Of a stretch of DNA of 64,000 nt, positions 1 to 64,000 are shown in pieces (within the stretch, counting starts at the first letter, position 1; the number at the start of each line of letters is the position of its first letter). The notes beneath the pieces were generated by a model. It was given only the letters and a program-made list of their open reading frames with translations, was not told where the DNA came from and made no database searches. Source of the stretch: Collinsella phocaeensis (GTDB lineage Bacteria; Actinomycetota; Coriobacteriia; Coriobacteriales; Coriobacteriaceae); contig NZ_FQLR01000004.1 in assembly GCF_900119895.1 (NCBI RefSeq), positions 124,001-188,000 of the forward strand, in the 5' to 3' direction. Position numbers and translations under genes: made by a program.

Positions 1-1
1 C

Positions 2-3000
2 GCCGCAAACGTCCAGAACCTCAAGGAGTTCACGGAGTACGCCAACAGCAAGGGCGTTGCCACGGGCCTGTGGACCCAGTCCTACCTGAGCCCCGACAGC
101 AACCCCAACACGCAGTGGCAGCTGCTCCGCGACTTCTCCTCCGAGGTCAAGACCGGTGGCGTGACCACGCTGAAGACCGACGTCGCGTGGGTCGGCCCCG
201 GCTACTCCATGGCGCTCGACGGCACCAAGACCGCGTACGACATCGTGACCGAGCAGGCCGGCTTCCGCCCCAACATCATCACCCTGGACGGCTGGGCGGG
301 CACCCAGCGCTTCGGTGGCATCTGGACCGGCGACCAGACGGGCGGCAACTGGGAGTACATCCGCTTCCACATCCCCACGTTCATCGGCCAGTCGCTGTCC
401 GGCAACCCCAACGTGGGCTCCGACAACGACGGCATCTTCGGCGGCCAGCCCGTCATCGCCACGCGCGACTACCAGTGGAAGTCCTTCGCCCCGCTCATGC
501 TCGACATGGACGGATGGGGCAGCTACGTCAAGGCCCCGCAGACGCACGGCGACCCCTACACGGGCATCTCCCGCATGTACCTTAAGCTGAAGAGCCAGCT
601 CATGCCGTACATCTACACCACCGCAGCCTCCGCCGCGAACATCGACACGGGCAACGGCGACGCCGGCATGCCCTTCGTCCGCGCGATCCTGCTGTCCGAC
701 GACTCCGCGTACGCCGCCAGCACGGCAACGCAGTACGAGTACACGATGGGCGAGGACTTCCTGGTGGCCCCGATCTACCAGAACACCGACGGCGACGACG
801 CCAACAAGGGCATCGGCGACGGCGACGACGTCCGCAACGGCATCTACCTGCCCGGCACCGAGAAGGACATCTGGATCGACTACTTCACCGGCGACCAGTA
901 CCGTGGCGGCCAGGTCCTGAACAACTTCGAGGCTCCGCTCTGGAAGCTGCCGCTGTTCGTGCGCGCGAACGCCATCGTCCCCATGTACGAGCCCAACAAT
1001 AGTCCCGACCAGGTGGACCGCACGGTTCACAACGTCGAGTTCTTCGCCACGCAGGGCGACAACGAGTACACGCTCTACGAGGACGACGGCACCTACGTCG
1101 AGAACAAGATCGACGAGTCCGATGAGGAGTACGGCCGCGAGGCGACCATCTCCTACGGCTCCAACGTCAAGACGAAGTTCACCTCCAGCGCGAAGGGCGA
1201 TACCGCGACGTTCAAGGCGGGCAAGTCCGAAGGCGGCTACGACGGCTATGACAGCAATCGCAGCACCACCTTCGTGGTGAATGTCTCCGCGAAGCCCCAG
1301 GAGATCGTCGCGAAGAACGGCGACGAGCAGCTCAAGGTTACGACGGTGGCATCCCAGGAGGAGTTCGACGCCGCCAAGCCGGCAGCCGGCGAGGCCGTGT
1401 ACTTCTACAACGAGAAGCCGAACCTCAACTACAACGCCACGGCCGAGAGCGAGTCCGTGCGCAAGGAGGGCTTCTCCAGCACCGAGATCGTCACCAACCC
1501 CAAGGTGTACGTGAAGTTCGCCAAGGCGGACGTGAACGCCGTCGAGCAGACGCTTGAGGTCACCGGCTTCGCCAACGAGGGGGCGCTCTCGGGCACCGAG
1601 CTCGATACCAGCCTCAAGGCGCCGGCAAATCTCGCCGCGCCCGCGGACGGACTCACCCCGACGAGCATCAAGCTCACCTGGGATGCGGTCGCGGGCGCCG
1701 AGGGCTACGACATCGAGATCGACGGCATGCTGAACAGCATCCCGAGCGGGAAGACCGGCGAGTTCACCGTGACGGACCTCGCCTACAACTCCGAGCACGA
1801 GTTCAAGATCCGCACCCGCGGCGGTAAGGGCTACTCCGAGTGGAGCGCCCCTCTCAAGGTCAAGACCCTCGAGGACCCGTGGCGCAACGCGCCCGCGCCC
1901 GTCGACGTCGCCTGGGAGGGCGGCGAGCACTGGGGCGCGCTCAAGCTCGCGTTCGACCATGACGACAAGAGCGGCAGCGCGTTCCACTCCACCAACGGCG
2001 GAGAGGCCATCGGCATGCCGATGACCATCGACTACGGCAAGGTCTACGCGCTCGACGAGTTCGTCTACACGCCGCGCCAGGACAACGGCGGCAACGGCAA
2101 CGTCTCCAAGATGAAGATCGAGACGAGCGTCGACGGCGCCCACTGGCAGGACCACGGCGTCGCCGAGTGGGACAACAAGGGCGAGGGCAAGATGAAGCCC
2201 AAGACCGTGAAGCTCGAGGGCACCTCCGCGCGCTACCTGCGCCTCACCGTTCAGGAGTCCACGGGCGGCTTCTTCTCCGCGACCGAGCTCGCGCTCTACA
2301 AGGTCGACAAGACCGAGGGACAGGAGACCGGCTCGCTGAAGGCCCCGGCGACCGTGGGCAGCGAGGACGAGCAGCACATCGACAACTGCGTCGGCCGCGA
2401 GAACCGCGGTACCGGCGTGGCCGACTGGAACTCCCACGTCGCCCAGTCCTCCGCCGACTTCAACCTGAACGGCGCGTACGACGTCTACGACATGTCGTTC
2501 ACGATGTCCAAGCTCGACGGCGGCACCAAGAAGGAGGGCAAGGTCGGCGGCTCCATCGCCGTCGCGCCCGAGAAGGCTTCCGTCAAGGCGGGCGAGACCG
2601 TCACGGTCGCCGTGCGCGTCGACGGCGCCAAGAACGTCAACGCCATGGGCGCGCTCGTCAAGTACCCGGTCGCCGACTTCGAGTTCGTCAAGGGCAGCAT
2701 CCAAGTGACCGACGGCGCCAAGGGCATGGTCAACAAGTCCGGCAACTACACCTTCGGCGAGGAGCTGGACTCCGTGAACATCGCGCTCGCCAACAAGGGC
2801 GACCAGGAGCTGTACGCCGGCTCCGAGGACATCGCGACCTTCCAGCTCACCGCCAAGCGCGACTGCGAGGTGGCCCTCGACAGCCAGGCGTGGCTCATCG
2901 GCCCTGCGCAGGACTTCGTGACCGCCGGCGAGGGCGAGGTCGGTCCGCAGATGAAGGAGCTCGGCCAGGACGCGTTCAACATCAGCCTCACCAACGAGGG

Positions 3001-4141
3001 CTATCCCACCGATGACGGCACGAACGTCGAGAAGCTCGTCCAGCAGAACAGCTACGACGGCCTCTTCAACGACAAGGAGAGCGACCGCGAGTTCGAGTTC
3101 AAGTGGTTCATGGGTGCCGACCAGCCCTTCGACATGAAGGTCGGCCTGCCGGCGAACCTCACGTTCGAGCTCAAGGAGCCGCGTGCGCTCGCCAACGTGG
3201 AGCTGTTCAACGGCGCGGCGAACTCCAACGGATCCATCAACAGCCTCGAGGCGGTCATCACCTTCGAGGACGGCACGACGCAGGAGTTCAAGGGCGGCGA
3301 CTTCGACACGAACCAGCCCCAGTACACCTTCGAGATCTCCGAGGCCAACAAGGCCAAGGCGGTCGCCAAGGTCGAGATTCGCCCGCTGACCTCCACGGGC
3401 GTGGCGACCGGCATCGAGAACCCCGAGAACCGCATGCTCACCATCGGCGAGATCAACTTCAACTACATCGAGGGCGACCAGAAGCCCGAGGCCGAGGCGG
3501 ACAAGTCCGCGCTGGCGGCCAAGGTCGCCGAGCTCAAGGACCTCGCCAACGACGGCTACACGGACGAGTCCTGGGGCGCGTTCCAGAAGGCGCTCGAGGC
3601 GGCCCAGGCCGTGCTCGATAACGCCGAGGCGACGCAGCAGGATGTCGACGGCGCGCTCAAGGCGCTCACCGACGCCCACGCCGGTCTGGTGAAGCCCGAG
3701 GCGCCGCAGGTGGACAAGTCCGCGCTTGCGGCTAAGGTCGAGGAGCTGAAGGGCCTCGCCGGCGACGGCTACACGGCCGACTCCTGGAAGGCCTTCGCGG
3801 ACGCGCTCGCTGCCGCCCAGGGCGTGCTCGATAGCGCCGACGCCACCCAGCAGCAGGTCGACGATGCCCTCAAGGCGCTCGAGGCCGCCCATGCCGGCCT
3901 CGTGAAGGACGAGGGCCAGGGCGGCACCGGCGGCCAGGGCGAAGGCCAGGGCCAGGGCGGTTCCGACAACACCGGTTCCGGTGACGCAGGCGCCCAGGGC
4001 AAGCCGAACGGCAAGCCCGGCACGAGCGGCGATCTTGCCCAGACCGGCGACGCGACCGCGATCGCCGTGGGTGCGACCGGCGTGCTCGGCGCCCTTTCCG
4101 CCGCGGTGGGCGCTCTGATCCATCGCCGCCGTCGCGACTAA
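2..4141 (+). CDS. Wall-anchored GH31 family glycoside hydrolase, C-terminal part (5' end outside window)
   Basis: The frame is open from base 2, so the start lies upstream; about 1,379 residues are visible. The first 160 codons carry the GH31 barrel: LKTDVAW holds the likely nucleophile Asp and GIWTGDQTGGNW the likely acid/base Asp. Then, by nucleotide, come beta-sandwich domains to about 1,600, an Fn3 domain (about 1,615-1,875), an F5/8-type carbohydrate-binding module (about 1,880-2,310), a dockerin-like segment (about 2,390-2,510), a cohesin-like domain (about 2,540-2,930), another discoidin-like region (about 3,010-3,470) and two FIVAR repeats (about 3,500-3,900). The end has a glycine-rich spacer, an LAQTG sorting signal, a hydrophobic helix and a basic tail. 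It is presumably exported and linked to peptidoglycan by a sortase. The substrate is uncertain: an alpha-glucosidic bond or, given the mucin-type modules, alpha-N-acetylgalactosamine. Confidence 0.9.
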   Translation, partial: AANVQNLKEFTEYANSKGVATGLWTQSYLSPDSNPNTQWQLLRDFSSEVKTGGVTTLKTDVAWVGPGYSMALDGTKTAYDIVTEQAGFRPNIITLDGWAGTQRFGGIWTGDQTGGNWEYIRFHIPTFIGQSLSGNPNVGSDNDGIFGGQPVIATRDYQWKSFAPLMLDMDGWGSYVKAPQTHGDPYTGISRMYLKLKSQLMPYIYTTAASAANIDTGNGDAGMPFVRAILLSDDSAYAASTATQYEYTMGEDFLVAPIYQNTDGDDANKGIGDGDDVRNGIYLPGTEKDIWIDYFTGDQYRGGQVLNNFEAPLWKLPLFVRANAIVPMYEPNNSPDQVDRTVHNVEFFATQGDNEYTLYEDDGTYVENKIDESDEEYGREATISYGSNVKTKFTSSAKGDTATFKAGKSEGGYDGYDSNRSTTFVVNVSAKPQEIVAKNGDEQLKVTTVASQEEFDAAKPAAGEAVYFYNEKPNLNYNATAESESVRKEGFSSTEIVTNPKVYVKFAKADVNAVEQTLEVTGFANEGALSGTELDTSLKAPANLAAPADGLTPTSIKLTWDAVAGAEGYDIEIDGMLNSIPSGKTGEFTVTDLAYNSEHEFKIRTRGGKGYSEWSAPLKVKTLEDPWRNAPAPVDVAWEGGEHWGALKLAFDHDDKSGSAFHSTNGGEAIGMPMTIDYGKVYALDEFVYTPRQDNGGNGNVSKMKIETSVDGAHWQDHGVAEWDNKGEGKMKPKTVKLEGTSARYLRLTVQESTGGFFSATELALYKVDKTEGQETGSLKAPATVGSEDEQHIDNCVGRENRGTGVADWNSHVAQSSADFNLNGAYDVYDMSFTMSKLDGGTKKEGKVGGSIAVAPEKASVKAGETVTVAVRVDGAKNVNAMGALVKYPVADFEFVKGSIQVTDGAKGMVNKSGNYTFGEELDSVNIALANKGDQELYAGSEDIATFQLTAKRDCEVALDSQAWLIGPAQDFVTAGEGEVGPQMKELGQDAFNISLTNEGYPTDDGTNVEKLVQQNSYDGLFNDKESDREFEFKWFMGADQPFDMKVGLPANLTFELKEPRALANVELFNGAANSNGSINSLEAVITFEDGTTQEFKGGDFDTNQPQYTFEISEANKAKAVAKVEIRPLTSTGVATGIENPENRMLTIGEINFNYIEGDQKPEAEADKSALAAKVAELKDLANDGYTDESWGAFQKALEAAQAVLDNAEATQQDVDGALKALTDAHAGLVKPEAPQVDKSALAAKVEELKGLAGDGYTADSWKAFADALAAAQGVLDSADATQQQVDDALKALEAAHAGLVKDEGQGGTGGQGEGQGQGGSDNTGSGDAGAQGKPNGKPGTSGDLAQTGDATAIAVGATGVLGALSAAVGALIHRRRRD

Positions 4142-4170
4142 CGCGGCGACCTCGTCGATCCGACGGCTAT

Positions 4171-4204
4171 GCGGGCGGTCTGCACAAGACGGCAGGCCGC
4201 CCGC
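4171..4204 (+). terminator. Likely terminator after the GH31 gene
   Basis: A 12-bp inverted repeat (4171-4182 and 4193-4204, one G.U-type mismatch) with a 10-nt loop lies 30 bp after the stop codon. The T tract after it is weak. Confidence 0.5.
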
Positions 4205-4219
4205 CTTCCCCGTTCAAAC

Positions 4220-4260
4220 CGGGGTCTCAAATTGGGGACAGGCACCGATTTGAGACCCCG
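4220..4260. repeat. REP-like palindrome, copy 1
   Basis: Perfect 13-bp inverted repeat (4220-4232 and 4248-4260) around a 15-nt loop containing GGGGACAGGCAC. The core recurs at 4445 and 8747, and a related form is at 22126. Copies with different but self-complementary arms suggest a dispersed hairpin family. The rest of the 460-bp gap to purE holds copy 2 and the purE promoter. Confidence 0.65.
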
Positions 4261-4438
4261 ATGCGGCGGCCCGCCGCATCCCGCGTTCCGGTTCGGGCGC
4301 GCGGGGCGAATATGTCGCCAGGTACCGCTGCGAGAGCCCGTGCGGCCATCCGTGCCGGCGCTTGGCAACCCCGCTTGCGCCGGGTCGCCCGGCCCCTCGC
4401 GCGTCCGCGCATATTCGCCCTGCCTGCCCGCACCGTCG

Positions 4439-4467
4439 CTCAAAAAGGGGACAGGCACCAATTTGAG
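4439..4467. repeat. REP-like palindrome, copy 2
   Basis: Short CTCAAA/TTTGAG arms (4439-4444 and 4462-4467) flank the same GGGGACAGGCACC core as the copy at 4220. It lies in the same orientation, about 215 bp away. Confidence 0.55.
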
Positions 4468-4563
4468 GGCGCCGACCTGAGGACCCCTCATCGCGCGCCG
4501 GTGCGATGCCCCGCAACTCCCATGAACATCGCATGGGCCGGATGGCTCTTCCGGGCGCTCGGC

Positions 4564-4569
4564 TATACT
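4564..4569 (+). promoter_or_regulatory. Candidate -10 box of purE
   Basis: TATACT lies 33 bp before the purE start codon. No convincing -35 box was found 17 bp upstream. Confidence 0.35.
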
Positions 4570-4601
4570 GGGGGAGTCTATCGAGCATCTAGGAGGCAAC
4601 C

Positions 4602-5072
4602 ATGTCTGAGACGGAAAAGACCCCGCTTGTCGGCATCATCATGGGTTCCAAGTCCGACCTTCCGGTGATGGAGGGCTGCACGGCGGAGCTCGAGGCCCTT
4701 GGCGTCCCCTACGAGCTGGTCGTCGCCAGCGCGCACCGCAACCCCGCGAAGGTGCACGAGTGGGCCGAGACCGCTGCCGATCGCGGCATCAAGGTGATCG
4801 TCGCCGCGGCCGGCAAGGCCGCGCACCTCGGCGGCGTCGTCGCCGCGTTCACCCCGCTGCCGGTCATCGGCGTCCCCATGAAGACGAGCGATCTCGGCGG
4901 GCTCGACTCCCTGCTGTCCATGGTGCAGATGCCCTCCGGCGTGCCGGTGGCGTGCGTCGCCATCAACGGGGCGAAGAACGCCGCCATCTTCGCGACGCAG
5001 ATTCTCGGCGCCACCATGCCCGAGTACCGCGACGCCATCGCGAAGCTCAAGCGGGAGATGGCCGAGGCCTAA
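4602..5072 (+). CDS. purE: N5-carboxyaminoimidazole ribonucleotide mutase
   Basis: PurE moves the carboxyl group of N5-CAIR to carbon 4 to give CAIR in cytosolic purine synthesis. The 156-residue length is typical of bacterial class I PurE. The N terminus has the phosphate-binding [13 protein letters not shown], followed by the SAHRNP loop (residues 46-51) and an [10 protein letters not shown] segment (the family usually has AAGXAAHLPG), all active-site signatures. AGGAGG lies 7 bp before the ATG. The gene stands alone here, with no purK or other pur gene next to it, and a strong hairpin terminator follows 17 bp after the stop, so it looks monocistronic. Confidence 0.95.
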
Positions 5073-5088
5073 GGGCAGATGAAGTCCC

Positions 5089-5124
5089 GCGGGCGCGCGC
5101 TCAGCCGCGCGCCCGCATTCTTTT
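5089..5124 (+). terminator. Rho-independent terminator of purE
   Basis: Perfect 11-bp GC-rich stem (5089-5099 and 5106-5116) with a 6-nt loop, followed by ATTCTTTT. Confidence 0.75.
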
Positions 5125-5160
5125 GGCACGCATGAGCGGGTACGGCTCGGAGGGAGAGGC

Positions 5161-6990
5161 GTGACGATGTTGCATTCCGATCGGGAGGGATTGGTCGGGG
5201 GCCGCGGCCCCGCGCCGGCGCCGCGCGCCGCATCGAGTTTTGCGGACCGCACGGAATCCGATCTGTTCCCGGAGCTCTCCTCTCCTGGCCGTACCGCGCA
5301 GACGACCCCTGTCCCGGCGCCCCGCGTTCGCATGGTGTCGGCGGGGACGCATTTCGCGGCTCCCGTGGCCGATGGGCCCGGAGCGCGCGCTGCCGGGGAG
5401 GCTTCGGCGAGCGGGCGCCGCGCTCCCGCGCCCGCCGCGGTCTCGGATGACGACAACGCATGGGTTCCGCGGCCCGTCGGCGCCCGCTTCGCTCCGTCGA
5501 AGGCGGGGGCGGCGCCCGGATCCGCCGGCTCTTCCGCGCGCGAGCGCATTGAGCGCCAGGCGAGCGCCAACCCGTTCGATACGGCGCAGTTTCTCATCGC
5601 CGCCGGATGTGCCCCCGCCGTGCCGGTGCCGTCCGCTCCCGCTTCCTTCGCGCCGGCTTCCGCAGCGCCCGCTGCTCCGTCCGCGCCGGTGAAGCCGATG
5701 CCGGATGCGACGCCCGGACGGCTCCATCCCGCGGGTGGGACGGCGGCCTCACCGGCTCCGTCGCGCGCCGTCCCCGTTTCTCCCGCCCCCACCGCCGCCC
5801 CAGTCGCTGCGGGCGGGGCCTCCCCTCGATTCGCGAACAGCGCCGCGTCCAGCGCTGCCTATGCCATGACTCGTCATCCAGAATCCGTCCGTAACGCTGC
5901 GCCCGCCTCGCCGGACCCTGCTCGCTCGGTCCCTGTCGGCTCCGTCGCGAACATGCGCCCCGCCGCACCCGGCTTCGGTGCGCCCGGTCGTGACGTCCCG
6001 GCTCCCGCGCACCCGGCCGATGCGGCCTTCGATGCCGCCGCGACGGGCCGCATTCCCGTGCCCCGCGCGTCTGTCGCCCCCGCCGTCCAGGCGTCGGTTG
6101 CCGCACGGGCTGCAGCGGCGCCCGGGCGGGCATATTGCGCATCGGCTTCCGGCTCCGGTGCCGTTCCGCCGCGCGGGCCCGTGCCGTCCGGCTCCGCGTC
6201 CGGCTTCCAGCCGCCGGAGCCTCCGCGCAAGAAGAAGGGCGGTGCGCTCTCCATCGTGCTGATCGTCGTGGGCGTGGCGCTCCTGCTCGTTGCGGGCGGC
6301 CTGTTCATCAAGGCCCAGATCGGCTACAAGCAGGCGGAATCCACGTACGCCGGACTGCAGCAGTACGCGGTTTCGGCTGACAGCGGAGACGGCGTGCCCG
6401 ATGTCGATTTCGACGGCCTTGCGGCCATCAACCCGGATATCGTCGGATGGATCTACGCCCCGGGGACCCCGATCAACTATCCCGTCGTGCAGACGGACGA
6501 TAACACCACGTACCTCACCAAGCTGTTCGATCTTTCGGGCAACGGGTCGGGGACCATCTTCATGGATATGGACGACACGGCCCCCGGCATGGTGGACCAG
6601 CAGACCACGCTGTACGGGCACCACATGAACGACGGCAAGATGTTCAAGGTCGTGGACAACACGCTTGACCAGGCGTCGTTCGATGCGTTCCCCTTCGTGT
6701 ACTACATCACCCCGAGCGCCACATACAAGCTGCGGCCGCTTATGACGGCGCAGGTCGAGGATACCTATGTGGACGCCCGAAAGACCAACTTCACCGGTGA
6801 GGGCGAGTCGCTCCGGGCCTATCTCGAGGACATGCTCGCGCACGCCAAGGCTCAAGCCGACGACGCCGCGGCGCGCATCGAGGATACGGATCAGGTGATG
6901 AGCCTCGTGACGTGCGCCGGCGAGATCATCCCGCGCACCACGCGCGCCGTCATGGTGCTTACGGTCGAGGAGGTCACGGCCCGCCAGTAG
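5161..6990 (+). CDS. Class B sortase with long Pro/Ala-rich N-terminal tail
   Basis: A membrane transpeptidase that cleaves LPXTG-like sorting signals and joins the protein to the wall or a pilus. The catalytic domain fills the last 230 residues. It has the class B opening NPDIVGWIYAPGTPINYPVV, the catalytic His in LYGHHMNDGKMF, the Cys in SLVTCAGE and the Arg in IIPRTTRAV. One membrane segment (about residues 362-383) precedes it. The first 350 residues are a low-complexity Ala/Pro/Ser/Arg tail predicted to be cytoplasmic, where most SrtB proteins have only a few residues. The GTG at 5161 is 7 bp after GGAGGGAG; an ATG two codons later is also possible. The LAQTG and LPQTG proteins in this window are plausible but unproven substrates. 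Confidence 0.88.
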   Translation: MTMLHSDREGLVGGRGPAPAPRAASSFADRTESDLFPELSSPGRTAQTTPVPAPRVRMVSAGTHFAAPVADGPGARAAGEASASGRRAPAPAAVSDDDNAWVPRPVGARFAPSKAGAAPGSAGSSARERIERQASANPFDTAQFLIAAGCAPAVPVPSAPASFAPASAAPAAPSAPVKPMPDATPGRLHPAGGTAASPAPSRAVPVSPAPTAAPVAAGGASPRFANSAASSAAYAMTRHPESVRNAAPASPDPARSVPVGSVANMRPAAPGFGAPGRDVPAPAHPADAAFDAAATGRIPVPRASVAPAVQASVAARAAAAPGRAYCASASGSGAVPPRGPVPSGSASGFQPPEPPRKKKGGALSIVLIVVGVALLLVAGGLFIKAQIGYKQAESTYAGLQQYAVSADSGDGVPDVDFDGLAAINPDIVGWIYAPGTPINYPVVQTDDNTTYLTKLFDLSGNGSGTIFMDMDDTAPGMVDQQTTLYGHHMNDGKMFKVVDNTLDQASFDAFPFVYYITPSATYKLRPLMTAQVEDTYVDARKTNFTGEGESLRAYLEDMLAHAKAQADDAAARIEDTDQVMSLVTCAGEIIPRTTRAVMVLTVEEVTARQ

Positions 6991-7008
6991 CCGCGGCTAT
7001 ATCGAGGG

Positions 7009-7050
7009 GCGGGCCGTGCCAAAGGGGACGTACCCTTTGGCACGGCCCGC
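7009..7050. terminator. Perfect palindrome, likely sortase terminator
   Basis: Perfect 18-bp stem (7009-7026 and 7033-7050) with a 6-nt loop, followed by TCTTTTGAG. It starts 19 bp after the sortase stop. The central GGGGAC...CCC recalls the REP-like palindromes, so it may be a domesticated copy. Confidence 0.65.
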
Positions 7051-7185
7051 TCTTTTGAGATGACGACGGTCGCCACCGGGGCGCACCTCCCCGGCACGGC
7101 ATCGGGCGCTTTGGGCCTAAAGAGAAGCCCGGCACCGCACGGCGCGGCACCGGGCTGTGTCGTTGAGTGGGCGCTCCGGCCGGCC

Positions 7186-8502
7186 TTAGGTCTCGGGGCG
7201 GTCCATACGGCTGGAGACGTCCGGATGGATGCTCATGCTCTGGAAGCGATGGGCCATGTACGCGTTGTCGAAGTGGTCGGCGTAGAACTGCTCCACGGGC
7301 GAGGTGGGCGCAAGGCCGCTCGAGCGGGTGAACCAGCAGTCCAGCGCCTGGATGGTCATGCAGGCGTTGACGAGCATGAGCGCCGCGGCGATCGTGGTGA
7401 GCGAGTAGCGGAGCTTCCAGGGAATGAGGTTGATGAGCGCGAGCAGGCGCGGCAGGCACAGCTTGATCCAGAAGACGCCCAAGATGCCCCACATGATCAT
7501 GAAGGGCGTGGAGGTGCGGCTCGCGAAGATGATCGCCATGGGGTCGGGCACGCCGGGCAGCAGCTCGTAGGAGTAGCTCCAGGCGATCGCGCCGAACGAC
7601 GTCTGCATCCACCAGCTCACGCTGGCTTCGAACACGCCTCCCACAAAAGCGCTCACCAGGAAGATGAACAGGAAGTTCTTACGGTAGAAGCGGTTGAGGA
7701 TGATGGTGAGCAGCACGGCGCCCACGCCGTAGATGGGGGAGAAGGGCCCGAAGAGCAGGCCCGCGCGGTCCTGGTACACGCCGGGGTCGACCCACACCAT
7801 GTGGAAGATCACCTCGATGATGAGGCCGAGCACGCAGCACACCATGAAGACCCAGAACAAGTTGAAGAAGTTGAGCTTGATGTAGCCTTCCCCGGAGAGG
7901 TCGCGGCCGAGCATGCCCTCGGCGGCCGCCTCGCGGTCCTCGAGGTCGCGCAGACGGCGCTGGAGCTCGCGCTCCTCGCGGAGCGCCGGATCGACCGAGA
8001 TGGAGATGGCGGCGAGAATGGCGAGCTGGATGGAAGGGCGAATAAGGTGCAGCCCGAAGCCCTGAAGCATCACGTCGACGATGATCTGCGCGATGCTCAG
8101 AAAGATGAGGACGTACGACCAGCGGGCCGCATCGCGGCGATAGCTCTTAAGCAGGGTCCAGCCGAAGATGATGGATCCGACTGCCGAGACGAACGAGATG
8201 ACGAAGCCGATCGCGTTGACGGCCACGGTGAGGGTGAGGTTGGTGCCGATGATGGCGGCTTCGGGGTCGGTGAAGATGAGGTAGGCGCTGATGCCGAAGA
8301 AGGCGCCCAGCAGCGGCAAGGAGATGACGCCGCCCAGCAGGCAGATGACGCCGTAGACCTTCATGAAGAGGGGGACCTCGCGGCTATGGAGCGGGGTGGG
8401 GGTCTCCGGATCGAGGTCGTTGCCCGGAAGGTCGTAATCGATCCTGTTTCCGGTCTTGTCGTCAGCGGTGATGCGCACGGTCGCGGTGTCTGATGTGCTC
8501 AA
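7186..8502 (-). CDS. CmpB-type multi-spanning membrane protein (putative ABC transporter permease, PF06541-like)
   Basis: An integral membrane protein of about 438 residues. The N-terminal half has about five hydrophobic helices. A charged, coiled-coil-prone linker (around REERELQRRLRDLEDREA) follows, then the conserved C-terminal half with IIEVIFHMVWVDPGVYQDR, GPFSPIYGVGAVLL and FVGGVFEASVSWWMQ. That pattern belongs to the DUF1113/CmpB family, named permease without firm functional proof. The TTG at 8502 is chosen because GGGAG lies just before it and the upstream open frame is GC-rich and lacks family character; spacing is short (4 nt). No ATPase gene is adjacent, so a transport role is only nominal. 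Confidence 0.8.
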   Translation of the reverse strand: MSTSDTATVRITADDKTGNRIDYDLPGNDLDPETPTPLHSREVPLFMKVYGVICLLGGVISLPLLGAFFGISAYLIFTDPEAAIIGTNLTLTVAVNAIGFVISFVSAVGSIIFGWTLLKSYRRDAARWSYVLIFLSIAQIIVDVMLQGFGLHLIRPSIQLAILAAISISVDPALREERELQRRLRDLEDREAAAEGMLGRDLSGEGYIKLNFFNLFWVFMVCCVLGLIIEVIFHMVWVDPGVYQDRAGLLFGPFSPIYGVGAVLLTIILNRFYRKNFLFIFLVSAFVGGVFEASVSWWMQTSFGAIAWSYSYELLPGVPDPMAIIFASRTSTPFMIMWGILGVFWIKLCLPRLLALINLIPWKLRYSLTTIAAALMLVNACMTIQALDCWFTRSSGLAPTSPVEQFYADHFDNAYMAHRFQSMSIHPDVSSRMDRPET

Positions 8503-8649
8503 TGAACTCCCATTTCGCCTGCGAGGATAGATTTGAGACACTATACCGCATATGGGTGTTGCGTCGCTGAGCGGGTCGCGCCACCGCTTGCGGCTACGCA
8601 CCCGGCAGGCGCGCCGCTCCATCGGGTGTACTGCCCTCTCGCTGGGTGC

Positions 8650-8715
8650 AAACGGTAGCACAAGTCGACAAAACTCCACCGATCCCGGTAGTTTTTCCGA
8701 CTTGTGCTACCGTTT
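8650..8715. repeat. Long hairpin of 18 + 6 + 4 bp
   Basis: Perfect 18-bp arms (8650-8667 and 8698-8715) enclose further complementary steps (8670-8675 with 8690-8695, 8678-8681 with 8686-8689) and a 4-nt loop. It lies between the start of the CmpB-like gene and tRNA-Ser, in a 363-bp gene-free stretch. Confidence 0.7.
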
Positions 8716-8737
8716 CCGGCCTCCCCGCGATTCCTTG

Positions 8738-8768
8738 CCTCAATTTGGGGACAGGCACTTTTTTGAGG
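8738..8768. repeat. REP-like palindrome, copy 3
   Basis: CCTCAA/TTGAGG arms (8738-8743 and 8763-8768) surround GGGGACAGGCAC, the core seen at 4233 and 4447. Confidence 0.6.
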
Positions 8769-8827
8769 TTCCCCGCCGTTTCCTCAGCTCCGCGCCCTTG
8801 CGGGTTCGAATCCATGCGCGTTCCACT

Positions 8828-8852
8828 AAAAAGCGAGCCCGAGGGACTCGCT
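8828..8852 (-). terminator. Terminator of tRNA-Ser(UGA)
   Basis: Read on the minus strand, AGCGAG...CTCGCT forms a hairpin followed by five Ts. The same style of hairpin follows the tRNA-Ser(CGA) gene at 21988. Confidence 0.7.
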
Positions 8853-8865
8853 GCACGACAGAACC

Positions 8866-8955
8866 TGGCGGAGAGAGGGGGATTCGAACCCCCGGGACGC
8901 TTGCGCGCCCAACGGTTTTCAAGACCGCCGCATTCAACCGCTCTGCCATCTCTCC
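8866..8955 (-). tRNA. tRNA-Ser (anticodon UGA)
   Basis: 90 nt including an encoded CCA. The GGAGAGA/TCTCTCC acceptor stem has discriminator G, and the anticodon loop CTTGAAA gives UGA. The long variable arm is typical of serine tRNAs, and the T loop is GGTTCGAATCC. It reads UCN serine codons. Confidence 0.96.
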
Positions 8956-9009
8956 GTGAGAGGTAATGATAGCATCGAATCATGTGTAACGGGCAGACGG
9001 GAGGGCATT

Positions 9010-10791
9010 GTGACGGCACGGGAGCATGATGAGCGCTATATGCGCGTCGCGCTGGAGGAGGCGCACACCGCCGCCGAGCTCGGCGAGGTGCCCATCGGTG
9101 CCGTAGTTGTCTACCAGGGGGAGATCGTATCCCGCGCGCACAACCTGCGCGAGCGCAACGAGGACCCTTCCGCCCATGCCGAGTTCACGGCGATGTGCGA
9201 GGCGGCGCGCACGCTGGGCCGTTGGCGCCTGACGGGGTGCACCGTGTACGTGACGCTGGAGCCTTGCTGCATGTGCGCGGGGCTGATGGTCAACGCCCGC
9301 ATCGACCGGTGCGTGTTCGGCGCGCCGGATCCCAAGGGCGGCGCGACCGGGTCGCTGTTCAGGCTCCATGCGGACGCGCGCCTCAACCACGCGTTCGCGG
9401 TCACGCCCGGCGTGCTGGGGGACGAGTGCGCCGCCCTGCTGCGCGAGTTCTTCGGCGATGTCCGCCGGCGCCGCGCGCTCGAGGGCGATCGGACGGCGCC
9501 CGAGGACGTGCCGTCGGCGCCCGCCGTTCCACGGGAAACATCGGCTGCGTCCGCCCCCTCCGTGCTGCTCGCGGTCGACTCGTTCAAAGGGTCGGCGACG
9601 AGTGTGCAGGCGGAGGGCTGGATCGCGGAGGGTATTCGCCGGGCATGTCCCGATGCGAGCATCGTGCACCTGCCGTTCGCCGACGGCGGCGAGGGTACGC
9701 TCGACGCGCTCTCCTCGTCGCTCGGGGGCGAGGCGTGCACGTGCTCGGTGCCGGGTCCGTTTGGGGACGAGGTCGCCGCACGGTACCTGCTCGCGGACGT
9801 CGACGGCGTAGCCACCGCGGTCATCGAGTTGGCGCAGGCGGCGGGCATCGGGCACTCGCCCTGCACCCACGATGCCGCCTTGGTGGCGTCGACGTTCGGC
9901 GTGGGGCGCCTCGTGCGCGCCGCCGTCGAGCGCGGCGCCCGCCGGCTCTGCTTCGCTCTCGGCGGCAGCGCCACGACCGACGGCGGCGCCGGTATGCTCC
10001 GGGCCCTCGGCGCGAGGCTGCTCGACGAAGACGGCTCGGAGGTGCCTGCCGGCCTCGCCGGGCTCGAGCGCCTGGCCTCCATCGACCTCGCGCCCGCGCT
10101 CGGACTGCTGTCCGGCTGCGAGCTCGTGGTGCTGTCGGACGTGGACAATCCCCTCGCGGGCAAACGGGGCGCGGTGCGCGTCTTTGCGCCCCAGAAGGGT
10201 CTCGGGGCGGGAATGGACCCCGATGAGCGCGAGCGGGCGCTTGCGCAGGCGGACGCGTGGATGGTTCGCTACGGCAGGCTGCTCGACGCCGCCCGCGCCG
10301 CGCTGGAAGCGGCGTCTGGCGAGGACGGCGGCGCGGCGGCATCGGAGGCGTCGCGACCCCGCGCGTTCCGCTCGGTTATCGGCGTGCCCGGGGCGGGCGC
10401 GGCGGGGGGCGTGGGCGCGGCCCTGCTCGCGCTGTCCGCGCGCTTGGAGTCGGGTGCCGAGGCGGTGCTCGATCTCATCGGTTTCGACGAGAAGCTCGCC
10501 GATGCGGACCTGGTGGTGACGGGCGAGGGGTTCATGGATGAGCAGACGGCGGCGGGCAAGGCGCCGATCGCCGTGGCGCGCCGGGCGCACCGCGCGCACG
10601 TGCCGGTGGCCGCCGTGGCCGGCGGGCGTGCCGAACGCCTCGAGTCCGTGTATGCGCGCGGAGTCGATCTGGTCGTCGCCGGACCGCGCCGCCCCATGTC
10701 GCTCGCGGACGCCCTCTCCTCCAAGGAGGTCGAGGCGAACCTTGTTTGCGCGGGCGAGGAGGTCGCGCGCGCCTATCTGCTGGGGCGCTGA
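9010..10791 (+). CDS. Fusion of tRNA adenosine(34) deaminase (TadA) and glycerate kinase (GarK type)
   Basis: One uninterrupted frame of 593 residues with two enzymes. Residues 1-155 are TadA, which converts A34 to inosine in tRNA-Arg: zinc/catalytic HAE in PSAHAEF and LEPCCMCAGLM. A linker of about 30 residues follows. Residues 185-593 are a class I/II glycerate kinase that phosphorylates D-glycerate with ATP: LLAVDSFKGSATS, FADGGEGTLDAL, ALGGSATTDGGAGMLRALG, SDVDNPLAGKRGA and GEGFMDEQTAAGK. The GTG start at 9010 has GGGAGGG 5 bp upstream; the open frame before it overlaps the tRNA. No stop or good ribosome site was seen at the junction. Both domains keep their key residues. The two reactions belong to unrelated pathways. 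Confidence 0.88.
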   Translation: MTAREHDERYMRVALEEAHTAAELGEVPIGAVVVYQGEIVSRAHNLRERNEDPSAHAEFTAMCEAARTLGRWRLTGCTVYVTLEPCCMCAGLMVNARIDRCVFGAPDPKGGATGSLFRLHADARLNHAFAVTPGVLGDECAALLREFFGDVRRRRALEGDRTAPEDVPSAPAVPRETSAASAPSVLLAVDSFKGSATSVQAEGWIAEGIRRACPDASIVHLPFADGGEGTLDALSSSLGGEACTCSVPGPFGDEVAARYLLADVDGVATAVIELAQAAGIGHSPCTHDAALVASTFGVGRLVRAAVERGARRLCFALGGSATTDGGAGMLRALGARLLDEDGSEVPAGLAGLERLASIDLAPALGLLSGCELVVLSDVDNPLAGKRGAVRVFAPQKGLGAGMDPDERERALAQADAWMVRYGRLLDAARAALEAASGEDGGAAASEASRPRAFRSVIGVPGAGAAGGVGAALLALSARLESGAEAVLDLIGFDEKLADADLVVTGEGFMDEQTAAGKAPIAVARRAHRAHVPVAAVAGGRAERLESVYARGVDLVVAGPRRPMSLADALSSKEVEANLVCAGEEVARAYLLGR

Positions 10792-10873
10792 GAACCGTCC
10801 ACGCCCCGCACCCCGGTCTCTTCTTCTGCCGCTCGCCGGTCGCCTGCCCGTCTCCGTCGTTCATGCGGGCGTC

Positions 10874-10902
10874 TTGTCGTGCGGCTGAGGGCGTGATAGG
10901 AT
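10874..10902 (+). promoter_or_regulatory. Promoter of the SRP RNA gene
   Basis: TTGTCG (10874-10879), a 17-bp spacer and TAGGAT (10897-10902) lie just upstream of the SRP RNA 5' stem. Confidence 0.6.
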
Positions 10903-10917
10903 GGCAAGACGCGCCGC

Positions 10918-11020
10918 GCGCGTTCGATGGGTTCGGGTGACGATATGTTCCGAATCTGGTCAGGTCCGGGAGGAAGCAGCCATAAGGAGCCTCTGCCGGG
11001 CACCCGTTCCCATCGAGCGC
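10918..11020 (+). ncRNA. ffs: Signal recognition particle RNA, small bacterial type (4.5S)
   Basis: It contains the conserved apical loop GGTCAGGTCCGGGAGGAAGC and the matching GCCTCTGCCGGGCACC. The terminal stem pairs 10920-10931 with 11009-11020. The RNA joins Ffh to target signal-peptide proteins to the membrane. A GCGC...GCGC hairpin and TTTTT (11017-11033) act as terminator. Exact ends are approximate. Confidence 0.93.
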
Positions 11021-11060
11021 ACGGGCGCTTTTTAATATGAGTTGAACATTGTCAAGTGGC

Positions 11061-11102
11061 AAAAAGGCCCTGCCCTCCGCGGAGCTACCGCGGAGGGCAG
11101 GG
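11061..11102 (-). terminator. Terminator inside the insertion sequence
   Basis: Perfect 15-bp stem (11068-11082 and 11088-11102) with a 5-nt loop. On the minus strand it is followed by CCTTTTTG. It would end transcripts of the transposase and its 3' non-coding region. Confidence 0.75.
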
Positions 11103-11344
11103 TCCATCTATCTTCACCCGGTGGCCGCGCCGCTTGAGGGCGTGTCTGCTCGACGCACGTTCGGCACTCTAATATCCGCGGGTCGGAACCGCATCTCGTT
11201 GCTACGGCTGGGGGCCTCCGGCTCGATCGCAGTCTTGAGGCGGGCGTGGCGGTCTCCCGCCGCCCAGAAAAAGGACTGGAACGGCCTCCCAACGGCCTCG
11301 AGCGCGGCGCGCCCCGGGGTCGGACTCCTATCTCACCGCGGGAG
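11103..11344 (-). ncRNA. Candidate bridge/seekRNA region of the insertion sequence
   Basis: About 240 nt of non-coding DNA lie between the transposase stop and the internal terminator. Members of this family are known to use a guide RNA made from the element's non-coding end, downstream of the transposase in IS1111-type elements. Position and terminator fit. The guide loops were not identified. Confidence 0.4.
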
Positions 11345-12448
11345 CTACCGGGCCATGAGCGCTATCGCCCACACCCAGCAGGCCATCTCGCGGGCCGTCG
11401 CGCAGTTCGCCACGCACGGCCTCTTGCCCGCCTCCGACATGGCGGCGCGCCTGTCCCGCAGGCGGCGGTTGCACTTCGCGGCGTGCCTCGACACGGCGGG
11501 CTCGACCCCGTGGCCCGGCCTCGGCCTCTTGGGGCGCCTCGTCGACATCGGGACGTGCCAGGACGCCTCGACCAGCGCGCGCCGCACGTGGGAGTTCCCC
11601 GCGCGGGTGATCCCGCCGCGCGACTCCGTCTCGCCGCTCGAGCGCTCCGGGGGGGCCAGGCCGCACCACGAGGCGAACGACGGCGCGGTCGGGAACCTCG
11701 AGAAGTCGCCGGCCTCGGCGGCGAGCAGGAAGGCACTCGCGACGTCGATGCCCTTCACCAGGCAGAGCGCGTCGACGACAGGCGCCCACCCGGGGCGCGC
11801 GGCGGCCTCCTCCACCTTGCGCTCGAGCTCCCTCTTGGCCTCGGCGCAGCGCTCCACGGCGTCCATGTAGTGCCCGTAGGCGGCCGCGTCGTCGGCCTCG
11901 CCGAACTCGATCGACCTCGCCCACCTCCAGTACGCCTCGGTCCAGTTCGACCTGCGGCGCCCGGCCGGCGTCGTCTCGTCGAACACCAGGCCGTGCCTGA
12001 GCAGGAACTTGGACATGCGCTGCCTGGCGCGCTGCAGGTCGTCGCGGGCGTCCTCGAGCGCGCGGGAGAGGTCCCGGGCGGCCTCGGTGCGGTCATCGGG
12101 CACCCACACCTCGACGACGTTGCGGCAGGCGAGGAGCCTGGCCAGCCACTCGGCGTCGCGCCGGTCGTTCTTGCGGCCCCGGTCGGCCGCGGGCCGGTGC
12201 ATCTTGGAGACGGCGCCCACGGCGCAGTCGGGGCCGAGGGCGCGCAGGGCGCGGCACAGGTGGAAGCCGGTCGGGCCGCTCTCGTACACCGCCTTGGGCG
12301 ACTCGAACCCCAGGACCCACTCGGCGACCGACGCCGGGTCGTAGCCGAACCTGGCCCGGACCACCTCGCCGGTCATGGGGTCGAAGGCGCATGCGGAGAT
12401 GCTCCTCGCGTGGACGTCGAGACCGATGGCTGTGACATAATCGAACAT
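11345..12448 (-). CDS. IS110-family DEDD transposase
   Basis: 367 residues. The N-terminal RuvC-like DEDD domain starts with AIGLDVHARSI (first Asp), with a Glu in AVYESGPTGFHLCRAL and paired Asp residues in KNDRRDAEWLARLL. A coiled-coil middle follows. The C-terminal Transposase_20 domain has CLVKGIDVASAFLLAAEAGDF, SWCGLAPPE and the serine region NSHVRRALVEASWH. Such enzymes recombine a circular element into a target chosen by a guide RNA. Length and domains appear intact, so the copy may be active. Confidence 0.92.
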   Translation of the reverse strand: MFDYVTAIGLDVHARSISACAFDPMTGEVVRARFGYDPASVAEWVLGFESPKAVYESGPTGFHLCRALRALGPDCAVGAVSKMHRPAADRGRKNDRRDAEWLARLLACRNVVEVWVPDDRTEAARDLSRALEDARDDLQRARQRMSKFLLRHGLVFDETTPAGRRRSNWTEAYWRWARSIEFGEADDAAAYGHYMDAVERCAEAKRELERKVEEAAARPGWAPVVDALCLVKGIDVASAFLLAAEAGDFSRFPTAPSFASWCGLAPPERSSGETESRGGITRAGNSHVRRALVEASWHVPMSTRRPKRPRPGHGVEPAVSRHAAKCNRRLRDRRAAMSEAGKRPCVANCATAREMACWVWAIALMAR

Positions 12449-12561
12449 GGCGGGCCCCTCTCCGTCGCATGTGGCGCGCGGCCACGGTTGGCGTTACGAC
12501 CATTGTCGCCCGACCCACGATAGAGCTACAAGGGGAGGGGCTCCCAATGTTCAACTCATAT

Positions 12562-12847
12562 CGTCTCATGCCGGTCGAGCCCGGAGCGCCCCGTACGTGC
12601 GGCCGCCCCGATCGGAATGCGCGGAACGGCCGCGCCCTCGATTGGCGCTCTCGATGGGACATGCGCTTCCGCCCGCGCCCCCGGTGCACAGGGCGCCTCG
12701 CCGGCCGCCGCCCGCGCATCACGCGTTCGTAACGCGCGCGCAAGGCCGCCGTCACATCTCCCCGTCCTCCTTCGCGCAGACGACGACCCGGAGTACAATG
12801 CGGGACGTTACTTTGATGCGCATGCGCTATGAGTCGCGGGGATATCT
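12562..12847. other. Intergenic region before the ABC exporter
   Basis: 286 bp between the insertion sequence and the ABC genes. Apart from a weak GGGGA just before the start codon at 12848, nothing recognisable is seen. Confidence 0.5.
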
Positions 12848-14704
12848 ATGTTTCAACTGTTCAGGCGATTCGCCGGACCCTATTTGTTCCAGATCGTCGT
12901 CGGGCCTGCCTGCAAGCTGATCGAGGTGCTCTTCGATTTGCTCACGCCCCTGGTCATCGCGCGCATGATCGACGCCGCCGTGGCCGCGCGCGACGTCGAC
13001 GCGCTGCTCCGCTACGGTGTCCTGCTCGCCGGCATGGCGGTGGTGGGCATCTGCTTCACGCTCGTCTGCCAGAAGATGGCGGCGCTCGCCTCTCAGGGCA
13101 TGGGCACGGCCATCCGCGGCGCGCTGTTCGAGCACGTCAACGAGTTGTCCTACGCCGAGCTCGACCGCTTCGGCACCCCATCGCTCATCACGCGCATCAC
13201 CAACGACGTCAACCAGGTCCAGCTTGCCATCGCGCTCGGTATCCGCCAGCTCATCCGCTGGCCGTTCCTGGCGGTGGGCTCCATGGTCGCCGCGCTGCTC
13301 ATCGATGTCGAGCTGGGGGTGATCTTCTTGGAGGCGACGCCGCTCATCGGTTTCGTGTTCTGGTTCGTCATGGCGCGGTGCGTCCCCTATTTCCGGCAGA
13401 TGCAGCAAAAGCTCGACCGCATCGGCCTGATCACGCGCGAAGGCCTGTCCGGCGTCCGCGTGGTGCGCGCCTTCGTACGGGAGGAGCACGAGCGCGAGCG
13501 TTTCGCCGAGGCCGCCCGCGAGCAGGCCGCGACGGCCATCGCCGCCGGCCGCCTGTCGAGCACGCTCAACCCGGTGACCTTCCTGGTGATGAATCTCGCG
13601 GTCTGCGCGATCCTATGGCGCGGCGGCGTGCGAGTCGACGCGGGCGGGTTCACGCAGGGCCAGGTGGTGGCCTTCGTCAACTACATGACGCAGACGCTGC
13701 TCTCGATCGTCTACGTGGCCAACCTGGTGGTGGTGTTCACGCGGGCCTCGGCGTCCGCCGCCCGCGTGAACGAGGTGCTGCGGTGCGTGCCCGGCATCGC
13801 GGACGAGGCGACCGCGCCGGTGGATTTGTCCGCCGTCGCGGCCGGGGCTGACGAGGCGCTGGCCCTGCGGCTCGACGGGGCGACGTTCTCGTACCCCGAC
13901 GCCGCCGCCCCGGCGGTCGAGGACGTCTCGCTCGAGCTTCGCTGCGGCGGGACGCTCGGCGTCATCGGCGGTACCGGTTCGGGTAAATCCACGCTCGTCT
14001 CGCTGCTTCCCCGTCTGTACGATGCGACGGCGGGCGCGGTCGAGGTCATGGGCGTCGATGTCCGCTCCTGGCCCTTGGACCAGCTCCGTCGTGCCGTGAG
14101 CATCGTTCCGCAGAAGGCGGAGCTGGTGAGCGGGACGATTCGCTCCAACCTGCTGTGGAGGGACGTCGAGGCGGATGACGCCGAGCTTTGGAGCGCACTC
14201 GAGGCGGCGCAGGCCGGCGAGTTCGTGCGTGCGCTTCCCGACGGTCTCGATGCGCACGTCGAGGCGGGCGGCGCGAACTTCTCCGGCGGACAGCGCCAGC
14301 GCCTGACGATCGCGCGAGCGCTCGTGGGCGCGCCCGAGGTGCTGATCCTGGACGACTCGTCCTCCGCGCTCGACTTCAAGACCGACGCCGCCCTGCGCGC
14401 GGCCGTCCGCGGGCTTGCGCGCGCGGCCACGACGCGCTCGGGCCTGCCTCTGACGTGCGTGATCGTGAGTCAGCGCGTGTCGAGCGTGCGGGATGCGGAC
14501 CGGATCTGCGTCATGTCGCACGGACGCGCCGTGGGCCTGGGGCCGCACGCGCAGCTGATGGAGGGGTGCGGCCTGTACCGCGAGATCTGCGCGTCCCAGC
14601 TGAGCGAGGCCGAGATGGCCGCCGTCGGCGCGGGCGCGCCCGCCGCGGAGCCCCGTCGACCTGGGTGCTGCGCAACGGAAGGGGATGAGTGCCGCGATGC
14701 CTAA
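12848..14704 (+). CDS. ABC exporter half-transporter, subunit 1
   Basis: 618 residues: an N-terminal type IV exporter membrane domain of six helices (about 1-300), then an ATPase domain with Walker A GGTGSGKST, Q-loop SIVPQKAEL, signature FSGGQRQRL, and Walker B VLILDDSSSALD. The residue after Walker B is Asp, then Ser, instead of the usual catalytic Glu (LDD-SS), so this is probably the degenerate site of a heterodimer. The H-loop position reads SQRVSSV, with Gln instead of His, which supports that. The next gene overlaps it by 20 bp and encodes the partner with normal motifs. Substrate unknown (drug, lipid or peptide). Confidence 0.92.
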   Translation: MFQLFRRFAGPYLFQIVVGPACKLIEVLFDLLTPLVIARMIDAAVAARDVDALLRYGVLLAGMAVVGICFTLVCQKMAALASQGMGTAIRGALFEHVNELSYAELDRFGTPSLITRITNDVNQVQLAIALGIRQLIRWPFLAVGSMVAALLIDVELGVIFLEATPLIGFVFWFVMARCVPYFRQMQQKLDRIGLITREGLSGVRVVRAFVREEHERERFAEAAREQAATAIAAGRLSSTLNPVTFLVMNLAVCAILWRGGVRVDAGGFTQGQVVAFVNYMTQTLLSIVYVANLVVVFTRASASAARVNEVLRCVPGIADEATAPVDLSAVAAGADEALALRLDGATFSYPDAAAPAVEDVSLELRCGGTLGVIGGTGSGKSTLVSLLPRLYDATAGAVEVMGVDVRSWPLDQLRRAVSIVPQKAELVSGTIRSNLLWRDVEADDAELWSALEAAQAGEFVRALPDGLDAHVEAGGANFSGGQRQRLTIARALVGAPEVLILDDSSSALDFKTDAALRAAVRGLARAATTRSGLPLTCVIVSQRVSSVRDADRICVMSHGRAVGLGPHAQLMEGCGLYREICASQLSEAEMAAVGAGAPAAEPRRPGCCATEGDECRDA

Positions 14705-16565
14705 TCCGTATGCTTCCACCGGTTCGGTCGCAACGGTCGCCGCATCGGTGTCTGGAAACGACAGCCTGAACGATTTCGGCGGAGGGCCCGAGGGGTCCAG
14801 TCGCGACTCCCGCGTCCCGCGCATGGGCGCGCGGCAGGTGGTTCGCCGCCTTCTGGGCTATGTCGGCCCGCACCGCATATCGCTGGTCGTATCGTTTGCC
14901 GCATCCGTCGCCTCGATATGCCTGCAGCTCTACGTGCCGATTCTCATCGGGCGCGGCATCGACTGCATCCTGGGTCCTGGCGAGGTGGATTTCGATGCCC
15001 TGGCGGGCGTGCTCGCCATGCTCGCGGCTGTGGTCGTCGCGGCGGCGGTGACGCAGTGGCTGCAGGGCTACTGCGTCAACCGCCTTGCCTGCGAGACGGC
15101 GCGCGACCTGCGCCTGGCGGCGAGCGCCAAGCTCTCGCGGGTCCCGGTCTCGGTGATCGACGGGCATGCGCACGGAGACCTCATCTCCCGTGTGGTCAAC
15201 GATGTGGACCAGGTGGGAGACGGCCTGCTGCAGGGTCTCACCCAGCTCTTCTCCGGCGTGGTGACCATCGTGGGGACGCTGGGGTTCATGCTCGCCACGA
15301 GCGCCCCCATGGCTCTTGTCGTGGTGCTTGTCACGCCGCTCTCGGTGTTCGCCGCCACGGCGATCGCCAAGTGCTCCAACAGGAGCTTCACCGAGCAGCA
15401 GCGCATCCAGGGCGGCCTGGGAGCCTACATCGAGGAGTACGTGGGCGTCCAGCGCCTCGTTGCGGCCTGCGCGTACGGCGAGCGCTCGCGTGCGGGGTTC
15501 GACGCCCTGAACGCCGAGCTCTACGCGGTCGGCGAGCGCGCTCAGTTCCTGAGCTCGCTGTCCAATCCGGGGACGCGCTTCATCAACAACATCATCTACG
15601 CCGTCGTGGCGGTCCTGGGATGCCTCGGGGTGATAACCGGGTTCCCGGCGCGGCTCACCGTGGGCGAGGTGCAGGTGTTCCTCTCCTATGCCAACCAGTA
15701 CACCAAGCCGTTCAACGAGGTGACGGGCGTGATCGCGCAGATCCAGACCGCATTCGCCTCGGCGCGCCGCGTGTTCGCCCTGCTCGATGCGTCCGAGGTC
15801 GCCCCGGACGCCCCCGGTGCCCCGGAGCTCGCCGACCCGCGGGGCGCGGTGGCCTTCGAGCACGTCGACTTCTCCTACGTCGCGCACCGCCCGCTGCTGC
15901 GCGACATCTGCATCGAGGCGGAGCCCGGCGCGCGCGTAGCGCTCGTGGGCCCGACGGGGTGCGGCAAGACCACCCTCATCAACCTGCTGCTGAGGTTCTA
16001 CGACGTCGACGCCGGCGTGCTGCGCGTCGACGGCCGCCCGGTCGGGGAGTACGCCCGCGCGAGCCTGCGTCGCTCGTTCGGCATGGTGTTGCAGGAGAGC
16101 TGGCTGTTCGAGGGGACGGTCCACGACAACATCGCGTACGGCAGGCCGGAGGCGACCCGCGCGCAGGTCGAGGAGGCCGCGCGCCGCGCACGCGCGGACG
16201 CGTTCATCCGCGCGCTGCCGCAGGGCTACGACACGGTGCTGCCCGAGGGCGGGGGCTCGCTGTCCCAGGGACAGCGCCAGCTGCTGTGCATCGCGCGCGT
16301 CATGCTCACCGACCCGGCGGTGCTGTTGCTGGACGAGGCGACCTCGAGCATCGACACGCGCACTGAGCTGCAGGTCCAGGCCGCCTTCGACGAGCTCATG
16401 CGCGACAGGACGAGCTTCGTGGTGGCGCATCGCCTCTCCACGGTGCGCGACGCGGACTGCATCCTGGTCATGCGCGACGGGCGCATCGTCGAGCGCGGCC
16501 GCCACGAAGAGCTGCTCGCCGCGGACGGTGCGTACGCCGCGCTCTACCGCTCGCAATTCGCCTGA
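14685..16565 (+). CDS. ABC exporter half-transporter, subunit 2
   Basis: 626 residues: about 45 low-complexity residues, a six-helix membrane domain, then an ATPase with Walker A GPTGCGKTT, Q-loop GMVLQESWLF, signature LSQGQRQLL, Walker B VLLLDEATSSID with catalytic Glu, and H-loop VVAHRLSTV. All catalytic residues are normal, unlike subunit 1, so the pair should form a heterodimer with one active and one degenerate site. GGAAGGGG lies just before the ATG, which sits inside the end of the upstream gene, so translation is probably coupled. A large hairpin terminator follows. Confidence 0.92.
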   Translation: MSAAMPNPYASTGSVATVAASVSGNDSLNDFGGGPEGSSRDSRVPRMGARQVVRRLLGYVGPHRISLVVSFAASVASICLQLYVPILIGRGIDCILGPGEVDFDALAGVLAMLAAVVVAAAVTQWLQGYCVNRLACETARDLRLAASAKLSRVPVSVIDGHAHGDLISRVVNDVDQVGDGLLQGLTQLFSGVVTIVGTLGFMLATSAPMALVVVLVTPLSVFAATAIAKCSNRSFTEQQRIQGGLGAYIEEYVGVQRLVAACAYGERSRAGFDALNAELYAVGERAQFLSSLSNPGTRFINNIIYAVVAVLGCLGVITGFPARLTVGEVQVFLSYANQYTKPFNEVTGVIAQIQTAFASARRVFALLDASEVAPDAPGAPELADPRGAVAFEHVDFSYVAHRPLLRDICIEAEPGARVALVGPTGCGKTTLINLLLRFYDVDAGVLRVDGRPVGEYARASLRRSFGMVLQESWLFEGTVHDNIAYGRPEATRAQVEEAARRARADAFIRALPQGYDTVLPEGGGSLSQGQRQLLCIARVMLTDPAVLLLDEATSSIDTRTELQVQAAFDELMRDRTSFVVAHRLSTVRDADCILVMRDGRIVERGRHEELLAADGAYAALYRSQFA

Positions 16566-16593
16566 TTCGGCCGGCATCCGTCGGTGACGGCAT

Positions 16594-16643
16594 GAGGCGC
16601 CCCCGCTCGGTGCGGCCGTTGGCCGCGGAGCGGGGGGCGCCTC
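16594..16643. terminator. Bidirectional terminator
   Basis: A near-perfect 15-bp GC-rich inverted repeat between two convergent genes (ABC exporter and acyltransferase). The right arm has one extra G. Confidence 0.65.
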
Positions 16644-16665
16644 GCATGTCTCAGCCGCGGACAGG

Positions 16666-18726
16666 CTAGTCCTGGGGCTTCTCGGGCAACGGCCCGGTGA
16701 AGGAGGGGCCGAGCGATGAGGCCAGGGTGTTCCGAATCGACTCGCCGTGCGCCTGGAGCGCGTCGTGCAGCTGCTGCTGGGCGCCGGCGTCGTCGAGGTG
16801 GATGGGCAGCACGTCGGACACCGCGTCTTCCACCAGGCCCACGTAGGTGGTCGCGGCATCGGCGGTGAGGTGCGTGCCGTCTCCGTCGAACAGCTCGCCG
16901 CGGCCCTCGCTGTAGCCGAACCAGTCGACGACGCGCACGTTGTCGTAGCGCTCGGCTGCGCGCTTGAGCGTGTCGTTCGTGGGTCCCACCCATTGGCGCG
17001 GGCTGCGCGTGGTGATGAAGACCACGGTCCGCTCGGTGCCCGCGATGCCCATGAGCTCGTCGATCTGCTCGTCGCTCATGGGGCCGTTCGTGCCCAGGGC
17101 GAACACGAGGATGCCGCCCGCCAGGCCGCGGTCCACGAGGTCGCGGTAGATGTCGATGCCCGTCGAGAACTGGCGGCTCACCTTGGCGTCGATGAGGCCG
17201 TGGGGGAAGGCCTGCGCGAACGCCTGCTCGGCGCGGACGGATACCGAGTCGCCGATCCAGACGATGTCGTACGAGCCCGCCGGCCAGGCGCCGTCTTCTT
17301 GCCCGGAGGGCGTCCCGGCGCTCTGCGCACCCGCCTCGTCGCCCGCTTCGCCCTGCCCCTCGTCGCCGTTGAGCAGGGCGGCGCCCTCCTCGGACATGGC
17401 GTCGGTCTTGGGCACGAAGACGAGGCCGGCCGCGGCGGTAAGGCAGATGACGGCGACGGCGGAGGCTAGGGCGATAGCCCTGGCGCCGGGCTTGCGCGCA
17501 CGCAGGGTCTCGGGCCTGAAATCCCCTGCCTTGACGCGCGCGATGAGGGCTCCTGCCGCGCCGCGGCGGAAGGGCGTCTCGATGAAGCGGTACGAGAGCT
17601 CCGCCGCGCCCACGACGACAGCGATCTGCAGCAGATGGATCCACCACGGCTTCACCGTGATGTCGGAGACGGGGTTCATGAGCAGCAGCAGCGGGTAGTG
17701 CCACAGGTAGATGCCGTATGAGCGCTTGCCGAGCCAGACCAGGGGCTTCGCGGAGAAGAGCCGGGCGAGCGGGCTGCCGTCGCGCAGGCACGCGGCGATG
17801 AGGCCGCAGGCGAACAGCGATGCGAGCAGGGTGCCCCCGCGGTACTGGAAGGCGGTGTAGCCGTTGGTGAGCACCATGATGAGGCAGAGGCCCGCGAGGC
17901 TCGCGAGCCCCACGATGTCGAGCCCGTGCCCGCCGGGCACCGCGCCGTCGACGCGCTTCCGGGCGCGCTCGGGCACGAAGGCGAGCCAGGCGCCGAGCAG
18001 CAGGGAGAAGATGCGGGTGTCGGTGCCGTAGTAGACGCGGCTCGGGTCGGCGGCGGGGTCGTACAGCACGCTCATCGCCAGGGCGCTCGCGGCCGCCACG
18101 ACGAGCACGCCGCGGCGCACTGCGCGCTTCCGGCAGCCGAGCCTGAAGGCGACGACGAGGGCGAGGGGCCAGATGAGGTAGAACTGCTCCTCGATGGCGA
18201 GCGACCAGAAGTGCGTGAGGGGAGACGGGTCGCCCAGGGCGTTGAAGTAGCTCACGTCGCGCAGGATCTGCCACCAGTTGTTGAAGAACAGCAGAGACGG
18301 GAGTATGTCGCCGCGCATCTTGGTGAGCATCACGTGGTTGAACAGGGTGCACAGCGCGGCGGTGACGACGATGACCGCGACGATCGCGGGCATGAGCCGG
18401 CGCAGGCGCCTTACCCAGAAGTCCTTGAGGTCGATGCGTCCCGTGCCGTCGTGCTCGACGAGCATCAGATGGGTGATCAGGTAGCCGGAGAGCACGAAGA
18501 ACACCGTGACGCCCTGCAGTCCGCCCTGCGCCCAGGTCACGTTGAGGTGGTAGAGCACGACCGCGATGACGGCGAGCGCGCGGATGCCGTCGAGCGCGGG
18601 GATGTAGCGCGGTTTGGGGCGCGCGGCAGCGGTCGCCTGCCCGGCCCCCTCGCTGTGGCGCGATGGGGAGTGGAGGGGCTGCTCGGGCGCCGGGTGCCGA
18701 TGCTGTTCGGTTCCGTCGTGAGTCAT
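16666..18726 (-). CDS. OatA/OafA-like membrane O-acyltransferase with SGNH domain
   Basis: About 686 residues. An acyltransferase-3 domain (about residues 35-400) has ten or so membrane helices with YIPALDGIRALAVIAVVLYH and VFFVLSGYLIT, including the family R and H residues. A further helix leads to an extracytoplasmic SGNH domain with IGDSVSV (Ser), ALGTNGP (Asn) and DGTHL (catalytic Asp and His). This layout matches peptidoglycan O-acetyltransferases such as OatA, which move acetyl groups across the membrane onto muramic acid; other glycans are possible. The ATG at 18726 is used, but no strong ribosome site is visible and a TTG at 18741 is an alternative. It is divergent from the DeoR-type gene. 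Confidence 0.9.
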   Translation of the reverse strand: MTHDGTEQHRHPAPEQPLHSPSRHSEGAGQATAAARPKPRYIPALDGIRALAVIAVVLYHLNVTWAQGGLQGVTVFFVLSGYLITHLMLVEHDGTGRIDLKDFWVRRLRRLMPAIVAVIVVTAALCTLFNHVMLTKMRGDILPSLLFFNNWWQILRDVSYFNALGDPSPLTHFWSLAIEEQFYLIWPLALVVAFRLGCRKRAVRRGVLVVAAASALAMSVLYDPAADPSRVYYGTDTRIFSLLLGAWLAFVPERARKRVDGAVPGGHGLDIVGLASLAGLCLIMVLTNGYTAFQYRGGTLLASLFACGLIAACLRDGSPLARLFSAKPLVWLGKRSYGIYLWHYPLLLLMNPVSDITVKPWWIHLLQIAVVVGAAELSYRFIETPFRRGAAGALIARVKAGDFRPETLRARKPGARAIALASAVAVICLTAAAGLVFVPKTDAMSEEGAALLNGDEGQGEAGDEAGAQSAGTPSGQEDGAWPAGSYDIVWIGDSVSVRAEQAFAQAFPHGLIDAKVSRQFSTGIDIYRDLVDRGLAGGILVFALGTNGPMSDEQIDELMGIAGTERTVVFITTRSPRQWVGPTNDTLKRAAERYDNVRVVDWFGYSEGRGELFDGDGTHLTADAATTYVGLVEDAVSDVLPIHLDDAGAQQQLHDALQAHGESIRNTLASSLGPSFTGPLPEKPQD

Positions 18727-18923
18727 ATGGGATGGGTCCAATCGGGGACGCTGGGTCTGTGGCAGAGATATTCTGCATTGTAGCCGTCTTGCCGGGTGCG
18801 CGCCCAGGGCTGCATCGGGCCTGCTATATACTCATATGGGTGATGTGCGGCCGTCGGAACGCGGCCGCTAGCCGCGCGTCCGCGCCCGTGCGCGGCGCGC
18901 CCGCCATCGGCAGGGAGGTTGGT

Positions 18924-19736
18924 ATGTGGAGGTCCCCGGATACAGGCGACCGCAAGGTCTCGGTTGACGAGCGCCGCGCGCTGATCGTCGAGGAGGTCAT
19001 GCGCCGCGCCTCGCTGCAGGTGTCCGATATCTGCGAGCGCTTCGGCGTCTCGGAGGTGACCGCGCGCAACGACCTCGACAAGCTCGAGAAGAGCGGCAAG
19101 CTGCGGCGCACGCACGGCGGCGCGGTTCCCATCGCCCGCGCGGTGACGGTCTCCTGTCCCGACCGCCGCATGAACGTCAACGTCGAGGCCAAGCGGGCGG
19201 TGGCGGAGTGCGCGGCGTCCCTTGTGTCCGATGGCGATACGCTGCTCGTGGACACGGGAACGACGACCTTCGAGTTCGTGCAGCTCCTCAACGACAAGAA
19301 CGACCTCACCATCGTGACGAGCGACCTCTCCATCGCCTCGTTCGCCGATTCCAACCTGCCCCGTGCGCAGATTCTGCTGCTCGGCGGCATGCTGCGCAAA
19401 AACCATCGGTATGCGACGGGCGACATCACCACCGGCGTCATGGACAGCCTGTTCGTCGATCGCGCCTTTCTCGCGACCGACTCGTTCAGCCCCGAGGGCG
19501 GTTTCACCACGGACCACGTGGGGAACGCGAGCGTGAAGTCGCACATGCTGAGCCATGCCCGCGAGCGGATCATGCTCATGGATGCGAGCAAGGTGCGCGA
19601 TCCCGGGCTCGTGCGGTTCGCGGGAATCGATGACTTCGATATCGTCGTGACCGACTACGACCCCGAGGGCGTGCTTTCCGACGCCGTGACGGAATCCGAG
19701 CGGTATGTGCGCCTTATCGTGACCGGTGCCGAATAG
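18924..19736 (+). CDS. DeoR-family transcriptional regulator
   Basis: 270 residues. The N-terminal DeoR winged helix (about residues 12-65) has VSDICERFGVSEVTARNDLDKL and KLRRTHGGAVPI. The sugar-phosphate-sensing domain follows, with GDTLLVDTGTTTFEF, the LLGGMLRKNHRYATGD segment and LMDASKV. Such proteins usually repress sugar or nucleoside genes and respond to phosphorylated sugars. GGGAGG 7 bp upstream fixes the ATG at 18924; earlier open frame overlaps the divergent gene. No sugar operon is adjacent, so its target is unknown. The divergent acyltransferase gene is a possible target. A terminator lies downstream. Confidence 0.92.
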   Translation: MWRSPDTGDRKVSVDERRALIVEEVMRRASLQVSDICERFGVSEVTARNDLDKLEKSGKLRRTHGGAVPIARAVTVSCPDRRMNVNVEAKRAVAECAASLVSDGDTLLVDTGTTTFEFVQLLNDKNDLTIVTSDLSIASFADSNLPRAQILLLGGMLRKNHRYATGDITTGVMDSLFVDRAFLATDSFSPEGGFTTDHVGNASVKSHMLSHARERIMLMDASKVRDPGLVRFAGIDDFDIVVTDYDPEGVLSDAVTESERYVRLIVTGAE

Positions 19737-19850
19737 GGCCGTGGCCAGCGTACCTATCGCTTCGAGACCCTCGGGCCCATCGGTTCCCGCGCGGATGCGA
19801 CGGGTCCTTCTCCGCCGCCCGAACCGGTGGCGTCGCGCGCGAGATGCAAG

Positions 19851-19881
19851 GAGGCGCCGCGACCATGGGCCGCGGCGCCTC
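19851..19881. terminator. Bidirectional terminator between deoR-type gene and lemA
   Basis: Perfect 10-bp stem (19851-19860 and 19872-19881) followed by TTCT. The flanking genes are convergent. Confidence 0.6.
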
Positions 19882-19927
19882 TTCTGTGCGCTGATGCTGC
19901 GACGGGATCCCGGAGCGGGCGGTCCGG

Positions 19928-20479
19928 CTAGAACTTGACCTGCGGGACCTCGCGCGCGGCCTCGGCCGCCTCGAAGCCCGTGCGCTCCTTGAACTGGAAG
20001 ATGCCGGCGAAGATGTTGCCGGGGAAGGTCTGGATGGCGTTGTTGTAGTTGAGGACGCAGTCGTTGTAGCTCTGGCGCGCGTAGGAGATCTTGTTCTCGG
20101 TGTCCTCGAGCGAAGTCTGGAGCTGCGAGAAGTTCGCGTTCGCCTTGAGGTCGGGATAGGCCTCGGCGACGGCGAAGAGCTGGCGGAGCGCGCCGGTGAG
20201 AAGGTTGTCGGCGTCCATCTTCGCGTCGGGGGTGGTGGCGGATGCGGCCGCGTTGCGGGCGGAGACGACCGCGTCGAGCGTCTCCTTCTCGTGCGCGGCG
20301 TAGCCCTTCACGGTCTCCACCAGGTTGGGGATCATGTCGTTGCGGCGCTGCAGCTGGGTGTCGATGTTCTGCCACGCGTTGTCGATGCGGTTGCGCAGCG
20401 TGACCATGTTGTTGTAGATGCCGGCGATCGCGATGGCGATGGCGACGACAACGACGATGCCGATGATGGCCGGGATCAT
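19928..20479 (-). CDS. lemA: LemA family protein
   Basis: 183 residues. An N-terminal membrane helix (about 3-22) is followed by the LemA helical-bundle signature NMVTLRNRIDNAWQNIDTQL, RRNDMIPNLVETVKGY and the TLDAVVSARNAA region. The near-C-terminal FKERTGFEAAEAAREVPQV also matches the family. LemA proteins are membrane-anchored with a helical domain; their role is poorly known. GGAGC 6 bp before the ATG supports the start. The usual partner genes (HtpX-like protease or TPM-domain protein) are not adjacent here. Confidence 0.93.
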   Translation of the reverse strand: MIPAIIGIVVVVAIAIAIAGIYNNMVTLRNRIDNAWQNIDTQLQRRNDMIPNLVETVKGYAAHEKETLDAVVSARNAAASATTPDAKMDADNLLTGALRQLFAVAEAYPDLKANANFSQLQTSLEDTENKISYARQSYNDCVLNYNNAIQTFPGNIFAGIFQFKERTGFEAAEAAREVPQVKF

Positions 20480-20904
20480 TGAAGCTCCGTTCCCGGGGAG
20501 TCCCCGTGGGTTCGATGCGGCGTGGCCGCGGTGCAGATAGATGAAGTATACCCGGTTGAAGCTGGCTGGAGTCGTCGAGTTGGGGGGGCGCGCGATGTCG
20601 GCCGGGGCCCGCCGAGAGCACGCCGAGCTCGACCGTCGATGTTGTCGGGGTTGGCCGCGCGGCCTGGCTGGCGCCCGCTGCCGCGCGCGATCAAGTTCTG
20701 GGCCGGCTTTGCCGGCCGAGGGTCCCGCCGTGGGTGCCGCCGTGCGCCCCGATGCCGCCCGCGCCGCCCGCCGCCCCCGTGTCGCAGCCTGCCTGCAGCC
20801 GGTCGGCGATGCAGCCGGTCGGTGCCTGCGCGCCGCGGCTCATCATCCGCTGACGGACGCTTTCGCATCGGTCGGCGAGGGGGTGCGCTGTGAAGATGCT
20901 ATTG
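20480..20904. other. Gene-free GC-rich stretch
   Basis: Part of a 506-bp gap between the divergent lemA and TetR-type genes. The overlapping open frames here are arginine-rich shadows without ribosome sites. I see no RNA gene or clear repeat in it. Confidence 0.5.
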
Positions 20905-20922
20905 TTATCAGATGTGTGATAA
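20905..20922 (+). promoter_or_regulatory. Candidate operator for the TetR-type regulator
   Basis: TTATCA-6-TGATAA inverted repeat 64 bp before the regulator start, in an AT-rich patch. Two direct TGTAAC repeats (20931 and 20947) lie between it and the gene. It could be an autoregulatory site. Confidence 0.4.
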
Positions 20923-20985
20923 ACGATAGATGTAACTTAACTGCCGTGTAACGAGACGGTGTAAATATAGGAAAAGGGGCGACCG

Positions 20986-21570
20986 ATGGACCTTCGCATC
21001 GAAAAGACCTACAAGGCGCTGATCACCGCGTTCGGCGAGCTGCTCGAGGAGCGGCCGTACGAGCAGATCACGGTTGCGATGCTGTGCGAGCGCGCCATGA
21101 TCCGACGGACCACGTTCTACAAGCATTTCGCCGACAAAGCGGAGTTCTTCGTCTTCTTCGCCGACAACATGCGCTTCGAGCTGATGAGGATCGGCGACGA
21201 GGGCGCCGAGAAGATGGGGGGCGTCGGCGGTCTCGACAAGCATGCCGCGGTGTTCCACCAGCTCGCCGACTACCTGCTGAAGCACGAGGCGGCGATGGAC
21301 AACATCTTCGCGAGCTCCATGGTGGGCGCGATGACGATCGTGATCTGCGAGAAGGCGGCGGAGGTCCTGCGCGAGCGCTACGCCTCGCAGGCAGAAGACC
21401 CCGAGTCGGAGGAATTCCTCGCGGCATGCGAGTTCGCTGCGGGCGGCATCATCCGCCTGCTGCAGATGTGGTGGGAGTCCGAGGGCCGCGGCGAGAGCGA
21501 GGACCGCTTCGTCGAGGCGTCCGTGAAGCTCGTCGCGCGGACGCTCGCGGAGCCCGCTGCGGAGCGATAG
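20986..21570 (+). CDS. TetR/AcrR-family transcriptional regulator
   Basis: 194 residues. The N-terminal helix-turn-helix (about 5-55) has ALITAFGELLEERPYEQITV and MLCERAMIRRTTFYKHFADK, the typical TetR signature. The all-helical C-terminal domain should bind a ligand, not identified. An AAAAGGGGCG site precedes the ATG. The gene stands alone, followed by tRNA genes, and no efflux gene is adjacent. It may control only distant genes, possibly including its own promoter. Confidence 0.88.
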   Translation: MDLRIEKTYKALITAFGELLEERPYEQITVAMLCERAMIRRTTFYKHFADKAEFFVFFADNMRFELMRIGDEGAEKMGGVGGLDKHAAVFHQLADYLLKHEAAMDNIFASSMVGAMTIVICEKAAEVLRERYASQAEDPESEEFLAACEFAAGGIIRLLQMWWESEGRGESEDRFVEASVKLVARTLAEPAAER

Positions 21571-21738
21571 CGGGCGGGAGCCTGGGCGGCGGGCGAGCAA
21601 GGAGGTTGCGCGCCGTTCGATTCTCGTACGGCATCTCTGGCCAGCGGTTTCGTTCCAAGGGCACGAAAAATCTCAAATCGGGGAAATTTTTCGCTTGCAC
21701 TCATGTCTCGTTAGGGTACAATTTCCCCTGCATTACAC

Positions 21739-21829
21739 GGAGAGTTGTCCGAGCGGCCGAAGGAGCACGATTGGAAATCGTGTAGGCGCCAAAAGCGTCT
21801 CCGGGGTTCAAATCCCCGACTCTCCGCCA
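21739..21829 (+). tRNA. tRNA-Ser (anticodon GGA)
   Basis: 91 nt with encoded CCA. The acceptor stem is GGAGAGT/ACTCTCC, the anticodon loop TTGGAAA gives GGA, and the variable arm is long. Confidence 0.96.
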
Positions 21830-21840
21830 GCATCTTCTTC

Positions 21841-21868
21841 ATGGCGCGCCCTTTGGACGCGCCATGTT
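21841..21868 (+). terminator. Hairpin between two tRNA-Ser genes
   Basis: Perfect 8-bp stem (21841-21848 and 21858-21865) followed by GTTT. It may be a weak terminator or processing hairpin. Confidence 0.4.
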
Positions 21869-21879
21869 TCACTCCATGC

Positions 21880-21972
21880 GGAGGAGTGGCAGAGTGGTTG
21901 AATGCGGCGGTCTCGAAAACCGTTTACCCGGTGTTCCCGGGTACGAGGGTTCGAATCCCTCCTCCTCCGCCA
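21880..21972 (+). tRNA. tRNA-Ser (anticodon CGA)
   Basis: 93 nt with encoded CCA. The acceptor stem is GGAGGAG/CTCCTCC, the anticodon loop TCTCGAAAA gives CGA, and the variable arm is long. Confidence 0.96.
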
Positions 21973-21987
21973 TCATCGATTGAGCGC

Positions 21988-22013
21988 AGCGAGCCCGAGC
22001 GGCTCGCTTTTTT
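21988..22013 (+). terminator. Terminator of tRNA-Ser(CGA)
   Basis: Perfect 8-bp stem (21988-21995 and 22001-22008) followed by a six-T run. Confidence 0.8.
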
Positions 22014-22125
22014 GTGCCCCGTGCCCGGATTCGAACCCGGAAGGGCGCGGAGGCGGCCGCGCTTTGATGCCGCGCGACCTCGGGATGGCGCCCACCCCAA
22101 TCCGAGGCCCTTCGCCCCGGGCCGT

Positions 22126-22154
22126 CTCAATGTAGGGACAGTCCCTACGTTGAG
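22126..22154. repeat. REP-like palindrome, variant copy 4
   Basis: 13-bp arms with one mismatch (22126-22138 and 22142-22154) and a 3-nt loop. It shares CTCAA...GGGACAG...TTGAG with the other copies, but the core is folded into the stem. Confidence 0.55.
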
Positions 22155-22270
22155 GCGGGGGCAGCGCAGGGGCGAGGGAAACGCTTAAAGGTCGCTTAAT
22201 CCCGTGGCTGCCTGGTTGGCTGCGGCTCCATGCGGATACACTCAGGGCATGTGAAACCGAAGGAGTGACG

Positions 22271-23413
22271 ATGTACGCACAGCAGCTTGGCTTCGCATCT
22301 TCGTGGAAGATGCTGACCCGTGACAAAGGGTGGATCAAACCGATGCTCGTCCTTACGATCGTGGGATGGATCCCCGTCGTCGGGCAGATGGCGATCTTCG
22401 GATACGCGCTCGAGTGGGCGCGCTTGACCGCTTGGGGCGTCGACGCCGCGCCCAAGCAGCGCGGCGTGGATGTCGGCAAGGTCATGCGCACCGGCTGCGT
22501 CGCGTTTATCATCTCGGTGCTCATGAGCGCCGCGGCCACTATCGTGGGCGCGGCTCTGTTCGGCTCGTGGGCGACGGCGTTCGCGCTGCCGATGGGCTCC
22601 GGGCTTCTGGCCATGCTCTACACCGGGATCATGAGCGGTGTCGGGGCGCTTGGAAGCCTGGGCGTGCTGGTGATCGGCCTCGTGCTCGAGGCCTTCATCA
22701 TGGCGGCCATGCTGCGCGCCACGATCTACGATTCGTTCGGTGCCGCCTGGCGTGTTGACCGGATCTGCCAGATGGTCGCGCGCGACCCCGGCGGCTTCGC
22801 GCACGTCTACGCGGTCTCCCTGATCGGCGGATTCATCAATTGGGCCTATTCCGCGCTCGTCTCGCTCATCGGAACGGCGGTGATGGCTTTCGGGGCGGTC
22901 GGCATCGGGTTCGCGTTCGACCGGGGCGTGGAGCGCATGGTGCTCGGGACGGCTCCGGGGATAATCATGGTGGCCGTCGTCTGCGCGATCGCCCTGCTCT
23001 TCGTGGGTTCCGTTATCGCGACCGTCATGCAGCTCCTCGCGGTCAACGCGATGGGCCAGTGGTTCTGTCGGTTCAGCGTCGATCGCTGGGGCGTCTCGTC
23101 CGCCCCGCTTCCGGACGGGGTTCCCGCAGCGATGGGCGACGCCTCCTCCTCGACACCCCGTCGACCGGAGGAATCCGATGCGGTCGGTGCGGAGCAGGCA
23201 CAGGGCGAACCGGCGCGGCAGGCGCAGGACCAGGAACAGGATGTCCCGATGCATGCCGTGCCGGTCCAGGAAGCCCCGGTGACGTGCGGGCAGGCTCGGG
23301 AAGATGCCGCTCCGGACGCCTGTGAGGCGGATGGCGCGGACCCTTCGCAGCCCGATGCGGGGCAGCCCGAGGATGCTGTCCGTGCGGAGGCGAATCAGGG
23401 ACGGGACGCGTAG
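22271..23413 (+). CDS. DUF4013 family membrane protein
   Basis: 380 residues. It opens with a DUF4013 pattern: SWKMLTRDKGWIKPMLVLTI, a proline-containing helix and FGYALEWARLTAWG. About six hydrophobic helices fill residues 25-270. The last 110 residues are acidic, Gln/Ala/Pro-rich and probably disordered and cytoplasmic. GGAG 7 bp upstream selects the ATG at 22271 over the GTG six bases earlier. The function of the family is unknown. The gene is flanked by tRNA genes and the ribosomal operon and seems independent. Confidence 0.8.
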   Translation: MYAQQLGFASSWKMLTRDKGWIKPMLVLTIVGWIPVVGQMAIFGYALEWARLTAWGVDAAPKQRGVDVGKVMRTGCVAFIISVLMSAAATIVGAALFGSWATAFALPMGSGLLAMLYTGIMSGVGALGSLGVLVIGLVLEAFIMAAMLRATIYDSFGAAWRVDRICQMVARDPGGFAHVYAVSLIGGFINWAYSALVSLIGTAVMAFGAVGIGFAFDRGVERMVLGTAPGIIMVAVVCAIALLFVGSVIATVMQLLAVNAMGQWFCRFSVDRWGVSSAPLPDGVPAAMGDASSSTPRRPEESDAVGAEQAQGEPARQAQDQEQDVPMHAVPVQEAPVTCGQAREDAAPDACEADGADPSQPDAGQPEDAVRAEANQGRDA

Positions 23414-23762
23414 TTCCGTGTCAACCGATCTGCCGGCGACGTGTCGGCGGGACGATGCGAAATCGGATGCAGGCGCCCCGGCGGGACGGTCCGCCGGGGC
23501 ACAGTTGTGAAAAGCGGATGAGGTTCACGTGCGGATGCGGACCAGATACGTGAAGCCCACGCGCAAGCTCGCTCGTTCGCGACCTCGTCGGGCGGGGGCG
23601 TTTTGCGTGGCGTTCGATGCGTGTCGGGACTGTTTCCCGAGCGGTTGGGGGAATGGGAGAAAAACGTCCGGGCGCCATGCGATGCTGAGGGGGCGCGACG
23701 CGGTCGGGGCTGCGACCGGCTCCCTGATTGTGTGGAGGTCATGAGGTTGTACCTGCGGTTAG
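23414..23762. other. Gene-free region upstream of the S6 operon
   Basis: About 350 bp of moderately GC-rich DNA without a credible open frame, RNA gene or repeat. The promoter and leader of rpsF follow it. Confidence 0.5.
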
Positions 23763-23791
23763 TTGAGGGCAGAGGCCGGTTGGTCTAAAGT
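23763..23791 (+). promoter_or_regulatory. Promoter of the rpsF-ssb-rpsR operon
   Basis: TTGAGG (23763-23768), a 17-bp spacer and TAAAGT (23786-23791), about 70 bp before rpsF. Confidence 0.55.
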
Positions 23792-23807
23792 ATCCTAGTC
23801 CTTTCCT

Positions 23808-23836
23808 GCTTCGGGCGCACCTTCACGACCCGAAGC
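23808..23836 (+). promoter_or_regulatory. Candidate S6:S18 autoregulatory leader hairpin
   Basis: An 8-bp stem (23808-23815 and 23829-23836) containing CCG/CGG encloses a 13-nt loop, and lies just before the rpsF ribosome site. A CCG-bearing hairpin in rpsF leaders is known to bind the S6:S18 complex and limit its own translation. Fit is by position and general shape only. Confidence 0.4.
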
Positions 23837-23860
23837 CTTATGCCCAGAGGAGGTGACCAA

Positions 23861-24154
23861 ATGAAGGCCTATGAACTGCTGTTCTTTGTTGACCCCGCTC
23901 TCGATCCCGAGACTCGTCTCGCCGTGATGAAGCGTATCGATACCACGATCGCCGAGGGTAACGGTAAGGTCGACAACGTTGACGAGTGGGGCAAGCGCAA
24001 GCTCGCCTACGAGATCAACAAGCTCACCGAAGGTGATTACACCCTCATCAACTTCCATGCAGACCCTGCTCAGATCGCCGAGCTCGATCGCGTCCTGCGC
24101 ATCACCGATGCCGTGGTTCGTCACATGATCGTCCGTCGCGACGACCAGGAGTAA
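23861..24154 (+). CDS. rpsF: 30S ribosomal protein S6
   Basis: 97 residues, a normal length. MKAYELLFFVDP, the KLAYEIN segment in GKRKLAYEINKL, and VVRHMIVR near the end are S6 hallmarks. S6 binds S18 and 16S rRNA in the platform of the small subunit. AGAGGAGGTGA lies 7 bp before the ATG, which selects this start over an in-frame upstream ATG at 23840. First gene of the operon with ssb, rpsR, a DUF2232 gene and rplI. Confidence 0.97.
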   Translation: MKAYELLFFVDPALDPETRLAVMKRIDTTIAEGNGKVDNVDEWGKRKLAYEINKLTEGDYTLINFHADPAQIAELDRVLRITDAVVRHMIVRRDDQE

Positions 24155-24220
24155 GCATCGCTTTGGAAGATGGATCGCCGGCGCCGTCGCCGGCATCCGC
24201 GCATGAGAGGTAGTGAAAGC

Positions 24221-24694
24221 ATGAGCATCAACCGAGTCAACATCTCCGGTAATCTCACCCGCGACCCCGAGCTGCGCGCCACCGCGAGCGGCACCCAGGT
24301 GCTCTCGTTCGGCGTCGCGGTCAACGACCGTCGCCGCAACCCGCAGACCGGTGAGTGGGAGGATTACCCCAACTTCGTGGACTGCACGATGTTCGGGACG
24401 CGTGCCGAAGCCGTGAGCCGCTATCTCTCGAAGGGGTCGAAGGTCGCGATCGAAGGGAAGCTGCGCTACAGCTCCTGGGAGCGCGACGGCCAGCGCCGCA
24501 GCAAGCTCGAGGTCATCGTCGATGAGATCGAGTTCATGAGCCGCGGCGGCGGCCAGGGCGGTCAGGGCGACTACGGCAATGCCGGCGGTGGCTCCTATGG
24601 CGGCGGTTACGCCGCGCCCGTTCCGCAGGCGGCTCCTGCACCCGTGCAGGCGCCCCCGGCGGTCGACGTCTACGATGATGACATTCCGTTCTAA
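24221..24694 (+). CDS. ssb: Single-stranded DNA-binding protein
   Basis: 157 residues. The OB fold occupies residues 1-110 (MSINRVNISGNLTRDPELR, NFVDCTMFGTRAEAVSRYL, KGSKVAIEGKL). A Gly/Gln/Pro-rich linker follows, and the acidic tip DDDIPF binds partner proteins in replication and repair. GAGAGG lies about 11 bp upstream of the ATG. Placement between rpsF and rpsR is the classical bacterial order. Confidence 0.97.
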   Translation: MSINRVNISGNLTRDPELRATASGTQVLSFGVAVNDRRRNPQTGEWEDYPNFVDCTMFGTRAEAVSRYLSKGSKVAIEGKLRYSSWERDGQRRSKLEVIVDEIEFMSRGGGQGGQGDYGNAGGGSYGGGYAAPVPQAAPAPVQAPPAVDVYDDDIPF

Positions 24695-24795
24695 GGTCCT
24701 TCGGGAATCTTGGTAACGGCGTGACTCGCCAAACGTAAGTGAGCGGCGCTCGCGGAACATGTGGGCTGCGCGCGCCAAACGAAAGGTATTTTGAC

Positions 24796-25062
24796 ATGGC
24801 TAATGATTATTCTGCACGTCAGCCGCGTCGTAAGTACTGCCAGTTCTGCAAGGAGAACACCGAGTATATCGACTACAAGGATACTCAGCTTCTCCGTAAG
24901 TACATGACCGACCGCGGCAAGATCAAGCCCCGTCGCGTCACTGGCGCTTGCACGCAGCATCAGCACGACATCGCGAACGCCATCAAGCGCGCTCGCGAGA
25001 TGGCTCTCCTGCCGTACGCTGTGCCCGTGGTCTCTTCCCGCGGCAACCGCGACCGCGGCTAG
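24796..25062 (+). CDS. rpsR: 30S ribosomal protein S18
   Basis: 88 residues. [20 protein letters not shown] keeps a CXXC pair, and the core [18 protein letters not shown] and [13 protein letters not shown] are typical of S18. It pairs with S6 in the small-subunit platform. GAAAGG lies about 9 bp before the ATG. The CXXC suggests a zinc-binding (C+) form, although only three cysteines are apparent. Confidence 0.97.
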
Positions 25063-25085
25063 GTTTTCGAGGTCTGACTGAGTAG

Positions 25086-26069
25086 ATGATGGACCAGGAC
25101 CAGGCGCCCATGCAGATCGCCCCGTTTCCGCCTTCCCGTGGGCCCAGGCCCGCGAACATGGCGGGCTCTGCGGCCTTCATGCTCGCCGGCGCTTTTGCCG
25201 CCACGGTCATGCCGGTGCTCGGCGTCGCCCTGATGGGCTACGGTGCGCGCGGCATGTACGAGGCGGGCGGCACGAAGGGTTTCGCCCTGGCCGCCCTCGT
25301 CGGCGCGGCGGCGGTCGCCGGCATGGTCGCGTTCGAACCGCTGCTCGCGACCGGCACGCTTTCGGGCGTGCTCGCGGCGCTGGGCGCCGTGTGGTGCATG
25401 CGGCATCGCGCGGCGACCACGTTGAGCGTGAGCCTCGTTATCGCGGCTTGCGCTGGCGTGGGTCTTGGCGTCGACGCCTTCCTGCTTATGCAGGCCGGAG
25501 CCTCCTCCGTGGGCGCGGAGTATACCGCGCTCATCATGGAGACGGCCCGCGCGACCTTGGGTCAAGGCATCGAGGCCGATATGGTCCTGAGGCAGGCCGA
25601 ACCCGTCTTCCAGGCGATCTGGCCCGTGCTCTACGTCGTGAGCGCGACCATGAACGTCTTGTCGGCGGCGATCGGTTCGCACCTTATGGCGGCGCGCGCG
25701 TACGGGGATCCCCGTATGCCTTCGATCGCTCGCTACGACGCGCCTATGTGGGCGGTCGGCGTGCTCGCGATCTCCGTCGCCGGGCTCGGGGTGTCGTTCT
25801 CGCCCGTCCCGTACGCAGAGGTTCTGCGCACGGTCTGTGCGACGGCGCTCCTTAGCGTGAGGATGATATTCACCCTGCAGGGGTTCGGCGTGGTCCTGTA
25901 CCGCCTGAACGCCCGCCGGGCGGGATGCTTCTTCAGGGTGATCCTGCTTACGCTGCTCATTCAACTCGAAGCGACGCTCTTTGTCGTGAGCGTCGTCGGC
26001 CTGATCGACGTGTGGGCCAATTTCCGCAAGCTTTCGCGGAGCGGCTCGCACGCAAGGGCACAACAGTAA
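25086..26069 (+). CDS. DUF2232 (YybS-like) membrane protein
   Basis: 327 residues with about eight hydrophobic helices and a Pro-rich N terminus. The location between rpsR and rplI is where Gram-positive bacteria place YybS/DUF2232 proteins. The C-terminal region with YDAPMWAVGVLAISVAG and MIFTLQGFGVVLYRLN resembles the family. These proteins are thought to be transport-related (S-component-like), but the role is unproven. There are two adjacent ATG codons and no strong ribosome site, so translation may depend on the upstream gene, which ends 23 bp before. Confidence 0.8.
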   Translation: MMDQDQAPMQIAPFPPSRGPRPANMAGSAAFMLAGAFAATVMPVLGVALMGYGARGMYEAGGTKGFALAALVGAAAVAGMVAFEPLLATGTLSGVLAALGAVWCMRHRAATTLSVSLVIAACAGVGLGVDAFLLMQAGASSVGAEYTALIMETARATLGQGIEADMVLRQAEPVFQAIWPVLYVVSATMNVLSAAIGSHLMAARAYGDPRMPSIARYDAPMWAVGVLAISVAGLGVSFSPVPYAEVLRTVCATALLSVRMIFTLQGFGVVLYRLNARRAGCFFRVILLTLLIQLEATLFVVSVVGLIDVWANFRKLSRSGSHARAQQ

Positions 26070-26110
26070 TCATTGCACTGCGGGAGCGGTGCTATCTGCA
26101 AGGAGATCTC

Positions 26111-26641
26111 ATGAAAGTCGTTCTTCTGGGTGAGATCAAGGGCAAGGGTGGCGAGGGTGACGTCGTCGACGTCGCTCAGGGCTATGCCGAGAACTACCTG
26201 TTCCCTAAGAAGCTCGCCGTTGCGGCTACCAAGGGCAACCTGAAGCAGCTCGAGGAGCGTCGCAACAACATCGCGAAGCGCGAGGCCGTTCGTCTTGAGA
26301 ACGCCAACGCGCTCAAGAGCGCCCTGGACGGCAAGTCCGTCACCGTCGACGCCAAGGTCGGCGACGAGGGCGTCCTGTTCGGTTCAGTGACCAGCTCCAT
26401 GATCGCCGACGCGATCAAGGCCCAGCTGGACATCGAGGTCGATCGCAAGCGCGTCGAGCTCGGTAAGCCCATCAAGGTCGCGGGCACCCACGCCGTCACC
26501 ATCTCGCTCTACCGCGAGATCAGCGCCGTGGTGAACGTCCTCGTCGGCGTTTCCGCCGAGGAGGAGGCCGAGGGGGTCGAGGCCGAGGCCGAGGCCGCTG
26601 AGGTCGCTGAGGCCGTCGAGACCGAGGCTGCCGCTGAGTAG
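26111..26641 (+). CDS. rplI: 50S ribosomal protein L9
   Basis: 176 residues. The N-terminal rRNA-binding domain has KVVLLGEIKGKGGEGDVVDV and GYAENYLFPKKLAV, then a long connecting helix and the C-terminal domain. The end has an extra Glu/Ala-rich tail of about 28 residues beyond the usual length of about 150. AAGGAG 6 bp before the ATG supports the start. L9 stabilises the L1 stalk base and limits frameshifting. A strong terminator follows, closing the S6 operon. Confidence 0.97.
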   Translation: MKVVLLGEIKGKGGEGDVVDVAQGYAENYLFPKKLAVAATKGNLKQLEERRNNIAKREAVRLENANALKSALDGKSVTVDAKVGDEGVLFGSVTSSMIADAIKAQLDIEVDRKRVELGKPIKVAGTHAVTISLYREISAVVNVLVGVSAEEEAEGVEAEAEAAEVAEAVETEAAAE

Positions 26642-26663
26642 CCTGCGTCTCTTCGTCGCATTG

Positions 26664-26700
26664 AAACGGCTCGGATGCTTGCGCGTCCGAGCCGTTTTTT
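26664..26700 (+). terminator. Rho-independent terminator of the rpsF-rplI operon
   Basis: Perfect 12-bp stem (26664-26675 and 26686-26697), 10-nt loop, then six Ts. Confidence 0.88.
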
Positions 26701-26736
26701 CATGTGCCGGCAACGCTTGGCGCGCCCTGCGGGTCG

Positions 26737-27585
26737 CTAGAGCTCGATCTTCAGGGTGACCGGACAGTGGTCGGATCCGAAGACATCGCTCCGGATGCCT
26801 GCTGCCTGGACCCGATCGGCGATGGAGTCGCTCACCAGGAAATAGTCGATACGCCATCCCGCGTTGTTCTTGCGCGCGTTGAACCGGTAGCTCCACCAGC
26901 TGTAGGCGCCCTCGAGCCCGGGGTTGGCCGCGCGGAAGGTATCGGTGTACCCCGCATCGAGCAGGTCGGTGAATTTCGCGCGCTCTTCGTCGGAGAAGCC
27001 GGCGTTGCCGCGGTTGCTCTTGGGGTTCTTGAGGTCGATTTCGTTGTGGGCGACGTTGAAATCCCCGCAGGTGACTACCGGCTTGCCGGTCTCCTGCTCG
27101 AGGGAACGTAGGAAGGCGCGGAAGGCGTCGTCCCAGGCCATGCGCGTGTCGAGCCGCGCGAGTTCCCCCTGTGCGTTGGGGGTGTACACGTCGACGAACC
27201 AGAACCGGTCGAATTCGAGGGCGCAGACGCGACCCTCGGTCGCGGCGACGGCGACCAGCTCGAGCTCGTCGTCGGATAGCCCGGCGGCGCGGCCGGCCTC
27301 GAGCACGGCGTCGGCGTGCCGGACGGCGAGTGGCTCCTCGTGCGTGAACACCGCGGTGCCTGAGTAGCCCTTGCGCTCGGCGTAGCTCCAGACCTGGTGG
27401 TAGCCGGGCAGATCGAGCTCGACCTGGCCTTCTTGCAGTTTCGTTTCCTGCAGCGCGAGGATGTCGGCATCGAGCTCGGCGACGATGTCGGTGAAGCTGG
27501 GGTCTTTCTTGAGCACGGCGCGCAGGCCGTTGACGTTCCAAGACGCAAGCGAGTAGGTGCGCGGGGCATCGTGGGCGGTGTCCAT
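26737..27585 (-). CDS. xth: Exodeoxyribonuclease III
   Basis: 282 residues of the endonuclease/exonuclease/phosphatase fold. Visible active-site motifs are SLASWNVNGLRA, ALQETKLQEGQ (metal Glu), VDVYTPNAQ, CGDFNVAHNEIDLKNPK, GWRIDYFLVS and the terminal GSDHCPVTLKI with catalytic Asp and His. The enzyme cuts abasic sites and removes 3' blocks in base excision repair. AAAGGA lies before the ATG at 27585. The much longer open frame upstream overlaps the divergent gene and lacks family character, so it is rejected. The gene is convergent with rplI. Confidence 0.95.
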   Translation of the reverse strand: MDTAHDAPRTYSLASWNVNGLRAVLKKDPSFTDIVAELDADILALQETKLQEGQVELDLPGYHQVWSYAERKGYSGTAVFTHEEPLAVRHADAVLEAGRAAGLSDDELELVAVAATEGRVCALEFDRFWFVDVYTPNAQGELARLDTRMAWDDAFRAFLRSLEQETGKPVVTCGDFNVAHNEIDLKNPKSNRGNAGFSDEERAKFTDLLDAGYTDTFRAANPGLEGAYSWWSYRFNARKNNAGWRIDYFLVSDSIADRVQAAGIRSDVFGSDHCPVTLKIEL

Positions 27586-27772
27586 GTCGGTCCTTTCGAT
27601 ATGGTTGCGAGGGCGCCGTTTTGCGTCCTCGGCGTGCAGAGATGGGATTGAACGCGGGCGGCGTCCCTGGCCGTCGCGGTCGAACCTATAATAGGGGAAT
27701 ATGTGCTCGGTTGATGCCGGGCGCGCGTGCAGCGATCTGTATGGAAGCAGTCCGAAAGGCGGAGTACCGACC

Positions 27773-28765
27773 GTGTCGAATATCATGAGCCCCGCGGAGG
27801 AGCGCCTCGAGCGCTCGTTCCGCCACGTCCGCACCTGGTCCGTCCTGCTGTGCCTAGCGGCCATCGCATGCCTGCTCGTCGCGGGCGTTTTGGCGGCGGT
27901 CGTCGGGGCGGTCTTCATCGAGGAAGAGCGCCAGGCGACGGTATCCCTCATCGCGATATCGGTGGGCGCCGGCGTGGGCGGCCTCGCCGTGACGGTCGTG
28001 TCGGCGCTCTCGATGGGAGGCAAACTCCCGCTCATGCTGTCTGCCGCGCTTTCGATCGTGCTGTCCGCCGTCTCCCTGGCCCTTGCCGCGCTGGTGGCCG
28101 TTCGCGGCCTCGAGGGCGTGTTCGGCCTGACGGTGTCCTGCGGCACGCTGGGAGTCATGGCGCTTGCCGCCCTCGTGCTCGCTATCGTGCTGATCCTTGC
28201 CAACGGGACGAAGAAGCGGCTCCTCGCTTCTGGGGCCATGCCGTATGAGGGCTATGGCTCGGAGCAGCGGGAGGACGCGTACGATGCGGATCCGGATGCC
28301 GCATACGGAGCCGTGGAAAGCGGTTCCTACGGGGACGCCTATGAATCGCCCGAGCCCTATCGCCCCTCATCCTATGCGCAGGGCCCGTCCGCATACGGCG
28401 CCGCCCAGGTCGAGCGGGCGACACCCGTCGCGGATTCCGCGTACGGCGAGCCGGCGTACGCCCCTGCACCTTCGACTCCGGTCTCCGCGGTGCCGTCTGC
28501 GCCCGCGCCCGCCGTCGATGCGGCTGCGACCCGCATGTGGACTCCGTCGGAGGCTCCTGCTTCCCAGCCCGCCCCGGCGGCTGCCTCTTTTGGGGATGAG
28601 CCGGAGGCCGCGGCCGATCCGTTTGCGTTCAACCCGGATTACTCGGCGCCCGGCGCGCTCGGCTCCTTCGATGCGTTCGATTTGGACGACGGCGATGAGG
28701 AATGGGCGCCCGTCGTGGCCCGCAACCGGCGTCAGGCGGACGACGAGGACGACTGGGCGTTCTAG
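27773..28765 (+). CDS. Hypothetical membrane protein with Pro/Ala/Tyr-rich tail
   Basis: About 330 residues. Four hydrophobic helices fill residues 22-145. The rest is low-complexity and acidic, rich in Ala, Pro, Tyr and Ser (repeats such as AYGEPAYAP), and ends in DDEDDWAF. I do not recognise a family. The GTG start at 27773 is chosen for GGAG 8 bp upstream; earlier in-frame codons have no ribosome site. It lies 36 bp before the sirtuin gene and may be co-transcribed. It is divergent from xth. Confidence 0.7.
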   Translation: MSNIMSPAEERLERSFRHVRTWSVLLCLAAIACLLVAGVLAAVVGAVFIEEERQATVSLIAISVGAGVGGLAVTVVSALSMGGKLPLMLSAALSIVLSAVSLALAALVAVRGLEGVFGLTVSCGTLGVMALAALVLAIVLILANGTKKRLLASGAMPYEGYGSEQREDAYDADPDAAYGAVESGSYGDAYESPEPYRPSSYAQGPSAYGAAQVERATPVADSAYGEPAYAPAPSTPVSAVPSAPAPAVDAAATRMWTPSEAPASQPAPAAASFGDEPEAAADPFAFNPDYSAPGALGSFDAFDLDDGDEEWAPVVARNRRQADDEDDWAF

Positions 28766-28801
28766 CGAACGCAGCTGCGCCCAAGATGAAGGGACGGGAA
28801 G

Positions 28802-29554
28802 ATGGCTCGAGCAATCACGGATCCCGCGGAGGCCTCTTCGGCCCTCGCCAAACTGTTCGAAGCGCACGACCATGCGGTCTTCTTCGGCGGTGCGGGCGTG
28901 TCCACCGCGAGCGGTATTCCGGACTTCCGGAGTGTGGACGGCCTCTATCGCCAGCATTTCGCCTATCCGCCCGAGACGATGCTCTCGCACTCCTTCTACG
29001 CTTCTCACACGGCGGAGTTCTACGAGTTCTACCGTGAGCGCATGATCGCGCTCGACGCCCGGCCCAACCGGTGCCACACGAAGCTCGCCGAGCTCGAGGC
29101 GGCAGGCAAGCTCGATGCCGTGGTGACGCAGAACATCGACGGCTTGCACCAGGCCGCCGGCTCGCAGGTCGTCTGGGAGCTGCACGGGTCGGTCCACCGC
29201 AACGTGTGTCAGCGCTGCGGGCAGACCTACGATGCGGCGTGGGTCTGCGCGCGCGAGCACGAGGACGTGCGCGGCGTGCCGGAGTGCCCGCTGTGCCGCG
29301 GCGAGATCAAGCCCGACGTCGTGCTCTACGAGGAGCCGCTCGACGAGCGCGTGATGGCCGGGGCGATCGATGCGATCTCGCGGGCGGACCTGCTCGTGAT
29401 CGGCGGGACCTCGCTCGTCGTCTACCCGGCGGCGGGACTCACGCGATTTTTCAACGGGGATACCCTCGTCATCGTGAACCGCGACTGCACGCCGCAGGAT
29501 GGTGACGCCGACGTGCTGATCGCCTGCGACATCGCCCAGGCATTCGATTTCTAG
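28802..29554 (+). CDS. cobB: NAD-dependent protein deacylase (sirtuin)
   Basis: 250 residues. The NAD fold has FGGAGVSTASGIPDFRS, the catalytic region TQNIDGLHQAAGS with VWELHGSVHRNVC (catalytic His), and a four-cysteine zinc knuckle (CQRCGQTY...CPLCRGEI). IKPDVVLYEEPL and GGTSLVVYPAAGL complete the pocket. It removes acyl groups from lysines using NAD. The class by residue pattern resembles bacterial CobB of the U/M type. A ribosome site GGGAAG lies upstream of the ATG. It is followed by the folate gene after 84 bp. Confidence 0.94.
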   Translation: MARAITDPAEASSALAKLFEAHDHAVFFGGAGVSTASGIPDFRSVDGLYRQHFAYPPETMLSHSFYASHTAEFYEFYRERMIALDARPNRCHTKLAELEAAGKLDAVVTQNIDGLHQAAGSQVVWELHGSVHRNVCQRCGQTYDAAWVCAREHEDVRGVPECPLCRGEIKPDVVLYEEPLDERVMAGAIDAISRADLLVIGGTSLVVYPAAGLTRFFNGDTLVIVNRDCTPQDGDADVLIACDIAQAFDF

Positions 29555-29638
29555 GGAGACTGCTGCCCCTCATCATGCGGCGGATACAATAGGGACGGCA
29601 AATCCGGCGCCCTTCCGGCGCCTTGTGAAAGGACCTTC

Positions 29639-31354
29639 ATGGCACACGACACCAAGATCTGGCGCTGCGGCAAGTACGAGCTCAAGTTCGACCGACCGCG
29701 CATCATGGGCGTCCTCAACGTCACCCCGGATTCATTCAGCGACGGTGGCGAGCACCTGGACACCGATGCCGCGATCGCGCACGGCATCGCGATGCTGGAT
29801 GCCGGCGCCGACATCATCGACGTCGGCGGCGAGTCCACGCGTCCGGGCTTCACGCCCGTCTCCCCGGACGAGGAGGCGCGTCGCGTGCTGCCCGTTATCC
29901 GCGCGCTCGCGCAGCGCGGGGCGATCGTATCGGTGGACACGCGCCACGTGGAGGTGGCGAAGGCCGCCGTGCGCGTGGGTGCGTCCATCGTCAACGATGT
30001 CACGGGATTCACCGACCCCAAGATGGTCGAGTTCGTCACATCGAGCACCTGCGGCGTCGTCGTGATGCACGCGGGCGAGGTTTCGGAGCCGATCGCGCGA
30101 ACCCATAAGGCCGTGCAGCTCGATACCTCCGCCGCCGCCTTCGTGGCCGAGAAGGCCCGCGCTGCCGCGGCCGCCGCGGCCGCGCCTTCGAATGGCAAGA
30201 AGTCCAGGGCCAAGTCCGGGGTGGGCTCCGTGACCCGCCTTGCCGGCGGGCTCGTGCAGCCTCAACTGCCGTTCGGCGACGCTGCGGAGGCGAAGGAGGA
30301 CGAGGGTCGCGAAGAGGCCGAAGCGCCAACGGCCGAGACGCCCGCTGCGGCCCCCGAGGTCGCCGAGGCCCCCGATGCCGCGGAGCAGGTCGACCGCCTC
30401 GCCGCGGTGATGGCTCGGTCCGCGCGCCGCGAGGAAGCCTATGTGGGCACCTCGCAGCTGCGCCGCTTCACGCTTCCGGATTCCGCGCCCATCATGCGCC
30501 GCGTCATGGGCTTCCTGTCCGACCAGGCCCGTGCGCTCGTCCATGCGGGTGTCGCGCGCGAGCGCATCTGCATCGACCCGGGCGCCGGATTCGGCAAGAC
30601 CGCGAACGAGGACATCATCATCCAGCGCGAGACCGCGAAGATGGCTTCGCTGGGGTATCCGCTGCTCTGCGCCGTGTCGCGCAAGCGCTTCGTGGGGGCG
30701 GTCTCTGGCGTGACCGTGGCCGCCGACCGTGACGCCGCCACCTACGGCGTATGCCTTGCCGCGATCCAGGCTGGCGCGAACGTCGTGCGCGTGCACGATG
30801 TCGCCGGATTCGCTCAGTTCCTCAACGGCTATTGGGCCGTCGCCCGCCCTCATCCCCGCCGTGCCTTCGTGGCGCTCGGTTCCAACCTGGGCCATCGCCT
30901 GGACAACATACGCGCCGCCAAGGACCTCATCGCCGAGATCCCGCTCACCTGCGTTTCCAACTGCTCTCGCATTTACGAGAGCGAGCCTGCCTACGAGGAG
31001 CACCAGGAACCCTTCGCCAACGCCGTGGTCGAGGTCCGTTCCGAGCTCGCGCCGATCATACTGCTCGACGAGCTGCTGAAGATCGAGGACAAGCTCGGCC
31101 GCGACCGCACGGCCGCCGCGAAGGCGAACGGCCCGCGCACCCTCGATTGCGACCTGCTGTGGATGGAGGGGGAGGTGCACGGCGGCGAGAAGCTCGTGCT
31201 GCCGCATCCCAAGATCGGCGAGCGCGATTTCGTGCTCGTCCCGCTCGAGGACCTCATGCACGACCCGGCGCGGTTCTTCCGCTACGAGGGCGTCGACGTG
31301 AAGGAGCCCGAGGAGCGCGTCGGGCACGTGGTCCGCGAGCTGGGGGTGCTGTAG
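29639..31354 (+). CDS. folP-folK: Fusion of dihydropteroate synthase and HPPK, with a large insertion
   Basis: 571 residues carrying two consecutive folate enzymes. DHPS (about 20-400) has IMGVLNVTPDSFSDGG, IIDVGGESTRPG, SIVNDVTGF, CIDPGAGFGKT, SRKRFVG and VRVHDV. HPPK (about 405-571) has FVALGSNLGHRLDNI, ESEPAYEE, NGPRTLDCDLLW and LPHPKIGERDFVLVPL. HPPK pyrophosphorylates hydroxymethyl-dihydropterin, which DHPS joins to p-aminobenzoate. About 120 residues (roughly 150-275), mostly Ala/Glu/Pro-rich, interrupt the DHPS barrel after VVVMHAGE; the usual MRG triplet there reads AGE. All other key motifs are present. AAAGGA precedes the ATG. birA follows with no gap. Confidence 0.92.
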   Translation: MAHDTKIWRCGKYELKFDRPRIMGVLNVTPDSFSDGGEHLDTDAAIAHGIAMLDAGADIIDVGGESTRPGFTPVSPDEEARRVLPVIRALAQRGAIVSVDTRHVEVAKAAVRVGASIVNDVTGFTDPKMVEFVTSSTCGVVVMHAGEVSEPIARTHKAVQLDTSAAAFVAEKARAAAAAAAAPSNGKKSRAKSGVGSVTRLAGGLVQPQLPFGDAAEAKEDEGREEAEAPTAETPAAAPEVAEAPDAAEQVDRLAAVMARSARREEAYVGTSQLRRFTLPDSAPIMRRVMGFLSDQARALVHAGVARERICIDPGAGFGKTANEDIIIQRETAKMASLGYPLLCAVSRKRFVGAVSGVTVAADRDAATYGVCLAAIQAGANVVRVHDVAGFAQFLNGYWAVARPHPRRAFVALGSNLGHRLDNIRAAKDLIAEIPLTCVSNCSRIYESEPAYEEHQEPFANAVVEVRSELAPIILLDELLKIEDKLGRDRTAAAKANGPRTLDCDLLWMEGEVHGGEKLVLPHPKIGERDFVLVPLEDLMHDPARFFRYEGVDVKEPEERVGHVVRELGVL

Positions 31355-32302
31355 ATGGGCGCCGCGTGCGAGCGGGACGCGGTGCGCGCGTCGTGGGAGG
31401 GCGGCTCGACGCTCTGCGTCCTGCCGTCGGTGGGCTCGACGAACGATGTTGCCATCGGGGCGGCTCGCGATGGGGCGCCGCACGGATGGGCGGTCTGCGC
31501 CGAGCGCCAGGTCGCGGGCCGGGGCCGTCGCGGCCATGCCTGGGCATCCCCGAAGGGAAGCCTGTACCTCTCGTGCGTGCTGCGCCCGCGGGTGTCCATG
31601 GCACAGTTCATCGCCTTGCCGGCGGTGTGCGCCCTGGGGGTCATGGACACCCTGCACGAGCTCGGCCTTGCGGGGCGTGTGGGCATCAAGTGGCCGAACG
31701 ACATCGTTGCGCGCCGCTGCGCGGACGCCGGCGCCGGGGACTACTCGCTGCCTGCGGGGGAGGTCGCTGCCAATGCCCTGAGCGTCGGCGCGCCGTTCGA
31801 TTCGAAGCTCGTCGGCATTCTTGTCGAAGCGAAATCTGCGGCCGAAGGACCGTTTGCCGTGGTGGGGATGGGTATGAACGTGGTGCCCGTCGAGGTCGAT
31901 CCGAATATGGACGATCGGCCGGCGACGGGCCCGCGCCCGCTGGCGCCCATTTCCCTCGAAGAGCTGCTCGCATTTTCCGACGATCGACCCGGCGGATCCG
32001 TGCCCTCGGTTCCGGAGATTGCTGAGACCCTGCGGGCCGCCGTGGTCGCCCGCGTTGATGCCTGGGCCGCCGAGCTTGCGGCATCCGATGCGGCCGCCGG
32101 CCCGTTCGCGCCGATCCTCTCCGAGTACTTCGACCTTGTGCCCATGTTGGGCCATCAGGTGGTTGCGCTCACCCCGGACGGACATCCTCTTGCGGTCGGG
32201 GTGTTTACGGGGCTCGACGTCTGGGGCCGCGCGACGCTTGCTGCACCGGATGGGGCCGAGCAGGCGTTTCCCTCTGAGGCGGTAAGCCTGCGCGAAGTGT
32301 GA
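31355..32302 (+). CDS. birA: Biotin--protein ligase
   Basis: 315 residues. The catalytic BPL core has SVGSTNDVAIGAA, the biotinyl-AMP loop AGRGRRGHAWASPKGSLYLS, GIKWPNDIV and KLVGILVEAK with GMGMNV. It activates biotin and attaches it to carboxylase carrier domains. There is no N-terminal helix-turn-helix, so it is a non-regulatory type. A C-terminal beta domain of about 50 residues is present. The ATG starts directly after the folP-folK stop, indicating one operon. A strong hairpin lies downstream. Confidence 0.93.
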   Translation: MGAACERDAVRASWEGGSTLCVLPSVGSTNDVAIGAARDGAPHGWAVCAERQVAGRGRRGHAWASPKGSLYLSCVLRPRVSMAQFIALPAVCALGVMDTLHELGLAGRVGIKWPNDIVARRCADAGAGDYSLPAGEVAANALSVGAPFDSKLVGILVEAKSAAEGPFAVVGMGMNVVPVEVDPNMDDRPATGPRPLAPISLEELLAFSDDRPGGSVPSVPEIAETLRAAVVARVDAWAAELAASDAAAGPFAPILSEYFDLVPMLGHQVVALTPDGHPLAVGVFTGLDVWGRATLAAPDGAEQAFPSEAVSLREV

Positions 32303-32355
32303 CCGCATTTGCCGGTGCAGCCGGGCTGGTTGGCGGCCCCGCCGCCCGCTATGCG

Positions 32356-32405
32356 CCGGGGCACCAGGCCGCGTACGATGCGGTGCGGCCTGGTGCCCCG
32401 GCACT
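32356..32405. terminator. Strong hairpin after birA
   Basis: Perfect 17-bp stem (32356-32372 and 32385-32401) with a 12-nt loop, followed by CACTCCTTTG. Probably the operon terminator. Confidence 0.7.
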
Positions 32406-32460
32406 CCTTTGTGTGCGGTAGGGGGTCAGACTAGTAATAATAATGAATAACACCCTAAGT

Positions 32461-32648
32461 TTTTGGACAAAAGTGGCAAATATATAAGTCAATAAGGCGT
32501 CGAAAGGGCTTATTGCGGCACGAAGGCTTCAATCCTTGCGAAATCCGACATTTCTCATGCCCATTTAATGAACATCTGTCGTCTAAAAGGGCCGAGTATG
32601 GACCGAAAGACTGGATTGGACGTATATATTTGCCACTTTTTGCCCATG
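32461..32648. mobile_element. Candidate MITE-like inverted-repeat unit
   Basis: An AT-rich island bounded by perfect 18-bp inverted repeats (32469-32486 and 32623-32640) whose outer sides are also partly complementary. The inner 136 bp has no credible gene. It lies between the convergent birA and coaX genes. No target duplication was found. Non-autonomous element is an inference. Confidence 0.5.
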
Positions 32649-32780
32649 CTGCCAGGGGGTTAAGTAAAAACAAGAGGACTTGCTGGAGAAGCGTGGATTC
32701 GACTGAATATGCGCGCCGGGACGCGCCGTTCTGCCTGGTGCGAGCGGGTGACGAGGATCCATGCAGCGCCCGCAATATCC

Positions 32781-33557
32781 CTACAGCTCGCGCGCGTGCA
32801 GGCGGCGGTGGATTTCGCGGATGCCGCGCAGGGTGAGCTGGCCGTCGATGATATCGAAGAGATCGGTGCATTCCGCAACGATCCCGGCGAGTCCGCCCGT
32901 CGCGATGACGATCGCATCGGGGGCACCGAGCTCGGCCTTGATGCGGGCGACGAGGCCTTCTGCCATGGCTGCGGTGCCCACGACCAGGCCGTTCTGGACG
33001 GCTTCGACGGTGTTGCGGCCGATTGCATGGGCAGGCGACTCGAGGGGAACGCTGGCGAGCCGCGCGGCGCGCGCGGTGAGCGCATCCATGGAGATGCGCA
33101 GTCCCGGAGCGATGGCGCCGCCGATGTAGGCCCCGTCGGCGTTGACGACATCGATGTTGGTTGCGGTTCCGAAGTCGACGACGATCGCTGGTGCACCGTG
33201 GAACGCGGCGGCGGCGACGGAATTGGCGATGCGGTCGGCCCCGACTTCGGAGGGGTTGTCGGCGACGATGGGCGTGACGGCGGCGGTGTCGCGTCCGACA
33301 GCGAGGAATTCCGCGTCGATTTGCGCGGCGACGGCTTCCCATTCGCGCACGAGCTGGGGGACGACGCCGGCGAAGGCAATCGCCTCGACCGAGGAGAGGT
33401 CGTGGCCGTACATGCGGAAGAAACCGAGCAGGCGGACATGGATCTCGTCCTTCGTATGCGCGCGGTCGGTGGGCATGCGCCACGAGCTGAGGAGCTGGTC
33501 GTCACGGAACAGGCCGATCGCGGTCTGCGTGTTGCCCATATCGACAGCGAGGATCAT
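32781..33557 (-). CDS. coaX: Type III pantothenate kinase
   Basis: 258 residues of the ASKHA fold. ILAVDMGNTQTAIGLF is the phosphate-binding start, NPSEVGADRIANSVAA and IVVDFGTATNIDVVN carry the catalytic Asp residues, and GGAIAPGLRISMDAL and IATGGLAG complete the site. It phosphorylates pantothenate in the first step of coenzyme A synthesis, with no feedback by CoA in this type. GGAGG 5 bp before the ATG at 33557. It is near birA, as in many actinobacteria, but convergent with it. Confidence 0.94.
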   Translation of the reverse strand: MILAVDMGNTQTAIGLFRDDQLLSSWRMPTDRAHTKDEIHVRLLGFFRMYGHDLSSVEAIAFAGVVPQLVREWEAVAAQIDAEFLAVGRDTAAVTPIVADNPSEVGADRIANSVAAAAFHGAPAIVVDFGTATNIDVVNADGAYIGGAIAPGLRISMDALTARAARLASVPLESPAHAIGRNTVEAVQNGLVVGTAAMAEGLVARIKAELGAPDAIVIATGGLAGIVAECTDLFDIIDGQLTLRGIREIHRRLHAREL

Positions 33558-33836
33558 GGTGCCTCCAAGATGCATGACGGGCCGAGCCCGGTGTGACTGT
33601 TGTCCTAAGACATTGTATAGAAGCATGGGCGGGTGCGTTGTTCGCGGTGTGCGCCTTGGGGAATTCGGGCACAAGCGCCCCGGCGACGGCTCTGGTCCGT
33701 GTGTGGCCCGGTAACGACCTGCTCGTTTTCGATATATGTTGAACATGTGAAGAAAAGGCATATATCGATCGGGCTATTGTCAGGAATGGTTGCGCTACGT
33801 AATATATCTTCTTGCGCACGAGATGCGCCCAGACAT

Positions 33837-33913
33837 TGCGGGGTGGAGCAGTCTGGTAGCTCGCCGGGCTCATAACCCGGAGGTCGTAGGTTCAAATCCT
33901 GCCCCCGCGACCA
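33837..33913 (+). tRNA. Initiator tRNA-Met (anticodon CAU), host of the island
   Basis: 77 nt with encoded CCA. The anticodon stem has the three G-C pairs (GGG/CCC) of initiators and loop CTCATAA. The D arm GAGC/GCTC and T loop TTCAAAT are normal. Position 1-72 is U.G instead of the usual C.A-type mismatch. The 3' 45 nt are repeated at 49015-49060, so the gene was restored by the integrated island. Confidence 0.94.
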
Positions 33914-33914
33914 A
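33869..33914 (+). repeat. attL: 46-bp core in the tRNA 3' half
   Basis: Identical at all 46 positions to 49015-49060. It starts at the anticodon loop and ends one base after CCA. Confidence 0.92.
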
Positions 33915-33923
33915 GAACTTAGA

Positions 33924-33952
33924 GGTCAGCTGCTTAGTCGGCTGGCCTTTTT
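33924..33952 (+). terminator. Terminator supplied by the island for the tRNA gene
   Basis: GGTCAGC...GGCTGGCC hairpin followed by six Ts, replacing the original tRNA terminator, which now lies at 49067. Confidence 0.65.
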
Positions 33953-33957
33953 TCTTG

Positions 33958-33999
33958 TTGTGGCAGCCTGTTTTGGGGCTTGTGGCAGGGTTGTGGCAG
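33958..33999 (+). repeat. Integrase arm-type sites, left set
   Basis: Three direct copies of TTGTGGCAG at 33958, 33980 and 33991, between attL and the integrase gene. Matching copies lie near attR. Confidence 0.7.
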
Positions 34000-34022
34000 T
34001 AAACCATGGCAAACACTGAGAA

Positions 34023-35240
34023 TCAGGCAGCGGGAAGAAGGCCGAAGACGTCCTTCGGCAGCTCGGCTAAGTCGCCCCATTTCTCCGAGGAGCCTCCGTC
34101 GTCTCCCGGTAGGAAGTGCGCATAGATCTTGTACGTAATCTCAATGCTTTCATGGCCGAGCCTGCTGGACACGTACTGAATCGGAACGCCTTTCTTTAGA
34201 AGCAAGGAGGCATGGGTATGACGAGTTCCATGCAGCGTGATGTTGAATGACTTGTGCTGGGCGAAGCGGCTGAAGTCGCTCGTGAATTTCGACGGGCGGT
34301 AGAGCTCGCCGAGGTCGCTGCAGAACACGGGGGTGTCCTCGCCCTGCTCGATGTCGTTGTACATCAGGCGATAGAGCTGCATTTGCTTGTGACGGCGCAG
34401 GAACTCGACCGTCCCCTCGGGAATGGTGACGTCCCTGTACGAGCGGTTGCTCTTGGGCAGCTTCTCCTCCAGGGTCTCACCGCAGTAGGTGTCCGTCGCG
34501 CGTGCCTCGGCGAGTGCGCGGCGGACGCGTATGACGCCCTCATCGAGGCTGACATCGCGCCACCTGAGTGCGCACAGCTCGCCGCGCCTCATGCCCGTGT
34601 CGAGCGCGAGGTTTGTGGCGGCGGCGAAGCGGTAGTCCGGGCATCCGAGCAGGGCGACCTTCATGCGGCACACCTCGTTTTCATCGATGACCCGAACCTC
34701 CTTCGTCTCCTTGGATGGAACGTCCACGAGCTCGCAGGGGTTGGACTCGATGTATTCGAGGCGGCGGGCGCGCTTGAGCGCGGTCTTCAGGAAAGACAGG
34801 GCCTTCTGGCAGGTGTTGCCAGAAAGGGGCTTGCCGTTGAGGCCGCCGCTTTGGCGCATCCACGCCAGCTGGTCCTCGATCATGTAAGGCTTCAAGTCTT
34901 TCAGCAGGGTCGTGCCGAGTCTCGGTGCCCAGCGCGTCTCGACGATGTCGCGGTAGCCGCGAATCGTGTTGGCGCTCAGGTGCTTCACGTCGTGCAGGTA
35001 GGCGACGTGGTCGCGCAGGAACTCCTCAAGGGTGATGTTGCTGCGGTCCACGCGGGTGCGGGCCGTCATGAGCTCTACGCGCCACTCGTCCAGCAGGCGC
35101 TTTGCCTCGGTCTTGGTGCGGCAGTGGACGGTCTTACTCAGGCGCTTGGAGGGCTTGCCGTCCTCGCTCACGCTAACTCTGAGCAGCCAAGAGTCCTTGC
35201 CGCGCTTCACGGGTGCGTAGCCTTCGCTGACTGTTCTCAT
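34023..35240 (-). CDS. int: Tyrosine integrase of island 1
   Basis: 405 residues. An AP2-like arm-binding N terminus is followed by a SAM-like core-binding domain (about 65-165) and the catalytic domain (about 175-390). Catalytic residues are Arg in TGMRRGELCALRW, His/Arg in HGTRHTHASLLL, His in RLGHESIEITYK and nucleophile Tyr in KIYAHFL. The protein integrates and excises the island at the tRNA site. GGAGG 8 bp before the ATG supports the start. The gene lies 108 bp from attL with arm sites between. Confidence 0.94.
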   Translation of the reverse strand: MRTVSEGYAPVKRGKDSWLLRVSVSEDGKPSKRLSKTVHCRTKTEAKRLLDEWRVELMTARTRVDRSNITLEEFLRDHVAYLHDVKHLSANTIRGYRDIVETRWAPRLGTTLLKDLKPYMIEDQLAWMRQSGGLNGKPLSGNTCQKALSFLKTALKRARRLEYIESNPCELVDVPSKETKEVRVIDENEVCRMKVALLGCPDYRFAAATNLALDTGMRRGELCALRWRDVSLDEGVIRVRRALAEARATDTYCGETLEEKLPKSNRSYRDVTIPEGTVEFLRRHKQMQLYRLMYNDIEQGEDTPVFCSDLGELYRPSKFTSDFSRFAQHKSFNITLHGTRHTHASLLLKKGVPIQYVSSRLGHESIEITYKIYAHFLPGDDGGSSEKWGDLAELPKDVFGLLPAA

Positions 35241-35294
35241 ATCTGTTCACCTCCTTCAAGTGCGTTGAGGGCGGATAGATCTATCTCAAACCGA

Positions 35295-36533
35295 TTACTC
35301 GGTAATGAGCCCTTGGGACTTCTTCTTGCTATAGGAATTGGCGCAGCTGCGTTTGCAGAAGCGGGTCTTCTGGATCACCTTGCCTGGCTTCTCCTCGCGG
35401 TACTTCTTGAAGATTCGTCCGCAGTTGTCACAGATGCGCCATTCGGCGGGGTCGTCATAGAGGAGGCCAAACTGGGAGATGATTGCCTCGGAGAGGCATC
35501 CGTAGGAATGCGTGCTCGCCGGTCTACGGTGGGTCTTTTTTCGCGCATGGGACCAAGCGGCGAGGGGTCCACCGTTGTCATCTTCGGCTTCGTCGGGAGT
35601 TCCACCTGTTCCATCAAAGCGGTAAGAGAGAAGAGAGTTCGCTAGGAAGGAGATTGCGGTATTTGATGCGATTACCAGTCCATCCGCAAGGGTTGATGTA
35701 TAGCTCTCCCGCGTGTTGAAGCCCGCATTTTCACCTTGTTGCACCATCGACTTGAATTCTGAACTCTCGAGAATGAGCGTATCGTATGACTTAAGGCGAG
35801 TATTTTTCAATAGAGTGTCGGTGTTGGAGAGAAGGAAAAAGCTAATGCCGTTCTGTGCCATGTGCGAGCGGTCGCAAAGGTAATCGGCAACTTCGTTGGC
35901 ACCCCAGGTGTCGGTGTTTTCCAAGCCATATGCGACGGCGGTAATCAGGGCAGTCGATACCTGAAGGGCACGTATTGTCTGAATTACCTCCGCCTCGGAA
36001 ATGGCTCCCACGACCGAGCGGTCATTTAGATGGATGCGGCGAGCTTCCTCGGAGAGAAAGTATGGTCTGCGCCCCAGTAACGTTTTGTCGTCTTCCGAGT
36101 AAGCGCTACTGAACAAGGGGATGCCTGCGGCGGATGCGCTCTCGCTGGCCAGAATGTCCCATTCGCTCTTGAGCGGCTGAAAATCTGTCTTGAAAAGCTT
36201 GAAACGGCTGCGGAAAAGAGTGAGGCGTTGAGCGCCATCGTAGCCGCTGGAAACGGGAAAGCCGTAACGCTCGCAGAAGCGAACGATGCTTTCGGTGCGA
36301 TCAACGTTGACCTTCTGGAGGCTGCTTGCAAAAAACTCGTTTTCCAGATGCTCGAATTGCATGACAGTGGGCTCGCCATGCTCAACATAGTATGCGAAAC
36401 GCTCGCCGTCGGCGCTGGTTCCCCACAGGCGATCAAAGCTGTAGCGCAGCCACGGTTTTACTGTCTTGATGTCGAGCTTGATGGGCTGGCGGACCGATAG
36501 GGGTAAGCGCTCATAGTTAACTAATGGACTCAA
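35295..36533 (-). CDS. Hypothetical protein with C-terminal zinc finger
   Basis: 412 residues, not recognised. The first 320 residues are a mixed alpha/beta region with no motif I can name. The end has CDNCGRIFKKYREE...RFCKRSCANSY, a CXXC-CXXXC zinc finger recalling the CGNR/ABATE type, suggesting nucleic-acid binding. The TTG at 36533 is used; its ribosome site is weak. The gene sits between the integrase and the excisionase-like gene and is lower in GC than the chromosome. A regulator or a cargo function are both possible. Confidence 0.72.
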   Translation of the reverse strand: MSPLVNYERLPLSVRQPIKLDIKTVKPWLRYSFDRLWGTSADGERFAYYVEHGEPTVMQFEHLENEFFASSLQKVNVDRTESIVRFCERYGFPVSSGYDGAQRLTLFRSRFKLFKTDFQPLKSEWDILASESASAAGIPLFSSAYSEDDKTLLGRRPYFLSEEARRIHLNDRSVVGAISEAEVIQTIRALQVSTALITAVAYGLENTDTWGANEVADYLCDRSHMAQNGISFFLLSNTDTLLKNTRLKSYDTLILESSEFKSMVQQGENAGFNTRESYTSTLADGLVIASNTAISFLANSLLSYRFDGTGGTPDEAEDDNGGPLAAWSHARKKTHRRPASTHSYGCLSEAIISQFGLLYDDPAEWRICDNCGRIFKKYREEKPGKVIQKTRFCKRSCANSYSKKKSQGLITE

Positions 36534-36627
36534 AACCTAATCCAATCCAACTATTGACTTTAGTTCCAAGTGTATGATACCACAGAATGGATTCGAAACA
36601 CATATAAGTCCATAATTTGGAGGATAA

Positions 36628-36834
36628 ATGGAAAAGGTAGAACATAAGGGACCTTGTCTCCCCGACGTGCTCCATGTGGCCGACGTCGCCAAGTTCCTCG
36701 GCTTGCACGAAAAAACCGTTTACACGTATGTTCGCGAAGGCAAGATTCGTGCGATCCGCTGTGGGCGCAGTTATCGCATCCGTCGCGAGTGGGTCTATGA
36801 CTTTCTCGATTCCGAGAGCGCTTTCAAGGGCTAG
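36628..36834 (+). CDS. Excisionase-like helix-turn-helix protein
   Basis: 68 residues. A MerR/AlpA-type winged helix: HVADVAKFLGLHEKTVYTYV, then a wing with GKIRAIRCGRSYRIRREW. Such small proteins bend DNA at att sites for excision or regulate the integrase. TTGGAGG 6 bp upstream of the ATG. The 94-bp AT-rich gap to the divergent gene contains TTGACT at 36554 and is a likely promoter region. Confidence 0.85.
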   Translation: MEKVEHKGPCLPDVLHVADVAKFLGLHEKTVYTYVREGKIRAIRCGRSYRIRREWVYDFLDSESAFKG

Positions 36835-36841
36835 GTCCTTT

Positions 36842-37336
36842 ATGGGCGGGGCGTGGACGAGAAATTATGAAACCGAAGCAGATGTCGTTGCACCGATTCT
36901 GGCGAAATGCGGAGGTGCCGCTGGCGCTCTGTATCTCTGGCTTCATTCGCGCGTTTTTGCGTGCAGAAACAACATCGGGATAAGCATGGAGAAGCTTGCT
37001 GAGGCAATCGGAGTGAGTCGCAAGACGCTGTGGAGCGCAGCAAATGCCCTCAAGGACCACGGGGTTATAACTTTTGAGACGAGGCGGGGAAATGGCGGCG
37101 GAACGGTGTTTCACCTAACCAGTCTTTCGGAGTTCAAATGTGAAGCAAGAGATCCGTTAAAGGTGGAGGGCGCTACACGTTGCAGGGGCTCAAATGGGAA
37201 TGAGGCTACGCATCAAACTGGAAGTCCGGGACGCCTAACTAAGAGCGGAGACTTTTATTTAGACACCAACAAAGAGGGGCCCAAATATGACCCGTTGATT
37301 TCTCTGCTGGACCGCGTGGATGGGGAGATGCCATGA
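36842..37336 (+). CDS. Winged-helix replication-type protein
   Basis: 164 residues. Residues 20-100 form a winged helix with FACRNNIGISMEKLAEAIGV and SRKTLWSAANALKDHGVI, close in style to replication initiator or DnaD-like proteins of mobile elements. The second half is polar and probably flexible. It starts 7 bp after the excisionase-like gene and overlaps the DnaC-like gene by 4 bp, as in initiator/loader pairs. Possibly an element replication initiator; no origin was identified. Confidence 0.7.
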   Translation: MGGAWTRNYETEADVVAPILAKCGGAAGALYLWLHSRVFACRNNIGISMEKLAEAIGVSRKTLWSAANALKDHGVITFETRRGNGGGTVFHLTSLSEFKCEARDPLKVEGATRCRGSNGNEATHQTGSPGRLTKSGDFYLDTNKEGPKYDPLISLLDRVDGEMP

Positions 37337-38076
37337 ACGAGAAGCTTGTCGTCGTGAAGAACACAATCTCCAGCGAAGACTTCGTCGCCCAAATGAAGAA
37401 GATGGGATGTGCGGGCAATGGCGGTGGGGCGAAGGAGTTTGACCTCGAAGAAAAGCTCGTGAAAGCGGGCGTGCCCGAGGTGGTTATCAAGGTCATGGCG
37501 TCCGAGGGCTTTGACGAGTGTCGCATTCCTCTGGCAGTGAAAAAATGGGTAGAGGGATACTCTGGAAAGGGGACTTCCTCGTTGTGGCTTAGCGGCGGGA
37601 GCGGCGCAGGCAAGAGCACTGCGGCGGCATGGGTGGTTAAAGGGATTGTTGAAGCGTCGGGGGAGCCCGAATCATTGGCCGACGGTTGCATATTCGTGGC
37701 TGTTTCCGATTTGGTCCACGGGACGTGGATGGGTTCAGGTCTTTACGGCGAGGGGAATAAGTGGAGGCTCATCGAGCCGCTGACGACCTGCCCCCTTCTC
37801 GTCCTAGACGATTTGGGCTCGTGCGTAAGGCAGGGAAGGGAAGAATGCTCGGTCGTCCGCGAGGTGGTTGATAAGCGTTGGGGCCATATGCTGCCTACCA
37901 TCTATACCACCCAATATGGACTTGAGGAGTATTGCAACTCGCTCGTGAAGGCGGGCGCAGACATTCACGATACAACTTCAATGGCCAACAGGATCATTGC
38001 TTCTCTTGGCAATTACGTGGGAAGAGACGACAGGCTGGTTAAACAACACTTCGTCCCGATTCATTGGCCCGGGTAA
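37333..38076 (+). CDS. DnaC/IstB-like AAA+ ATPase
   Basis: 247 residues. Walker A is SLWLSGGSGAGKSTAAAW and Walker B PLLVLDDLGS. Arginine-rich sensor segments follow (PTIYTTQYGLEEY, SMANRII). This is the pattern of helicase loaders and IstB-like proteins. The overlap with the upstream winged-helix gene suggests joint translation and a role in replication or maintenance of the island. The first 75 residues match no domain I can name. Confidence 0.82.
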   Translation: MNEKLVVVKNTISSEDFVAQMKKMGCAGNGGGAKEFDLEEKLVKAGVPEVVIKVMASEGFDECRIPLAVKKWVEGYSGKGTSSLWLSGGSGAGKSTAAAWVVKGIVEASGEPESLADGCIFVAVSDLVHGTWMGSGLYGEGNKWRLIEPLTTCPLLVLDDLGSCVRQGREECSVVREVVDKRWGHMLPTIYTTQYGLEEYCNSLVKAGADIHDTTSMANRIIASLGNYVGRDDRLVKQHFVPIHWPG

Positions 38077-38137
38077 GAGGACGTGATGCGCGCTTCCTGC
38101 CTTAGAATTGGGGGAGATCAGTTCTACGGAGGTATCC

Positions 38138-40972
38138 ATGGCAGGGACTAAAGCCGACGCCGAGGCGTTCGCCAAGCGCTGGGCCAACAGGGGCGACGAG
38201 ACGCAGGAGGGTCGCTCCTACTGGATCGACCTGTTCCAGAACGTGCTGGGCGTCGAGGATGCTATCGAGCGCCTGAAGTTCGAGGTTCCCGTGCACACGG
38301 ACTCCGGTTCATCCCACGCGGGTTACATCGACGTCCTCATCCCGAGCGCGAGCGCACTCGTCGAGATGAAGGGCAGGGACGTGGACCTCGACAAGAAGGA
38401 GGTCCGTCAGGGCCGCGAGGTTACGCCTGCCGAGCAGGGCAGGGGCTACGCCGTGGGCCTGCCTCTCAACCAGCAGCCCCGCTACGTCATCGCCTGCAAC
38501 TTCCGCGAGATCCGCGTGTACGACCGTAACGTCAACCCGCTGTGCGTGGGAGACGAGTACCTGTCCTTAGAGTTGGGCGACCTGCCCAAGAACCTCCCCG
38601 CGCTTCAGTTCCTCAAGGGGTCCGGAGAGGCCCCGAAGAGCGTCCAGCGCGCCGTCTCCATCGAGGCGGGCCGCATCATGGGGCAGATCCACAACGAGAT
38701 CTCCGGCCTCTACCACGACCCCGACAGCGAGGAGAGCCACCATGCGCTGTCGGTGCTGTGCACCCGCATCATGTTCCTCATGTTCTGCGAGGACGCGGGC
38801 CTGATCGAGCCCGGCCTCTTTCGCGACTACGTGGCCTCCGTGGACGGCGCGCACTTGCGCGGTGCGCTCATCGAGTTGTTCCAATGGCTGGACACCGACG
38901 ATGAGGCCCGCAAGCAGGAGTACCCCAGCGAACTGCTGGCGCGCTTCCCCTACATGAACGGCGGCCTGTTCCGCGAGCGCGTCCAGATACCGCAGCTGAA
39001 CGACAAGGTCCACTACGAGATCCTCGTCTCCGGTTGTCAGGAGTTCGACTGGTCTGGAGTGGACCCCACCGTCTTCGGCTCCATCTTCGAGGGCGCACTC
39101 AGCCACGACACGCGCCGCAGCGGCGGCATGCACTACACGAGCCCTGAGAACATCCACAAGGTCATCGACCCGCTGTTCCTCGACGGGCTGAAGGAGGAGC
39201 TCGATGGCATCCTGTCCGAGCAGAGCCCCAACACCCGCGAGCGGCAGCTCCGCTCCTTCAACGAGAAGCTGGGCTCGCTGACGTTCCTCGACCCCGCGTG
39301 CGGGTCGGGAAACTTCCTCACCGAGACCTACGTGTGCCTGCGCAGGCTGGAGAACACGGTCCTCATGGAGCTGCAGCGCCTCGAGGCGGCCAGAAGCAAG
39401 AAGGTCGCCGAGGGCCAGGTCGGCATCGACTTCGCAGAGGAAGGGACGGGGGAGGACCCCGTCAAGGTGACGCTCTCCAACTTCCACGGCATCGAGATCA
39501 ACGACTTCGCCTGCTGCGTGGCGCGCACGGCACTCTGGATCGCCGAGAAGCAGGCCGACATCAACACCGCCAAGGTGACCAAGCGCGTCTACGATGAGCT
39601 TCCGCTCAAGGAATATGGGACCATCGTGAAGGCCAACGCCCTCCAGCTCGACTGGAGCGAGGTTGTCCCGGCGAGCGACTGCGACTACATCATGGGAAAC
39701 CCGCCGTTTCTCGGGCATCAAGAGATGTCTGAGGCACAGCACGCCGACATGGATAATGTTCTTGGCCAGTGCAAGAAGCATGGCAAGTTGGACTATGTCG
39801 CGGGTTGGTACGCGAAAGCAGCGGAGTACAAAGCCGAAGGCGGTTTGCGAGCTGCGTTTGTATCCACGAATTCAATCTGTCAGGGAGAGCAGGTTTCCAT
39901 CCTTTGGGACTATCTCTTTGGGCTCGGGATGCGCATCTCCTTTGCACACAAGAGCTTTATCTGGAATAGCGAAGCTACGGATCAAGCGCACGTTCACTGC
40001 GTAATCGTCGGGTTCGGCAATGATGAACCAGCGGCCCCAACCCTGTTCTCGCGGGCTGGCGCTAGGTCTGTGTCCCAGATCAACGGTTATTTGTTCGAGG
40101 GCCCCTTGCAATCCGTTGCCTCTAGGTCTAAAAACGTCAATGACGAGTACGCCGGAACGAAGCTGGTAAAGGGAAGCCAGCCCACCGACGGCCAGAACCT
40201 CTTGTTCGGCAGGGAGGAGGGCGAGGCGTTCTTGGCGCGCAACCCAGACTGCGTGGATCTTCTCCGCAAGTACATAGGGGCGGATGAGTTTATAAAGGGC
40301 AACTACCGGTATTGCCTCTGGCTTAAAGACGTTCCCCCGACGCGATATGTCAACAACAGTGAGATAATGGACAGGCTGGCTGCCGTGAGAGAAATGAGGC
40401 TCAAAAGCAAGACGGCTTCTGTCAGGAGAGATGCCGACACACCTTTCCTGTTCACCCAGATTCGTCAGCCCGATACCGACTACCTGCTATTCCCAAGGCA
40501 TTCGACGGGGCGACGGATTTATCTTCCTATTGGCTTCGTGTCTGCGGATGTCATAGCAAGCGATGCCGCCTCCTTTATCCCCAATGCCGATCTATATCAA
40601 TTCGGGATTCTGTCATCCCTTTTTCACAACGCTTGGATGAGAGTGGTTTGCGGGCGTCTAAAGTCCGACTACCGTTATTCACCCGCCGTATACAACAGCT
40701 TCGTATTCCCGGAGTGCGGGGAGGCGCAGCGGGAGTACATCTCTAGCTGCGCTCAGGCTGTGCTGGATGCGCGGGAGCAGGCGGGGGAGTCTTTGGAGAC
40801 GCTCTATAACCCGGACAACTCCATTGTGTTCCCCGATTTGATGCGTGCCCATCGCGAGCTCGACGCCGCTGTTGAAGCCGCCTACGGCGTCGATTTCAAC
40901 GGCGATGAGGAGAAGATCGTCGCGCACCTGTTCAAGTTGTACTCGGAAAAGGTATCCGCCAATGAAGGATGA
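38138..40972 (+). CDS. MmeI-like type IIL restriction-modification enzyme
   Basis: 944 residues. An N-terminal nuclease domain has a D...EXK pattern (Asp65, Glu76-Met-Lys78 in YIDVLIPSASALVEMKGRD). A helical spacer follows (about 170-370), then an N6-adenine methyltransferase with motif I LDPACGSGNFL (about 383) and motif IV GNPPFLGH (about 520). A target-recognition region and a short C-terminal bundle finish it. Enzymes of this family cut and methylate with one polypeptide and one specificity domain. CGGAGG 5 bp before the ATG at 38138. The next gene overlaps by 11 bp. GC drops from about residue 520 onward, so the recognition half may have been exchanged. Confidence 0.87.
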   Translation: MAGTKADAEAFAKRWANRGDETQEGRSYWIDLFQNVLGVEDAIERLKFEVPVHTDSGSSHAGYIDVLIPSASALVEMKGRDVDLDKKEVRQGREVTPAEQGRGYAVGLPLNQQPRYVIACNFREIRVYDRNVNPLCVGDEYLSLELGDLPKNLPALQFLKGSGEAPKSVQRAVSIEAGRIMGQIHNEISGLYHDPDSEESHHALSVLCTRIMFLMFCEDAGLIEPGLFRDYVASVDGAHLRGALIELFQWLDTDDEARKQEYPSELLARFPYMNGGLFRERVQIPQLNDKVHYEILVSGCQEFDWSGVDPTVFGSIFEGALSHDTRRSGGMHYTSPENIHKVIDPLFLDGLKEELDGILSEQSPNTRERQLRSFNEKLGSLTFLDPACGSGNFLTETYVCLRRLENTVLMELQRLEAARSKKVAEGQVGIDFAEEGTGEDPVKVTLSNFHGIEINDFACCVARTALWIAEKQADINTAKVTKRVYDELPLKEYGTIVKANALQLDWSEVVPASDCDYIMGNPPFLGHQEMSEAQHADMDNVLGQCKKHGKLDYVAGWYAKAAEYKAEGGLRAAFVSTNSICQGEQVSILWDYLFGLGMRISFAHKSFIWNSEATDQAHVHCVIVGFGNDEPAAPTLFSRAGARSVSQINGYLFEGPLQSVASRSKNVNDEYAGTKLVKGSQPTDGQNLLFGREEGEAFLARNPDCVDLLRKYIGADEFIKGNYRYCLWLKDVPPTRYVNNSEIMDRLAAVREMRLKSKTASVRRDADTPFLFTQIRQPDTDYLLFPRHSTGRRIYLPIGFVSADVIASDAASFIPNADLYQFGILSSLFHNAWMRVVCGRLKSDYRYSPAVYNSFVFPECGEAQREYISSCAQAVLDAREQAGESLETLYNPDNSIVFPDLMRAHRELDAAVEAAYGVDFNGDEEKIVAHLFKLYSEKVSANEG

Positions 40973-41921
40973 CAATCCTGAGGAGAGCGTGGCATGGAGG
41001 AATGTCGGGATCCCATCATGCCACGAGGCCTTTCAGTGGTTCCCAAAATGTCAGTGGCACGCTTCGTTGCCCGGAGCAAGCCAAGCAATGTCGGCTTTTC
41101 GAGAGGCGATGCAGCCGCTGCCCAAGGTTGCATATCAGGATCTCATCCCTTCGTCGTTGCATGAAACGATGAGGTCAATTCGTGGCGTTTACAGCGAAGC
41201 GCTATCTGGTGCGCTTTCCGATTTCGTGGCTTCCACGCGTTTGGCGTTAGATACGTCGTCGATTCTGCGGTCAATTTCCGAATCGCTCAATCCTCTTTAT
41301 GAGCGACTGTCGTCGTTAGACCTTGCGCTTGACTTGCAGGGGCTGAGAGATGGGTACATTGGTTGGGGGAACCTTGGTTGGATCGTTGCGGACGCCATGA
41401 CCTTTTCAGAAATACGCGCAGTTCCGCAGACGCTGGTGGAAGCCGATAGGCTATGCATGCGTTATTTTGATCATGGGGGCTTGAATCAGCTGTTCGACCG
41501 CCTGCAACTTAACTCCAATAAAAGGAAAGATTTGGACGAGGCCATTAGTCTGTTTACTGACCGTCGTTACAAGCCTTGCGCAATGATGTTGTGCTCCCTA
41601 ATTGAGGGAGAGTTAATCAAACTTGGCGGTCGCGCCCAGGGAAAGAATCGAAGGAGCGGACGAGTCACCATCGATAAGGTGGCTAGGCAGATTTCCAAAG
41701 AAGAGACCCTCCTTGCATTCGAGTTCGAGAACTACTCAAGAGTTTGGGCATACTTTTTTCGATCGGGAAACGACTTTGATCGAAGCCGAGAAGGTGAGCT
41801 CAACCGCAATTTCCTCATGCATGGGATGATGTACAAGCCTGTCCGAAGAAAGACGTGCGTGAAGTTGTTCAGCCTGCTGGATTCGACGACTTGTGTGCTG
41901 CCGTTAATCGCTGGCGTGTAG
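40962..41921 (+). CDS. Unknown protein with HEPN-like RNase motif, coupled to the MmeI-like gene
   Basis: 319 residues, no family recognised. The C-terminal 130 residues look like an all-helical HEPN domain: a helix with AMMLCSLIEGELIKLG, and R282-N-x3-H287 in NRNFLMHGMM, fitting the Rx4-6H active-site rule of HEPN ribonucleases. The ATG lies inside the 3' end of the MmeI-like gene, so the two are translated together. HEPN RNases often act in abortive infection or toxin systems. A role as backup to restriction is an inference. Lower GC than the backbone. Confidence 0.72.
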   Translation: MKDDNPEESVAWRNVGIPSCHEAFQWFPKCQWHASLPGASQAMSAFREAMQPLPKVAYQDLIPSSLHETMRSIRGVYSEALSGALSDFVASTRLALDTSSILRSISESLNPLYERLSSLDLALDLQGLRDGYIGWGNLGWIVADAMTFSEIRAVPQTLVEADRLCMRYFDHGGLNQLFDRLQLNSNKRKDLDEAISLFTDRRYKPCAMMLCSLIEGELIKLGGRAQGKNRRSGRVTIDKVARQISKEETLLAFEFENYSRVWAYFFRSGNDFDRSREGELNRNFLMHGMMYKPVRRKTCVKLFSLLDSTTCVLPLIAGV

Positions 41922-41967
41922 TCGCGCCCCATGACGGTGGCATCCTCGGAAGACAGGCGGTTACTCA

Positions 41968-42411
41968 TCACCGCTTAGACCCCATTGAGGAGGGTGCTGG
42001 GTCTGTATTATCTGCTGGTCGTTCGAAGTGCTTGTGGCGATTCGGTTTGGAGGTTCGAGTGCTGGGCTTTCCCACGAACCAGCGCCCGTCCTGACGCCAT
42101 ATCGTCTTGAGCTCGCTCGTGTGGCCCATGAACACGTCGAACCTCTCCACGAGGTTGCCGAACACCACCCGCCCGTGCGTCACGTGGCGGGCGGTTGACT
42201 TTATTGGCCAGCTCCTTCCGTCTGGCCATATGAGCCTTTTGGGCACATCGACATCGTCGTTGAGGCCCTTCGGCGGACACTCGACCCCCACGTAGACGCG
42301 GTCGCATTCGCGCGGTATCCCGCATGTGCCTGACAGGTCCTTTCCCTTGAACAACCCAATCACTTCCCTTCGGGGCGATTGTAGGCCCTCGTCCGGACGC
42401 GGCTGAGACAT
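41968..42411 (-). CDS. Small conserved-looking mobile-element protein
   Basis: 147 residues. The core (about 40-115) reads VYVGVECPPKGL, LIWPDGRSWPIKST, GRVVFGNLVERFDVF and TIWRQDGRWFVGKP. That layout, a strand-rich domain with a WPDGR...WF pattern, is seen in small proteins of Gram-positive mobile elements, of unknown function. The start is unsure: no ribosome site is clear at 42411, and a shorter protein from a TTG near 42345 is possible. It is convergent with the HEPN gene. Confidence 0.55.
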   Translation of the reverse strand: MSQPRPDEGLQSPRREVIGLFKGKDLSGTCGIPRECDRVYVGVECPPKGLNDDVDVPKRLIWPDGRSWPIKSTARHVTHGRVVFGNLVERFDVFMGHTSELKTIWRQDGRWFVGKPSTRTSKPNRHKHFERPADNTDPAPSSMGSKR

Positions 42412-42460
42412 GCGGCCCGCAGGGGAGGCCGTGCCAGAGGGCGCACCCGGTGGAGCTTCC

Positions 42461-42617
42461 GCCCGCGCGCGTCAAGGGGCCGCACGGAACCCCGCACAAA
42501 CCTGCGCTTCGCTTCGGTTGGTGGAGGTTGCCGTGCAGCTCCCTTGACCCGCGCGGGCTCCAGCTCGCGGCTTCAGGAAAGAAGCCATAGGCGCGGCAAG
42601 CAGCGCCTACGGCTTCT
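42461..42617. other. Strongly structured intergenic region (two large hairpins)
   Basis: Between divergent genes. Hairpin A pairs 42461-42469 with 42550-42558, 42471-42478 with 42541-42548 and 42482-42487 with 42531-42536 (23 bp in total) around a 43-nt loop. Hairpin B has a 15-bp stem, 42580-42594 with 42603-42617, with one G.U pair and an 8-nt loop. Could be a non-coding RNA, an origin of transfer or replication, or a regulatory leader for the 42667 gene. Confidence 0.6.
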
Positions 42618-42666
42618 GCCTGCGAGGCGGAGAGGATTGGCCGACATGGCCGGAAAGGAGACCGAT

Positions 42667-42960
42667 ATGCAGGAGCTCATGCCGAAGGGGGTGGCGGAGA
42701 CGGTGCCGCCGCTGTACGCGACCGAGCACGAGGACGACCCCGTCGCGCGCGTGAAGCTGTTCGGCCGCGCGTGGACGTGGTACGTGACCGAGTACGACCC
42801 GGCCACGGGCGAGGCGTTCGGCCTCGTCGAGGGCTTAGCCGACGAGTGGGGGTACTTCTCCATCCGCGAGATGGAGGCCCTGAACCGCGCCAAGGGCTTC
42901 GGCGTTATCGAGCGCGACGAGCATTTCGAGCCCGCGCCCGTGCGCGAGGTCAGGCGCTAG
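42667..42960 (+). CDS. DUF2958 family protein
   Basis: 97 residues. LYATEHEDDPVARVKLFGRAWTWYVTEYDPATGEAFGLVEG followed by ELGYF-like DEWGYFSIREMEAL is the DUF2958 pattern, common on conjugative and mobilizable elements. Function unknown. AAGGAG 7 bp before the ATG at 42667 selects this start over an upstream in-frame codon lying in the structured region. It is followed after 58 bp by another small gene. Confidence 0.82.
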   Translation: MQELMPKGVAETVPPLYATEHEDDPVARVKLFGRAWTWYVTEYDPATGEAFGLVEGLADEWGYFSIREMEALNRAKGFGVIERDEHFEPAPVREVRR

Positions 42961-43018
42961 CCAAAAGACGGAGGGGCCGAGGAGGCCCCGCCCATCGCTG
43001 CGGAAAGGATGAACGGGA

Positions 43019-43249
43019 ATGAAGTTAGAAGAGCGGAAGGGCCGCTACGTCGTCTACGAGAGGAGCCTGCTCCACTCGTACAGGAGCGCCCTGCGCGACG
43101 GCATCGCCTACGGGGCGAGCGACGACCCTGACGAGGCCATGGGGCTGCTGGACACGGTGTTGGAATACGGCCTCAGCGGATTCGTCTACGACACGGAGAG
43201 GAACGCGGTGCGCGACCCTCTGCGCTCGGAAGGGTGGATTTCGCTGTGA
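43019..43249 (+). CDS. Small hypothetical protein
   Basis: 76 residues: LEERKGRYVVYERSLLHSYR, then a helix with DPDEAMGLLDTVLEYGLSGFVYD. No family recognised. A GGAAAGG/CGGGA site lies before the ATG. It follows the DUF2958 gene and is probably co-transcribed with it. Confidence 0.6.
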   Translation: MKLEERKGRYVVYERSLLHSYRSALRDGIAYGASDDPDEAMGLLDTVLEYGLSGFVYDTERNAVRDPLRSEGWISL

Positions 43250-43792
43250 CCGCCACGGGGTGCCGCGCCTCCCGGCGCGGTGCTCCGGGCCCGCAAGGGG
43301 CCCTGCGCCCGCTCGGCCTGCGCTCGGATGCGGGAATCCATCGCTTCGGCCTCGCTCTCGCTGCGCGGCGCGGGGACGCTCCCAGAGGTCGCCTCCCCAC
43401 GCCGCTCCGCTCACGCCGCCGACGGCCCGCGAACGGCTGCATTGGGTGGCTCCCAGAGGTCTCCACCATTTCGCCGCGTCGCGCGCCGTCGGCTCTCGCT
43501 GCGGGCTCCCGAACGCTCCCTCAGGGTCGCCTTCGGAAGCCCTCCGCTCGCCATCCCTATGGGCTGGCAAGATATGCATTGCGACGTACAAACCGTCGTT
43601 CCTCCGGTTTGCCCGCCGCAATGATCTTGCCCTGCGCACGGGCGCAGGGGAGGGCGAACCGCTCGCTACGGCTCGCTCCCGCCGGGTGATGGACCGCTCG
43701 CTACGGCTCGCTCCCATCAGCTCAGCACGACACCGTCTTTGCTTTCCCGATGTGTGAGAGAATTCGAAAAGTGGCTGATTTGGGAGGTTCCA
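43250..43792. other. Gene-free stretch with Ser/Arg-rich shadow frames
   Basis: 543 bp with high GC and many CGCTCGCT/GGCTCGCT-type words. Open frames in all directions are low complexity and lack ribosome sites. A 23-bp direct repeat occurs near its end (43658-43680 and 43693-43715). It may hold the promoter of the nuclease gene; no clear box was found. Confidence 0.5.
43658..43715 (+). repeat. 23-bp direct repeat
   Basis: Two identical 23-bp copies, 43658-43680 and 43693-43715, 35 bp apart centre to centre. Confidence 0.7.
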
Positions 43793-45517
43793 GTGGGGCT
43801 TAAGCGATTGAGTGTTTCTCCTTACGATTATGTCGTTGTTGACGTTGAGACGAATGGGTTTAGGAGCAAGGAGCACGACCTGCTGTCTATCTCTCTGTAT
43901 AAACCCGATGACGGTCTCGAATATGATCGGTTCCTGCCCCTTGATTTGAACGAAGCCGTTTACACGACCGAGGTAAACGGCATCACGAAGAGCAAGCTGG
44001 AGGGGAGAACCCATCTAACGCAAGACGAGCTGGATGGCCTCTTCGAGAGGTTCGAGCTCGGTTCAAGGACCCTTCTTCACTACGGGAACATAGACGAGAA
44101 GTTCATCCGCGAATACTTCAAGCGGCAAGGTCTGAGAGGCTTCGAGAGGCTGCGCTTTTACAATTTCAAGAGGATGGTGTGTTCCAGTAAGTTCTCCGAC
44201 GGGAGCCTCACTAAAGACAGGCTCTGTGGCGCTTTCGGCATCGATGGGGTTACGGAGGTTCACACCGGCATCAACGACTGCAAGCTGGAGTGGAGACTGT
44301 TCGAAGCCTTTGGCGGGAATTACATCCTTGCCACAATGCGTGCCTTCCACTGGCAGTTCAGCGTTTTGAGCCCGGACTACATCATTCCGGTTAGCTACCT
44401 TTCCGCCATTCCCAATCTCTCCCGGCTATACGAAAGGCCATACATCGCCTACGAGGCGGAGGAGGTTTTCCGCCTCCATGTCGCGGGTGAACACGTCAGG
44501 CGTTTCGGCTCCAATTTCTCGGGAAATACCGTTGAACATCTGATCAACGTCATGTCGGGGGCTGAGGTCCAAGACAACCGCGAGTTTTTGAAGGAGAACT
44601 ACTGCAAGAACAGGCGCATAGGCGAGATGGAGCACGACACTCGCCCAGTATTTATGCGCATGAACCAAGACGGTACGGTGACCGCAGTGGATGAAAGCCA
44701 TAAGGAGCGAGAATCTGAGCTCAATGCCTGCCTGGCCGACATGAGGGCTCAAATCGAGCCCATGATTGACTTCATCAAGAAGTCGGTTTTCAACGACGGT
44801 CCCATCATGTCGCAGGAGCTGATCGTTTGCCGCGACCTCGGAATCATGGCCATGTGCGACCTGTCTTCGAAAGATGCCGTTTTGGAGATCAAGACGACAT
44901 CCTGGCATCCCGAGAGCTATGCGGAGCAGCTGTATTACGAGGCGAATGGCAGGTCGGCGTACCTCCTCACAATGGAATGGGGAGACGGTGAGGTGGATTT
45001 CGTCGTCAACTCGGTTCGCGTGGGACCGGGGGAGAAGCCGAACGACAAAAGAGCGGCGGCGATCGACCGTCTGGGCAAGTCGCTTAAGGATAGCGGTCTT
45101 GAAGTTGCGGAGTACCGCTCGTCGGTTAAGCCTATTCGCGTGCGATGCAGGTCGTGTGGCAAGGAATGGGACGAGAGCCGCTACAGAATCGTCAACGGGA
45201 AAAGCTTCTGCTCCGTTTGCCATCCCGAGATGGCGGCTGTGCGGAGTGGCGGGCGGGGGCGCGACGACGCGCAGCGACGGCAGCGATTGACCAAGGAGGA
45301 GGCCCTATCAATCCGGGCACGAAGGTATGCCGAAAAAGTCTCCTCCCGCAGCGGAGGGGGGCTTCGCGTGGTGGAGTCAAGCTATGTTGGCAGTAAGGAC
45401 CCTGTGACAGTCGAGTGCCTGTCTTGCGGCAGACTCTGGCAGCCCCGCGCGGACCATCTGCTGTCGAAATGCTATTGCTCAAAGTGCCTCAGGCCCAATC
45501 GGGGCTGCACAAAATAA
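43793..45517 (+). CDS. DEDDh exonuclease fused to PD-(D/E)XK nuclease and two zinc ribbons
   Basis: 574 residues from a GTG with GGGAGG 5 bp upstream. Domain 1 (about 10-185) is a DnaQ-like exonuclease: YVVVDVETNGF (Asp17, Glu19), LHYGNIDEKFI with Asp near 99, and VHTGINDCKL (His157-x4-Asp162). A helical middle follows. Domain 2 (about 290-420) has MCDLSSKDAVLEIKTTSW (Asp356, Glu365-Ile-Lys367) and a later YAEQLYYEANGRSAYLL, a PD-(D/E)XK core like RecB/Cas4 nucleases. The end has two zinc ribbons, CRSCGKEW...CSVC and CLSCGRLW...CSKC. I know no characterised protein with this order. It may be an anti-phage effector or a DNA-processing enzyme of the island. It is preceded by a long gap and stands alone. 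Confidence 0.82.
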   Translation: MGLKRLSVSPYDYVVVDVETNGFRSKEHDLLSISLYKPDDGLEYDRFLPLDLNEAVYTTEVNGITKSKLEGRTHLTQDELDGLFERFELGSRTLLHYGNIDEKFIREYFKRQGLRGFERLRFYNFKRMVCSSKFSDGSLTKDRLCGAFGIDGVTEVHTGINDCKLEWRLFEAFGGNYILATMRAFHWQFSVLSPDYIIPVSYLSAIPNLSRLYERPYIAYEAEEVFRLHVAGEHVRRFGSNFSGNTVEHLINVMSGAEVQDNREFLKENYCKNRRIGEMEHDTRPVFMRMNQDGTVTAVDESHKERESELNACLADMRAQIEPMIDFIKKSVFNDGPIMSQELIVCRDLGIMAMCDLSSKDAVLEIKTTSWHPESYAEQLYYEANGRSAYLLTMEWGDGEVDFVVNSVRVGPGEKPNDKRAAAIDRLGKSLKDSGLEVAEYRSSVKPIRVRCRSCGKEWDESRYRIVNGKSFCSVCHPEMAAVRSGGRGRDDAQRRQRLTKEEALSIRARRYAEKVSSRSGGGLRVVESSYVGSKDPVTVECLSCGRLWQPRADHLLSKCYCSKCLRPNRGCTK

Positions 45518-45564
45518 TGGCAGGCGAGCGGCGGTCGCCTCCCTCGGGGCAAACCGCCGCCTTC

Positions 45565-45620
45565 TTTAACCCGGGCGCATAGATTTAGCACATTTAACCC
45601 GGGCGCATAGATTTAGCACA
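45565..45620. repeat. Perfect 28-bp tandem duplication at the relaxase 3' end
   Basis: Units 45565-45592 and 45593-45620 are identical and abut. The inner copy contains the last codons and stop of the relaxase gene. Confidence 0.85.
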
Positions 45621-46548
45621 TGTCCCGCGTGATGTAGTCCATGGTGCGGTACAGCTGCATGCACAGCTTTATCGCGCGCATCACCCCGTGGTAGGTGAAC
45701 CGGATCGTGCGCCCCGTCCTGCGGTGCGTGACGTAGCCGAGCCTCGCCCCGTTCACCTTGCGCTCGCCGCCCAGCGACTTCGAGTGGAATCGGTACTGGA
45801 GGTCTCCTCCCCTCGAGCGCTTGAGCTTGATGCCGTCCTGTGCGAGGCGGCGCGACAGCTCCGCCATGCGGTCGGGGCAGTCGGGGATGCGCCCGACCTC
45901 CTCGATGCGCTTGGCGACCGCGCGCCGCACGCGTTCGTTCTCGGAGCGCCCGGCCTGCCCCTTGCGGGCCATGTCGCGCTCCGCTGCCCCGGGCTGCCTT
46001 CCGTGCACGCGGGAGTTCGCCTTGCCGCGTTCGAGCTGTTTCAGGCCGTATTTCTCATCGAGGGCCCTCACGGTTTCGGCGCGCGACTTCGCTGCCACTC
46101 GAGCAGGGCCCTCGTTGAGGCGCAGCCCGGTGGCTAGGTCGCTCCTGTTTACGGCCAAGTGTGCGGAGAACCTGTCCGTGCCGTCGGAACTGCAGTGCTC
46201 CCTATGCAGGACGACGAGGCATTCGTGGGTGCCGTACCGCGTCTGGATGTAATCGCGGGCGTAGTCCATGCAGAGCTCGGGCGTCATCTTGCCGCCGTTG
46301 CAGCTGCATTCGTCCGGGTTGAAGTTGAGGGTAATATGCTGAAGGTAGGTGCAGCGCGCGCCTGCCTTGCCCGGCGCATTGTGGCCGAACTGCTCGCGCG
46401 TGGCGTGCATTTCCTCGAACCACCTATCCTCGTCGATGATGTTCTGGGTGTCGTGTGCCAGTACCTTCTCTCGGTTCCAATCGAGGTACGACCTGATGTT
46501 TCTAAGGTGGCGCTCGCTGCAGACTGACACTTGCTTCACGGCTGTCAT
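45613..46548 (-). CDS. MobP-type relaxase (mobilization nuclease)
   Basis: 311 residues. HITLNFNPDE may be the first relaxase motif, and the HUH-like metal site is CLVVLHREHCSSDGTDRFSAHLAVN (His...TDR-x2-AHLAVNR). A basic helical C-terminal part follows. It should nick at oriT and lead the strand into a recipient. AAGGAGG precedes the ATG. Order on the strand is MobC, TraG, relaxase, each within about 20 bp, so they form one operon. The catalytic tyrosine could be one of those near the N terminus (SYLDW) and was not fixed. At the 3' end the stop lies in a duplicated 28-bp unit. Confidence 0.82.
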   Translation of the reverse strand: MTAVKQVSVCSERHLRNIRSYLDWNREKVLAHDTQNIIDEDRWFEEMHATREQFGHNAPGKAGARCTYLQHITLNFNPDECSCNGGKMTPELCMDYARDYIQTRYGTHECLVVLHREHCSSDGTDRFSAHLAVNRSDLATGLRLNEGPARVAAKSRAETVRALDEKYGLKQLERGKANSRVHGRQPGAAERDMARKGQAGRSENERVRRAVAKRIEEVGRIPDCPDRMAELSRRLAQDGIKLKRSRGGDLQYRFHSKSLGGERKVNGARLGYVTHRRTGRTIRFTYHGVMRAIKLCMQLYRTMDYITRDMC

Positions 46549-46566
46549 CTTCCTCCTTCCCCGGGG

Positions 46567-48444
46567 CTATAACGCGCCCCACTCGTCTTCGTCGGCGGCG
46601 TCGGCGTTTGTTTCGGGGAAGTCTGGGCACCAGGTGGGGACGCATTCGTTTTTGCGGCGCTCCGCTCGCCCATCGAGCATCTGCTGGTATGCCAGCCTCC
46701 TCGCGCGTTCGTGTTCGCGCGTACCAAGGTCGAAGTGGCCTTTGGTCGGTGTCTTGGTGCAGTCTGTCAGGGGCGCGCGGAACGTGCCCGACCGCTCCGC
46801 CGGGATGCCGTTCTCGCCCATCTTGACCACGATCGCACCGTCCCGGTCGGGGTTCATCTCCGTCCATTCCCAAGGGTGGATAAGGTCGTCGGCGTGTTCG
46901 GAGAAGCTGGTCGATCCAGTGCTCCCGCCCGCGCCCCGGCTCGTGCTCGTTCCGCGTGTGTGGCGTGTGGTCTTTCCGACGAGCTCCGAGAAGAAGTTGC
47001 GATCGTCGGCGTCGCCGAGCTTCATGGCGACCTTCACGCCGCAGTTCGACAGGATGGCGGGCCGCCCGCTCCTCTCGCCGTACTTCTCACCCAGGAGGCT
47101 CAGCGACTGCACAGCCCCGATCCAGAACGCCCCGTAGGAGCGGCCCAGGGTGAGCAGCTTCACAAGCGGCTCGACGCGATCCATGGCGCACCATTCGTCC
47201 CCGACGAACGTAATGGGGCGCAGCTTGCCGCCGGAGCGGTCTCCGATGGAGAAGATGGAGGTGATGAGCTGGGTAACGAAGATGGTGCAGATGGCGTTGT
47301 ACGGGCTGCCCGACTCCAGGACGTGGAGGAAGACCGCCGTCTTCTCCGTGAGAGTGCGCTCGGGGTCGATGTCGTCCCCGGAAGTCATCCACGCCACGGG
47401 GGCGGAGGAGAAGATGCGCAGGCGGACCTTCATGGTCGAGATGATGCTGCGCAGCTCGTTGCCGCCGGAGGACAGCAGCTGCGAGGCGCGGCTGCGGGCG
47501 GGGTGCCCGTCGGGCAGCTGGCGCAGAAATGCCTTGAGAGGAGCCGTCGGATCGGCCCCCTCGCCCTCGGTGCCCCGGCAGAGGACCTCGTTGACGGTCG
47601 CGAGGTGCTTCGCCCCGGCGGGGCACTCCTCCGAGCATGCGACCAGCAGTATCAACGCGGAGCAGCCGCTTCGCGCCGACTCCGTCCAGTGCGAGGAGCC
47701 CTGCCCGCGCTCCTCCGGGAAGAGCGCCATGGCGATGGCGTCCGCCGCCTGCTCCGCCCCTTGGGAATCACCTTTCTCGGCGAGTTTGACCACGAGGCTC
47801 ATGGGGTTGAAACGGTGGCCGCGATAGGGGTTCTGGGTGTCGAGCAGCAGCACGTCGTAGCCGCGCCGCTCCAGCTCGGGCCCCGTGATCTCGATGAGCT
47901 CGTTCTTCACGTCGGTGACGGCGATGGAGACCGGCTCGGAGCCGTTGGCCCCGTCGCCGTAGGTGAGCAGGTCGATGGTCGGAATGAGGCAGAAGCGCGT
48001 CTTGCCCGAGCCCGTGGAACCGTCGAGCAGCACGTGGCGCTCAGGCTCGAATAGGTACTTGCCCTTGGCGAAGCCGTATACGAAGCCGCGCGCTTTGGGG
48101 CTTGCCTTGCCGTCCCATGTGACGGAGCCCTTGATGAGCTCGGCTCCCGTCTTGATACGGGCGCTGCCGAGGACGCCTCCGTCCTCGCCGCGCCCCTTCG
48201 CCTGCTCCATCGAGAAGAAGAGCAGCGAGATGAGGAAGAGCAGCGCGAGCGTGGCTGCGGTGCCCGCCGGATGGGCGGCGAAGCCGCCCGACAGCCACCA
48301 GTCGGGAACGGCGGTGAGATCGAAAGTGGGGATGGTGGTGACGGTGCCTCCGCTCAGAAGGTAATCCGCTGGCTGGGCAAGTGCAGGGCAGCAAAACGCC
48401 CCGAGTGCCAGAGCGCTAATGAGGGAGGGGATGAGGATTTCCAT
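46567..48444 (-). CDS. TraG/VirD4-type coupling protein
   Basis: 625 residues. Two N-terminal membrane helices (about 3-24 and 62-80), then a cytoplasmic ATPase with Walker A LLDGSTGSGKTRF, a Walker B region PITFVGDEWCAMD and the VirD4-like segments DVKNELIEITGPELERRGY and LLLDTQNPYRGHRFNPM. It hands the relaxase-DNA complex to a secretion channel. Encoding a coupling protein without other channel genes points to mobilization by a helper. GGGGGAG 3 bp before the ATG at 48444; earlier in-frame codons lie in the MobC gene and are rejected. Confidence 0.9.
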   Translation of the reverse strand: MEILIPSLISALALGAFCCPALAQPADYLLSGGTVTTIPTFDLTAVPDWWLSGGFAAHPAGTAATLALLFLISLLFFSMEQAKGRGEDGGVLGSARIKTGAELIKGSVTWDGKASPKARGFVYGFAKGKYLFEPERHVLLDGSTGSGKTRFCLIPTIDLLTYGDGANGSEPVSIAVTDVKNELIEITGPELERRGYDVLLLDTQNPYRGHRFNPMSLVVKLAEKGDSQGAEQAADAIAMALFPEERGQGSSHWTESARSGCSALILLVACSEECPAGAKHLATVNEVLCRGTEGEGADPTAPLKAFLRQLPDGHPARSRASQLLSSGGNELRSIISTMKVRLRIFSSAPVAWMTSGDDIDPERTLTEKTAVFLHVLESGSPYNAICTIFVTQLITSIFSIGDRSGGKLRPITFVGDEWCAMDRVEPLVKLLTLGRSYGAFWIGAVQSLSLLGEKYGERSGRPAILSNCGVKVAMKLGDADDRNFFSELVGKTTRHTRGTSTSRGAGGSTGSTSFSEHADDLIHPWEWTEMNPDRDGAIVVKMGENGIPAERSGTFRAPLTDCTKTPTKGHFDLGTREHERARRLAYQQMLDGRAERRKNECVPTWCPDFPETNADAADEDEWGAL

Positions 48445-48452
48445 TTCTCCCC

Positions 48453-48842
48453 CTAACCGCGCGCTGCGGAGATAAGCGCGCAGATGTTGTCCGCCGCTAC
48501 GGAGACGCGGCGCACCGCGCGATCGGTGCTGGCAGCGGAGTCCCCGTCTGCCCCGAAGGTATTGAGCGCGCGAGCGCACTGGTTCAAGTTCGACCCGGCG
48601 TGCTTCAGATCTGCGAATGCCTTGCGGAGCTCGGCGATGTCGATGTCCAGCGTGGGACGGGCCTCGGCGTCGCCAAGCAATCTCATCCGCGCGAAGGCGG
48701 AAATGCTCATGCCCGCCTTGCGCGCACGTGAGCGGATACGGGTGAGCTCGTTCTCGGTGACGCGGACGTAAATCCGCCTACGGCGTCCGATTGCATTGCG
48801 GTGCTTGTCGCCTTTTCGGGCGATGCTCGACTTGTCGTTCAT
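48453..48842 (-). CDS. MobC-like relaxosome accessory protein
   Basis: 129 residues. A ribbon-helix-helix start (RRRRIYVRVTENELTRIRSRARKAG with SISAFAR) and the MobC core LRKAFADLKHAGSNLNQCARALN. It binds near oriT and helps the relaxase. AAGGAT 7 bp before the ATG at 48842; the longer frame extends into the arm-site region and is rejected. First gene of the mobilization operon, whose promoter should lie in 48843-49010. Confidence 0.85.
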   Translation of the reverse strand: MNDKSSIARKGDKHRNAIGRRRRIYVRVTENELTRIRSRARKAGMSISAFARMRLLGDAEARPTLDIDIAELRKAFADLKHAGSNLNQCARALNTFGADGDSAASTDRAVRRVSVAADNICALISAARG

Positions 48843-48862
48843 GGAAGTAATCCTTACGTCGG

Positions 48863-48925
48863 TTGTGGCAGAGCCTGTGGCAGGATTTGTGGCAGCAGGT
48901 CCGCTCCCACGGACTACCACAGGCT
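48863..48925 (+). repeat. Integrase arm-type sites, right set
   Basis: TTGTGGCAG at 48863 and 48887 and CTGTGGCAG at 48875, in the same orientation as the left set. AGCCTGTGG (48872-48880) also pairs with CCACAGGCT (48917-48925) in a 9-bp inverted repeat. Confidence 0.68.
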
Positions 48926-49014
48926 CCCTAGAATTACTTCCCGTTGCCGTCTTACGAGGTAGATACCCCTAATCAACTCTCATGCGTTTGCATGGCCTAC
49001 GTAGAAAATGCCCC

Positions 49015-49060
49015 TCATAACCCGGAGGTCGTAGGTTCAAATCCTGCCCCCGCGACCAAA
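49015..49060 (+). repeat. attR: 46-bp tRNA fragment
   Basis: Identical to the 3' half of the tRNA-Met gene at 33869-33914, with no 5' half, so not a functional tRNA. It marks the right end of island 1. Confidence 0.92.
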
Positions 49061-49066
49061 ATCCCA

Positions 49067-49096
49067 GCTCGGAGGCATTTTCCTCCGAGCTTTTTT
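49067..49096 (+). terminator. Original terminator of the initiator tRNA gene
   Basis: Perfect 10-bp stem (49067-49076 and 49082-49091), 5-nt loop and a T tract, now separated from the tRNA gene by island 1. Confidence 0.8.
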
Positions 49097-49111
49097 CTTT
49101 AGAAAACACCA

Positions 49112-49132
49112 AAATGGTCTTTGAAATGGTCT
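49112..49132. repeat. Direct repeat beside integrase 2
   Basis: AAATGGTCT at 49112-49120 and 49124-49132, between the tRNA fragment and the second integrase stop. Possible arm-type sites. Confidence 0.4.
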
Positions 49133-50390
49133 AACTCGCCGGACGCCCCGACGGCGCCTGCGCGGGCTCGGGGCGCACCATCCCCGCGAGCACGGACAGG
49201 TCGATGTCCGCCGTGTAATACTGTCTGTTGACCTCGACCGAGTGGCCGAAGTACGCCGAGCGCACCTCGGCCGGCACCCCGCGGTCGCGCCACTCGCTGT
49301 TGAGCGTGGCCCTCCATACATGGGACGCCACGTTGCGGAGCAGCGGGATGCCGAGGTCGTCCGCCAGCTCGTCGTACAGGGCGCGCACCGCCTTCTGCGC
49401 GTTCGAGCTGTCCCACATCGCGCCGGGGGCAGCGGGGGCGCCGAACACGTAGGGGTCGCCGTCGGCGGGGAGCCTGCGGACGCGCTCCCTGATGCGCTCG
49501 GCGACGCGCTCGTCGTCCACGAAGCACATGCGCCCCCGGCGCGTCTTCGAGGCCTCGTCGGTGATCTCGAGCAGGAGCATCCCGTTTGCCTCCGCGACGC
49601 ACGAGCGCGTCAGCCTCCTGATCTCGACGATGCGGAGTCCGCATGTCGCCTGGGTGAGGGTCGCGTCGATGACCAGGAGGCGCTTCGCCGTCCGCTCTTC
49701 GGCAGTGTAGCGCCCGCGGGCGCCCCTGGGCATCGTCGGGTCGATCGAAAGCAGATGGTCGACGACCCTGAGCCGCTGGTCGCGGGTGAGCGCCTGGCCG
49801 CCCTTGGGCTTGCTGCCCTTTCGCTGGTCCCCCGTGTAGTCGGGATTGAGCCCGATGGCCTCGTTGACGGAGATGACATGGTCGGACTTCAGCTCGGCGA
49901 CGACGTACTTTCTGACGACCTTCTGAACCTGCTTCGCCGTCGCGGTGCCGTGCCCGCGCTCTATGCTGAGGAGGGCCTCCTCGAGGGCGTCGGAGGTGGC
50001 GGCGTCGGCGATCGGGTAGCGCCGCGCCGCCTCGGCGTACAGCCGCAGGAGCTCGACGTACTTCTTCCTGGTCCGTGGCCTGAGCTTCGAGTCGGGCTTC
50101 GCCTCGATGGCGGGGATTGTCTCCTTCAGGACGTAGTCCCGCATGCCGTCGCTGCTTCGCCACAGGCTCGTGCGCGGCCGGCCGTGCGTTGCCAGGAACT
50201 CCTCGGTCTTCGCATGGGCCCGCCGCCTGAGCTCCGCCTGCGAGCAGCTGCCTTGAACCGTGAGTTTGGCGGGCCTCTCGCCGTTGAGCGGCCGGACCCG
50301 CCATTGAAGGACGTAGCCGCCCTGCGGCCTTTGCCGGCACGAGCACGAGTCGATCGTGCTCTGCCCCGGCTCGAGCGCCATGCTTCTCAT
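49131..50390 (-). CDS. int: Tyrosine integrase of element 2
   Basis: 419 residues. The N terminus is an arm- and core-binding region (about 1-190). The catalytic domain has Arg in TCGLRIVEIRRL, His-x2-Arg in ASHVWRATLNSEW, His in AYFGHSVEV and the nucleophile Tyr in NRQYYTADI. It differs strongly from the island 1 integrase. AGGAGGGG 9 bp before the ATG at 50390. It lies 70 bp from the tRNA fragment, so it probably uses the same or a neighbouring attachment site. Confidence 0.9.
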   Translation of the reverse strand: MRSMALEPGQSTIDSCSCRQRPQGGYVLQWRVRPLNGERPAKLTVQGSCSQAELRRRAHAKTEEFLATHGRPRTSLWRSSDGMRDYVLKETIPAIEAKPDSKLRPRTRKKYVELLRLYAEAARRYPIADAATSDALEEALLSIERGHGTATAKQVQKVVRKYVVAELKSDHVISVNEAIGLNPDYTGDQRKGSKPKGGQALTRDQRLRVVDHLLSIDPTMPRGARGRYTAEERTAKRLLVIDATLTQATCGLRIVEIRRLTRSCVAEANGMLLLEITDEASKTRRGRMCFVDDERVAERIRERVRRLPADGDPYVFGAPAAPGAMWDSSNAQKAVRALYDELADDLGIPLLRNVASHVWRATLNSEWRDRGVPAEVRSAYFGHSVEVNRQYYTADIDLSVLAGMVRPEPAQAPSGRPAS

Positions 50391-50402
50391 CAGGAACCCC
50401 TC

Positions 50403-50702
50403 CTAGCGACGCGGATGCGACGGGGCTCCCGTGCGGCGGCCGGACCGGGCGCCGCGTGATGTGGCCGCCAGACCGGTCGCGCAGTCGACGGTGCGGGAGT
50501 CGATCCACGAGATGACGTCCTCGCGGCGGTACCCCACGGGGGAGCGCTTCGCGCCGAGGCGCACGTAGTCGGGTCCCTTGCCCGCCGCGCGCCAGTTCGC
50601 GAGCGTGCTCGCGGAGATCCCCAGCATCGCGGCCGCCTCCGCTGAGCTGAGCAGGCGGCAAGGGTCGTCCTGATTCGAGATGGCGTTATCGTGCGTTTTC
50701 AT
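50403..50702 (-). CDS. Excisionase-like helix-turn-helix protein of element 2
   Basis: 99 residues. LSSAEAAAMLGISASTLANW with GPDYVRLGAKRSPVGYRREDVISW is a MerR/AlpA-type winged helix as in excisionases. GGGGAGG 6 bp upstream supports the ATG at 50702. It ends 12 bp before the integrase start and is probably co-transcribed with it. A basic tail of about 25 residues follows the domain. Confidence 0.82.
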   Translation of the reverse strand: MKTHDNAISNQDDPCRLLSSAEAAAMLGISASTLANWRAAGKGPDYVRLGAKRSPVGYRREDVISWIDSRTVDCATGLAATSRGARSGRRTGAPSHPRR

Positions 50703-51921
50703 TCCTGGCCTCCCCGGCAGCGCGTTCGTGCGCCGGGCAGCGGTTCCATGCGGGCGCCATCCGGGCGCCCCCGCCCCCGGCCGGGGAGGTTGTCGAGAAG
50801 CCTTGCTGCCCCCACCGGGCGTCGCTTCCGACGTGGCTCCGACCTCTTTTCTAGAACCCCGGCCGAGCCCGCGATTCTGTCTCACGCGCGAACAGGGCTG
50901 GCGCCGATACAATGCGTCAAGGGAGGCCGTAACCTCGGGGTACAGTTGCGCCGGCCCCTGAGCGGGGCTGCGGCTGACCGGTGTGCTTGGAAGGGCCCCG
51001 CCGGTCCACGGCAAAACGGAATACCCTCAGCGGGCTTCAAAGTCAAACCGCGGGAGGCTTAGGGGGCCTGTCGTTTTTTCGTTTCGGAAGGCTTCCGGCG
51101 GGGCGGGATGAGGCGCATCGGCCCCGTTCGGCCGCCCGTCCACGGCGGGCTTACCGGAGGGCGATTTTTCGCCATCGCCCGACAGGCGTCCATAAAACGA
51201 ACACAAACTTCGAATATCAGCTGCTAGGGACCGGTGCGCGCGACGTCTCGAGCGGCTGCTGATTCGGTTTTGCAGGGAAAAAATTCCATAACCGCAGGTC
51301 AACTCTCTATCAACGATGAAAACCGCGCAAATAGTCAACTGTAAACAGGGCTATACACAAAATAAACACAACATGCATAAATGCGGGTCAGCGTTCGATT
51401 CCGCGCCCCGTCTCGGCCCCGCGGCGCGAGGGCCCATGGAAACCTCTGTTCGATGGGGGTACTGTCTGGCGCAACGACGACAAGACGCCCGTCGGCGCAC
51501 CGACGGGCCCGAGACGGATGGGAGGCGACGGAGATGGACATCGAGGAGAGCAAGGGCTGCGGCTCGCGTTTGCGGACGCGGAGGAGCGGAGGCCGCGCCC
51601 CCGAGCTCCCCGGTTGCCCCGTCGCGTTTCAAAACCCCGCTCGCCACATCGGGCCTAATTGTCGCAAGGTGCCTGTCGCTACCGCGTTCGAGGTTTTCTG
51701 CGCGCGGGCGGCCCAGGGCTTGTCTTTGGGCCGCCCCGCGGCGATTTTCCCAGCTACTGCCCCATGCCCTGTCCGCCGCCGTGCCGTCGGCGGAACGTCG
51801 CCCGAAAACCCTGCCCGCCTGCCGGTCGATCGGCGCGGCAAATGGCGCGTCAATTACGCGACAATTTGTCAAATTGCCGCGCGCCGTCGGCTAATTGCCG
51901 CGCCCACAGGGGGTGAGCGGC
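50703..51921. other. 1.2-kb non-coding region of element 2
   Basis: Lies between divergent int/xis and rep genes. Frames here are short and Arg-rich without ribosome sites. An AT-rich patch (about 51270-51385) contains two GTCAACT words and is the main low-GC segment of the element. It probably holds promoters and perhaps the replication origin. Confidence 0.5.
51655..51903. promoter_or_regulatory. Repeated AATTG[TC]CGC motifs before rep
   Basis: AATTGTCGC near 51656, its complement GCGACAATT near 51859, and AATTGCCGCG near 51874 and 51893, the last just upstream of the rep start. Possible Rep-binding or operator sites. Confidence 0.4.
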
Positions 51922-54019
51922 ATGCCTGAGACCCCAGGGGCTCCAGAAAAGGAGGGCTTCGAGCGCTTCATCAAGGAGGCGGACCGGCCTGCGTGCCCGA
52001 CGTACTTCGTCAAGCTAACCGATAATTTCGTCGCCATGACGATGCTCGAGGACGAGGCCCCGCACCTCGACGTGAGGGGCGGCGGCAGGTCGAACATATT
52101 CGGGGAGCTCAGCCGCGCCGACCAGGAGGAGATCATCAGCCAGCCGGGGTTCCCCGCCGACGAGGGGGAGAACATCCGGAAGCACTGGCGCACCTGGGAC
52201 GAGTACGCCCGCAAGGACGAGGACGGCAAGTTCCACGGGGTGAAGCTCGTTCCGGGCGGCAGGGAGGCGGTAGACCGGTTCGCCGAGGAGTGGCGAGCGA
52301 AGCATCCCGGCGGGAAGGCGCGCCGGGCGGGAGGCGCGCGCGGGCGGAGGAAGGGCGGTCGCGGCGGCGACCAGCGGTCGACAATCCTGATGTTCTCCAT
52401 GCGCCCGCCATCGAAGCTCGAGGACCCCTCGTCCGCCTACATCGGCTGGACGGACGAGGAGAAGGCGGCGGCGGAGGCGGCCCTCGACCCCGCGGGCGGC
52501 GACGCCCGTCCGCTCGCGGAGATCTTCTTCTCGAAGGTCGGAGACGGGGACGACTGCGAGGTGGCCGACTGCTACGCGATCAGGCACGACCGCGACATGC
52601 ATCCCCCCCATCTGGGACTCGGAGACCGAGAAGTACATCCTCGACGCCCCGAAGGACCCGCACCTGCACGTCTACATCCGCTTCAAGGGCAGGGAATCGG
52701 GCCTCACCGCCGCAGGCCTCGCGAAGCGGCTGGGGATCCCGGAATCCCAGGTGGAGAAGGGGAAGACCAGGGGCCGCTACGCATGGTCGACGCAGTGCGC
52801 CTACGCGATACACGCGCTCGACGGCGACGACAACCCCGAGAAGCACCACTACGAGCCCGAAGACGTCATCACGCTCAAGGGGAAGCCCTACCCGGAGGTT
52901 TACTCCGAGAACAGGTTCTCGTGGGAAAGGAAGCGCGCGCAAAACGTCGAGTCATCCGCAGTCGACGAGCAGTCGCTGTCCGCGCTGCGCGCCGGCATCG
53001 CCGACGGCACCATCTCCAGGGAGGACATCATGATCAAGGAGGAGTGCTTCCGCGCCTACGCGACCCCGAAGGGGCGCGCCTCGGTCGAGTGCGCGTTCCA
53101 GGCGCGAAGCGAGCGCCGCATGTTCCTCGCGGCGCGGGCGCTGAGGAAGGGGGAGTTCACGAAGACCGTCGTCTACGTCCAGGGCGCCGCGGGCACGGGC
53201 AAGACGGAGATGGCGCACGGGTGGTGCGATTTCCTGGAGGCCCGCTTCGGCTGGGACACGTACCGCGCGGCGGCGAAGAACGCCCTCGACGACTACGCCG
53301 GCGAGGAGGTGATGCTGCTCGACGACGTCCGCGCACAGGCGATGACGGCGGAGGACTGGCTCAAGCTCCTCGACCCGTACCACGCCAGCCCCGCCTCGGC
53401 CCGCTACAGGAACAAGGCGAGCATCGCCCCGCGGGCGATCATCATCACCTGCTCGAAGCCGCCGGAGGAGTTCTTCTGCGCCTGCGCGGCGCGCGCGGAC
53501 GGCGGCAGCGCGAACGAGGCGATGGACCAGTTCTTCCGCCGCCTCCTCTGGCGCCTCCTGGTCTTCGACCCGTCGACGTACGGCTACTACAACATCGAGG
53601 CCTCCCATCCGAAGCTCGCGGCGCACCCCGCGAAGGTGAGCCTGGAGATCACCAAGCCGAACGGGGACTTCGAGATCCTCGATTTCGAGAACCTCAACCA
53701 CACGCTGAACCCGGCCCCCGGCATGCTCTCGCCCTACGCCGCGACGGAAGGGGTCATCCGCGACGTGGCGGTGAAGTCATCCGGCAAGGGCCTCTCGGAG
53801 GACGAGGCCAGCGAGCTTTGCGCGGAGGCGGCCCGCTACGTGCACAGGCGCTTCTTGAAGCTCATGGACTCGGGCGCCATCCCGAGCCTGCCCGGCCCGG
53901 ACGAGGGCTGCGCCCTCGAGCTGCCGGAGGCGACCGCCTCCCGGCCGACCCGCCACGGGCTGCCCGACGGGCCGCCCGTCCCCCGCGCGGCGGAGGGCGA
54001 CGGAGGGGAGGAGCCATGA
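51922..54019 (+). pseudogene. HUH endonuclease/SF3 helicase replication protein, frameshifted at a C7 tract
   Basis: Two overlapping frames make one protein of about 698 residues if one C is removed from the run at 52603-52609. The first part (to about residue 228) has FSMRPP, a possible Rep motif I. After the shift come HLHVYIRF (the HUH motif II), QCAYAIHALDGDD (likely catalytic Tyr) and a superfamily 3-like ATPase with GAAGTGKTEMAH, EEVMLLDDVRAQ and IIITCSKPPEEF. It resembles Rep proteins of rolling-circle plasmids with a helicase domain. In the genome as given the protein would stop being read correctly before its HUH motif. Sequencing error, pseudogene, phase variation and programmed slippage are all possible. 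GGGGG lies before the ATG. Confidence 0.78.
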
Positions 54020-54141
54020 CCGGGCGCGGGCCGAACCGCGGCACCCGGACAGCGCGGCCGCCACCGGGCCCCGCGGCCCGGACGGCCGCAAGGCGACGAC
54101 CACGGCGAAGCCGAAAAAAAGAAAGGGCGCACGGACCATGA
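54016..54141 (+). CDS. Small basic peptide
   Basis: 41 residues, mostly Arg, Pro, Ala and Gly, with KKERAHGP at the end. GGGGAGGAG lies 4 bp before its ATG, which overlaps the rep stop (ATGA), and its own stop overlaps the next start (ATGA). Coupling on both sides argues for real translation. No function is apparent. Confidence 0.5.
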   Translation: MTGRGPNRGTRTARPPPGPAARTAARRRPRRSRKKERAHGP

Positions 54142-54755
54142 ACAAAAGACTCTCGATGGCGGGCATAGGGCACTTGATACATCCGAGCGACCGGCCCATC
54201 GACTGGGATCAGCTGCTCGACTTCCACCGGCTCAAGCGCGAGCGAGGCATCAAGGTGACCGCGGCGTGCGAGCCCTTGAACATTTTCGAACGATTCACGC
54301 TCGATTGCCTGATCTACGCGGAGGAGTTCGACGAGCGGACGAGCTGCATGCCGCGTTACCGCTCGACCTCGAGTAACCGAGGAAGATCTGCCGAGTGGTG
54401 CATCAAGGCTCTCGTGACCGCCATCCACCTCACGAACGATCCCTACAGGAGGGAAGCGTACAGCGCCAAACTCCGGACGATCAAGAAGCATGCGGACGAG
54501 GAATGGGCCTCGAGGACCGCGCGCAAGGCTCTCGATTACGCCGAGCGCGGCGACAAGCTCCTCTTCTATGAGGAGCATTTTGACTGGAGGGAGGCCGAGG
54601 CCACACTCGAGGGCTTTCCCCTCGCGCTTCGCATGGCGGGGAGCGAGGGGGAGCGCGAGAAGCTCGTCGAGGCGCGCAGGAGGCTCCGGGCCCTCCTCAA
54701 CGAGCAGGCTCGCGAGGCCCGGCGCTACAAAGCGCGCATGCGCCGCCCTCGTTAG
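54138..54755 (+). CDS. Hypothetical helical protein of element 2
   Basis: 205 residues, not recognised. Mostly helical and charged, with YRREAYSAKLRTIKKHADEEW and a basic C terminus (REARRYKARMRRPR). The ATG overlaps the stop of the 41-residue ORF. It is probably part of the rep operon. A DNA-associated role is suggested only by its charge and place. Codon use here is somewhat less GC-rich than in the surrounding genes. Confidence 0.65.
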   Translation: MNKRLSMAGIGHLIHPSDRPIDWDQLLDFHRLKRERGIKVTAACEPLNIFERFTLDCLIYAEEFDERTSCMPRYRSTSSNRGRSAEWCIKALVTAIHLTNDPYRREAYSAKLRTIKKHADEEWASRTARKALDYAERGDKLLFYEEHFDWREAEATLEGFPLALRMAGSEGEREKLVEARRRLRALLNEQAREARRYKARMRRPR

Positions 54756-54802
54756 GAGGCACGGTCCATCAGGCAATCCGGCACGGATGAAAGGGGAAGG
54801 AA

Positions 54803-55111
54803 ATGAAATCCACGACCGACTCGCCCAAGAAGCCCGGCGACATCGGGTACGGGCCCGACGGGGGCCTCATCCTCTACGGCTACATGCCCGAGGGCTACAT
54901 CAGCGCTCCCGAGGAACCGATCCCGCCCGAACACCTCGGCGACGTGTTCGGGCCCTACGGGTTCTACGACGACCCCTACGATCTCTACGGTCCCGACTAT
55001 ATCGACGACCCCGACTATCTCGACGATCCCTACGGTCTCGGCGACCCGCAGCCCGGCGTCGGGGACGTGTCCGAGGGCTTCGGCGAGAACCGCCCCGGTC
55101 GTCAGGCCTAG
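54803..55111 (+). CDS. Acidic Tyr/Asp/Pro-rich protein
   Basis: 102 residues, low complexity and strongly acidic. The middle has repeated DDPY/DDPDY-type steps (YDDPYDLYGPDY, DDPDYLDDPYG). GGGAAGGAAATG gives a clear ribosome site. Not recognised. A DNA mimic or an unstructured binding partner is conceivable. Confidence 0.6.
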   Translation: MKSTTDSPKKPGDIGYGPDGGLILYGYMPEGYISAPEEPIPPEHLGDVFGPYGFYDDPYDLYGPDYIDDPDYLDDPYGLGDPQPGVGDVSEGFGENRPGRQA

Positions 55112-55186
55112 GCGGCCGGCCGCCCCGCCCCTCTCCGGGGGGGGGCGGGGCCCGGTGCCGCGACACCATGAAAGGAGGCCATCGTT

Positions 55187-55474
55187 ATGGCGAAGAAGAC
55201 CGACGACGAGCTCATCGAGCTCTACGCGAGGAGGCTCTCGGAGGCGCGCAGGCGCAAGGCGGAGGCCGTGCGCCGCGCGGCGGAGCGCCGGGCGCGCGAC
55301 ATCGCGGCCGCGGCCGACCGCATGACGGTCGGCGCGTTCGACCGCCTCTGCCGTGAGGCGCACGCGAGCCCCGACGCCCCACTGGCGGAGGTGCTGCTCG
55401 AGGCCCGCGAGGGCCGGGGCGCGGACGGACCCGAGGCTCCCGCCGAGCGCCCTCCGGGACCCGGCCCGGCGTGA
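55187..55474 (+). CDS. Small helical protein, possible relaxosome accessory
   Basis: 95 residues. A charged helix (LIELYARRLSEARRRKAEAVRRAAERR) is followed by DRMTVGAFDRLCREAHASP and a Pro-rich end. AAAGGAGG 9 bp before the ATG. Placed just before the candidate oriT and the MobV gene, where accessory proteins often lie. No family recognised. Confidence 0.6.
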   Translation: MAKKTDDELIELYARRLSEARRRKAEAVRRAAERRARDIAAAADRMTVGAFDRLCREAHASPDAPLAEVLLEAREGRGADGPEAPAERPPGPGPA

Positions 55475-55556
55475 GGCCGGCCGGCCCGGGGAGCCCCGCT
55501 CCCCGGCCCTCCCCGTCCGCGAGGCGGACGGGCGCGGCGCCCGCCCCGTGCGGGCG

Positions 55557-55660
55557 GCAGCGTTGCCACGGCAACGCTGCGTACTGCGTTACGTGGCGTG
55601 GGCACGCCACGGGGGACCCCCGCGCCGCCGCCCTGTGGCGGCGCGCGCGGGGGAGTTGGC
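55557..55660. other. Candidate oriT upstream of mobV
   Basis: A 24-bp palindrome (55557-55580, 11-bp arms) is followed by CGTGGCGTG/CACGCCACG and GCCGCC/GGCGGC hairpins, all in 211 bp of non-coding DNA directly before the mob genes. MobV-type origins usually lie there. No nick site was recognised. Confidence 0.4.
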
Positions 55661-55684
55661 GGACGAGTTATCAAGGAGGACGCC

Positions 55685-55891
55685 ATGAAGACATCTCTTC
55701 ACAACCAGCGCGGCGCTCTGGGCGCCGCGAGCGGCCGCCGGCCGCAACACAACGACGCCCTGATGTACCTCTGGGGCGTCGAGCGGTTCCATGCCGACGC
55801 GCTGCGTCGTGAGCGCCTAGACCGCGCGGCACCCGAGGACGGGCGCCCGGTGGACGACGGGACGCGGGCGGAGAAGGCGGACGAGCTCTAG
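55685..55891 (+). CDS. Mini-gene duplicating the N terminus of the MobV relaxase
   Basis: 68 residues. MKTSLHNQRGALG...PQHNDALMYLWG matches the first 40 residues of the downstream relaxase (MKASLHAQRGPRG...PQHNDGSMYLWD), and the ribosome site GGAGGACGCC is the same in both. The rest is charged and unrelated. The first MobV motif region is thus present twice. It may be a DNA-binding regulator or a duplication remnant. Confidence 0.65.
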   Translation: MKTSLHNQRGALGAASGRRPQHNDALMYLWGVERFHADALRRERLDRAAPEDGRPVDDGTRAEKADEL

Positions 55892-55901
55892 GGAGGACGC
55901 C

Positions 55902-57737
55902 ATGAAGGCATCTCTTCACGCCCAGCGCGGCCCCCGGGGCGGCAAGGGCGGCTACCAGCCGCAGCACAACGACGGCTCGATGTACCTCTGGGACGGAGCG
56001 CGGTTCGGTGCCGGCAGGCCGCTCAACTTGCACTGGGACGAGACCATGCCCGAGGGCGAGTGGCTGACGGGCGGCGAGCAGGCCGGGCGGACCGGCGCCG
56101 CCGTCGACTCGTTCTACGAGTCGACCCTGCGCGCCGAGTACGCGAGGAAGCTCGCCAGCGCCGGCTGGCGCAAGAACCCGTCCCGCGTCAAGGAGTTCGG
56201 CGACTACTGCAACGACGCGCGCCACCGCCTGTTCGAGACGATAATCCAGGTCGGCGACGCGGAGGAGTCGCCCGGGGAGGGCTGCCTCGAGGCCGCCCTC
56301 GACGGCGCGCTCGGGCGGATGCGCGAGCTCGGCGCCCGGATCGTCGCCGTCGACGTCCACCTGGACGAGGCGACGCCCCACGCGCACGTCCTCTGGGCGC
56401 TCATCGACTCCGAGGGCGAGTTCAACGTCGACCGCACCCTCCGCGAGCACGGCGTCGAGCCCGCCGAGGCGGCCTCGGGCGGCAAGCGCGACGCGAGGCG
56501 CGCGACGCGTCTCGCGGCGTTCACCGCGAGCGTGCGCGAGGCGATGGAGGACGCGGCCGACGAGTGGCTCGCCGAGCACGGGATGGAGGCGCTCGACCGC
56601 GAGCGCGACCCTCGGCGCAAGGGCGAGACCCTCCCCGAGTACAAGGGGCGCAAGCGCCGCGAGCGCGCGCAGCGCGAGAAGATCGAGCGGATGCGCGAGG
56701 ATGCGGAGGCCGTGCTCGACGGCGCGATCGAGAAGGCGGACGAGATCGTCCTCAAGGCGTGGGAGGAGGCCTGCGAGATCAAGGCGGGGGCGCTCTCGGA
56801 CCGGAGGCTGGCGCGGGGGGAGGCCGAGTCCGCCCGGGCCGCCGCCCGCGAGCTCTCCCGGCGGGAGGCGCGGGCGAGCGTCCTGCTCGACGGGTACGAG
56901 CCGCCCGCCTTCGCGCACCTCGTGAGGCCCGAGCAGATGCCGCCCGACATGCACGCCCTATGGCTCTACCTCTACGGGCCGAGGCTCGAGGGCTACGAGC
57001 CCGACGACTCCGAGGTCCCCGACCGCTACTGCACCTGCGTCCTGCCGGGCTCCGACGCCCCGGCCGTCGACCCCGACGCCGTCGAGGACGACTTCGACGG
57101 GCTGCTCGACGGGCTCTACGGCGACCGCGACGCCTGCGCGAAGGCCTGCGGGGAGGAGGGCGTCTGGCTCTTCGACGCCATCCCGGAGGACTACGAGCTG
57201 GGCGAGTGGTTCCTCGACGAGGAGGGCCGCGTGGACCCGGACGTCTGGGGCGACGCCCTCGACAGCTACGCCTCGGACGCGATGGACGCGATCGGCGTCC
57301 CGCTCCGCCTCGGGCTCGACCCCGAGCTCCCGCACCCCGGCCTCGCCGAGCGGGAGGCCGCCGTCGAGTCCCGCGAGCGGGAGGTCGCCGAGCGCGACCG
57401 CGCGGCCGCCGAGGAGGAGGCGCGTGCCCGCGACGCCCGCGAGCGCGCCGAGGCCGAGCTCCGGGAGGCGGAGCGCCTCCGGGCGCTGGCGGGCAGCGCC
57501 TGCGACGTCCTCCGGCGGGGCCTCATCTTTCTCGCCGACCGCTTCGGGCGCGACCGGCTCACCGGCGGGCAGAACGAGGTCGGGCGCGTGCTGTCCGGGC
57601 TCGTGAGGAGGATGGGCACGCGGGAGTTCGAGGGCGCCTCCCGCGAGTTCGAGGAGCTGGTGTTCCCGCCTCGCGCGCCCTCGGCGCCCGCCCCCTCGGC
57701 CCCGTGCGCCGAGCCGCAGGACTCGCCGGAGCTCTAG
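55902..57737 (+). CDS. mobV: MobV/Pre-type relaxase
   Basis: 611 residues. The N-terminal Mob/Pre domain (about 1-215) has SLHAQRG...PQHNDGSMYLW and the metal site VDVHLDEATPHAHVLWALID (HxDExTPHxH). A coiled region and an acidic mid part follow, and a coiled coil rich in Arg/Glu/Ala (about 485-545) precedes the end. It should nick the element for transfer by rolling-circle strand displacement. GGAGG 8 bp before the ATG. The preceding mini-gene ends 10 bp upstream. No coupling protein is present in element 2, so transfer would need a helper, perhaps island 1. Confidence 0.88.
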   Translation: MKASLHAQRGPRGGKGGYQPQHNDGSMYLWDGARFGAGRPLNLHWDETMPEGEWLTGGEQAGRTGAAVDSFYESTLRAEYARKLASAGWRKNPSRVKEFGDYCNDARHRLFETIIQVGDAEESPGEGCLEAALDGALGRMRELGARIVAVDVHLDEATPHAHVLWALIDSEGEFNVDRTLREHGVEPAEAASGGKRDARRATRLAAFTASVREAMEDAADEWLAEHGMEALDRERDPRRKGETLPEYKGRKRRERAQREKIERMREDAEAVLDGAIEKADEIVLKAWEEACEIKAGALSDRRLARGEAESARAAARELSRREARASVLLDGYEPPAFAHLVRPEQMPPDMHALWLYLYGPRLEGYEPDDSEVPDRYCTCVLPGSDAPAVDPDAVEDDFDGLLDGLYGDRDACAKACGEEGVWLFDAIPEDYELGEWFLDEEGRVDPDVWGDALDSYASDAMDAIGVPLRLGLDPELPHPGLAEREAAVESREREVAERDRAAAEEEARARDARERAEAELREAERLRALAGSACDVLRRGLIFLADRFGRDRLTGGQNEVGRVLSGLVRRMGTREFEGASREFEELVFPPRAPSAPAPSAPCAEPQDSPEL

Positions 57738-57742
57738 GGCGC

Positions 57743-57854
57743 CCGTTTTGGCCCCTCACGCCGCACTGGCGGCCCGCCGACCCGGGGCGCCTGCGGGCGC
57801 ACCCGCGCACCCCCCGGGCGCGCCGCCGGCGGGGCGTGAGGGCCCTTAAAACGG
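57743..57854. other. Large imperfect hairpin after mobV
   Basis: Outer arms 57743-57749 with 57848-57854 and inner arms 57755-57762 with 57833-57840 enclose a GC-rich 70-nt region that can fold further. A terminator or single-strand origin of the element are possible. The remaining bases to 58037 hold only the ribosome site of the next gene. Confidence 0.5.
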
Positions 57855-58037
57855 AAACGGCAGCTCAGGGCACCCGAAATGCGGTGCAGCGCCGCCGGCG
57901 CCGACCGGGGCCCGCCCCGCCGAGGCGCAAAACCCCGGGTCAAACGCGTGTTCGCGAATGTCGCCGGGCCGACCCCTCCGGCGGGGGGACAATGTCAGCG
58001 AGAAAGCCAGCGAGGGAGACGAAGGGAGGTGACAAAG

Positions 58038-58313
58038 ATGCGCAAATACGATTTGGAGACGGTCGCCGACAAGTACCCGCGCCTGGCGTACGCGCTCAGC
58101 ACGGCGAGCCGCGACCGGCTGGCGGAGCTCTGCATGGACCTCATCACCTACATCGGGCAACCGGCGCCCGAGCTCATCGTCAGCTTCATCCTGGAGTGCT
58201 ACCTCAGCGAGGACTCCCTGGCGGAACGCCTCGAGCGGCAGGAGAAGCGTTGCGCGAGGCTCTTGGAGGAGAACGAGCGGCTCAGCGATCAGCCGGGCGG
58301 CGAGTGCGCCTAG
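58038..58313 (+). CDS. Small hypothetical helical protein
   Basis: 91 residues: YDLETVADKYPRLAYALSTA, ELCMDLITYIGQPAPELIVS and a C-terminal coiled coil (LAERLERQEKRCARLLEENERL). GGGAGGTG 7 bp before the ATG. Not recognised; last gene in this direction, so likely still element 2. Confidence 0.65.
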   Translation: MRKYDLETVADKYPRLAYALSTASRDRLAELCMDLITYIGQPAPELIVSFILECYLSEDSLAERLERQEKRCARLLEENERLSDQPGGECA

Positions 58314-58316
58314 CGG

Positions 58317-58356
58317 GCTGGGGGCGGGGCCGCTTCGTACCGGTCCCGCCCCCAGC
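58317..58356. terminator. Hairpin after the last plus-strand gene of element 2
   Basis: 15-bp stem (58317-58331 and 58342-58356) with one G.U pair, no T tract. Confidence 0.5.
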
Positions 58357-58502
58357 ATCGGGCCTCGAGCTTGTGAGCCGAAGACTCCCCTGGGCGATAC
58401 GCCCGACGAACGCGCCGGCTTTTGGCTCGCGGCACGGACAGCATCGCGCCTGATAAAAAATGGAGCGGGCCCCGCGCTGCGGGACGCGCCGACGCGCGCA
58501 AG

Positions 58503-58530
58503 AAAAAGCGGGGCCGATAATCGACCCCGC
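58503..58530 (-). terminator. Terminator of the lipoprotein gene
   Basis: On the minus strand, GCGGGG...CCCCGC with an inner 3-bp step is followed by TTTTT. Confidence 0.7.
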
Positions 58531-58552
58531 CTATTCCGCTCAGCCCGCGCCC

Positions 58553-59344
58553 CTACTCGGGGGCGGTATAGGCGTAGATGCTGCGGGCGGGCGTGCCGTC
58601 CTCCCAGCACAGAGCGGAGGCGACCGGCTCGCCATTTTGATAGAACTCGATGAAGGGGAGGTACTTCCCCTCCGCCTCCCACAGGAACGGGCCGTCCACG
58701 GAGTACGTGATGGACGGGTCGTCGGGCACGCTGAGCCCGGAGCGAGCCTTGGCGACGAAGGCCTCGTCGACGGACGGTGCGCCGGAATCCTCCGCCTCGG
58801 CGGTCTTGAGCGCGATGGTCGCAAGGTCGGGGTCGGTCACGCCGTTGACGATGGTGACGAAGTCGTCCCCTTCGAAGCGGCCGTCCGTGGCGAAGAAGGG
58901 CGCGCCGACGCCGAAGAGGTACACCGCAGTCCCGTCCGGCGCGGGACCGACGTCCGTGCTGTACTGCTCCAGCCGGGGGCCGCCCACGATCACGGTGTCG
59001 CCGCCAACGTTGCCGTCCGCACCGACGTTCGCGCCGGTCACATGGAAGCGGTACTCGACGGCCCCGTCGTCCGCCTCCGTCGGGCCCTCGACGAACCACG
59101 TGTTCGGGCCGCCGTCCTCGCTGTAGGTCCAGCCGTCGGGCACGTCCACGTAGAACCATTCGGTCTCGTAGTCGTGCTCGGCGACGGGCTCGGCCTCCTC
59201 TTTCGGAGCCGCCTCCTGCCTGGCCGCCGATCCCTCCGCCGGCCCCGATCCCTGCGAGCCGCTCCCCGCGGCGCCCGGCGCGCACCCGGCGAGCCCCAGT
59301 ACCGCGACGAGCCCGAGCGCCGCCGCCCTCCTGCTCCCTGTCAT
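58553..59344 (-). CDS. Lipoprotein of unknown function
   Basis: 263 residues. A signal peptide with lipobox (GLVAVLGLAGC, Cys21) is followed by a disordered Gly/Ser/Glu linker and a beta-rich domain with ETEWFYVDVPDGWTYSEDGG, VYLFGVGAPFF and YSVDGPFLWEAEGKYLPF. I do not recognise the domain. It should be exported and lipid-anchored outside the membrane. GGAGC before the ATG at 59344 and a terminator after the stop make it a single-gene unit. It could be chromosomal or cargo of element 2. Confidence 0.78.
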   Translation of the reverse strand: MTGSRRAAALGLVAVLGLAGCAPGAAGSGSQGSGPAEGSAARQEAAPKEEAEPVAEHDYETEWFYVDVPDGWTYSEDGGPNTWFVEGPTEADDGAVEYRFHVTGANVGADGNVGGDTVIVGGPRLEQYSTDVGPAPDGTAVYLFGVGAPFFATDGRFEGDDFVTIVNGVTDPDLATIALKTAEAEDSGAPSVDEAFVAKARSGLSVPDDPSITYSVDGPFLWEAEGKYLPFIEFYQNGEPVASALCWEDGTPARSIYAYTAPE

Positions 59345-59371
59345 GATTTGCTCCTTTCTGCCCTTGTCGAC

Positions 59372-59403
59372 AAAAAAGGGGCCGACGATAGAGCGTCGGC
59401 CCC
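59372..59403 (-). terminator. Terminator of the zinc-ribbon gene
   Basis: Perfect 10-bp stem (59378-59387 and 59394-59403) followed, on the minus strand, by six Ts. Confidence 0.8.
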
Positions 59404-59512
59404 GCGCCCCGTCCCTCAGCCGGCAACGGCCGGGGCGAGCGGATTCTCGGCATACCGCCGCGCACGGCGGCATCGTCGTTCGCCGCGACCACGTCGTGCT
59501 GGGGCGTGGCGG

Positions 59513-60526
59513 CTAGACGTCCTTCTCCACGAGGACGTATATCGCCTCGGCTCGCGGCGCCTCGCTTCTTGCCCCGACCTCCGATACGAGGTCGACGGTG
59601 GCCCCCGGCTTCACGTACTCCGCGTAGACGTCGGCGTAGCTGAACGACGTCCACAAGTCGTCGCTCCCCATTTTCAGAAGGGCTCCGCCCGGGCCGCCGT
59701 TCCCGTCCTCCGCGCGCAGGAAGACCTCGGCTTTGCGCCACCTGTCCTCGGTGTTGTTCGTGATAGTCCCGCTCAGCTTCCCGTCCGGCGCGATGTCGAT
59801 GGTGAGGTCGCACTCCTCCGGGGTGAGGATGTCGTAGTTCTGCTCGAGCTGCTCCCAGCCGCCGGTCTCAATCTCGATGTCGCTTGCATCCTCGAGGCCG
59901 AACTTCTGCTCGTCACCGTTTTCGGGCGTGTAGGAAGCCACCGTGCCGTCCCCTTTCTCGGCGAGCAGCACGACCTCGTTCTCGCCCGGCATCAGGTAGG
60001 CGATGGTCCCGTTCGTGCCGTAACCTGGCGACCAGCAGGAGAGCTTCATCTCGAGTTGCGTCTTGTCCTTGTCGCCGTACTCGTCGACGATCTCGAAATC
60101 GCCCGTCGCCGTGATCTCGACGTTCCGCGCGATTTCGTCGGTGTTGTTGGTGACGGTGAGCTTCACGCAGCGGCCGAGGCCCTCCTCGTCGTCGGCCTTG
60201 ATCCCGCTCACCTCGAGGTCCTCGTACGCTTCCTCCTCGACGCCCGATTCGGCCTGCTTGGTGACATGGGGGTCCTCCTTGGGTGCCGCGAGCGCGCGGA
60301 TGCACATGAAGCCGCCCACCGCGACGAGCGCGATGGCGACTGCCGCGATGAGCGGCCTCTTCGATCGCTTTTTCTTCATGGGAGCGGGTGCGAGACTGGG
60401 CTCCGATGAATCGTCCGGCGTGGATTCCACGTTGACGGTCGACTCCTTCTCGGTGAGGGGCGAGCCGCAAGACGGGCAGAACGAGGAGCCTTCCGGGGCC
60501 TTCTTTCCGCATTTGGGACAGAACAT
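59513..60526 (-). CDS. Zinc-ribbon membrane protein
   Basis: 337 residues. The start MFCPKCGKKAPEGSSFCPSCG is a four-cysteine zinc ribbon. A short linker, one membrane helix (about 55-77) and an extracytoplasmic beta-rich region of 250 residues follow, with GRCVKLTVTNNTDEIARNVEI and LSGTITNNTEDRWRKAEVF, which look like two related Ig-like repeats (FxxLxxx-type domains). AAAGGAGG 5 bp before the ATG. Such proteins are common in Gram-positive bacteria and of unknown role. Confidence 0.8.
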   Translation of the reverse strand: MFCPKCGKKAPEGSSFCPSCGSPLTEKESTVNVESTPDDSSEPSLAPAPMKKKRSKRPLIAAVAIALVAVGGFMCIRALAAPKEDPHVTKQAESGVEEEAYEDLEVSGIKADDEEGLGRCVKLTVTNNTDEIARNVEITATGDFEIVDEYGDKDKTQLEMKLSCWSPGYGTNGTIAYLMPGENEVVLLAEKGDGTVASYTPENGDEQKFGLEDASDIEIETGGWEQLEQNYDILTPEECDLTIDIAPDGKLSGTITNNTEDRWRKAEVFLRAEDGNGGPGGALLKMGSDDLWTSFSYADVYAEYVKPGATVDLVSEVGARSEAPRAEAIYVLVEKDV

Positions 60527-60590
60527 ACTGCCTCCTTTCAAGTTGGTAAGGGGCCCGGCGCATGGGCGGGCCCCTCGGAATCGGATGTCT

Positions 60591-63500
60591 TTACAGTTGG
60601 TTCCTGCGACGGAAGTGCGCGCCCGCGCCCATCGCGGCCATGCCCGCGAGCACGACGCCCGCGATCATGGCGCCCGCCGCGTCGCCCGTCTGCGGCAGGT
60701 CGTCGCCGGACTGCGCGGCCTTGGCCGTGGCCTCGGGCGCGGCCACGTCGTAGCCGGCCTGTGTCATGCCGCCCTGCTCCGTGCCCTGCTCGGGCTTGCC
60801 GGGCGTGACCTCGGGCTGCTCGGGCTTCTTTTCGGGCAGCAGCGCCACGAGCTCGTCGTAGGCGGCCTGCGCGTCGGCGAGCGCCGCCTTCTTCTCGGCG
60901 AGCTCGGCTGCGGTGGCGTCCTTGTCCTTGAGCGCGGCCTCGTAGGCGGCCTTCGCCTCCGCGAGGCGGTCGGCGGCCATCTCGGCGAGCACGGCCTTCT
61001 CCTCGTAGGCGAGGTGCGCCGCATCGAGCGCGGCCTTCACGTCCGCGTCGTCGGAGGTGCCGCCGTTCAGGACGGCGTCCTTCACCGCGTCGGCGTCCGG
61101 CAGCGCGGCAGCCCACGCGTCGGCCTTGGCCTGGGCTTGCGGAAGCGCGGCCTCGGCGGCCTGCTTGATGCCCGTCTGCTCCTCGATGTCGGCCATGATG
61201 GCGTCCACGAGGGCGTCGACCTCGGCCTTGGCCGCCGCGGCCTCATCGGCCGTGTTCTTTGCCGCGTCGCGGTCGCGCTCGAGCTGGGCGACCTGCTGCC
61301 TCTTGGCCTCGAGTGCGGCCTCGGCGTCGTTCAACGCCTCGGTCTGCTCCGTGGTGGGGCCGGCGGCCTCTGCTGCGGCCTTCTTCTGGTCGTAGTCGGC
61401 CTCGGCGGCCTCGATCTGGGTGTTCAGGGCCTCGATCTGGGTGTTGAGGTCGTCCACGAGCGCGTTCGCCTTGTCGTAGGCGTCGTCCGCCTCGGCCGCA
61501 TTGGCCTGGGCGGCATCGAGCGCCGTGGCGGCGTCGGTGAGGCTCTTGTAGGAGGCCTTCGTCTCCTCGAGCTCGCGCGCGGCGGTCTCGGAGGCGTCGC
61601 GCAGGCCCTCGAGCTGGCCCTGGGCCTGGGTAAGCTGGCCCTCGAGCTCGGACTTCCGGCCGTTGAGCTCCTCGACCTTCTGGTTCACCTCGGAGGTGAC
61701 GTTGGTCAGGTTCTCCTGGGCGTCGGACTTGGCCTGCTTGGCCGCGTTCAGCTCCTGCTCGGCCTTGTCGTAGGCGGCTTGCAGGCCGTCCTCGGTCGGG
61801 CGCGCGCCGATGGCGGCAAGGTTGTCGTTCGCCTGCGTAAGAGTCTCATTGGCAGACGTGACGCCGTTCTGGGCATCAGCCACCTCGCCCTCGGCCGCGG
61901 CCTTCTGCTGCTCGAGCTCGGCGAGCTTGGCCTGGAGCTTCTGAAGCGTCTCGTCGGACGCCCCGCCGTTCTCGGCGGTTTCTTGGATGGCCTCGTCGAT
62001 GAGCGCGAGGATGTCCTCGGGGTAGAACTCGAACTCACCCTTGAACAGCAGGTCGGTGAGTTTGCTATAGCCACCTTCGGTTATTCCTGGCCAGCCGGCA
62101 TAGATCTGGTTGTCGGTGTCGTACACCTGACCGTAGGTGCTGCCGTACCGGTTGCCACCGGGCACGGTGTTGATGGCCGCGCCGGTCATGCGGTAATCGG
62201 GGTTCATGAGGTTCAGGTAGTGACCGACCTTGGAGTAGGTGTCATTGTCGACTTCGGATTGGTGCTGCATGTAGACCGACCAGGCGGTGGCGTCGGTGGT
62301 CGTCCAGCCCTTCTCGGCGCAGAACTTCTCCCAGATGGATTTCTCGGAGTACCAGCTGTCGACGGCACCCTTGCCGTTGGCATGGCCCCAGGCGAGGTTC
62401 TCCGCGATGCCGAAACCGTATGGGTTTTCAACGTAGCCGTCGGGAGTCTTCTCGGCCATGTGATTTTGGACGTGGTCGATGTGAGATGCCGACCAGTTGG
62501 CCTGGAGCATCGAGGCGGCCATGAGGTTGATCGAGATCTGGATGGGCTTGAGGCCCGCGGCCTCGCGCAGCTCGTTCGTGTGCTGGATGATCTCGAGCGA
62601 CGCCTTGACGTTGTCGAGGTCGGTCGCATCGCCCTCCTTGCCCACATGGGTGTAGTCGGAGAGCAGCGTGCCGTCATCGAGCTCGTAGTCGTAGAAAGGA
62701 CCGCCCGTGCCGGTGAGGAGGTGATAGGCGTCGGCCAGATAGCCACGTTCGATATCGACGGGCTTCCCGCTGCTGGTGGTGAACTTGGCGTTGTACCACT
62801 CGAGGAAGTCGACGAAGTCATCCATCATGGCCTCGGTGCCCTGGTCGATGCCCCCGGTGATCTCGTCGATCTGCTTCTGGACGCCGTCGATCTGGCTCTT
62901 GAGGTCGGCGACCTTCTGTTGCGCCTCGGTGAGCGTCTGCTTGGCGGCCTCGACGCCCTGCTTGGCCGTCTCGACGGCCTCCTGGAGGGGCTTGGCCTTC
63001 TCGTCCCACTGGCGCTGGGCCTCGGCGAGGTCCTCGAGCGCAGCCGCGGCGATATCGAACGCCTCCTGCTTCTGGTTCACGAGGCCGTTCGCGGCATCGA
63101 GCGCGTCCTGCGCCTCGGCCACCTTGGCCTGCTCGGACGCGATCTGGGCGTCGATGCCCTCGATCTGGCCGGGGAGCGTGGCGATCTTGTTCTCGGCCTC
63201 GGCGAGCGCGGCCGCGGCGGCGTCGGCGGCCTGCTGCTTCTCTTGGATCGCCGATGCGGCCTCGGCCTCGGCTTGCGTGCCGGCGCCGGCGACGGCCGTA
63301 TCGTAGGCCGTCTGGGCTGCGCTCAGCTTCTCGTTGGCGGCGTCGAGCGCGGCCTTGGCGCTCGCGATGGCCCCCTCGTCCTCGCCGTCCTTGACGGCGT
63401 CGTAGGCGGCCTGGGCGTTCGCCTGCTCGCCGGTCGCGGCCTCGAGCGCGGCCTTCTCGTCGGCGACGAGCTCGCCCTTGATGGCCTCGACGGTGGCGGC

Positions 63501-63998
63501 GTAGTTCGCCTTCGCGCTCGCGAGCGCCTCGTCGGCCTGTGTCTTCGCGGCCTGCTTGCCCGCGAGATCGCTCTGGGCTGCTGCCAGCTCGCCCTGCTTG
63601 GAGGCCAGCTTGGCGTTGAGCTGATCGAGCGCGGCCTTCGCCTCGTCGGCGGCCTGCTGCTTGGCCTGCTGGTCCGCGACGGCCTCGTCGTAGGCCTTCT
63701 TCGCCTCGTCGTAGGCGGCCTGCTCGTCGGCGGTCGGGTTCTCGCCGAGCGCGTCGAGGGCCGCTTGCGCCTCCTTCAGCGCCTCGTTGGCCTCATCGAG
63801 CGCGGTCTGCGCTTGCGTCTGGTTCTTCTCGGCCGCTACCTTGTCGGTCTCGAGGCCCTCGAGCGCGGCGCTCGCATCTGAGGACTGGCGGTTCAGGTCC
63901 TCGACCTTCTGCTGGGCGGCGGCGAGCTCGGCGTTGAGCGCCTCGATCTGGCGCTCGAGCTCGGCGACCTTCGCGGCGTCGGCCTGGCTCGCGGCGGC
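60591..63998 (-). CDS. Large coiled-coil surface protein with CAP/SCP domain and LPQTG anchor (5' end outside window)
   Basis: The frame is open to the window edge; at least 1,135 residues are visible. Going from the N-terminal side, about 380 residues of Ala/Glu/Lys heptad coiled coil come first. A CAP/SCP-like domain (about nt 61980-62830) follows, with IIQHTNELREAAGLKPIQIS, NLMAASMLQANW, ENLAWGHANG and VGHYLNLMNPDYRMTGAAI. A second coiled coil of about 350 residues, a Pro-rich spacer, LPQTGD, a hydrophobic helix and FRRRNQL close the protein. It should be sortase-anchored. It may act as an adhesin or spacer projecting the CAP domain; the catalytic role of bacterial CAP domains is unclear. 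An opposite-strand frame of 1,272 codons here is a shadow. Confidence 0.88.
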   Translation of the reverse strand, partial: AAASQADAAKVAELERQIEALNAELAAAQQKVEDLNRQSSDASAALEGLETDKVAAEKNQTQAQTALDEANEALKEAQAALDALGENPTADEQAAYDEAKKAYDEAVADQQAKQQAADEAKAALDQLNAKLASKQGELAAAQSDLAGKQAAKTQADEALASAKANYAATVEAIKGELVADEKAALEAATGEQANAQAAYDAVKDGEDEGAIASAKAALDAANEKLSAAQTAYDTAVAGAGTQAEAEAASAIQEKQQAADAAAAALAEAENKIATLPGQIEGIDAQIASEQAKVAEAQDALDAANGLVNQKQEAFDIAAAALEDLAEAQRQWDEKAKPLQEAVETAKQGVEAAKQTLTEAQQKVADLKSQIDGVQKQIDEITGGIDQGTEAMMDDFVDFLEWYNAKFTTSSGKPVDIERGYLADAYHLLTGTGGPFYDYELDDGTLLSDYTHVGKEGDATDLDNVKASLEIIQHTNELREAAGLKPIQISINLMAASMLQANWSASHIDHVQNHMAEKTPDGYVENPYGFGIAENLAWGHANGKGAVDSWYSEKSIWEKFCAEKGWTTTDATAWSVYMQHQSEVDNDTYSKVGHYLNLMNPDYRMTGAAINTVPGGNRYGSTYGQVYDTDNQIYAGWPGITEGGYSKLTDLLFKGEFEFYPEDILALIDEAIQETAENGGASDETLQKLQAKLAELEQQKAAAEGEVADAQNGVTSANETLTQANDNLAAIGARPTEDGLQAAYDKAEQELNAAKQAKSDAQENLTNVTSEVNQKVEELNGRKSELEGQLTQAQGQLEGLRDASETAARELEETKASYKSLTDAATALDAAQANAAEADDAYDKANALVDDLNTQIEALNTQIEAAEADYDQKKAAAEAAGPTTEQTEALNDAEAALEAKRQQVAQLERDRDAAKNTADEAAAAKAEVDALVDAIMADIEEQTGIKQAAEAALPQAQAKADAWAAALPDADAVKDAVLNGGTSDDADVKAALDAAHLAYEEKAVLAEMAADRLAEAKAAYEAALKDKDATAAELAEKKAALADAQAAYDELVALLPEKKPEQPEVTPGKPEQGTEQGGMTQAGYDVAAPEATAKAAQSGDDLPQTGDAAGAMIAGVVLAGMAAMGAGAHFRRRNQL

Positions 63999-64000
63999 AG

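Follow-up and report, generated by a model that had tools for sequence, protein, structure and literature searches.

Does the interrupted reading frame of a replication gene in an integrated element of Collinsella phocaeensis reflect a gene that has been disabled, a base that was wrongly called, a reversible switch, or a frameshift that is part of normal expression? The question is raised by a 64,000-nucleotide stretch of contig NZ_FQLR01000004.1 (positions 124,001 to 188,000; hereafter the window, from whose first letter positions are counted). An earlier sequence-only reading of this DNA had described an HUH/SF3 replication protein whose frame changes at a run of seven Cs, just before the HUH motif. 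The features on which the following analysis draws are collected in the table.

Features of the tandem elements and of the rep locus (window positions)
Feature	Position	Strand	Basis
tRNA-Met gene, integration site	33837..33913	+	ARAGORN
att repeat, left end of first element	33869..33914	+	46-bp exact repeat of 49014-49059
att repeat, right end of first element and left end of rep-bearing element	49014..49059	+	repeat comparison
Tyrosine integrase of rep-bearing element	49131..50390	-	Pfam Phage_integrase E 4.6e-5, below cut-off; directly inside att repeat
HTH_17 (excisionase-like) protein, start uncertain	50403..51014	-	Pfam HTH_17 E 1.5e-8
Putative double-strand origin, hairpin with loop GGGCTTGTCTT	51701..51740	+	40 nt identical to T. 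provencensis; layout in ten loci, six arm sequences
GCGACAAT / AATTGCCGCGC repeats before rep, possible Rep-binding sites	51854..51903	+	direct repeats
rep 5' part (ORF A)	51922..52608	+	N-terminal extension, motif I strand, HDRD; 60% identical to T. provencensis Rep
C7 tract, frame-change point	52603..52609	+	sequence, codon-position G+C, homology, codon-usage HMM
rep 3' part (ORF B)	52610..54019	+	HUH motif, Tyr294, SF3 helicase; 54% identical to T. provencensis
Small ORF of element, no family match	54138..54755	+	profile searches
MobV-like relaxase	55902..57737	+	NCBIfam MobV partial, below cut-off, E 2.3e-5; 37.5% identical to T. provencensis post-rep relaxase

The position of the frame change was confirmed by independent measures. 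ORF A begins with an ATG in frame 1, and ORF B lies in frame 2, which is open until its stop. Without recourse to homology, the codon position with the highest G+C shifts phase between the segments 52400-52579 and 52580-52759, and a codon-usage HMM, trained on ORFs of the same genome with G+C at position 3 > 1 > 2, places the switch at 52598. Homology bounds the switch to 52597-52615, from the conserved Met of HDRDM to the conserved Trp, and the C7 tract falls inside this interval. The window contains four G/C runs of at least seven, and the chance of one of them landing in the interval is, by our estimate, ~0.001-0.002. As sequenced, translation from the ATG covers 229 residues of Rep before running on out of frame, and the earliest start in the downstream frame, a GTG at 52751, is too late for a protein containing the HUH motif. 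Over the 470 codons beyond the tract no decay is visible, third-position G+C remaining at 0.90-1.00.

The product of a +1 read-through has 698 residues, the last of which are garbled by a second in-frame CCCC, or 683 residues if stopped before it. It is an HUH endonuclease and SF3-helicase Rep of the virus-like plasmid 'pCRESS' kind, and the interrupted HUH/SF3 protein of the sequence-only reading is thus borne out by sequence, family profiles and a structure model. The HUH motif HLH (residues 247-249, nt 52661-52669) is in the downstream frame, and so, as that reading had claimed, are the motif III tyrosine (Tyr294, 52802-52804), Walker A (GAAGTGKT, 53183-53206) and Walker B (VMLLDD, 53309-53326). 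H247, H249, Y294 and K427 are invariant in an 11-sequence alignment. ORF B matches Pfam RNA_helicase above the cut-off and Rep_OBD weakly. An AlphaFold model of the 683-residue read-through Rep, for which the input rows were the window and genome sequences with the plasmid-record sequence left out, has a mean pLDDT of 77 and a pTM of 0.50. Model residues 149-329 match the fold of the pMV158 RepB origin-binding domain (Z 9.3), and residues ~351-630 match the Rep ATPases of PCV2 and a redondovirus (Z about 12). The invariant histidines and the RepB match identify an HUH endonuclease domain, although this domain is divided over two frames, the junction at residue 229 cutting it between motif I and the HUH motif. 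The Pfam and Rep ATPase matches likewise identify an SF3 helicase with both Walker motifs.

Reps of this type have been reported from integrated and free bacterial plasmids, with pCRESS4-8 forming a YLxH supergroup (Kazlauskas et al. 2019, PMC6668415). The Rep described here is like those of pCRESS4-8 in joining HUH and SF3 helicase domains, in keeping the Tyr and His of motif III, and in belonging to a site-specifically integrated element without capsid genes. It is unlike them in its frame break at the C7 tract, in its long N-terminal extension and in motif III itself, which reads YAIH here and in the nearest homologue, that of Thermophilibacter provencensis, and YLIH, YLTH, YLVH or YLPH in other homologues; the Leu of the YLxH signature is therefore not kept. 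The Rep of Lactococcus cremoris pQA504 (NC_017497) is 36% identical over ORF B residues 2-307, and the two loci share the same upstream hairpin layout with its GGGCTTGTC loop and the presence of mobilization genes on the replicon. However, pQA504 is a free 4-kb plasmid, and its 508-aa Rep is uninterrupted and has no N-terminal extension. pMV158 RepB, despite the fold match, has no SF3 helicase domain. One continuous reading frame, as in a pCRESS-type Rep, is not found here, and if the sequence is right, rep is a broken member of this type and not a working one.

The gene is carried by the second of what appear to be two tandem elements in one tRNA-Met gene, since the 3' end of the tRNA-Met gene recurs, as a 46-bp att repeat, at 33869, at 49014 and, beyond the window, at C1:190797-190842, where 42 of 46 positions are retained. 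The first element (15.1 kb) encodes a MobA/VirD2-type relaxase, a coupling protein and an MmeI-type restriction-methylation gene. The second (about 17.8 kb) has an integrase, an HTH_17 protein, rep, small ORFs and a MobV-like relaxase; its integrase and flanking att at a tRNA gene, the far repeat being the 42/46 copy, are those of an integrative mobilizable element. The reading frames of the integrase, the excisionase-like gene and the relaxase are open, and the order rep, small ORFs, MobV-like relaxase is the same in T. provencensis. No match for the proteins of the element was obtained in PHROGs, and no tRNA-Met core copy that could represent an empty site was found in the G041, G028 and G221 stretches. 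Two further repeats were observed in the elements: a 131-bp direct repeat (55675-55805 / 55892-56022, 79% identity) duplicates the 5' end of the MobV-like relaxase, the first copy being truncated, and a perfect tandem repeat of TTTAACCCGGGCGCATAGATTTAGCACA (28 nt) lies at 45565-45620, beside the stop of the relaxase of the first element.

Upstream of rep, a hairpin is probably the double-strand origin, judging from its conservation, and it is intact beside the broken gene. Its 40 nt are identical to those of T. provencensis, while the proteins are only about 56% identical, and among 395 genomes the hairpin core was found only in the two that have this Rep subfamily. The layout, consisting of a CGCGCG box, an arm, a CTTGT loop and the complementary arm, is present upstream of ten related Reps, including that of Lactococcus pQA504. 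The loop GGGCTTGTC(R)A is shared, with covarying arms, by the window and nine other loci (L058:464-503, L077, L079, L061, L062, L080, L064, L003 and L017). In seven of the ten loci the stem is perfect and 9-12 bp long, and these seven have six different arm sequences; L061, L062 and L079 have short stems only, and in L079 the layout lies within the 5' extension of the open frame. Other CTTGT sites in the C. phocaeensis genome have stems of at least 9 in 6 of 2068 cases, and four more distant or truncated rep loci have no such hairpin site. Nicking is predicted at CTTG^TC in the hairpin loop. The GCGACAAT and AATTGCCGCGC repeats that follow may be Rep-binding sites, and CGCGACAAT is repeated before the T. 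provencensis rep as well. The hairpin is not described in the passages of PMC6668415 that were searched, and a full-text literature search of incomplete coverage returned no match to the loop sequence, which is not claimed here to be unreported.

If the frame change were programmed, it would be expected to be conserved among homologues. The closest relative, the T. provencensis Rep (56% identity overall), is intact: its CYAIRHDRDMKPPVWD aligns without a gap with CYAIRHDRDMHPP/IWD of the window (DMKPPVWD and DMHPP/IWD), and its codons at the junction, AAG CCG CCC GTC, contain no homopolymer. Nine further homologues are likewise uninterrupted, making ten in total. Because all of these are continuous, the frame break is, on the sequences compared, a private lesion and not programmed frameshifting. 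Protein searches also gave matches to the Reps of Lactococcus pQA504 and of phytoplasma plasmids, and relatives of Rep are present in 17 of 395 genomes of the order, C. phocaeensis included. No near-identical locus besides the T. provencensis homologue was found among viral and genome contigs, either by protein or by the DNA pattern across the tract. Phage records gave no match, a DNA comparison of the surroundings of rep with 148 relatives yielded short matches only, and no second copy of rep was found in the C. phocaeensis assembly.

The sequence-only reading had listed recent inactivation, phase variation, programmed slippage and sequencing error as causes. The first and last of these are both possible, since runs of seven bases are, across this assembly, especially prone to frame breaks. 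Every G/C run of at least 4 in the 1.59-Mb contig was scored for whether the coding frame changes there with no stop close by. Such breaks coincide with 18/6460, 1/1433, 1/99 and 3/6 of the coding runs of length 4, 5, 6 and 7, respectively. The 7-runs differ from the 4-6-runs (3/6 vs 20/7,992; Fisher p 4e-7), in a length class for which the two same-genus 400-kb control stretches, which contain no coding 7-runs, offer no control. The broken 6-C run is located in an ABC-transporter ATPase gene (C1:972555). Runs of G9-G11 and C10 at window positions 55137-55145 and at C1:401776, 946110, 1428647 and 451404 are candidate length-variable tracts; several of the long G/C runs lie just upstream of genes, and an HTH protein has a G11 in frame close to its start.

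The tract length may have been miscalled during sequencing or assembly, in which case Rep would be intact in the living strain. Half of the coding 7-runs are on frame breaks, and the two others affect unrelated genes (C1:736645 and C1:761230, a permease-like gene and a secreted coiled-coil protein, named from sequence reading). Additionally, frame-switch candidates number 20 in 800 kb here vs 2-3 in 400 kb in each of two same-genus genomes. One of these candidates is in an ilvD-like gene (C1:237880, L029), where a perfect inverted repeat with 30-nt arms interrupts the frame; it resembles an artefact of fold-back during assembly, or else a mutation by template switching. However, just one 6-run and one 5-run are broken, and the broken runs deviate in length in both directions. 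Noncoding runs are called up to a length of 10 with no cut-off; those of 8, 9 and 10 were observed 8, 8 and 2 times where composition expects 23, 7 and 2, and are thus roughly as predicted at the long end. Deviations of both signs and uncut noncoding runs are unlike systematic under-calling, and the balance therefore tips, with modest confidence, towards a real slippage lesion in the rep of an integrated mobilizable element, a reading based on one assembly of one isolate. A miscalled tract is kept as a serious though less probable explanation because the assembly has more frame breaks than its relatives.

We infer from these observations that the extra base is real. According to the slippage reading, polymerase slippage would recently have added one base to the C tract and so cost rep its frame, the host having no detectable MutS. 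No MutS_I match was found in the C. phocaeensis genome, compared with 11 of 14 control genomes that have one, and NucS gave a sub-threshold match only. In an intact Rep, the HUH/Tyr centre would nick the hairpin origin, which precedes rep by about 200 nt, and the SF3 helicase domain would unwind the DNA. The element as sequenced would, with the presumed loss of Rep function, not be able to initiate rolling-circle replication by itself. Integration may relax selection on rep, so that such a lesion would be tolerated.

Phase variation, in which tract length would switch reversibly in the population and turn replication of the element on and off, is mechanistically possible in a host in which MutS was not found, but it is unlikely. 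Seven bases are short for a dedicated contingency tract. A single allele is known from the one assembly, the nearest homologue has no tract, which argues against a conserved, selected switch, and no observation speaks positively for switching. In glpK of Mycobacterium tuberculosis, also a G+C-rich bacterium, a one-base expansion of a 7-G run inactivates the gene and is a common reversible variant (PMC6667613); unlike the present case, which concerns one genome only, that polymorphism occurs in many isolates and is tied to a phenotype.

Least credible of all is a minor full-length Rep made by programmed or leaky +1 slippage on CCC-CCC-C: CCC-C is shift-prone, with +1 shifting of up to 1% at best, when it adjoins the start codon in E. 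coli (PMC4519876), and the downstream frame is undecayed, but the ten homologues are single open frames that need no shift, RNA near the tract folds no more strongly than shuffled sequences do (z +0.96), and beyond the shift site the zero frame continues with CAT and not with a stop. Of the four causes listed by the earlier reading, programmed frameshifting is rejected, given the unbroken homologues and the missing stimulatory RNA structure. Because of the shifting reported for CCC-C, a trace of full-length Rep is conceivable.

Overall, nothing more than an ordinary lesion or an error probably underlies the broken rep, which looks like chance slippage or misassembly rather than a regulated switch. 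If the tract were, improbably, a reversible switch of the rolling-circle replication of the integrated element, a few cells in the population would amplify and transfer it. For a Coriobacteriales genome in which no MutS was detected, the locus allows homopolymer instability to be tested concretely. It also provides, in the hairpins with covarying arms and a common GGGCTTGTC loop, a probable origin for a virus-like bacterial Rep family, which can be tested in vitro with an intact homologue.
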